Of a DNA stretch of 22,864 nucleotides, positions 1 to 22,864 are shown in pieces. The DNA comes from a virus. The stretch lies in the IMG/VR virus record IMGVR_UViG_3300022887_000006, positions 1 to 22,864 of that record. One strand, given 5' to 3'. The notes under the pieces are model-generated. The model searched no databases. It was not told where the DNA came from and was given only the letters and a program-made list of their open reading frames with translations. The position numbers and the translations under genes are program-made. Positions within the stretch are counted from its first letter, which is position 1. Each line of letters starts with the position of its first letter.

Positions 1-3000
1 TCCCCCAGCTGCAACGTTAAGCTCAAAGAAAGGGTCGCTTATGTAGGAATTTAGCCTTGTGTCTATTGTCATAACAAAGTCAGTAGACAAAGGAGTAACA
101 GCGCAAGGATTAACTAAGCTTCTTACTCCGCTTGAGAATGAATATATGTTTCCATCTTTAAAGTAATACCCTCCACTTACAGGGCTTCCTACTCCAGAGG
201 TCGTAAAGTAATAAAGACCATCATTTGTGCTTATGTAAAGGGCTACGAACAAGGCAGAGTCACACACAGTATTAACGTTATTGCTAAATGTATAGGTTTC
301 TGAAGTGAAGCTATCACAAGTTGCTTCTTGTGTCTTAACACCATTGCTAAATGAGTATATAAAGTTACCGTTAGAATAATAGCTACCAGTAAATAAACTT
401 CCACTACCATCTCCCGCTGTGTAATACAAGCCATCTGTATTATTATAGTACAAAGTGTAGTTTGAGCCAGAACAAGAGTCTTGCATAACAGCTGCGTATT
501 TGAATACTTGAGTACTGTAAGAGAAACAGAAACCTACTTCACTTTTAACGCCAGATATAAACGTGTATACTCTAGTTCCATCAGAATAGAAGGAATTGTT
601 AACTAAGCTACCGCTACCAGAATTAGAGTCATAATAGAGTCCATCTACACTACTAATGTAAAGAGTAGTATCTACGCCTCCACAAGATAATGCTAATGAT
701 GTTCCGTATTTCAATGTCTCTGGAGTGTAGAAGGTAGCCTGTGACAATGTTTTAACTATTACGCTTGACAAAGCGGTATTAGAAGGATCATTCACATCTA
801 TAGTAAACGCCCTATAATAAAAGGTACTATAAGAAGGCATAGTGATCACAGTCTCACCAGAGCAGCCAGCAGAAACAGATGTTCCTCCTCCTGGAAAGTC
901 TGGGTCTGTAGACCATTGTATAGTAGAGCTGTCGCAGCCTCCAGATGTTGTAACAACTATAGGAACGTTTAAGCCTGAAGTGTAAGTCCCAAAAGTAATG
1001 TATATGTTTCTTGGTTGCACAAATGGCTCTACTGCCTCTGTTATTAATTCAAGGTTGCTTCTACCAGTCATAAGGTTAGAAACAACTTTGTTTATAGCAT
1101 ACTTCTTTCCGTTTATAATAAACCTATCATTAAGTTTATATTTCTGCAATACTTTAAGTGGCAATAGTGCTGTTATTTCAATGATTCTACTTTGAATATC
1201 AAATATATTCTTAATGTAGTCCTTATGGAAGATCTCAAACAGAGAGTTATCATTGTAAGAAGGAGTCGCTAACCCAACAGTAAATTCATCATTCTCAGCA
1301 TCAAAGTTTAATGTTTGAGTGCCGTCTAACTTTACATTACTAGGTCTATTATATGTAGCTAGTTGATATGGGGTTATCCCATCATCAGACTTAAACTGAA
1401 GTGGCTTAGCCACATCAACAGTAGTGTTACAGTTATAGAATAATAATGGACTTCCCTTTATTGAGTTGTCGTTCTTGTCCACAAAGTACCCATACTGTAT
1501 GTTAGTATAGACGCTATCATCTTCATCTAATAGCTTTTCATATATAACCTTTTCAAAAGGTAGCTGAACCAAGTAGTCAGTACCGTCTATGTACCTGTTA
1601 TTTATAACAACATTAAACTCTTCATTACCAAAAGGGAAATCAAACAGTTCATCAAACTTAACAGCGAGCCTCGTAGAAGGCTCTTTGAACTCATACCTAA
1701 TGTTAGCATATAAATCTAATCTATTTACAGAAGACGTTTCAACATCAACGTATCTAGTTATATCAAATGGCTCATTAGGAGGAGTAGCGTAGAAGCTGTT
1801 TAAATCATTAACTACAATGATTCCATCTTCAACATAGGCAGTTAGATTAAACATCTTAAACAGACCAATCAAGAAGTCTATTATCTTAATATTAGGCATT
1901 TCTGATGCTACATCAATATAGTCAATGTTGCTTATTACTCCAGAGTTTGCCGTACCTGCCGTGTAAGTTCTTGTTTGCGATAAAGAGCCATAATTAAAAA
2001 GGTTTAATTCTAATGTAGAAGTAAACTCAATAGCAGAAAAAGACCTAACCTCAAATTGTAGAGATTCTGAATTGTAGTTATTTTGTCCAGCAAGTATAGT
2101 CTCTGTCACCGAATTATCGCCATCTAATCCTTTGTATTCATACGCAACAGACCTTGTGGTCTGATTGCTTACTATGTTAGTGACATTATTATATACAATA
2201 ATATCATACTTAGCAGAAGAAGACGTTACTATGTTTAATTGAAAAGATGATGTTTCTGAACTAGAAGAAGTCACTATAGCACCTAGTATTGCCGTGTCTT
2301 TGCCATCTAAGTTCCAATAATCAGTCCCAGTACTTGGGCCACTCCAATTAATTATAACTCCTTTTTCTACTTCATATTCACCTTTAGAGTCTCCAATAGT
2401 TCCTGCTTCTCTATTTAACCAGAGATACAGTTCATTAAACACATCTTGACCAAAGAAGTCTCTTGAGAATTGTATTTCAGGATATTGGTTTTCTATGCCC
2501 TCAATGACGTGTATTGCTCTTATAGCAGGTTTAAGGTCTGACTTAAACAATCCCTCTCCAGAGGAAGCGTTTGCCAGGTTACGATAATTCTCAGGAGTAA
2601 CATAAGTGCCAGAATCATAAATAAACCTATAAGAAGGGCTTATAAGCGGATATATAATAGCTTCATCATCTGAGCCTACCACTAATCCTGTTTCTATTCC
2701 TTGTTTTACATTATCAAATGTCCAATCGTGATTATAAGGAGTTAACGAAGTAAGGCTGTTTAATCTTTTGTCTCCAAGTATTCTTGTTAGCGTAGTTGTA
2801 GCCCCAAGAAATGTTACAGAATAAGCATAAGCTTTATTGCTTTTCATCAATACCTTATTGAGTCTAAGGCTTCCCTTTCTAAATGGCGTATGGTTTAATT
2901 GTATTTCAGCATCGTCTCTAAATCTGGCATCGTACCCACCTACTAACGCATTATCATAATAATGCTTGAATATTTTATTGTTGTTTTTAGATGCAGGAAT

Positions 3001-3135
3001 TGTAAACGACTGAGAGTAGTCTGTAAATATTTTAGAGATATCCTTAACGTCTTGAATAGAAGACGTAAGCTCAACGCTTTCATCTTCAAACATCTCAAGT
3101 CTGCTTGTGCCTAAATATATCTGTATAGTCTGCAT
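1..3135 (-). CDS. Large phage tail/receptor-region structural protein, 3' end off window
   Basis: The minus frame starting at ATG 3135 is open without a stop to base 1, giving at least 1045 residues; the C-terminus lies beyond the left edge. The ATG follows directly after the TAA of the upstream gene (3136-3138), so translation is probably coupled. The first ~700 residues look like a mixed alpha/beta structural protein with many Asn, Thr and aromatic residues; no enzyme motif was seen. From about residue 760 the protein becomes Cys/Gly/Ser/Tyr-rich, with a segment containing paired cysteines and then three tandem 70-aa modules (see repeat entry). Size, position at the end of a tail gene string and the modular C-terminal part suggest a baseplate or tail-tip protein that carries host-contact modules. 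I do not recognise a named family. The structural role is inferred; the open frame is directly seen. Confidence 0.8.
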   Translation of the reverse strand, partial: MQTIQIYLGTSRLEMFEDESVELTSSIQDVKDISKIFTDYSQSFTIPASKNNNKIFKHYYDNALVGGYDARFRDDAEIQLNHTPFRKGSLRLNKVLMKSNKAYAYSVTFLGATTTLTRILGDKRLNSLTSLTPYNHDWTFDNVKQGIETGLVVGSDDEAIIYPLISPSYRFIYDSGTYVTPENYRNLANASSGEGLFKSDLKPAIRAIHVIEGIENQYPEIQFSRDFFGQDVFNELYLWLNREAGTIGDSKGEYEVEKGVIINWSGPSTGTDYWNLDGKDTAILGAIVTSSSSETSSFQLNIVTSSSAKYDIIVYNNVTNIVSNQTTRSVAYEYKGLDGDNSVTETILAGQNNYNSESLQFEVRSFSAIEFTSTLELNLFNYGSLSQTRTYTAGTANSGVISNIDYIDVASEMPNIKIIDFLIGLFKMFNLTAYVEDGIIVVNDLNSFYATPPNEPFDITRYVDVETSSVNRLDLYANIRYEFKEPSTRLAVKFDELFDFPFGNEEFNVVINNRYIDGTDYLVQLPFEKVIYEKLLDEDDSVYTNIQYGYFVDKNDNSIKGSPLLFYNCNTTVDVAKPLQFKSDDGITPYQLATYNRPSNVKLDGTQTLNFDAENDEFTVGLATPSYNDNSLFEIFHKDYIKNIFDIQSRIIEITALLPLKVLQKYKLNDRFIINGKKYAINKVVSNLMTGRSNLELITEAVEPFVQPRNIYITFGTYTSGLNVPIVVTTSGGCDSSTIQWSTDPDFPGGGTSVSAGCSGETVITMPSYSTFYYRAFTIDVNDPSNTALSSVIVKTLSQATFYTPETLKYGTSLALSCGGVDTTLYISSVDGLYYDSNSGSGSLVNNSFYSDGTRVYTFISGVKSEVGFCFSYSTQVFKYAAVMQDSCSGSNYTLYYNNTDGLYYTAGDGSGSLFTGSYYSNGNFIYSFSNGVKTQEATCDSFTSETYTFSNNVNTVCDSALFVALYISTNDGLYYFTTSGVGSPVSGGYYFKDGNIYSFSSGVRSLVNPCAVTPLSTDFVMTIDTRLNSYISDPFFELNVAAGG
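103..684 (-). repeat. Three in-frame 210-bp (70-aa) Cys-bounded modules in tail protein
   Basis: Within the large tail gene, modules begin with Cys at 684, 474 and 264 (residues 818, 888, 958), exactly 210 bp apart. Each is a 53-54-residue block bounded by Cys at both ends (526-684, 316-474, 103-264) with a 17-aa linker between blocks. Shared pattern: Cys, then DGLYY, a GSGSL-like turn, YYSNG-like, IY(S/T)F, S/N-GVK/R, closing Cys. DNA identity is clearly lower than the protein pattern, so the duplication is old and kept by selection on the protein. Confidence 0.85.
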
Positions 3136-4221
3136 TTATCTTATGCTGTTTATAGTGTCAAAAGAATAATCAAAGTCTATAGCGTAATCAATTAACTTAT
3201 CGTTTACGCTCTTCTTCATTTTTAATGATTCGGTCTTTGGGTTTATAGGGTATACCTTTGAATCTTCGTGTATCCAAACATTCTCAGACAATAGAATCTC
3301 TTTTATAACCTCATTAAAGCCTTCGCTTACAAAGCCAGTATTAAGTTTAATTGACTTATTGCCGTTGACATTAAAGTCTTTGTTTTGCGGAATATTAGTA
3401 CCGTAGCTTAATGTAGATGTTCCAAAGTCCAGCGTATTAGCCTTGAACCTATCTTTAGTTATGTTAACAGAGTCATCCCTTCTCTTGAAGAAGTAAATAG
3501 ATTGAACTACCCCAAACTTATTAGTGAAGGAAACCTTGCTTGGATCATACTTACACTCAGTCAAGTAATTTATAGTAACTACATCAGTAGCTCCACTAAC
3601 TCCTGTTACTATAGCAGTATCAGGATTGCCGTATGCTATTGAGTTTGTCACAAGATTACTGTCCTGACTCTTTACGTGAGAGATGTCAGTAGTTATAGTC
3701 CCTAAATTATTGTCAACCGTGTAATCAAGCGTGTCTACAGTTATTGATGTAACACTAACGCCAAAGGTATTAGTGACTAATAATGTTCCTCCTTTGTAAT
3801 AATCTACCTTAAAAGCTCCTTGAGGCCCAGTATAAACAGGTATTCTTGCTAAATCCCCATCTTTAACGTACATAACAGTATTAGTCTGTAATAGACTATA
3901 GCTAAGTCCTGGGTTAATACCCTGCTCAAAGTATCCAAAACCATCAAAAGCAACCCCTTGTCCAGGAACAACATCAGAAGATCCATCATCAAAGACTCTT
4001 GTTACCTCCCATTCTACCCAAACAGTTTGTTTTATAGTATCATAGTCCCCATCAAACCTAACATTAATGTAGTCTCTAATCAGTTCAGCTACCTCAAATA
4101 CTATAATATCGTTAGTTGATGTCCTTTCTTTATATATTGTATATGTAGGGAGTAAGGTTCTTGAACCGAATACTCCTTCATATACCCATAATTTTAAGTT
4201 TGCACTTTGTACTTTTGCCAT
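3136..4221 (-). CDS. Putative minor tail/structural protein (361 aa)
   Basis: ATG at 4221, ten bases after the upstream gene ends; TAA at 3136 abuts the next ATG. The N-terminal ~100 residues (starting MAKVQSANLKLWVYEG) are beta-rich with acidic and aromatic residues; the middle has a VYTGPQGAFKVDYYKGG stretch and Thr/Val/Ile-rich strands, typical of phage beta-sandwich proteins. The C-terminal part (about 240-361) has KFGVVQSIYFFKRRD followed by basic/acidic alternation. No catalytic motif, signal peptide or membrane segment is visible. Its place between the two-domain protein and the huge tail protein supports a minor tail or baseplate component. Family not recognised; function inferred from position only. 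Confidence 0.65.
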   Translation of the reverse strand: MAKVQSANLKLWVYEGVFGSRTLLPTYTIYKERTSTNDIIVFEVAELIRDYINVRFDGDYDTIKQTVWVEWEVTRVFDDGSSDVVPGQGVAFDGFGYFEQGINPGLSYSLLQTNTVMYVKDGDLARIPVYTGPQGAFKVDYYKGGTLLVTNTFGVSVTSITVDTLDYTVDNNLGTITTDISHVKSQDSNLVTNSIAYGNPDTAIVTGVSGATDVVTINYLTECKYDPSKVSFTNKFGVVQSIYFFKRRDDSVNITKDRFKANTLDFGTSTLSYGTNIPQNKDFNVNGNKSIKLNTGFVSEGFNEVIKEILLSENVWIHEDSKVYPINPKTESLKMKKSVNDKLIDYAIDFDYSFDTINSIR

Positions 4222-4231
4222 TTGTTATCTT

Positions 4232-5071
4232 TTATTGAGGACAGCTTAATACGTACTCCCAAGCTGTTCCAGCGTTTGGAGCATACACCTCAACTGTTGC
4301 TGTTGTTGTTGCTGTTGTTTTATAGAATGTCATACTACCTGATCCAACTCCTTGTATTGTTTCTGGTCCTAGCCCTCTTGCCGCTAAAGCGGTGTTAAGA
4401 ACTGTTTGGTTTGATGAAGATCCTCTGTATCCAGTATTTATTACTTCAACACCATCAAATGTAACTATGAATTTATCAGGTAGACCGTAAGCATCGTATG
4501 ATAAAGTAACAACCCCTGTTGCGCTACCAAGTTCAATAGTATCTGTCTGAGGGAATGCTGGCCCTCCAGCATAAGTAGATCCTGCACCACAAGGCACAGT
4601 AATTACCGCAGCAGTAGGACAAGTAAATGTAACCTCGTAATCATCATTAACCAAAGGAGCATAAGCCCTTAAAGTTACCAATGTAGGAGTAGCCGTAGTC
4701 TTGTTTAACGTAATTATAGTATTCTTATTAGATACAGCGGCTGTAGCTATATCTCCTTGAGGTATGTTTGCAAGAAGTAATTGAGGATCATAACTACTAG
4801 CCCCTATGTATTTAGTGTCTACAGTACTTACTCCGTTCCAATCAGCAACAAACCTTATGGGAACCTGGTTACCTGTAATAGTAAGGAAAACAGAACCAAC
4901 CTCAGAGGTATTAATTTCAAACAAATTCTCTCCTACATCAGTTCCTGTACTGTATGTTTCTCCACAGCTAACAGGTATTGTCTGAACAGGGTCAGTAGGA
5001 GGAACTACCACAGGAGGGTTCTCGCTATTGATAGTTATATAATATGGGCTTCTTGTGTTTAACTTATCCAT
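4232..5071 (-). CDS. Phage structural protein with two duplicated beta domains
   Basis: 279 aa; ATG at 5071 overlaps the upstream TAA by one base (TAATG), a coupling arrangement. After a short N-terminal part and a proline-rich hinge (VVVPPTDP, residues 21-28) the protein consists of two homologous domains, residues 36-152 and 161-278. Both begin with CG and a Tyr-rich turn, contain a P-x(2-3)-F-x(5-6)-GV strand pair, a T-x-Y-x-G-x-S-S motif, KTTAT near the end (124-128, 251-255), an AP motif and a terminal CP. Cys at both domain borders could form disulfides or stack strands. The layout fits a virion surface or tail decoration protein; carbohydrate binding is possible but not shown. Exact family not named. 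Confidence 0.65.
   Translation of the reverse strand: MDKLNTRSPYYITINSENPPVVVPPTDPVQTIPVSCGETYSTGTDVGENLFEINTSEVGSVFLTITGNQVPIRFVADWNGVSTVDTKYIGASSYDPQLLLANIPQGDIATAAVSNKNTIITLNKTTATPTLVTLRAYAPLVNDDYEVTFTCPTAAVITVPCGAGSTYAGGPAFPQTDTIELGSATGVVTLSYDAYGLPDKFIVTFDGVEVINTGYRGSSSNQTVLNTALAARGLGPETIQGVGSGSMTFYKTTATTTATVEVYAPNAGTAWEYVLSCPQ
4238..4966 (-). repeat. Internal domain duplication (about 117 aa, two copies)
   Basis: Copy 1 covers 4616-4966 (residues 36-152) and copy 2 covers 4238-4591 (residues 161-278), a 125-residue offset. Shared landmarks are the CG start, TxYxGxSS, KTTAT, AP and CP end. Protein similarity is moderate, so this is an old duplication. Confidence 0.7.
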
Positions 5072-5571
5072 TATTTCCTTTTTACTATATCTTGAATCAC
5101 TTCTTCTATGTCTCTTCCGTATGCTGCAAATATATTATCAAGCATTGCTTCTTTATTGTTCTGATAGACAAAGTCTATAATTCCAGAACCCTTATAACCA
5201 AACCTTTTTATTGTACCCTTTTCACTTATGGATTTAGCTATGTTTTTAGCCATCCAAAACATACTCCTATCATTTACAGCTACAAACTTTCCAGATCCAT
5301 CTTTAGGCTTTATTCCTTTAGCCTTTGCCCAGGCCTCTATAGCAGATAAGGATGGAGCAGCTCCTGCTGGTCTACCCTCATCAACGTATTTTAAAGATAT
5401 ATCAGATAATATTTGTAATTCATCCTTAGTAGATTTGTATCTTATACTGTCTCTTGTTTTATTTGTAGCACTTGTTCCATCAATCTTTAGTTGAGACCTA
5501 TACCTCTCAACAAGCAGCTCACCATACTTAATTAATTCCGCTTGTAGATTGTCAAACCGTGTCGTAGTCAT
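5071..5571 (-). CDS. HK97 gp10-like head-tail/tail completion protein
   Basis: 166 aa. The ATG at 5571 and the TAA of the preceding gene share a base (TAATG), and its own TAA overlaps the next ATG in the same way, so three genes in a row are translationally coupled. The middle has the pattern AIEAWAKAKGIKP (about residues 80-92), followed by a glycine-rich turn, and the C-terminal helix is charged. This pattern (a Trp-containing helix followed by KGI and a Gly-rich stretch) is common in HK97 gp10-like neck or tail completion proteins of siphoviruses. It would act at the head-tail joint during assembly. The assignment rests on motif appearance and location, not on a search. Confidence 0.55.
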   Translation of the reverse strand: MTTTRFDNLQAELIKYGELLVERYRSQLKIDGTSATNKTRDSIRYKSTKDELQILSDISLKYVDEGRPAGAAPSLSAIEAWAKAKGIKPKDGSGKFVAVNDRSMFWMAKNIAKSISEKGTIKRFGYKGSGIIDFVYQNNKEAMLDNIFAAYGRDIEEVIQDIVKRK

Positions 5572-6029
5572 TAGCAGATACTGATTTCATTTGGTATAGC
5601 AACATCTATATTTACTCCCCATCCAGCTAACTCATTCTCAAATCTGTCTTTAAATGGTTGAGCTGAAGGAGCGTCAAGCAACTGAAGCTTATCAGTAAAC
5701 ATATCTCCTCTTCTTAATTGTTGAATAACATCATTAACCACCTGTAATTGACTGTTATAAACGTCTTGCAAGTTGTCATTACCATTAATAACATCCTTAG
5801 CAGGTAAATCTTTATTGTAATCAACCACATCTAAAGCAAGTAATTGTATTGTGAAACGCATTATTGGGCCATCAAATACCACATTAGTAATGTTTAAGTG
5901 GCTTAATGGAAATATAGTAGTCTTATTTAAGTCTACATCAGACAAATCTCCATAGGTAACAGTAAAAACATTAGGGTTAGTCCTTAGTCTGTCCTTTAAT
6001 TTATCTATTATATCGTATATCTGTGTCAT
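5571..6029 (-). CDS. Putative tail completion/terminator-type protein
   Basis: 152 aa, ATG at 6029. The N-terminus (MTQIYDIIDKLKDRLRTNPN) is a helix followed by alternating beta strands, with a QVVNDVIQQLRRGD helix at about 97-110 and a C-terminal strand. Small alpha/beta proteins beginning with such a helix and lying beside a gp10-like gene are often tail terminators or minor tail proteins; here this is position-based inference. The start codon lies inside the last unit of a 31-bp tandem repeat (6008-6100), so the repeat forms both its leader and first codons. Confidence 0.5.
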   Translation of the reverse strand: MTQIYDIIDKLKDRLRTNPNVFTVTYGDLSDVDLNKTTIFPLSHLNITNVVFDGPIMRFTIQLLALDVVDYNKDLPAKDVINGNDNLQDVYNSQLQVVNDVIQQLRRGDMFTDKLQLLDAPSAQPFKDRFENELAGWGVNIDVAIPNEISIC

Positions 6030-6100
6030 TATTGTATATTATATCGTATGGCCGTATCGTTATTATGTATTATATCGTATGGCTGTATCGTTATTTGTTT
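6008..6100. repeat. Three 31-bp tandem repeats across leader and start codon
   Basis: Units begin TTATATCGTAT at 6008, 6039 and 6070 (plus strand), exactly 31 bp apart. Units 2 and 3 share about 24 bases of sequence including GTATCGTTATT. The leftmost unit contains the ATG (6027-6029) of the downstream gene, so the array spans from the end of the frameshifted gene (6091) into the next coding region. Confidence 0.85.
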
Positions 6101-6887
6101 TTATTACTAGCCTGTTTTATCATTTTAGCCTCTATATCGTTCTTTTCCTTCTCAAAGCTTAACCACATTAAGCAGGTATGTAATGAAACTTTGGTAACTT
6201 CATCAAGTTTTCTGACGTCTCCTCCAGCAAGTCCATAAATTGACTGATACCAGCCCCATTTTCTACCAAAGCCTGCCGTGAGGGAGAAGGTTCCTTGTTC
6301 ATCAGAGCCTCCTCCATTAAAGAGTTCATCGTATATTTTGACAATTTCTTCCCTAAACGATAAAAAAAAACAATAGAACCTAATGCTACATTAACAGGAG
6401 CATCTTTCATAACTTCTGCCCACTTCTCAGAGCCTTCATATTCAGCTATAATGTACTTACCTCCCTTACCAGCTATAATAGGTCTATACATAACAGCCAT
6501 AGCTTTATGCATATTATCCCAATCAGAAATATAAGACTCTAAGTCTACATATTCACCCATAGAAATCTTATCTAAGTTAGGTATGAAACCAAACTCAACA
6601 GTAACCCCATCAGAACCAGTCATAGTAAATCTATTAACCAAGTCACTCTTCTGATCAAAGCAAACAGATAGCTGTTTAAGAACAGACTCAAACATTGATA
6701 CAGGTAATCCATAGCTCTCCTTTAAGGTTAAGCCACAGAATATCTCTAATGCTTTTAAGTTCAAGAACTCATTGTTCTTGTTGCCCTCTTCAATATTCTT
6801 AGAGATGCTTAGATACTTCTGATACTGATGCAATTTAATTGCACTTAGGTCTTGAGGTATGCTTACTTCTAATTCTATTACTGCCAT
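6091..6887 (-). CDS. Tail assembly chaperone-like -1 frameshift fusion (265 aa)
   Basis: The zero frame from ATG 6887 reaches a T-TTT-TTT heptamer at 6369-6363. A -1 slip there enters a frame that stays open for 90 more codons (from 6363) to TAA at 6091-6093, giving 175+90=265 residues. The -1 extension contains FGRKWGWYQSIYGLAGGDV and VSLHTCLMWLSFEKEKN, a well-formed protein sequence with Trp/Tyr/Leu spacing that I associate with tail-assembly-chaperone extensions in phages of this kind. That frame has an upstream stop at 6391-6393 and no ATG or GTG before residue 66 of the extension, so it cannot be expressed alone. The extension fills what would otherwise be a gap before the next gene. This mirrors lambda G/GT. 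A homopolymer miscount (10 T instead of 9) would also give this product. Confidence 0.7.
6168..6887 (-). CDS. Tail assembly chaperone-like protein, unshifted product (239 aa)
   Basis: Zero-frame product from the same ATG (6887) ending at TAA 6168. The first 175 residues are shared with the frameshift fusion; the last 64 (RLGKKLSKYT through PKFHYIPA) are unique. The N-terminal half starts MAVIELEVSIPQDLSAIKL and contains a SISKNIEEG helix and an acidic GEYVDLESYISDWDN segment. In siphovirus tail modules the shorter product binds tape-measure protein in excess and the longer one recruits tail-tube subunits; that role here is inferred from the frameshift architecture. It is the first gene of the visible tail string and follows a 465-bp repeat-bearing non-coding region that may hold its promoter. 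Confidence 0.6.
   Translation of the reverse strand: MAVIELEVSIPQDLSAIKLHQYQKYLSISKNIEEGNKNNEFLNLKALEIFCGLTLKESYGLPVSMFESVLKQLSVCFDQKSDLVNRFTMTGSDGVTVEFGFIPNLDKISMGEYVDLESYISDWDNMHKAMAVMYRPIIAGKGGKYIIAEYEGSEKWAEVMKDAPVNVALGSIVFFYRLGKKLSKYTMNSLMEEALMNKEPSPSRQALVENGAGISQFMDLLEETSENLMKLPKFHYIPA
6363..6369 (-). other. Slippery heptamer T TTT TTT for -1 frameshift
   Basis: In minus-strand reading the codons are GTT TTT TTT TAT (6371-6360) inside a run of nine T. The heptamer with the zero-frame boundary T|TTT|TTT matches the X-XXY-YYZ rule for simultaneous slippage. I did not fold the downstream RNA for a stimulatory structure. Confidence 0.65.
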
Positions 6888-7352
6888 AAATTATACTTGT
6901 AGTATGATAACTGATTTACTTCCTTTTTGTTTTACTCTACATATAACTATAGATAAATATTATATATCTCTACATACAACTATAGATAAACCTTATAGTT
7001 GGTAACTACACTATAGATAAATAGTATTAAGATACAGCCTAATATATAAAACAAAAAAGGTACTTTATAGTTATCTTAGTGTAACATTCCTTGATCAGTA
7101 AGAGGCACATAGTTCAAGTTAAAATCAGTATAGCAATCCTCAATTAATTGTTATTTATTTCCTTTAGTTTCCCAACTAGGATAGCTGTTAAAACTCGTTA
7201 AAGAGACGCAAGTGGGTAAGCGTGTAGATTTTGCCAACAATGGATTTGGCTACAGTTTAATGATGGGAGAACTTCTCTACATAGGTGATTATATTTTTTA
7301 TATATTTTCCTTTGATAGGTGAAGTGGGTTTGGTTAATAAGATAAATATATT
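6888..7352. other. Non-coding divergent region between tail module and GIY-YIG gene
   Basis: 465 bases with no convincing gene, lying between the minus-strand tail genes and the plus-strand nuclease gene. The left third carries the ACTATAGATAAA repeats (6946-7021). A small inverted repeat GCCAA/TTGGC lies at 7233-7250. A frame at about 7185-7322 reads protein-like but lacks a normal start. No TAnnTTTG promoter of the consensus form was found on either strand. Confidence 0.6.
6946..7021 (+). repeat. Three copies of ACTATAGATAAA at about 3 helical turns
   Basis: Exact copies at 6946-6957, 6979-6990 and 7010-7021 (spacing 33 and 31 bp). The first two sit in a longer 33-bp unit beginning CTCTACATA. 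The second copy also belongs to a perfect 8-bp inverted repeat, CAACTATA (6977-6984) with TATAGTTG (6994-7001). The site lies 60-135 bp upstream of the tail-module ATG at 6887, consistent with an operator or activator-binding array. Confidence 0.75.
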
Positions 7353-7811
7353 ATGTATTATAAAAAAAGAAACAAAGTAGGCAGAAAGTCGCTTAACAAG
7401 TCAATAGATATAGAGGTCGCAAGGCTGGAGTCTGAACGGAAGCCTAAGACTAAAAGAAACGGAACACTTATACAAGTAGAACAAAAAGATATAGACACTA
7501 ATAAAGAAATATCTGATCTACTTGATATGAAGTCTGCTAAAAGAATTATAAATAAACGTACAGACTCTAATAGATTTTCTATGGAGTATTTTAATTCTCC
7601 CTGCGTATATAGATTATATAAGGAAGGCGTACTTGTATATGTAGGTCAAACTAAATGTCTAGCCTCAAGAATAGGTAAGCACACAGAGGATAAAGACTTC
7701 GACTCATTCGATGTATATTCTCATATAGAGAATGAATCAGTAAGGCTTAACGTGGAACGAAGACTTATTGAATCTTCTAATCCACTCTACAATAAACAGC
7801 ATAATAATTAA
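7353..7811 (+). CDS. GIY-YIG family endonuclease
   Basis: 152 aa on the plus strand, opposite to its neighbours. Residues 1-80 are basic and low-complexity, probably a DNA-binding or linker part. The C-terminal catalytic domain shows CVY (84-86) and YVG (96-98) as the GIY and YIG elements, then GQT, R106, H110, E135 in a helix (NVERRLIE) and P144/N147 in the closing PLYN. These match the fold's catalytic Tyr, Arg, metal-binding Glu and Asn, so it is probably active. Free-standing GIY-YIG enzymes in phages are often homing endonucleases; the isolated position, opposite strand and surrounding repeats fit a mobile gene. No intron core was recognised around it. Confidence 0.85.
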   Translation: MYYKKRNKVGRKSLNKSIDIEVARLESERKPKTKRNGTLIQVEQKDIDTNKEISDLLDMKSAKRIINKRTDSNRFSMEYFNSPCVYRLYKEGVLVYVGQTKCLASRIGKHTEDKDFDSFDVYSHIENESVRLNVERRLIESSNPLYNKQHNN

Positions 7812-7878
7812 TATTTGTAAGGGGGTGTAACTCCTTCTCTTAATAGCCTCAATAAGTATTCTACAACATATATCTTAT

Positions 7879-7901
7879 GGGCTGGCTTACAAGCCAAGCC
7901 C
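7879..7901. other. Strong hairpin, function unknown
   Basis: GGGCT GGCTT AC AAGCC A AGCCC forms a ten-pair stem with one bulged A and a 2-nt turn (7879-7901). It is not followed by a T tract on either strand, so it is not a standard intrinsic terminator. It is GC-rich in a very AT-rich setting. Confidence 0.6.
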
Positions 7902-7944
7902 TACCGAACTACTAGTTCTAATCCATACTACAGTATAACCTAAT

Positions 7945-8010
7945 CTCATATTTATTATATTTTTCTAACTAGGGTAACTCATATTTATTATATTTTTTTA
8001 ATTAGGCTAC
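7945..8010 (+). repeat. Two adjacent 33-bp direct repeats
   Basis: Units 7945-7977 and 7978-8010 both begin CTCATATTTATTATATTTTT and differ at only about four positions. Confidence 0.85.
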
Positions 8011-8045
8011 CCAATATAAGTAAAAAGATATTTTAGTATTTAGGG

Positions 8046-8095
8046 TTTATTTAGGGTAAATTATAAGTGGTTTATCTGAGGTAAATCATAAGCTG
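8046..8095 (+). repeat. Two adjacent 25-bp direct repeats
   Basis: Units 8046-8070 and 8071-8095 share TTTAT, GGTAAAT and ATAAG blocks and a final G, with about eight differences. Confidence 0.7.
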
Positions 8096-8164
8096 TTGAA
8101 TTCATCGAAGGGGTGTAATACAGACGCCGACCTTCATTTTACGTTCTTTTTCCCTCCCCTAGTA

Positions 8165-8213
8165 TACTACATTTAAGAGTTATATCTCTCATAGTACTAC
8201 CCTATTTAAGAGT
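8165..8213 (+). repeat. Two diverged copies of the TACTA...TTTAAGAGT element
   Basis: TACTACATTTAAGAGT at 8165-8180 and TACTACCC-TATTTAAGAGT at 8195-8213, same strand as the five-copy array at 10093-10234. Both keep TACTA and TTTAAGAGT and vary between them. Confidence 0.65.
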
Positions 8214-8340
8214 AAAGATAGTGGCTTAGATAGGCTAAAAGGTAGTGTTTATAGGGGTTGAAAGGGGTTCTAAAGTTCGATAATATGACCTTTACTGATT
8301 ATAAGCCTGTTAACAAAATAGTACATTAATTATAAGGCAC

Positions 8341-8364
8341 AAAAAAAGCCCCAATTAAGGGGCT
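8341..8364 (-). terminator. Intrinsic terminator of the Gp88 operon
   Basis: AGCCCC (8347-8352), loop AATTAA, GGGGCT (8359-8364); read on the minus strand the stem is followed by seven T (8347-8341). It lies 26 bases after the last gene of the operon. Confidence 0.85.
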
Positions 8365-8390
8365 AATTAGTTAGTATATATAAGTTTATA

Positions 8391-8597
8391 TTAATCTGTT
8401 TGCAAATTTATCTCTATATAAATTCCGTTTAAATATATGTTGGAATGCGGGTCTTGTATACTGCAGGAATTAGAAACCCCATTAGTAGGTACATTAATCA
8501 TAATTTTCTCAGCGATGCACTGTATAAAGTAAAGTTGCTGCTCAGTTGTAGTACTGTTTATAATGCTTATTATTTGTTTGTGATCTTTTGTATCCAT
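8391..8597 (-). CDS. Small protein of unknown function (68 aa), last gene of Gp88 operon
   Basis: ATG at 8597, 12 bases after the upstream 58-aa gene ends; stop at 8391, shortly before the terminator. The leader TATAACTATGG is the same as that of the upstream small gene, supporting real expression. The sequence starts MDTKDHKQIISIINSTTTEQQ and has a predicted amphipathic helix (QQLYFIQCIAEKIM, about 20-33) followed by a polar tail with NIYLNGIYIEINL. Two cysteines; no known motif, membrane segment or signal peptide. Not recognised. Confidence 0.65.
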   Translation of the reverse strand: MDTKDHKQIISIINSTTTEQQLYFIQCIAEKIMINVPTNGVSNSCSIQDPHSNIYLNGIYIEINLQTD

Positions 8598-8609
8598 AGT
8601 TATAATGTT

Positions 8610-8786
8610 TTAATTATTTAAATTATTTAAATTAATCCTTTCATACATTCCGATCCCTTTTACAGTTAGATCATCATTGTATAGTGTGATCCAGTGCCAG
8701 TGTAGGTTAGTCACGTTTAGTTCTGTTTGTTTCCATAATCCGTTTTGTATGGTGTAAAAGTCCTTAGGTGTTGTTTTTTTGTCCAT
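8610..8786 (-). CDS. Small Trp-rich protein (58 aa), Gp88 operon
   Basis: Minus frame from ATG 8786 to TAA 8610, two bases after the stop of the zinc-ribbon gene. It reads MDKKTTPKDFYTIQNGLWKQ, then LHWHWITLYNDDL and ends in a run of Leu/Asn (INLNNLNN) that comes from an ATTTAAATT DNA repeat. Three Trp and a His between two of them give a beta-rich look. The same leader (TATAACTATGG) precedes the next gene. No family recognised. Tight spacing on both sides and a shared leader make it a probable real gene despite its size. Confidence 0.6.
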   Translation of the reverse strand: MDKKTTPKDFYTIQNGLWKQTELNVTNLHWHWITLYNDDLTVKGIGMYERINLNNLNN

Positions 8787-8788
8787 AG

Positions 8789-8884
8789 TTATAAGTTATT
8801 AGCATTACAGTTTACGCAGTACATTATAGTACTATGATTAATATAATTACATTGGCTACATTGGTAGTTTAGATCGTTTCTCAT
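8789..8884 (-). CDS. 31-aa zinc-ribbon-like micro-protein, Gp88 operon
   Basis: Minus frame from ATG 8884, three bases after the Gp88-family stop (8888), to TAA 8789, two bases before the next ATG. The peptide has C9-x2-C12-x10-C23-x2-C26, the spacing of a RanBP2-type or rubredoxin-like zinc ribbon, with Tyr/Asn around the knuckles. At 31 residues it is little more than the metal-binding fold. It could be a protein- or RNA-binding adaptor; no function is assigned. The perfect Cys spacing together with operon packing argues against chance. Confidence 0.65.
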   Translation of the reverse strand: MRNDLNYQCSQCNYINHSTIMYCVNCNANNL

Positions 8885-8887
8885 AGT

Positions 8888-9598
8888 TTAATTTATTACA
8901 AAGCCGCTTGTATCTTTGCGAGCTTTTCCTTTTGCCTTAAGCCCTAATATGACTCCTTTATTGTAAATCATTAGAATATCCGAGGAATCTCCATTAATTA
9001 CTTTTGCACCTTTGTACATTGTAGGTAGGTCTCCACCAAAGACGGCTGCAACATTAATGCGTAAACCTATTGCTTCATTGGTTTCTTTGTCATTATCCTC
9101 AGCCCTACTAAATGTTAAAAAGTAATTAGGGTGACCTAAGTACTTTTTTGCTTTGCCTAAAATCTTGGTATAATCATAAAAAACCGCAAAATCCTTTAAA
9201 GTGCTAACATCTAAGTCAGCATATTTTTGCAACAAATAAATAAAATCAATGTCTGAGGTTCCATTTAATCTAAATGCTATTTTCTTGTTTAGTTTCTTTG
9301 CTTTGGTGTATTGCTTTAAAATCTCATATGATAACTGCAGAACAAAAGCTTTTTTATCATTCAGATAGTGCTCTGTTTTATTTTGTCTTGCTTTTTGCAC
9401 ATTAGAAAATGCACCGCGGCCAGCGGTATACAGGCAGGCTGCAGCGCAGCCCTTGGACGCCTTAGGGCAGATATTGATTCCTTTACTGTTTAAATTATAA
9501 GGACTTAAGTACATTATAAATGTTTCTAAGCTATTTTTTGCAGTTTTGGCGTTAGTGTTTCCTTTACTGAGGATTGTTTTAACTTTTATGTTTTCCAT
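8888..9598 (-). CDS. Gp88-family phage protein
   Basis: 236 aa, ATG 9598. The N-terminal part has NICPKASKGCAAACLYTAGRG, i.e. C44-x6-C51-x3-C55 followed by TAGRG, then a basic helix (RQNKTEHYLNDKKAF). Further blocks are FRLNGTSDIDF, VFYDYTKI, NYFLTFSRAEDN and a C-terminal DSSDILMIYNKGVI/LGLKAKGKARKD. These match my memory of the mycobacteriophage Gp88-type family (Pfam Gp88), widespread in phages with no known function. The three Cys may bind metal. It is the second gene of a self-contained operon (promoter 9846-9877, terminator 8341-8364), 19 bases after the 65-aa gene. The family call is from memory, with no search. Confidence 0.75.
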   Translation of the reverse strand: MENIKVKTILSKGNTNAKTAKNSLETFIMYLSPYNLNSKGINICPKASKGCAAACLYTAGRGAFSNVQKARQNKTEHYLNDKKAFVLQLSYEILKQYTKAKKLNKKIAFRLNGTSDIDFIYLLQKYADLDVSTLKDFAVFYDYTKILGKAKKYLGHPNYFLTFSRAEDNDKETNEAIGLRINVAAVFGGDLPTMYKGAKVINGDSSDILMIYNKGVILGLKAKGKARKDTSGFVIN

Positions 9599-9617
9599 AT
9601 CTTATTTGTTTATATTA

Positions 9618-9815
9618 TTATATCTCATTAATTAATGTACTGATCGCGGCAAAACATCCGTTTCTTTTTATGTACTCGTGTCGGTATCTTACCAGGTCAT
9701 TAGTAAAAATATAGCTATTATCTTCCTTAATTACGATGAATGCTTTGTTGCTTTTGCTAATGCGATACCTATCCTTTAAAGGTAATGTTTTGATGAATTG
9801 GATTGCTTTTGTCAT
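9618..9815 (-). CDS. Small protein of unknown function (65 aa), first gene of Gp88 operon
   Basis: ATG at 9815 is preferred over the in-frame ATG at 9848, because 9848 lies inside the -7 element of the promoter (9846-9853) and could not be on the transcript. The protein begins MTKAIQFIKTLPLKDRYRIS, has a KAFIVIKEDNSYIF beta pair and a basic RYRHEYIKRNG segment, and ends with ISTLINEI. Strongly basic overall, so nucleic-acid binding is possible, but no family is recognised. It could be the regulator of the palindrome overlapping its own promoter; that is only a suggestion from position. Confidence 0.6.
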   Translation of the reverse strand: MTKAIQFIKTLPLKDRYRISKSNKAFIVIKEDNSYIFTNDLVRYRHEYIKRNGCFAAISTLINEI

Positions 9816-9845
9816 TGTTTCTATTTTTTTGTGGTTAATAATGAT

Positions 9846-9877
9846 CAAATATAAACATTTTTTTGTATTAATACAAA
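9846..9877 (-). promoter_or_regulatory. Bacteroidetes-type promoter for the Gp88 operon, with operator-like palindrome
   Basis: On the minus strand TTTG (9877-9874), 20 bases, TATATTTG (9853-9846): an exact match to the -33/-7 pattern of Bacteroidetes primary-sigma promoters. A perfect 16-bp palindrome TTTGTATTAATACAAA (9862-9877) overlaps the -33 element, and a TGATC/GATCA pair (9843-9847, 9881-9885) flanks the whole. A repressor bound here would block the promoter. Confidence 0.75.
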
Positions 9878-9989
9878 TTTAGATCATTTTTTGTACTAAT
9901 TATTTTAACGCCTGGTTTTATCTTTGTGAAACATCTATATAATGAAGCAGGCGCGCGTGTACATAAATAATATAACATATCCTAATTTA

Positions 9990-10071
9990 TTAGAATGTAT
10001 TTTCTTATTTAGAATGAGTCCAGGTAACATATTATTTAGAATGAATCTAATTAAGGCACTATTTAGAATGA
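9990..10071 (+). repeat. 27-bp-period array with TTTAGAATGA core
   Basis: Exact TTTAGAATGA cores at 10008-10017, 10035-10044 and 10062-10071, each 27 bp apart; units 2 and 3 extend to TTTAGAATGAATCTA. A shortened core TTAGAATG at 9990-9997 lies off the 27-bp register. Confidence 0.85.
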
Positions 10072-10092
10072 ATCTAGATAACAAAAATAGGG

Positions 10093-10234
10093 TACTATGT
10101 TTAAGAGTAGCATTTTTTTACCCTACTATGTTTAAGAGTGCCGTTTTTGACCCCTACTATGTTTAAGAGTGAGGAAAAACTAACCCCTACTATGTTTAAG
10201 AGTAGCATTGAGCACCCCTACTATGTTTAAGAGT
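10093..10234 (+). repeat. Five-copy array of TACTATGTTTAAGAGT, 31/33-bp period
   Basis: Exact 16-bp copies at 10093-10108, 10124-10139, 10155-10170, 10188-10203 and 10219-10234. Start-to-start distances are 31, 31, 33 and 31 bp, close to three helical turns. Copies 3-5 are preceded by CCCC and copy 2 by CCC; the remaining spacer bases vary and are partly T- or A-rich. The last copy ends 20 bases before the ATG at 10255. Each copy includes TATGTTTA, one base off the TAnnTTTG promoter element. Confidence 0.95.
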
Positions 10235-10254
10235 AATAAATAAATATAAATATT

Positions 10255-10464
10255 ATGGAAGAAATTAAGTCAAACATTATGGAAGAAATTAAATTAAAAA
10301 CATTATCAGAAAAGGTTGTCAACTTTAGTGATGATCTAAGTATTCATTTAACACTTATGGAAGACGGTAGTCTTCATTCTGTTATCTGGGAAGATGGCAA
10401 CTGTGCTGAGGAACATTCTTTCGAGGTGTTCAGTAAGGAATTATTAAAAGGAATAGCGGTTTAA
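10255..10464 (+). CDS. Small acidic protein of unknown function (69 aa)
   Basis: Plus strand, start ATG 10255 or the second in-frame ATG at 10279; a 24-bp tandem duplication (ATTATGGAAGAAATTAA twice) carries both. The second ATG is preceded by CAAACATT, resembling leaders at 22303 and 22134, so it may be the true start (61 aa). The protein is acidic, with a helix LKTLSEKVVNFSDDLSI then SLHSVIWEDGNCAEEHSFEVF, a beta-hairpin-like part, and a terminal helix. No family recognised. The five-copy repeat array ends 20 bases upstream and a hairpin terminator follows, so it forms its own single-gene unit. Confidence 0.65.
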   Translation: MEEIKSNIMEEIKLKTLSEKVVNFSDDLSIHLTLMEDGSLHSVIWEDGNCAEEHSFEVFSKELLKGIAV

Positions 10465-10504
10465 TTTTACTGCTGTGTCCCAGCTTGGGGGCTAGGTATG
10501 AAGA

Positions 10505-10534
10505 AGCCTGGTATGTACCAGGCTCTTTGTATTT
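10505..10534 (+). terminator. Hairpin terminator after the 69-aa gene
   Basis: Perfect 9-bp stem AGCCTGGTA (10505-10513) / TACCAGGCT (10516-10524) with a two-base turn, followed on the plus strand by T-rich CTTTGTATTT. The minus side lacks a T tract, so it mainly serves the plus-strand gene. Confidence 0.65.
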
Positions 10535-10539
10535 AGGGC

Positions 10540-10569
10540 TACTATGTTTAAGGGGGTACTATGTTTAAG
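10540..10569 (+). repeat. Two truncated copies of the 16-bp array element
   Basis: TACTATGTTTAAG at 10540-10552 and 10557-10569, 17 bp apart, same orientation as the main array. They end just before the stop codon of the large terminase gene (10572). Confidence 0.9.
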
Positions 10570-10571
10570 GC

Positions 10572-11792
10572 TCACCTTATAACATAAGTTCCAGAGTTGC
10601 TTCCTTGTATTAAATACTGTAAGCCATACCTAATAGCATCACAAAAGTGATTGTAAGAATCTATTGGTTTCTCATTCTTATCTTGCCATACATAGTTATT
10701 AAACTCCTTCATTACTCCCTTACTACTTCTGTCTACTATGATCTCGTAGTCTTGCATTAATGCAATCCCACTAAGTATGCTGCCTTTCTTCTTTATAGTA
10801 GGCTTAATGTTTATGTCTAAAGCTTTTAGTTCGCTTATAAGTCTAGGCTCACTAGAGTCTCCAATGATTAAGTCTAAGCCACATTCCATCTTATTAAGTC
10901 TAGCTATCTCAGAGGTTGATAGACCTGCTTTTCCGTAGATCTCCCGAACGTATAGCCTTCTGTTGTCTTTATCTACACTTAGTTTTACTAAGGTTGTTAA
11001 ATCCTTTGAGAATCCAAAATCCTGACAGTACACAGTCTTCTCTAGTTGTAAGTAATCTCCTACTCTCCAGTTTCTGATGATGGCTCCTTCAGCTTTGCTG
11101 AGCCATCCCCCCAATATTATATGCTCATACTTGTCTGGTCTTTCTCTCTTCATACCCTCTACTTGCTTTATAAAGGATGCTGATAGGTTATCTTTGTTGT
11201 CTCTATAGTCTGTATGGATAAAGGTAGTACCCTCTTGTTGTCCATTGTAACCATCTACAATTGCATTAGGCAAGAAGAACCTTTGATATATCCAATGTTC
11301 TTTAGTTGTAGGGTTAAGTATTAATATACATCTATTCTGTTTAAGCTGTGATCTAACAGAGAAATCTATCTTATCAAATACCTCTTCATCTACAAGTTCC
11401 TCTGACTCGTCTAGTACGAATGTAGTAACTCCATTTAAAGATTTAAGTGCTGCTGTTTGGTTCCCAGAAGATGTGCGGATACCTTTAAATATAATAGAGC
11501 TTCCTGTTTCCAGGTTTATTATCTCATCCTTAGTAATTCTAAACTGTTCAGTTACGCCCATCATTTCTATCTTCTCTATAAACTCAGGAATAATAGAGGT
11601 CTGTGCTGACATCATAGTATAACGAGTAAAGAGGACTTTATGTCCTCTCTCGTATGTTAGGTTTAATAAGAACATAGCTACCCCAAAAGACTTTCCCGAG
11701 CCTCTTCCCCCAGTAACTATGTAGTATCTACTTTTATTATGCCAAAGTACTTGATACTTAGGGTGTATGTTTACTGTTAATGCTTCACTCAT
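10572..11792 (-). CDS. terL: Terminase large subunit
   Basis: 406 aa ATP-driven DNA packaging motor and headful/end nuclease. Walker A is GGRGSGKS (28-35), Walker B FVLDE (125-129) with D128 and catalytic E129, and the coupling motif ILNPT lies at 158-162. The RNase-H-like nuclease domain keeps its acidic triad: D258 in CQDFGFS, D312 in IIGDSSEP and D385 in NHFCDAIRYG. The arrangement matches the Terminase_3/PBSX-type families and the length is normal. It follows the putative small subunit by 32 bases. Unlike most phages, no portal gene follows; instead the accessory region begins directly downstream, with two repeat elements touching the stop codon. Confidence 0.95.
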   Translation of the reverse strand: MSEALTVNIHPKYQVLWHNKSRYYIVTGGRGSGKSFGVAMFLLNLTYERGHKVLFTRYTMMSAQTSIIPEFIEKIEMMGVTEQFRITKDEIINLETGSSIIFKGIRTSSGNQTAALKSLNGVTTFVLDESEELVDEEVFDKIDFSVRSQLKQNRCILILNPTTKEHWIYQRFFLPNAIVDGYNGQQEGTTFIHTDYRDNKDNLSASFIKQVEGMKRERPDKYEHIILGGWLSKAEGAIIRNWRVGDYLQLEKTVYCQDFGFSKDLTTLVKLSVDKDNRRLYVREIYGKAGLSTSEIARLNKMECGLDLIIGDSSEPRLISELKALDINIKPTIKKKGSILSGIALMQDYEIIVDRSSKGVMKEFNNYVWQDKNEKPIDSYNHFCDAIRYGLQYLIQGSNSGTYVIR

Positions 11793-11824
11793 ATATAAGA
11801 TAACTGAAAATACAACAAAATGTT

Positions 11825-12328
11825 TTACAATTCTTCTTCATCTATCACCTCGATGTTGTTAACATCTACATCTTCAATATCATTAATATCTTCATCTATA
11901 TCTTCTACATCATTAATATCCATATCTAAATCTTCAGAGTCCACGTCTATAGTGTCTGCCATATCTTGTATCTGCTGAGGTGCTGCATAGAAATTAATAA
12001 CAGGAGCTTTAATCTGAGTCCTTCCAGAGTCTTCCTTCTTGTCTAGTGGCTTACCATATCTATATTGAAATAGTAAGTTAAGATGAGCAAAGCTATCTAC
12101 CGCTTTCTCTGCTAACATCTCCCAAGCCTCTTCTTCAGAGCCAAATACTTTCTTCATAGCCTTTAAAGCATAAGTACCTATTTGGTCTTTCTTAGCTTGA
12201 TTAAGTCTAGCGGGAGACATATTAGACTTCTGTGCTTGAACAGTCTTAATCCCTGCCTTATTCTTGCCATTGGCTTTCCTGCCATCTGTAGGCTTAATAG
12301 TGTCTGAATGTTTTTTAGGTATTGCCAT
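11825..12328 (-). CDS. Putative terminase small subunit with acidic tail
   Basis: 167 aa, directly upstream of terL, which is the main argument. The N-terminal 55 residues are very basic (KPTDGRKANGKNKAGIKT, MSPARLNQAKK), suited to DNA binding. The middle (60-105) is helical, with EEEAWEMLAEKAVDSFAHL and YRYGKPLDKKE; a -YRYGKP- turn is common in small terminases of this type. The last 45 residues are almost entirely Asp/Glu/Ile/Val/Asn with repeated INDVED/INDIED, produced by ATC/TTC DNA repeats (11840-11945). The acidic tail may mimic DNA or contact TerL. Subunit identity is inferred. Confidence 0.65.
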   Translation of the reverse strand: MAIPKKHSDTIKPTDGRKANGKNKAGIKTVQAQKSNMSPARLNQAKKDQIGTYALKAMKKVFGSEEEAWEMLAEKAVDSFAHLNLLFQYRYGKPLDKKEDSGRTQIKAPVINFYAAPQQIQDMADTIDVDSEDLDMDINDVEDIDEDINDIEDVDVNNIEVIDEEEL

Positions 12329-12330
12329 AT

Positions 12331-12588
12331 CTATTTGTTACTTTCCTTATTATTTTCCTTGTTATTTTTCTTATTATATATTGTCTCGTATAAGTTCCAT
12401 ATAGCTTGATCTATGTCTGCTGCTTTATGAACTTCCTTAATATCATAATGCTTGTGAGCATTATCAATACTGATAGTGTAACCACCAGGAGCCAGTACTG
12501 CATATATTTTATAATCATTATTAAAGCACCATTTTTGAGCTTTATAATTGCAGTTAGTTAGTTTGACAGGTGTCTTCTTTCTTCGCAT
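12331..12588 (-). CDS. Conserved-looking small protein (85 aa), unknown function
   Basis: ATG 12588, two bases after the upstream stop; its stop is two bases before the small-terminase ATG. It starts MRRKKTPVKLTNCNYKAQKW, has a beta hairpin KIYAVLAPGGYTISID and a helix AADIDQAIWNLYETIYNKKN, and ends in an Asn/Lys/Glu-rich low-complexity tail from AT-rich triplet repeats. A compact alpha/beta fold of about 65 residues is likely. No family recognised. Its fixed position in the string suggests a DNA-packaging or replication accessory role, but nothing in the sequence proves it. Confidence 0.7.
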   Translation of the reverse strand: MRRKKTPVKLTNCNYKAQKWCFNNDYKIYAVLAPGGYTISIDNAHKHYDIKEVHKAADIDQAIWNLYETIYNKKNNKENNKESNK

Positions 12589-12590
12589 CG

Positions 12591-13106
12591 CTATAGCTCT
12601 GCTCCTTCCATCTCATTAATAGATACCGTTCTTACAACCTCATTACTTATCATAAATAACATAGCGTTTATTCTTTCCATAGCCCTCTCTAATTGATTGC
12701 TGTTTAATAAATTTAGTCTTCTAACGATATTATGACTATCCTCTATTGGTGCTAATGATTCTATAATATTGTTTAATCTAATTACCTCATTAGTTAAGGT
12801 CTTTACCTCTTTATTAGATGCTATCAATTCTCTTTCATTTGATATTAAATCAATCGAATTAAAATTATTTAAAGCTTGCAATAATTCTTTGTCTTTTATT
12901 TGTGGTAGAACTTTACTCATTGCGTGTATAACAGCACAATGGTTTCTACCAACATATTTACCTATAGTAAGCTTTGGAAGTTTAGTGTTGGTTAAACATA
13001 GATAATAAAAAACAGCTCTTGCTTCTACATATTTTCTGTCTCTAGTATTTTTCGATATATCTAAACCCATCTTTAGGTTTACATAATTGTAAATGTATTT
13101 AATCAT
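12591..13106 (-). CDS. Orphan DnaA domain IV-like DNA-binding protein
   Basis: 171 aa. Residues 22-66 read as DnaA domain IV: an N-terminal helix with YVEARAVFYYLCL (the R-x(4)-YL pattern), then LTIGKYVGRNHCAVIHAMSKV, matching the DnaA signature GRDHTTVLHACRKI. The AAA+ ATPase part of DnaA is absent. At the base-reading positions, DHTT of DnaA is NHCA here (55-58): His56 is kept and the two Thr are Cys and Ala. Residues 80-150 form a long coiled-coil-like region (NEVIRLNNIIESL, RAMERINAMLFMI) that could mediate dimerisation. It would bind DnaA-box-like DNA, as replication regulator or decoy. Family match is by motif reading. Confidence 0.75.
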   Translation of the reverse strand: MIKYIYNYVNLKMGLDISKNTRDRKYVEARAVFYYLCLTNTKLPKLTIGKYVGRNHCAVIHAMSKVLPQIKDKELLQALNNFNSIDLISNERELIASNKEVKTLTNEVIRLNNIIESLAPIEDSHNIVRRLNLLNSNQLERAMERINAMLFMISNEVVRTVSINEMEGAEL

Positions 13107-13113
13107 ATCAGTT

Positions 13114-13425
13114 TTATTTGTTATTATTATTATTATTGTCTTTATTAAAATCCATTTGTATTAGGTCTGACTTGTCTACTCCATCATTTACATTGTAGTA
13201 GTAAGTTATAAAAGAATACTCATCCATAGCTCTCATAATCCCTGCACACTCTTCATATTTCTCAAGCTGCTTATAGCTTTCTAACAAATCTTGAAGCTCC
13301 TCCATTGGAACATCGTTTGCTAAATCATACATTGCCATATTAAAGAACTCTTGTATTCTTTCTTTCCTGTCAACTATATCATCGCTAATTGTTTCGACTA
13401 TCTCTTTCTTCTTTCCTTTTAACAT
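13114..13425 (-). CDS. Small acidic protein (103 aa), unknown function
   Basis: ATG 13425 lies inside the end of the lysozyme gene (41-bp overlap), so the two are translationally linked. Residues 1-75 look helical and acidic (VDRKERIQEFFNMAMYDLAND, ELQDLLESYKQLEKYEECAGI), like a two- or three-helix bundle. The C-terminus ends in six Asn and a Lys encoded by a TTA/TTG triplet repeat (13114-13138), a probable slippage tract. No motif recognised. Confidence 0.65.
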   Translation of the reverse strand: MLKGKKKEIVETISDDIVDRKERIQEFFNMAMYDLANDVPMEELQDLLESYKQLEKYEECAGIMRAMDEYSFITYYYNVNDGVDKSDLIQMDFNKDNNNNNNK

Positions 13426-13792
13426 CTAGGTACTTTGTGTAATACTTGTTAGTCTGCTTATAAGTGTAGCCCTTGTAAATACCTCCATTCCACATTCTTA
13501 CTAACTGTTCTTCTGTAGGGAACTTACAATGTTTCTTCAGGAAGATTTCCTTACCTAAACAAAGATACAACTTAAATACTTCTTCTGATGCCTTTTCATT
13601 AAACATATCTTCGTGTACATAATTAGTACCGTAAACTCTATTGACATCGCTTATCACGCTGTCTTGGATCTGTAGTATGCCATAAGAGTCTCCATTATCT
13701 CCTATGGCTGTAGGATCATTATCTGTTTCCACTTGCTTTAAGATTGACATTATGGATGTCAATCCTGATAGTATTATTATAAATGTTTTCAT
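13385..13792 (-). CDS. Lysozyme-like transglycosylase (SLT fold), likely endolysin or virion lysin
   Basis: 135 aa. A hydrophobic N-terminus (MKTFIIILSGLTSIMSILK) could be a signal or anchor, but it also overlaps the first catalytic helix. E22 in QVETDNDPTAIGDNG matches the catalytic Glu of soluble lytic transglycosylases, followed by YGILQIQ (37-43, the GxxQ element), an Asp/Asn-Val-Asn-Arg-x-Tyr-Gly-Thr segment and RMWNGG (99-104, the late substrate-groove element). It cleaves peptidoglycan glycan strands. Because E22 falls so near the N-terminus, an uncleaved hydrophobic helix is more likely than a removable signal peptide. It sits nine bases after the methyltransferase gene, away from the tail genes. 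Confidence 0.8.
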   Translation of the reverse strand: MKTFIIILSGLTSIMSILKQVETDNDPTAIGDNGDSYGILQIQDSVISDVNRVYGTNYVHEDMFNEKASEEVFKLYLCLGKEIFLKKHCKFPTEEQLVRMWNGGIYKGYTYKQTNKYYTKYLDVKRKEERDSRNN

Positions 13793-13801
13793 ATATTAGC
13801 T

Positions 13802-14452
13802 TTAAAATAACTGTATTTGATTTTCGTTTTCTTTTTTAAATATTCCCATTACCGTTTCTAAGATTGTTTTTCCAGCTTCGTAGTCCACTAGGTTTCTACC
13901 TACCTTGACTTTGCTTTGTGTTCCATTGTAGTTAGATAAATCTATCTTATGAAATTTACATAGTTCTTGCAGTTCATTCTTTGTTTGTGAAATAGCAAAC
14001 CTCCTATCTTGTAGGTTGTTTGGCAAATTAAAGTTTGTCCAATATAAATGTCTACCTCTTTTTTTTGCCTCTATTAGTGGAGTGTAAAATGGTATTACAT
14101 TTTCAACCACATACTTTCCTTTAAAGTAATGTTGTAAAAAAAGTATTTCTTCGTATAGCTTCATATCGGGAAATACAGCTTGTGTTGTTGTATCATAGTT
14201 ACTGCTATTCCAATATCTTGCTCTTGAATGAGTAGGACAAGGAGGGCTTGACCATATAAAATCAAACTCTTTATAATGCTCTAATAAGTATTGGTGTGCA
14301 TCTGCTATAATTACTGTATCATTAGGAAAACGCTCTTGATACATTCTCGCTAATTCAGAATCTAATTCAACGGCAGTCACTTCTATTTCTGTAACTTCAT
14401 CCCATTTGTATCTATTCCCACCTAAGCAAGCGTATAAATTTAATATTTTCAT
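13802..14452 (-). CDS. DNA (cytosine-5)-methyltransferase, compact
   Basis: 216 aa, ATG 14452. Motif I is LNLYACLGGNRYKW (4-17; SAM binding), E29 in VELD binds the ribose, D51 in IIADAH is the adenine-side residue, motif IV is SSPPCPTHS (68-76) with catalytic Cys72, and motif VI is VVENV (115-119). A QDRRFAI segment (about 148-154) may stand for motif VIII. At 216 residues it is far shorter than typical C5 enzymes (over 300), so the target-recognition domain is small or missing. It may protect phage DNA from host restriction. No partner endonuclease is evident next to it. It lies between the exonuclease and the lysozyme. Confidence 0.85.
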   Translation of the reverse strand: MKILNLYACLGGNRYKWDEVTEIEVTAVELDSELARMYQERFPNDTVIIADAHQYLLEHYKEFDFIWSSPPCPTHSRARYWNSSNYDTTTQAVFPDMKLYEEILFLQHYFKGKYVVENVIPFYTPLIEAKKRGRHLYWTNFNLPNNLQDRRFAISQTKNELQELCKFHKIDLSNYNGTQSKVKVGRNLVDYEAGKTILETVMGIFKKENENQIQLF

Positions 14453-14539
14453 CTAATTGTTATTGTTATTAATGTTAGTCATTATGATCATTATGGTTGT
14501 TATAGTCATTAATGTTAGTTATTATAGTCATTATACTAA
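14453..14539. repeat. AT-rich degenerate direct repeats between exonuclease and methyltransferase
   Basis: The 87-base gap contains two copies of TTAATGTTAGT(C/T)ATTAT plus several CATTAT elements (GTCATTATGATCATTATGG, TAGTCATTATAC). No promoter or terminator was recognised. Confidence 0.5.
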
Positions 14540-15256
14540 TTAAAAACTAGTCTTTAGCTTTAATAAGTTATAACATTGTATGTACTTAAAGTAAGCCTTA
14601 GACTTATGTATCTTCTTGAATAACTCATACACTTTTTTGGTATATTGATATTTAGTTACACAATCAACTAAGTATTTTTCAGTAAACTTAACACCATATC
14701 CCCTACAGAAATTAACGTTGTCTGCTGTGTCTCCAACTATCATTTGCTCATAGAAATTATACAAGGCTTCTTCTTCTGTTATATCGTGTACGCATTGATG
14801 CTTAGGGTGGTAGTTATACATAAGACAAGGGAACTGCTTATAGTCCTTGTCTATACTTACTATCATAACACCATCTCTGCCTACTTCTTTGCAGGCATCA
14901 AACCAAGCCTTAGCTACTACATCATCAGTCTCTACTCCTGGATAGCTCTTAGAGTCATACTCCTTAGTTATGTAGTCGTGTAGTTGTCCTAATAATGGAG
15001 GAATGTTTGCATTCTTCCTATTGGCTTTGTAGTCTGCTGAAAGATGCTTTCTAAAGTTACCCTTAGAGTTATTGAACAAAGTTACTAAATCAACAGGATG
15101 TATCTCCTCTATTTGATTAATTATCCTCATAAGATGATCATCAAACTTTACAGCAGCCTCTTCTAATGTATCAAAGAATGGAGTGTCTTCTGCGGTTTCT
15201 CTTTGTCTGTAGCAGCTTGACCATACTAGGCTATCTGCGTCTACAAGTAATATCAT
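14540..15256 (-). CDS. FEN-like 5'-3' exonuclease
   Basis: 238 aa, start ATG 15256 overlapping the upstream TGA (ATGA). Metal-binding acids are visible in order: D6/D8 in LVDADSLVW, the basic arch FRKHLSADYKANRK (68-81), E109/D111/D112 in VETDDVVA, D136/D138 in SIDKDYKQ and D176/D179 in VGDTADNV. This is the complete pattern of T4 RNase H/T5 exonuclease-type flap nucleases; a helix-hairpin-helix-like GYGVKFTEKYL follows. It removes RNA primers or flaps or degrades DNA 5' to 3' in replication/recombination. Length is slightly below the usual 250-300 residues. Confidence 0.88.
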   Translation of the reverse strand: MILLVDADSLVWSSCYRQRETAEDTPFFDTLEEAAVKFDDHLMRIINQIEEIHPVDLVTLFNNSKGNFRKHLSADYKANRKNANIPPLLGQLHDYITKEYDSKSYPGVETDDVVAKAWFDACKEVGRDGVMIVSIDKDYKQFPCLMYNYHPKHQCVHDITEEEALYNFYEQMIVGDTADNVNFCRGYGVKFTEKYLVDCVTKYQYTKKVYELFKKIHKSKAYFKYIQCYNLLKLKTSF

Positions 15257-15456
15257 AACTTCTCTAGTATTAATCTTTTTAGTATTCTAGTGGTTCTTTC
15301 ATTTAGCATAAAGTCTACACAGTTACCACCTAAGCTAATTCCGTTTATATCTACACCTTTTTCAAATGGTTCTATGTCATAGCTTCCATTCTCTGCTGGT
15401 ATTAAATCATATTGTATTGTAAATTCCAAACCCTCGTACATTATATTAGTTTCCAT
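15253..15456 (-). CDS. Small protein of unknown function (67 aa)
   Basis: ATG 15456 overlaps the end of the preceding gene by 11 bases and its TGA overlaps the exonuclease ATG, so it sits inside a coupled chain. METNIMYEGLEFTIQYDLIP, then acidic SYDIEPFEKGVDI and LGGNCVDFM, ends in a basic helix (TTRILKRLILEKL). It looks like a compact beta domain plus helix. No family recognised. Confidence 0.65.
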   Translation of the reverse strand: METNIMYEGLEFTIQYDLIPAENGSYDIEPFEKGVDINGISLGGNCVDFMLNERTTRILKRLILEKL

Positions 15457-15643
15457 CCTGTCCCTTTATATAGTTCAACACATTAGTCAACTTGTTTACT
15501 GAGTAGTCCCTATCATAAAGTCCTGCTAGGTAAATCTCATTCTCTAAAGTCTCAATAGCCTCTGCCTTTGGGTTTAGCTTTCTTACTGATAACTCGTTAA
15601 GAGTTTCTAACTGTTTGTCCATTAAGTCGAATAATTCTTCCAT
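15446..15643 (-). CDS. Small helical protein of unknown function (65 aa)
   Basis: ATG 15643. Nearly all helical and charged: MEELFDLMDKQLETLNELSV then AEAIETLENEIYLAGLYD and a last helix SVNKLTNVLNYIKG. Heptad-like Leu spacing suggests a coiled coil. It overlaps the next gene by 11 bases. No family recognised. Confidence 0.65.
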   Translation of the reverse strand: MEELFDLMDKQLETLNELSVRKLNPKAEAIETLENEIYLAGLYDRDYSVNKLTNVLNYIKGQDGN

Positions 15644-15694
15644 AATTCCTAATCGTTTTAATTACTTTTAATGTTATAGTACAAATTTTAATAT

Positions 15695-15904
15695 TTACAT
15701 ATACAAAAGCAATTTTATTAATTTTTCTAAAAGCTCATTTAATGCGTCTAATTTAGTTTTTGCTATTTCAACCTCAAAGTTAAAATATTCCTTGTCAGAA
15801 TAAAGCTCACAACTATCTCTAGCTATACTAGAAGAACTATTAATGTTCTCTTTTTCTCTGTCCATTTCTTTTAATACTGCTGTAATTTTTTCTGATAGTT
15901 TCAT
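15695..15904 (-). CDS. Small coiled-coil protein of unknown function (69 aa)
   Basis: The start is set at ATG 15904 (MKLSEKITAVLKEMDREKEN) rather than an in-frame ATG at 15964, because a promoter -7 element lies at 15936-15943, between the two. The leader CTAAAACAAATAAGATGAAA resembles those at 22303 and 22134. The protein has a helix, a Ser-rich turn, and a second long helix (FEVEIAKTKLDALNELLEKLIKLLL), typical of a helical hairpin. Function unknown. Confidence 0.65.
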   Translation of the reverse strand: MKLSEKITAVLKEMDREKENINSSSSIARDSCELYSDKEYFNFEVEIAKTKLDALNELLEKLIKLLLYM

Positions 15905-15935
15905 CTTATTTGTTTTAGTGTTATTGTTCCTTCTA

Positions 15936-15965
15936 CAAATATAAACATTATATGTTAATAACAAC
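15936..15965 (-). promoter_or_regulatory. Bacteroidetes-type promoter upstream of the 69-aa gene
   Basis: Minus strand GTTG (15965-15962), 18 bases, TATATTTG (15943-15936). The -7 element is exact and the -33 is TTG-like. It lies 32 bases before the ATG at 15904 and would drive the exonuclease-to-terminase part of the gene string. Confidence 0.6.
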
Positions 15966-15993
15966 TACTATAATGTTAAAACTTTGTTAATGT

Positions 15994-16518
15994 CTACTTC
16001 TCTGAGTCTATCTCTCTCTGTAGGTTCGCTAAAGCTCTCCAAGCTACCTTTGCACTATGCCGAACACCATCTGTATCAAATGTTCCTGCCTGCATTAGAT
16101 GCCTTGTAAGTGCGTCTAGCTCATCTGTTGATTTGCTCTTGTCCCAATGTAGAGGTTTGTCTGGATGATGTTGGTTGTTACCAACCCAACTTGTATTGGC
16201 TACTTCTAGTATAGCATCTGGAAAGTATTGCAGTACTCCTGAGAATACTGGTTGCTGCTTCCTTTGTTCAGCTACGCTAATAGGATTAATGTAGGCTGCC
16301 TCTGTTCCGCTTATTATATCAATATTTTTTACTTCTCTGTCTAGTTTTATTTGCTTTATCTTTTCGCTTAATAAAGCGTAAAACTCTTCTCCGCTTTTGT
16401 TTGAATTAAACAAATCCGTAGCCCATCTAAATTTTTGATAATCATCAATGAAGTCTATTTCTGGTAAATAATCACACACTCTTGAGAGTGTTTCGTCAAA
16501 GCTAAATTCTCGTTTCAT
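15994..16518 (-). CDS. DUF5664-type protein, putative dATP/dGTP diphosphohydrolase
   Basis: 174 aa, ATG 16518. Residues 1-85 are poorly conserved-looking. Residues 91-170 have the pattern VFSGVLQYFPDAILEVA, then GNNQHHPD (H117, H118), LHWD (123-126), STDELDALTRH (D132, D135, R139, H140), D148 and H154/W160 in HSAKVAWRALA. I recall this pattern as the family called DUF5664 or dATP/dGTP diphosphohydrolase N-terminal domain, linked to nucleotide-pool changes in some phages; His/Asp residues would bind metal. If correct, it would remove pyrophosphate from purine dNTPs. No PurZ or modified-base polymerase is visible here. Family is from memory. Confidence 0.7.
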   Translation of the reverse strand: MKREFSFDETLSRVCDYLPEIDFIDDYQKFRWATDLFNSNKSGEEFYALLSEKIKQIKLDREVKNIDIISGTEAAYINPISVAEQRKQQPVFSGVLQYFPDAILEVANTSWVGNNQHHPDKPLHWDKSKSTDELDALTRHLMQAGTFDTDGVRHSAKVAWRALANLQREIDSEK

Positions 16519-16537
16519 ATTAATCTATTTTTAAGTT

Positions 16538-16660
16538 CTATGCCTCTTTAATTATTAATAAATAGGTAGGTATTAACACTACAAACCAACTCCATTCAAT
16601 TTGATTTGTTATTTTAAGACCAATAAACAACATAGCTAATAAAGGTATAAAATATCTCAT
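16538..16660 (-). CDS. 40-aa single-pass/hairpin membrane peptide
   Basis: Minus frame ATG 16660 to TAG 16538. The ATG overlaps the upstream TAA by one base (TAATG). MRYFIPLLAMLFIGLKITNQ, then IEWSWFVVLIPTYLLIIKEA: two hydrophobic segments around a short polar I-x-W-S-W turn. Many phages carry such 40-60 aa membrane proteins with an I-(T/E)-W-S-W motif, often auto-annotated as transmembrane Fragile-X-F proteins; function unknown. Not a convincing holin by itself, and the lysozyme is about 2.9 kb away. Confidence 0.75.
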   Translation of the reverse strand: MRYFIPLLAMLFIGLKITNQIEWSWFVVLIPTYLLIIKEA

Positions 16661-17010
16661 TATTCTATCTTTAAAAAGTCTGCGTTAGCGTGTTCAACAA
16701 ACCATTCTTTGTTGTCTTGGTACTTGTCTATGACAGCTTCTATCATTACAAGTTCATCTATACTAGAGCCTTTTATCTTATCTATAAGTCCCTCTATCTT
16801 GTTTAAGATGTTGGTAACCATTTCTGGATCCGTATTGTACAAGTTATTGTACTCCTCCCTTACGGTATCTTCTAGCATTAGATTAAGTTTATTTATCTGC
16901 TGCTTTACATTTAGCTTGTACTGAGTAGTAAGCCTTAGCGACTCATTAGCTTCTAGCAGTAGCTGGCTAATTAGTACGCTCTTTAAGTAATTCAATTGCA
17001 TATCCTTCAT
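16660..17010 (-). CDS. Coiled-coil protein of unknown function (116 aa)
   Basis: ATG 17010; its TAA shares a base with the ATG of the membrane peptide. It is almost wholly helical: LKSVLISQLLLEANESLRL, VKQQINKLNLMLEDTVREEY, MVTNILNKIEGLIDKIKG and DELVMIEAVIDKYQDNKEW. Three to four amphipathic helices give a bundle or coiled coil. Similar proteins lie next to small membrane peptides in other phages, but I cannot name a family or function. Confidence 0.7.
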   Translation of the reverse strand: MKDMQLNYLKSVLISQLLLEANESLRLTTQYKLNVKQQINKLNLMLEDTVREEYNNLYNTDPEMVTNILNKIEGLIDKIKGSSIDELVMIEAVIDKYQDNKEWFVEHANADFLKIE

Positions 17011-17053
17011 AATTATTTAGTTGTTATTGTTATCATAGTAGTTCTCTTTTTAT

Positions 17054-17407
17054 TTAATGTTTATCTAAGTTACTTACTAAAGCTTTATGTATTTCTTTAC
17101 TTAGACTTGAGTTATTTGATTTTGCCAACGACTTGTATATATCCTTTATATTATTTGATACTCTAATAGAAATGAATTTATTTTTCTTTGTAGACTCTAA
17201 ATCAATAACTGCGTTATGGCTTAAAACAGCCAAAGTCGCTTCTTTAGCTGTAAAAAATGATTTTACAATATAATTAATTCCATTAATAATGGTAGGTGGA
17301 CTTGTGCCTATTTGCCATTCGCAATCTTCTGTTGTGTTATAGTCGCTGCACTTAATGTCTACAATAACCCATTTTCTTTCTCTGTGTTTTTGCTCTATAC
17401 TTTTCAT
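17054..17407 (-). CDS. Putative ribbon-helix-helix regulator with extra N-terminal domain
   Basis: 117 aa. ATG 17407 overlaps the upstream TGA (ATGA). Residues 1-70 form an alpha/beta part (RKWVIVDIKC, WQIGTSPPTIINGINYIV, AKEATLAVLSHNA) with Cys20 and Cys29. Residues 78-115 read KFISIRVSNNIKDIYKSLAKS and then LSKEIHKALVSNL, the strand-helix-helix of Arc/CopG-type DNA-binding domains. RHH domains are usually N-terminal; a C-terminal one is less common. It may repress phage promoters, for example at one of the palindromes or repeat arrays in the window; no target is shown. Confidence 0.6.
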   Translation of the reverse strand: MKSIEQKHRERKWVIVDIKCSDYNTTEDCEWQIGTSPPTIINGINYIVKSFFTAKEATLAVLSHNAVIDLESTKKNKFISIRVSNNIKDIYKSLAKSNNSSLSKEIHKALVSNLDKH

Positions 17408-17817
17408 AGTAGTTTTATTCCATCATTTATATTTAGGTAAGTAACTTCTTTAGGCACCCTACTTCTGTTTAAGAATTGTGTGGTAGCAGGATTAAGGTAG
17501 TTAACTTCCCATACTCTTTTGATGAATAGCAAATTAAACATCCATATTCCATTTGGGGTAGAGTTAATATAGATTGGTGTATCTAAATGCTTATTAGACT
17601 CTAACATCATAGCATCATATTTCTTCTTCTCTAGCAGTAAGGTTTCGTAATGAACCTTTCTGCATTTAAGCTCTATCCTATGTTTAAAGGTAGGAGAATA
17701 ACAATCCCATCTTGACATTTGATTCTTGCTCTTTACGAGATCTAAATACTTGTAATCTGATAGCCAAGCAAATAAATCCGCCTCTTTCCATAGCTCTGTA
17801 TTAATTGTTGTACTCAT
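17404..17817 (-). CDS. PD-(D/E)XK nuclease-like protein
   Basis: 137 aa, ATG 17817, overlapping the end of the previous gene by 17 bases. The core reads SRWDCYSP (D38), a beta strand HRIELKCR (E49, K51), then a helix with LLLEKKKYDAMM. This D-x(10)-E-x-K layout followed by a helix is the PD-(D/E)XK nuclease active site. The C-terminal part (NGIWMFNLLFIKRVWEVNYL) looks like further strands. It could be a Holliday-junction- or end-processing nuclease, or a structural relative; its partners in the operon are RusA and the ATPase. Catalysis is inferred. Confidence 0.6.
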   Translation of the reverse strand: MSTTINTELWKEADLFAWLSDYKYLDLVKSKNQMSRWDCYSPTFKHRIELKCRKVHYETLLLEKKKYDAMMLESNKHLDTPIYINSTPNGIWMFNLLFIKRVWEVNYLNPATTQFLNRSRVPKEVTYLNINDGIKLL

Positions 17818-18241
17818 CTATTAAAGTCTTTAGTGAATTGTAAGTTGACTTAAAGCAAGAGCCGCAAGATGTTGGTAGCTTCTTCTCATTGAATACTCTA
17901 TTGTATATCTTTAGCATTCTGAGTTGAGTGGTCTGGCTAATTACATTCGCAGACTTATCCATTTCAGAATACAGATAATTATACTCCTCTTCAGTAAGAC
18001 ACTCTATCTTCTTATATCTAAAGAGTGGAACTTTGTTTAGTTTATCCCTCCTTTCATCACATCCGCAGTCTTCGCCAAAGATAAATTTAACAGCAGCTTT
18101 GATTCCTGTTGCTGTAGTTATCTTATCTATAGTGTCTCCAAGACCTATAGAGTCAGAAGCTGTAGCTTCTTCCCTGGACTTAATCCAATCTTTGTACTCC
18201 TTTTTTCTCTTATCAAGAGACTCATAATAATGATCTTCCAT
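17801..18241 (-). CDS. Cys-motif phage protein (146 aa), unknown function
   Basis: ATG 18241. It has a charged N-terminal helix, then GLGDTIDKITTATGIKAAV (33-51), CGCDERRDKLNK (59-70), C81 in ECLTEEEY and a late CGSC (126-129). The five Cys could hold zinc (C59, C61, C126, C129). The GLGD-to-CGCDERRDKLN block recurs, as far as I remember, in phages of several Bacteroidetes, without known function. It lies between the sigma-like factor (one base away) and the PD-(D/E)XK protein. Confidence 0.7.
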   Translation of the reverse strand: MEDHYYESLDKRKKEYKDWIKSREEATASDSIGLGDTIDKITTATGIKAAVKFIFGEDCGCDERRDKLNKVPLFRYKKIECLTEEEYNYLYSEMDKSANVISQTTQLRMLKIYNRVFNEKKLPTSCGSCFKSTYNSLKTLIDEYNN

Positions 18242-18242
18242 A

Positions 18243-18836
18243 TTACTTAGTATTTGATTTATCGATTGATTTAGTAATTGATTTAGGGTTGATTAAATGA
18301 AAATCACCATTCAAGTAATCCTGATAATCTTCAATGAACTTAATATTTAAAGCGTGTTTGTAATTCTTAATAGAATTGTATATGCTTGTCAGGCTTATGC
18401 CTGATCCATTAGCTATATCTCTTAAAGACATATTAGTCTTAAAGTACAAAGAAGAAAGTATAATGTCATATCTTTCCCAATCTAATATCTCAGTTGATAT
18501 AGAGTCTACAAGGTTATGAAAAGCCTCTTGTTGATTAAACTCCAAATCATCAAGATCTGAATCATCTTGTAAATCATCAGTTTCCAAATACTCAAAGAAC
18601 GTATATTTCTTTTTAGCTTTAATGTAATCCACAAACATATTCTTGAGTGTGACATAAACAAAGAATCGGTTGACCTCATCATCGTTATACATTATCTTTT
18701 TCTCGTCGGTAACAAGTCTGTGTATTCTAAGATACATTGATTGAACTATGTCTTCTGCGGTGTATTTATCACACCCCATATTGACAACCATTTTTACCCA
18801 AAGGGTATGGTTTTCTGCAAGCTTTTCTAATATCAA
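18243..18836 (-). CDS. Phage-encoded sigma-70-family (ECF-like) factor
   Basis: 197 aa. The start is TTG 18836, overlapping the TGA of the RusA gene (TTGA); there is no ATG before residue 16. Region 2-like part: TAEDIVQSMYLRIHRL (26-41), NRFFVYVTLKNMFVDYIKAKKKY (56-78), with the DIVQ motif of sigma region 2.1/2.2. An acidic linker (87-100) follows, then a region 4-type helix-turn-helix MSLRDIANGSGISLTSIYNS (136-155). The C-terminal tail is Lys/Ser-rich from an ATTGATTTA DNA repeat. It probably redirects host RNA polymerase to late or middle phage promoters, perhaps at repeat elements in this window. Confidence 0.8.
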   Translation of the reverse strand: MILEKLAENHTLWVKMVVNMGCDKYTAEDIVQSMYLRIHRLVTDEKKIMYNDDEVNRFFVYVTLKNMFVDYIKAKKKYTFFEYLETDDLQDDSDLDDLEFNQQEAFHNLVDSISTEILDWERYDIILSSLYFKTNMSLRDIANGSGISLTSIYNSIKNYKHALNIKFIEDYQDYLNGDFHLINPKSITKSIDKSNTK

Positions 18837-19261
18837 TAGTCTAGTATAAGGGTTATTAAATCTTTGTCTCCGTAATACTTTTCTAAATTGTTTATTGTTA
18901 CTATGTTTTGGTCTTGTTCAAAAACCACTCCTTCTAAGGCATCTATAAACGCCTTGTTTAAATTGTCTTGTAAGTCTGGCTTAGCAGTCTTATATAATTT
19001 ACCTATTCTTTTCTTCTTAGGAATACTCTTTAGGTATGCGTATTGGTAGGTTAGCTGCGCAATGTGTATCTCTGTTCCTGCTGGAATAATATTAAAGCCC
19101 TTACTTAGCTGAGCCTTCGCTAACTTAGATACAGTCTTTTGGAAGTCTATTATCTTCTTGGGTTTCCAAGGTCTTCCTGCTCTAGTAAATCTCACCGATT
19201 GGTGAGGTACTGGTTTAAGTTCAAACTCTAATTTTAGTCTAGTCAAATTTCTTAGTATCAA
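18833..19261 (-). CDS. rusA: RusA-type Holliday junction resolvase
   Basis: 142 aa. No ATG is available near the start: TTG 19261 (or TTG 19246) overlaps the end of the ATPase gene. RusA hallmarks: N-terminal strand FELKPVPHQSVRF (13-25), KPDLQDNLNKAFIDALEG (94-111) with D96, D99 and K103, and VVFEQDQNIVTI (112-123) with D117; K128 follows. E. coli RusA uses three Asp and one Lys in the same order. The inserted Gln between D96 and D99 (KPDLQDN versus the usual KPDLDN) adds one residue between acids. It resolves recombination or replication junctions before packaging. Confidence 0.85.
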   Translation of the reverse strand: MILRNLTRLKLEFELKPVPHQSVRFTRAGRPWKPKKIIDFQKTVSKLAKAQLSKGFNIIPAGTEIHIAQLTYQYAYLKSIPKKKRIGKLYKTAKPDLQDNLNKAFIDALEGVVFEQDQNIVTINNLEKYYGDKDLITLILDY

Positions 19262-20090
19262 ATAAGTCCTCTGTGTCTATCACAGTAGGAAGTCCTGCTG
19301 AATCTATTTTATATGAGAAATTACTAAAAGGGAAGTTTCTAGTTCTCTTTGCAATAACCTCTATGTACCCAGCATCAAAGTTAGGCTTTAATTGTATCCC
19401 GCATTCTGCTTTTTTTTCTAGGGCTGAACCAAGGTGACCTGTGGGTTTGTCTGAACCGTGATTAGAATGTATAACTGTAACTACAGTACAATTATATTTC
19501 TGTGTCCACTCCATTAGTTTTTGCATTATCCTATTAGACTCATCTATGTTGTTTACATCTGAAACTAAATCAGCTATTCCATCTATTATAACTAATCCAG
19601 GATCATTTACTTTTCTCTCTAGGCAATACTCAATGAAGTTTATCCTAGCGCTATAATCAAGCCCTCTAAGCCCATAAGTATGATAGCACTCATTATCTAG
19701 CCCTGTCATCTTTAGGGTGCGCTTAAACACTCTCTGAGCGTGAAACCTTCCTTGTTCTGTGTCAAAGTGCAGAATACATCTATCTCCTCTATGTCCCTTT
19801 ATACCCTTGGTATATGGTAAGCAGCTACCTCCTAGGTAAGCTGCACTCAATAATGTTACAAAGAACGTCTTAGTGCTCTTTGGTGGAGCTTGTATAAAAA
19901 CTATGTTACCATAAGTTGCTATAGGGGTTGGGTAATACACTCCTCCCATATTATGCTCTCCAAAGCTCAATGAAACAGGAGGGTGTCCTATCTCTTCGTT
20001 TGGGTCAATATAGAGACTACGCTCTATACTTTCCATTGTCATCATAAGAGTTTCCCTTTCGTCTGATGTATTTATTTGTTTTAATGTCAT
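19239..20090 (-). CDS. RecA-fold/RepA-like ATPase (AAA_25-type)
   Basis: 283 aa, ATG 20090. P-loop region FIQAPPKSTKTFFVTLLSAA has APPKSTKT at 68-75: the usual GxxxxGKT is replaced, with Lys74 and Thr75 kept. HFDTEQ (108-113) resembles the catalytic acid loop; Walker B is LVIIDGIADL (166-175), and VTVIHSNHGS (204-213) is the RecA/DnaB-like sensor, followed by GHLGSALEKKAE. This fits the RepA/KaiC-like helicase or recombination mediator ATPases of mobile elements. Neighbours (ERF upstream, RusA overlapping downstream) point to replication-recombination. Confidence 0.8.
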   Translation of the reverse strand: MTLKQINTSDERETLMMTMESIERSLYIDPNEEIGHPPVSLSFGEHNMGGVYYPTPIATYGNIVFIQAPPKSTKTFFVTLLSAAYLGGSCLPYTKGIKGHRGDRCILHFDTEQGRFHAQRVFKRTLKMTGLDNECYHTYGLRGLDYSARINFIEYCLERKVNDPGLVIIDGIADLVSDVNNIDESNRIMQKLMEWTQKYNCTVVTVIHSNHGSDKPTGHLGSALEKKAECGIQLKPNFDAGYIEVIAKRTRNFPFSNFSYKIDSAGLPTVIDTEDLFDTKKFD

Positions 20091-20265
20091 TTTTAATTGC
20101 TATATCTAATTGATAATCAATTTCTTATATCCACAGAAGGTTATCAATAAACCTCTGTGAATCTTATTTATTATTTGCGTTATATATTTTAATTTCGTGT
20201 ATCATTTGATTGCGTTTAGTTAAATAAAAAAAATGGGGCTTTTACACCCCATTAATTATACTTTA
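20091..20265. other. Intergenic region with DnaA-box-like site and hairpin
   Basis: 175 bases. ATATCCACA at 20127-20135 differs from the DnaA box TTATCCACA at the first base. It leads into a hairpin, CACAGA(A)GGTT (20132-20142) pairing with AACCTCTGTG (20150-20159) with one bulged A. A terminator follows at 20224-20253. No consensus promoter was found for the ATPase gene. Confidence 0.5.
20224..20253 (-). terminator. Intrinsic terminator after the ERF/ssDNA-binding-like gene pair
   Basis: AATGGGG (20232-20238), loop of 8, CCCCATT (20247-20253); the minus-strand side is followed by a run of eight T (20233-20226). It lies 12 bases after the 96-aa gene. Confidence 0.88.
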
Positions 20266-20556
20266 TTAGAAAGATAAGTCACTTGAGCTTTCTACAGCTA
20301 CAGTCTCCTGCTTAGAAGCAGTCGGCTTAAAGGTGTCTACAGTAAAGTAAATGCCTTTGTCTCCAGATAGCATATTAAGCTTTACTTGGTTGTTACCCTC
20401 AAACTTAGTGTAGTGATCTTGTACTTCCTTAGAACCCATAAAGTCAAAGAACTGCTTTAGGTTTACTACTACTGTTCCTTTTACAAAATCAGGTGCAGTC
20501 TCTCTAGCGTTAAAAAATCTTAATCCTTGTGCGTAAATTGTGCTGGTCTTGCTCAT
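20266..20556 (-). CDS. Putative ssDNA-binding-type protein (96 aa)
   Basis: ATG 20556. It starts MSKTSTIYAQGLRFFNARET, then FVKGTVVVNLKQFFDFM, VKLNMLSGDKGIYFTVDTFKP, and ends in a Ser/Glu stretch with DLSF. Short beta strands and an acidic-hydrophobic C-terminus recall the tail of SSB proteins, which recruits partners; an OB-fold is plausible but unproven. It follows the ERF gene and precedes a terminator, so the two form a recombination pair. Other reading: an unrelated small structural protein. Confidence 0.55.
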   Translation of the reverse strand: MSKTSTIYAQGLRFFNARETAPDFVKGTVVVNLKQFFDFMGSKEVQDHYTKFEGNNQVKLNMLSGDKGIYFTVDTFKPTASKQETVAVESSSDLSF

Positions 20557-20617
20557 AATAAATAAATTAAATGTTAATAGTGATAATTAATAGTGATAGT
20601 GATAATGATAATAATAA

Positions 20618-21103
20618 TTAAAAACGTGTTACTGGTTTAGTTGGTGATGGTAATGTTTGCTTTAGAGAATAAGACTTATCTCCTGCGTTCTCTTGCTTAT
20701 TGTCTCTTGAGTCTGAATCTTTTACATCATCAATTAAGAGTAGTCCGTTAAGCGAATACTTCCGAGCATAGCTGCTAGAAGCTCCAAAAGACTGTGCAAT
20801 ATGCTGTCCTTTAGTGTCAGGGTTAATTCCTGCTTGGGCTGTTGCCTCAACAGAGTTACCCTCTGAGTGTAAGATTGCTCTTGCTTCTACGAAGACAATA
20901 CCTCCTACTTCTTTAATCTGATCCGTAATAGTAAGTCCTAGACTGTACTTAGATAATAATGGTTTAACAGCCTCCAGGATGTCTTCTTGGCTTCTGTAGT
21001 TGTACTTCCCAAATGAGTTGTACTGATTTTTAGGTGCTTTCAGCTCTGTTTGTAGAGCAATTACCTTCTCTTGAAATGTTAATACTTGTTGATTTGTTTC
21101 CAT
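20618..21103 (-). CDS. ERF family single-strand annealing protein
   Basis: 161 aa, ATG 21103. Pattern of ERF/Sak recombinases: KNQYNSFGKYNYRSQEDIL (25-43; the YxY segment with basic residue), VKPLL, GLTIT, FVEARAILHSEGNSVEATAQAG (71-92), and the hallmark FGASSSYARKYSLNGLLLIDD (106-126; G-x(2)-S-Y-x-R-K-Y). It anneals complementary ssDNA in recombination-dependent phage replication. The last 30 residues (Ser/Pro/Thr-rich, ending TKPVTRF) may be a protein-docking tail. Slightly shorter than the usual 180-220 aa. Confidence 0.88.
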   Translation of the reverse strand: METNQQVLTFQEKVIALQTELKAPKNQYNSFGKYNYRSQEDILEAVKPLLSKYSLGLTITDQIKEVGGIVFVEARAILHSEGNSVEATAQAGINPDTKGQHIAQSFGASSSYARKYSLNGLLLIDDVKDSDSRDNKQENAGDKSYSLKQTLPSPTKPVTRF

Positions 21104-21164
21104 AAAATTACTTTGTTTTTGTAAATGTAGTGATTAATATCCATTAATTATAATAATAATATAA

Positions 21165-21446
21165 CTATTTTACTATTATTTTCTTTATCTCAGCATCCCT
21201 TTGATGTTGAGTCTTATCTTGCTTATTGTCTAGGCACTTATTAAATGCCATTCGATACTGTTGTAACTCAAGCTTTGTTTCTTCTAATTCAATCTCCATA
21301 CTATTGACGTAGAATTGAACTTCGTTTAATCGCTTGTAGTACTCATTCATACCTTCTTTATCATAAGCACTTGCTGTGTATAACAAATCAAGTGCCTCTG
21401 CTAATGAAATCCAATTAGCTAGGTATCTACCCCTCTGAAAGTACAT
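21165..21446 (-). CDS. Coiled-coil protein of unknown function (93 aa)
   Basis: ATG 21446 overlaps the end of the preceding 58-aa gene by 20 bases. After MYFQRGRYLANW the whole protein is helical: LAEALDLLYTASAYDKEGM, then NEVQFYVNSMEIELEETKLELQQYRMAF and a basic end. Trp11 and Tyr residues at the N-terminus suggest membrane or protein contact. No family recognised; not a membrane protein. Confidence 0.65.
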   Translation of the reverse strand: MYFQRGRYLANWISLAEALDLLYTASAYDKEGMNEYYKRLNEVQFYVNSMEIELEETKLELQQYRMAFNKCLDNKQDKTQHQRDAEIKKIIVK

Positions 21447-21603
21447 CTGATTGCACTATTCTTTTATAGTCTAAAGGACAGTCCTTATCACATAGCTCAA
21501 ATATGTATGTAGTAAGTTTCTCTGTTTTAGATTCTAACTCCTTTACTCTATTTAACAAAGCTTCTATTCTAGCCTCTTTGTAGTTTAATAAATCGTAACT
21601 CAT
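21427..21603 (-). CDS. Short coiled-coil protein (58 aa)
   Basis: Minus frame ATG 21603 to TAG 21427; the ATG overlaps the previous TGA (ATGA). MSYDLLNYKEARIEALLNRV then KELESKTEKLTTYIFELC and CPLDYKRIVQSD: a single coiled-coil helix with two Cys near its end (C38, C42). Similar small phage coiled-coil proteins are common and unassigned. Confidence 0.65.
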   Translation of the reverse strand: MSYDLLNYKEARIEALLNRVKELESKTEKLTTYIFELCDKDCPLDYKRIVQSDVLSEG

Positions 21604-21746
21604 ATCTTTCCTTTTTTTAGTTTATTCCTAAGTCTTCTTGCTTTCTCGTACTTGTTCTTGTCCTCTTGACACATAGCGTTACGTCTATCTTCAACTTTAA
21701 ACCCAGTAATAGGGTTAATTAATAAGTCCCAAATAGGCCTTGCCAT
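21600..21746 (-). CDS. 48-aa basic protein with NPITGF motif
   Basis: ATG 21746 is two bases after the upstream stop; its TGA overlaps the next ATG (ATGA). It starts MARPIWDLLINPITGFKVED, followed by RRNAMCQEDKNKYEKARRLRNKLKK, strongly basic. It shares NPITG-(Y/F)-x-V and a following Arg-rich stretch with its upstream neighbour, so the two are probably paralogues or parts of one old gene. Function unknown. Confidence 0.65.
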   Translation of the reverse strand: MARPIWDLLINPITGFKVEDRRNAMCQEDKNKYEKARRLRNKLKKGKI

Positions 21747-21748
21747 TT

Positions 21749-21922
21749 TTACTTCATTCTTATGCATATCTCTATTTTCTTAAGGTTTTCTTCACTAATC
21801 TTTATAGAAGCATCAGCAGTATAATATGTAATTGCATTGAAACATCTATGGTGCTTGCTTCTTAGGTCTTTTCTGGAGTAAACAGGATATCCTGTTATTG
21901 GATTGTTTTCTAGTGGTTTCAT
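21749..21922 (-). CDS. 57-aa protein with NPITGY motif
   Basis: ATG 21922 to TAA 21749. It reads MKPLENNPITGYPVYSRKDL, then RSKHHRCFNAITYYTADAS and a Lys-rich end (EENLKKIEICIRMK). NPITGYPV at 7-14 matches NPITGFKV of the next gene. A His-His-x-Cys segment (R-S-K-H-H-R-C) may be a metal ligand set, which is only a guess. Tight packing on both sides supports expression. Confidence 0.6.
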   Translation of the reverse strand: MKPLENNPITGYPVYSRKDLRSKHHRCFNAITYYTADASIKISEENLKKIEICIRMK

Positions 21923-21924
21923 AA

Positions 21925-22134
21925 TTATTTAGTTTTAATTACTTCTATTAATTTTTCCTTTAGAAGTTCTATGTCCTCTTTTCCAAACCAACTGATAAAC
22001 TCATATATTGTAATATCTAAAGTAATTGCCTCTAGCTTATACGCATCGTTATATGCTTCTAATTCAATTGTTAAATTCCCACCTTGTCTTCCTACTAAGG
22101 TGATCTCTTTTACATCGTAGTATCTACTTTTCAT
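21925..22134 (-). CDS. 69-aa protein, unknown function; start corrected to 22134
   Basis: ATG 22134 is chosen over ATG 22161 because the leader TTAAAACAAACATTATGAAA is identical to that of the gene starting at 22303, and because the upstream stop (22145) lies inside this leader. The protein reads MKSRYYDVKEITLVGRQGGN, then LTIELEAYNDAYKLEAITLDITI and a C-terminal helix (EDIELLKEKLIEVIKTK): a beta sandwich-like part plus helix. No family recognised. Confidence 0.65.
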   Translation of the reverse strand: MKSRYYDVKEITLVGRQGGNLTIELEAYNDAYKLEAITLDITIYEFISWFGKEDIELLKEKLIEVIKTK

Positions 22135-22144
22135 AATGTTTGTT

Positions 22145-22303
22145 TTAAGTATTGTTTTCATTTTCTCTGTTTTTTAAGTGTTGTTGATTCATTTCTATTC
22201 CAATACACAAACCATCTATAAATGTTTTAGCTTCTTTTAAAGTAAAACCATCAGGAAAATAGTTGTCTATTAAGGCTTGTTGAGTTTCTTTAGTTAGTTT
22301 CAT
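22145..22303 (-). CDS. 52-aa protein of unknown function
   Basis: ATG 22303 to TAA 22145. It reads MKLTKETQQALIDNYFPDGF, TLKEAKTFIDGLCIGIEMNQ and a polar Asn/Glu tail; two helices are likely. It is the first gene behind the promoter at 22332-22362 and shares an identical 20-base leader with the next gene. No family recognised. Confidence 0.65.
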   Translation of the reverse strand: MKLTKETQQALIDNYFPDGFTLKEAKTFIDGLCIGIEMNQQHLKNRENENNT

Positions 22304-22317
22304 AATGTTTGTTTTAA
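22298..22317 (-). promoter_or_regulatory. Duplicated 20-base translation leader (copy 1; copy 2 at 22129-22148)
   Basis: TTAAAACAAACATTATGAAA occurs here and again at 22129-22148, each containing the start codon. No Shine-Dalgarno is present; an A-rich leader is normal for Bacteroidetes. The identity decides the start of the 69-aa gene. Confidence 0.7.
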
Positions 22318-22331
22318 TTGTTATTAATAAT

Positions 22332-22362
22332 CAAATATACAAACCTTTTTTAGACTGCTAAA
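22332..22362 (-). promoter_or_regulatory. Bacteroidetes-type promoter of the small early-type genes
   Basis: Minus strand TTTA (22362-22359), 19 bases, TATATTTG (22339-22332); the -7 element is exact and the -33 has one mismatch to TTTG. The 52-aa gene starts 29 bases downstream. Confidence 0.6.
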
Positions 22363-22404
22363 TTAATTAACAAAACTTTAACATTTGTTAATGTGCTATA
22401 AACA

Positions 22405-22472
22405 ATACCTTATCGGGTATAATATACGTTAATTTGCCGTAATTTGCTGTAAATCATACCTTCTCGGGTATA
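22405..22472. repeat. Two copies of ATACCTT(A/C)TCGGGTATA, operator-like
   Basis: 17-bp copies at 22405-22421 and 22456-22472, 51 bp apart, differing in one base. Each is an imperfect inverted repeat (TACC/GGTA around the centre). Two TAATTTGC(C/T)GTAA direct repeats lie between them. The sites lie 43-110 bp upstream of the minus-strand promoter at 22332-22362. Confidence 0.7.
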
Positions 22473-22506
22473 TATAACTTTTAATATAATAAGTTTATTA
22501 AATAGC

Positions 22507-22526
22507 AAAACCCCTCAGAAGAGGGG
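22507..22526 (-). terminator. Probable terminator of the right-edge gene
   Basis: CCCCTC (22511-22516), loop AGAA, GAGGGG (22521-22526). On the minus strand it is followed by only four T then GC, so it is moderately strong. It lies 66 bases after the stop of the edge gene. Confidence 0.6.
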
Positions 22527-22591
22527 CTTGCCAGAACAATAACAAAAATAACAATAGTAAAATAAAACAAAATAAAGGAAACTCAATATCT

Positions 22592-22864
22592 TTACCACAA
22601 ATATAAGTGCGGCTCTTTTAAACTGTCTGTATCAAAGTAAACAGTATCTCTGCTTACTGCGATTCTCTTTATATCAAAAAGAATTAAATGCTTTACAAAA
22701 TCATATCTCTTCTTAGAATTTAGAACCCTAACTCTGATTGCCTTACCGACTCTATGGGAGTCTTGTGATGGTAAGCTAATCTTATCTGCATATACCTTAC
22801 TTGTATATCCAAGTGTAATGTCTAAATTCCTTTTTATCTTATTGACTATCTGATCCAAAATTAA
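22592..22864 (-). CDS. Protein of unknown function, probably 5'-truncated by the window edge
   Basis: The minus frame is open from the right edge to TAA 22592 (at least 90 residues). The only start inside is TTG 22858, so the true start is likely outside the window. The sequence has a basic helix (DQIVNKIKRNLDITLGYTSK), SHRVGKAIRVRVLNSKKRYDF and KHLILFDIKRIAVSRDTVYFD, a compact alpha/beta domain rich in Arg/Lys. Not recognised. Confidence 0.6.
   Translation of the reverse strand, partial: LILDQIVNKIKRNLDITLGYTSKVYADKISLPSQDSHRVGKAIRVRVLNSKKRYDFVKHLILFDIKRIAVSRDTVYFDTDSLKEPHLYLW

Follow-up and report, generated by a model that had tools for sequence, protein, structure and literature searches.

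Evidence for a programmed -1 frameshift at an invariant T run in a probable tail-assembly chaperone gene of Bacteroidetes phages

The window analysed here, a virus record of 22,864 bases, carries a chaperone-like gene that in our estimate (probability about 0.8) makes two products by a programmed -1 fusion, whichever level slips, ribosome or RNA polymerase. The programmed frameshift at the T run is in itself nearly certain, as judged from sequence comparison, and a function in tail assembly is likely, mainly by analogy from the two-product design and from the neighbourhood of the gene. We propose that most readings of this gene of a tailed Bacteroidetes phage would give a 239-aa protein, and that a fraction would slip by -1 at a run of nine T (T9) to give a 265-aa fusion of 175 plus 90 residues. 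If lambda gpG/gpGT is a guide, the tape-measure protein would be coated by the short form, and recruitment of the tail-tube subunit would fall to the long form. The slip may be ribosomal: two tRNA-Phe would then shift in tandem on T TTT TTT with no RNA structure involved, as at the P2 and SPP1 sites.

The features of the gene are collected in Table 1. The zero frame runs on the minus strand from an ATG at 6887 to a TAA at 6170-6168, a total of 239 codons, and crosses the slip site, G TTTTTTTTT A (G at 6371, nine T at 6370-6362, A at 6361), in the codons GTT TTT TTT TAT, so that the heptamer T TTT TTT stands in phase. The first-pass annotation of this DNA had placed an in-phase heptamer at 6369-6363, inside the T9 run, and its coordinates are exact to the base. 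It had also described a -1 frame of 90 codons with a stop upstream (6391-6393) and no early start, all of which reads as described: the frame is open from 6390, gives 90 residues when read from the TTA at 6363, and ends in the stop at 6093-6091, while its first ATG is codon 66, which overlaps the zero-frame stop (TAATG). The predicted long form joins residues 1-175 of the zero frame to this 90-residue domain, and is 265 aa in length.

Table 1. Features of the two-product gene in the window
Feature	Position	Strand	Remark
Zero-frame gene, short form, 239 aa	6168..6887	(-)	phrog_32199 (unknown function); kept in all relatives
T9 run	6362..6370	(-)	at least 9 T in 340/341 distinct relatives
In-phase slippery heptamer T TTT TTT	6363..6369	(-)	0 synonymous differences/308 four-fold comparisons in slip codons
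-1 frame domain, 90 residues + stop	6091..6363	(-)	second part of long form
TAA closing -1 frame upstream of slip site	6391..6393	(-)	read in sequence
Dual-coding stretch, ~64 codons, ~190 nt	6171..6363	(-)	selection in both frames

That this arrangement is a programmed -1 fusion with two products, as first suggested from the single sequence, is strongly supported by comparative data. Viral contigs were scanned with each frame separately, and wherever both parts were present the second lay in the -1 frame at the same T run (156 of 156 loci); a search with the 90-aa -1 peptide alone retrieves the same family as the zero frame. A wider set comprises 341 distinct loci, collected by profile HMMs for which the T run was no requirement, by scans that started from distant members and by a single scan of bacterial genome contigs; 340 of them have both the -1 relation and a T run of at least nine. 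The run is nine T long at 303 of these loci, ten at 36 and twelve at one, the longer runs being accommodated by codon changes that keep the phase (for example GTT TTT TTT TTC, ATG TTT TTT TTT TGG, ATT TTT TTT TTT TAC). It had been supposed that a run of another length might betray a simple fused or broken gene, or that homologues with the -1 peptide might be missing; instead, the frame relation is preserved whether the run has 9, 10 or 12 T, and the -1 peptide, conserved from the very first residues on, occurs at the same place in hundreds of homologues. The sole exception, locus L242, differs from its near-identical sister L250 by a one-T indel, real or error (T9 against T10), and has lost the frame relation.

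The loci from genome contigs come from assemblies named Flagellimonas, Galbibacter, Winogradskyella and Psychroflexus, from an unnamed Bacteroidetes and from one assembly named Epsilonproteobacteria. Isolated phages are also represented: the Nonlabens (Persicivirga) phages P12024S and P12024L carry true homologues (gp38/gp39), and the P12024S sequence has the same T9 run and -1 relation, though the zero-frame tail is shorter in these phages (25 codons). GenBank lists gp38 and gp39 of both phages as two separate hypothetical proteins, gp39 starting from an internal ATG, and on our reading these isolate annotations are wrong at this gene. In both phages the conserved -1 frame begins about 26 codons before the annotated ATG of gp39, at the T run (L168 13001-13695, L169 3001-3695).

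The first-pass annotation had implied a dual-coding stretch of about 190 bases (6363-6171), and tests of four-fold divergence, codon position and recoding indicate that this overlap of about 64 codons is under selection in both frames. Sequence pairs are not independent, so the figures that follow are effect sizes, not exact probabilities. In 446 sequence pairs of moderate divergence, the proportion of differences among conserved four-fold codons is 0.47 upstream, 0.21 in the overlap (-1 reading) and 0.44 downstream, and is 0/308 in the slip codons. Changes at codon positions 1/2/3 amount to 0.15/0.10/0.38 upstream, 0.21/0.14/0.23 in the overlap and 0.16/0.09/0.31 downstream, so that the third-position excess disappears in the overlap only. 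When the -1 codons of 71 representatives below 85% identity are synonymously recoded, a zero frame that stays open equally long has a median probability of 0.0055 per sequence; in the reverse recoding, with the zero-frame protein kept, the median probability of an open -1 frame is 0.001. Likeness between relatives in the zero-frame tail also exceeds the recoding prediction (mean z 2.9, with 68% of 250 pairs exceeding every one of 100 recodings). A strongly conserved -1-frame motif, KWGWYQSIY, forces part of this likeness, and the recoding test allows for it.

The level at which slippage occurs is a closer question. We give the ribosome about an even chance and RNA polymerase somewhat less than that, the ribosome being only slightly favoured, and the invariant run of at least nine T means that it cannot simply be preferred. 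Were RNA polymerase to slip at T9, some mRNAs would gain an extra U and normal translation would then give the fusion, with the same two products as a result. An extra U at a U run leads to a longer product in this way in Shigella mxiE (PMC1088944, PMC5009743), a gene of unrelated function in which slippage was measured, whereas here it is only a rival reading. Fewer than nine T were never seen at the 340 loci, and all three phases of the run occur; seven T would suffice for a ribosomal heptamer, and the floor here is nine. TTC is never found in the Phe pair, against 22% among the other Phe codons of the gene, although TTC as the second Phe codon would alter neither protein if TTA follows in the -1 frame. 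In the flanking ORFs (about 0.45-0.54 Mb) no other stretch of T reaches nine, with 7-8 expected from synonymous shuffling, and in-phase T7/T8 runs are present in them, at a depletion that in these small numbers is no stronger than for out-of-phase runs. Folding energies gave no signal of downstream RNA structure, and none was detected at the site among nested structures; a stimulatory structure often accompanies programmed -1 frameshifting but is dispensable. A homopolymer of about nine or more A/T, kept in homologues, as expected of a gene with transcriptional slippage, is present here. Selection against slippage is evident from length nine in many bacterial genomes (PMC1088944), and E. coli shows a depletion of UUUUUUU whatever the frame, one offered reason being transcriptional slippage (PMC4066793).

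Set against this, the tail-gene frameshifts in the literature surveyed are treated as ribosomal, some of them at T-rich heptamers (PMC5009743, PMC3091744, PMC6316719), and we have counted for the ribosome both the TTTTTTG of the P2 tail genes, a slip site with no structure (PMC3091744), and the UUUUUUC of the SPP1 tail genes (PMC6316719). Moreover, the residues that flank the Phe pair (V/L/I/F on its N-terminal side, Y/W/F/L on the other) would suffice to extend seven T to nine. Relatives using a slip site of another type would have settled the matter in favour of the ribosome; three further profile scans of viral sequence and a genome scan yielded none. A tentative suggestion is that in this large family of Bacteroidetes phages the tail-chaperone pair arises through slippage of RNA polymerase at the invariant T run of nine or more, and not through ribosomal frameshifting; if true, the ratio of the two chaperones would be set at transcription. 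The invariant run enables a clean test between ribosomal and RNA polymerase slippage in a phage assembly gene. Long homopolymers of the other kind are also strongly depleted in coding sequence, with 3 A runs of at least nine seen against about 46 expected in the flanking ORFs of about 278 loci.

The neighbourhood of the gene can be followed on a relative of 36,784 bases (36.8 kb) that holds it at 100% protein identity. The order there is large terminase, GP88-family gene, chaperone-like gene, ORFs of 152, 166, 279, 361 and 1216 aa, and onward a 716-aa tape-measure-like protein followed by head-protease-like, capsid-like and portal genes. In the window the GP88-family gene (PF17338), assigned on the identical relative, lies at 8888-9598 (-), between the terminase and the chaperone-like gene. 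The tape-measure-like gene is downstream in the same late structural block, six ORFs away and not adjacent; its product is called tape-measure-like by size and sequence character only, and no library entry names it as a tape measure.

Protein searches returned a sole match, to phrog_32199, of unknown function, and sequence searches of Pfam, NCBIfam and PDB gave no informative match, and none to known chaperone families; as these are themselves highly diverged, the result leaves room for a relation to them. In the AlphaFold model of the zero-frame protein (mean pLDDT 83) the slip site falls within a helix, 165-197, and the tail is of low confidence. The -1 domain is modelled as all helical (pLDDT 72), and a Foldseek search with the latter model gave nothing significant. 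Structural alignment places residues 11-81 on the HK97 tail assembly chaperone 2ob9 with a Z of 4.0 (63 residues at 2.8 A), ranking second among 782 chains; by Foldseek the match is weak (E 1.3), and this modelled fold offers a hint, not proof, of a chaperone role. A programmed two-product gene that is not a tail-assembly chaperone would agree with the lack of detected homology to known chaperones, and with a position that follows the terminase region and precedes the tape-measure-like gene by several genes. We nevertheless regard this as unlikely: a short form and a long form with a -1 C-terminal domain, encoded in the late block, is the typical tail-chaperone pattern (PMC5009743), and the match to the HK97 protein, though weak, points the same way.

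By analogy, the gene would work like lambda G/GT, P2 E/E+E' and SPP1 17.5/17.5*, a likeness of mechanism and not of demonstrated descent. The first-pass annotation had equated its architecture with lambda G/GT (PMC5009743). The comparison stands as regards design, with one start and a short and a long form made by a -1 shift; it does not extend to sequence, as no relation to known chaperones is detectable, or to position, the tape-measure-like gene being several genes away. Lambda also has another slippery sequence and a measured ratio of 30:1, and its shift lies near the 3' end of G, so that there is little overlap there. In SPP1 (PMC6316719) the tail chaperones are likewise made by a -1 shift, at the U-rich heptamer UUUUUUC, and share 112 residues, after which the 173-aa short form has a 61-residue zero-frame tail, again with a long overlap. 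Judged by this SPP1 tail (173 minus 112 residues), a long zero-frame tail is not unusual. SPP1 differs in the single C of its heptamer, in a longer -1 extension and in adjoining the tape-measure gene, and no sequence relation to it is detectable. In P2 (PMC3091744) a -1 shift at TTTTTTG with no predicted structure gives products of 91 and 142 aa from one start, but P2 is a myovirus, E/E+E' lies between the tube and tape-measure genes, and here too sequence relation is undetectable. A literature search, the scope of which did not include the P12024 genome paper or Xu et al. 2004, found no description of the present frameshift. The family is new and unannotated and the kind is already known, the invariant run of at least nine T being the one surprising feature.

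A restart at the zero-frame stop (TAATG), with the -1 part as a separate gene, is in effect how gp39 of P12024S/L is annotated, and TAATG does occur in the window and in P12024S. This reading is extremely improbable and we consider it ruled out, contradicted by conservation: a restart-type overlap of stop and ATG is present at only 70 of 335 loci (21%), and restart accounts neither for the invariance of the T run nor for the conservation of the -1 frame over its first 65 residues. Early ATG, GTG or TTG codons are absent from the -1 frame at 232 of the 335 loci, and an early ATG at 324. A homopolymer sequencing error or a broken gene, for which the lost frame relation of L242 (T9 against T10 in its sister) might speak, is more improbable still, and is ruled out by the agreement of 340 of 341 distinct loci across hundreds of assemblies and in isolates, by T10 and T12 runs that hold phase through codon changes, and by selection on both frames; a miscount would alter the frame relation, which is seen only in L242, so length errors are not the source of the pattern.

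A widespread phage family listed as unknown (phrog_32199) thereby gains a likely role and a correct two-product structure, and a run of at least nine T plus the -1 domain would provide a marker for tail modules of Bacteroidetes phages.

The surroundings of the gene in the window show some further features. Between the -1 stop and the next gene, at 6001-6095, an A/T-rich unit of about 31 bases with TTATATCGTAT is present in three tandem copies. Upstream of the gene, at 6935-7027, ACTATAGATAAATATTAT occurs three times at a spacing of 31-33 bases, and these repeats may be regulatory. Just upstream, on the strand opposite to the late genes, lies a GIY-YIG endonuclease-like ORF (7353-7811, +), possibly a free-standing homing endonuclease.

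Follow-up and report, generated by a model that had tools for sequence, protein, structure and literature searches.

RinA and ArpU are phage late-gene regulators placed beside terS. The stoperators of mycobacteriophage L5 and cluster A (gp71 repressor family) are 13-bp asymmetric sites present many times per genome; they lie in short intergenic gaps in one orientation relative to transcription, are bound by a phage protein, and have motifs that diverge together with that protein (PMC9283540, PMC6550527). In E. coli DnaA, R399 reads TTA and the helix 434-451 reads TnCACA (PMC5742627).

We analysed a stretch of 22,864 bp (the window), which matches the IMG/VR contig G001 (36,784 bp) exactly over 22,864 bp; the genes of this contig almost all point one way. 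Like the stoperators, the elements of the array found in the window are short, asymmetric and in one orientation relative to transcription. Unlike them, the elements are clustered in tandem arrays of 2-7 sites at a few module boundaries, and the candidate protein has a DnaA domain IV fold and is not an L5-type repressor (HTH plus Stoperator domain). No L5-type repressor was found among the part of the proteins that was scanned, and no lysogeny genes among the genes scanned. The array may work like stoperators, yet it stands outside that family. The locus resembles bacterial DnaA boxes and domain IV (PF08299; PDB 1J1V, 3PVP, 8BTG) in fold, conserved DNA-contact residues, TTA start and CAYA core, but differs in the missing AAA+ domain, a near-invariant AGTA extension and phage-specific arrays with no shown origin. 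As with RinA and ArpU, a small DNA-binding protein is encoded just upstream of terS-terL; its fold is different, however, and the arrays lie after terL and at other boundaries. Plasmid and phage iteron arrays likewise consist of direct repeats in an AT-rich region, whereas here there are several arrays per genome with no fixed helical pitch, and most of the large arrays are linked to a promoter motif.

The array past the terL stop codon

The array and the surrounding copies of its element comprise the following features.

8165..8213, minus strand: two degenerate copies, ACTCTTAAATGTAGTA and ACTCTTAAATAGGGTA, at 8165 and 8198, 33 bp apart, with 2-3 mismatches
10093..10234, minus strand: five-copy array with spacing 31/31/33/31; the sense unit ACTCTTAAACATAGTA runs into GGGG or CCC, and the element is conserved in relatives
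10540..10572, minus strand: two further copies, CCTTAAACATAGTA, 17 bp apart, beginning 2-3 nt past the terL stop; start of the array
10572..11792, minus strand: terminase large subunit gene (terL), at whose stop codon the array begins

Exact copies of TACTATGTTTAAGAGT stand on the plus strand at 10093, 10124, 10155, 10188 and 10219, just as a sequence-only reading of the window had reported; the C-run that it placed ahead of copies 2-5 is also present (CCC or CCCC), with GGG instead before copy 1. On the coding (minus) strand the element reads YYCTTAAACATAGTA, and a run of G or C comes after it. None of 100 shuffles held 11 matches at three or fewer mismatches (shuffle mean 0.86). The same reading missed two more copies of the 13-mer core TACTATGTTTAAG, at 10540 and 10557, beside the terL stop at 10572. 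These two copies and the five-copy array are parts of one larger array, itself conserved, whose first copy adjoins the stop codon of terL. The degenerate copies at 8165 and 8198 may be decayed elements.

A reverse-oriented ORF of 69 aa (10255-10464, plus strand) lies within the array region, between its two-copy and five-copy parts, and is accompanied there by a terminator-like hairpin at 10505-10524; small reverse ORFs are found in the post-terL array region of relatives too (G007, G009, G015 and G018). Intergenic direct repeats at 6001-6104, 6935-6997 and 7945-8010 have a pitch of 31 or 33 bp and sequences that differ from the array element.

A two-copy pattern scan of IMG/VR returned 60 loci, many with a related terminase. 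The element is common to about 60 IMG/VR phage contigs, and its absence from close relatives, which the sequence-only reading had named as fatal to its proposal, is not what is seen. The sense consensus is YY[C/A/G]TTAAAC[AT>GC>AC]AGTA, followed by a GG.. or CC.. run. The element is almost always in the transcription sense, and sense matches far outnumber antisense ones (0-2 antisense matches per genome of type A, the element type of the window). Placement was surveyed in 18 larger contigs, where the first base of most arrays is at stop+3 or stop-4 relative to the gene upstream. A post-terL array is present in all 18, directly or behind an inserted endonuclease-like gene; other sites are after a 175-aa gene adjoining a capsid-type gene and around lysis genes, and in some of the 18 contigs an array stands ahead of a second early-type block. 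Several genomes carry similar arrays at 3-4 places, and some have two full modules. The ORF inserted between terL and the array in G003 and G012 is HNH-type endonuclease-like. Bacterial genomes gave five pattern matches, which are chance-like and none of which extends to a TTAAAC[AG][TC]AGTA array. No similar array DNA was found in the annotated phages searched, P12024S included, and the element is not mentioned in the papers searched.

The pitch of 31-33 bp had been read as three-turn phasing that would put all copies on one DNA face. It holds in the window; across the relatives the pitch ranges from 13 to 55 bp (13, 15, 17, 19, 21, 25, 27, 29, 31, 37, 43, 49 and others), so three-turn phasing is not conserved and was rejected as the rule of the array. 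The resultant of the spacing is 0.34 for a period of 10.5 and 0.85 for a period of 2. Of the distinct type A spacers 109 of 118 are odd (a decayed copy lies within three of the nine even ones); spacers are odd in 44 of 45 cases for type C, 5 of 5 for type B and 8 of 9 for type D. Grouping of similar spacers gives 65 odd and 8 even. The raw p-value is inflated by ancestry. Helical phase, RNA folding and spacer hairpins leave the odd spacing unexplained, and complementarity of the spacer ends is mostly due to the fixed GG...YY ends. If functional, the odd-spacing rule would point to an assembly mechanism beyond helical phasing.

Element types and the DnaA domain IV protein

Relatives whose terminase is 72-73% identical to that of the window carry different elements in the same place, namely GTTTAACATTAT (type B), GTTTAATATNATGGGG (type C) and CCGTCTTTGTTATGG (type D); type E, TCTTTTTTTTAGTA, is found on one contig, L029. 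Type A is common to the window and to phages with a terminase of only 58-60% identity, so element type does not simply track terminase distance. The near -7 element that the sequence-only reading saw in each copy on the plus strand is not kept in the diverged types ATAATGTTAAAC, CATNATATTAAAC and TACTAAAAAAAAGA. The element has only TATGTTTA of the pattern TAnnTTTG, and this is gone in types B, C and E; an array of Bacteroidetes promoters with a -7 TAnnTTTG in each copy was rejected. Antisense promoters were discarded because the -7 likeness is not conserved, and sense promoters because an intrinsic terminator lies within tens of bp downstream of the arrays after the 175-aa gene.

A gene-content comparison singled out one protein of the window as the candidate partner of the array.

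12591..13106, minus strand: stand-alone DnaA domain IV (Bac_DnaA_C) protein, 171 aa, with C-terminal helices; two genes upstream of terS

The protein matches Pfam PF08299 with an E-value of 4.6e-11 (43 bits against a gathering score of 31.5) and has PDB profile matches to 8btg, 1j1v and 3pvp. Its AlphaFold model (pLDDT 87) is aligned by Foldseek to 3pvp, 8btg and 1j1v with probability 1.00 and E-values from 4.7e-3 to 3.5e-2, the best being 3pvp (TMt 0.76, E 4.7e-3). From sequence and modelled fold it is predicted to be a DnaA domain IV protein, matching DnaA bound to its box. It comprises domain IV plus helices only and, without an AAA+ domain, is not a full DnaA initiator.

Type C genomes have a remote DnaA-IV relative (c42) at a similar place (hhalign probability 95.9). 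Where enough flank was available, the DnaA-IV family of the window (c24) occurs with type A in 34 loci and with type B in 2, and c42 occurs with types C or D in 19 loci and with type A in none; in the TerL tree A changes to C in what is essentially a single event, so this covariation is partly confounded by ancestry, and for each of the few extra switches (B and E) there is only one contig or a small number of them. Some few loci lack both an array and a clear assignment. On two short contigs, L066 and L074, C elements occur together with an unusual protein resembling DnaA-IV, whose score is slightly higher for c24. Among 24 shared gene families, none follows element type as closely, when set against overall relatedness, as the DnaA-IV gene, with tracking values of 0.193 to distant type-A phages and 0.049 to type-C phages. 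Altered recognition residues accompany altered elements, MSHCNV being found with the type B element (L050-052) and DYSSV with the type E element; the latter contig, L029, has this altered recognition region together with a variant array, TCTTTTTTTTAGTACCCCC, about 26-150 nt past terL. The type D elements have no clear link to any protein change. A RusA-like family (cluster 35) that appeared exclusive to type C was dismissed as a probable start-codon clustering artefact, judged from the RusA-like ORF of the window (18833-19261).

Residues R22, R30 and H56 of the DnaA-IV proteins, which are invariant or nearly so, align with R399, R407 and H434 of E. coli DnaA (numbers counted along the aligned E. 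coli chain). The published DnaA reading heads appear to match the invariant TTA and the DnaA-box-like core of the element, TTAAACATA or TTAAACACA, which agree with the DnaA box TTATnCACA at 6 and 7 of the 8 defined positions, respectively. The sequence-only reading had put forward the DnaA-IV-like protein as one to test, a choice vindicated by its covariation with element type. The phage's own DnaA domain IV protein is the best-supported candidate for the partner of the array, to which it would bind. Cultured phages with remote DnaA-IV proteins (phi46:1, Harreka_1, mumin6-1 and Nekkels_1) have no such array, and no stand-alone DnaA-IV phage regulator was found in the literature searched.

The promoter downstream of the array

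Several elements lie between the array and the next transcription unit.

9846..9876, minus strand: match to a host-type (Bacteroidetes sigma-A) promoter, TTG at 9874-9876 and TATATTTG at 9846-9853; a motif match only
9953..9963, minus strand: GC-rich recurrent motif GTACACGCGCG (family form TTTTTTGTATACGCGTGCG)
10006..10026, minus strand: TCTAAATA element, third copy, less well preserved
10033..10053, minus strand: TCTAAATA element, second copy, at a pitch of 27 bp
10060..10080, minus strand: inverted-repeat-like element TATCTAGA-TTCAT-TCTAAATA, adjoining the array

TTG is part of the Bacteroidetes promoter pattern, which was searched as TTG-N17-23-TAnnTTTG. The -7 consensus TAnnTTTG is from published work (PMC9723704). 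A promoter match is present in 13 of 22 gaps with at least three elements against 18 of 608 gaps without an array (Fisher 2e-13) and, for gaps of at least 300 bp, in 13 of 18 against 8 of 58 (6e-6), p-values that are optimistic because related genomes are treated as independent. The motif usually lies about 155-250 nt past the last element and points in the same direction. The arrays at the capsid-region and lysis boundaries have no promoter match downstream, and a single role may therefore not suit every site. At 9862-9877 a perfect palindrome of 16 bp, TTTGTATTAATACAAA, overlaps the TTG (-33 region) of the promoter match and is likely a repressor operator of the window phage; the inverted-repeat-like element that adjoins the array is probably a second operator. 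The consensus TATTTAGA-N5-TCTAAATA recurs between array and promoter in most related modules, and the GTATACGCG motif, likewise between array and promoter, is recurrent in many.

Proposed function and competing explanations

We propose that the DnaA-IV protein, made two genes upstream of terS-terL and presumably from the same operon, would bind the DnaA-box-like TTAAACATAGTA in tandem directly past the terL stop; the bound array would stop the terL transcript from running on, and/or would regulate the host-type promoter about 220-250 bp downstream, at the start of the next operon. We consider it fairly likely that the array is a multi-copy, one-orientation set of sites for this protein that controls transcription at the module boundary. 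Given binding, an elongation block has slightly better than even chances, repression or activation of the downstream promoter is possible but not probable, and a replication role is doubtful. Because of the orientation, the stop-codon placement, the promoter link and the covariation, the simplest account of the array is a multi-site operator or roadblock that would separate transcription units and control the next one.

Iterons, multi-site operators and partition sites had all been entertained by the earlier reading; a multi-site protein-binding array is supported, and with similar arrays at 3-4 places in several genomes a single iteron origin is a poor fit. In the origin reading, the copies would be iterons of DnaA-box type next to AT-rich DNA, and the DnaA-IV protein or host DnaA would open the site to start phage replication; the DnaA-IV fold of the candidate, the resemblance of the element to the DnaA box, the AT-rich repeats adjoining the array and the large conserved non-coding region past terL agree with it, as does the detrended cumulative GC skew, which in 14 of 18 genomes has its extreme no more than about 300 nt from the terL stop. 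That extreme, however, is a maximum, which usually marks a terminus and not an origin and may only reflect gene-block composition. An iteron origin would have one array with fixed near-helical spacing; instead, genomes have several arrays, some of them two full modules, at widely varying pitch, and the DnaA-IV protein has no AAA+ domain. We regard an origin as unlikely.

It is similarly improbable that the DnaA-IV gene is merely co-inherited and that the array is bound by the sigma-like protein (18243-18836), the ribbon-helix-helix-like protein (17054-17407) or a host factor. Although the sigma-like protein is present in 16 of 18 genomes, and the tracking test also gives fairly high ranks to terS and the sigma-like gene, the sigma-like family is fifth among the 24 and differs little from one element type to another (0.472 vs 0.408), and single elements of 12-13 bp packed at 13-17 bp are unlike tandem two-part promoters. 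Very improbable is a sense RNA with sites for antitermination or processing close to the terminators that follow terL and the 175-aa gene, with CTCTTAAACA as a sequence that we take to be boxA-like: the element is nearly always in the transcription sense and often shortly ahead of an intrinsic terminator, but the CTC part is not conserved, whereas AGTA is, and in type C genomes the terminator behind the 175-aa gene persists where the element is absent. The RNA shows no significant folding (mean z -0.41 sense, 0.02 antisense), a result in favour of a site in the DNA. A likeness of the element to the E. coli Ter core (TATGTT) is judged coincidental, since conservation does not extend to the part concerned.

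Beyond the operator or roadblock itself, we see evenly balanced chances that this phage lineage has turned a stand-alone DnaA DNA-reading domain into a dedicated regulator with fast-diverging cognate operator arrays and an odd-spacing rule. If this is true, a DnaA-derived protein would join the known phage transcription regulators, the phages would offer naturally occurring pairs of protein and site, as a series in which to follow change in DnaA-type recognition, and the array would mark the main control region in a widespread, uncharacterised flavobacterial-type phage group.
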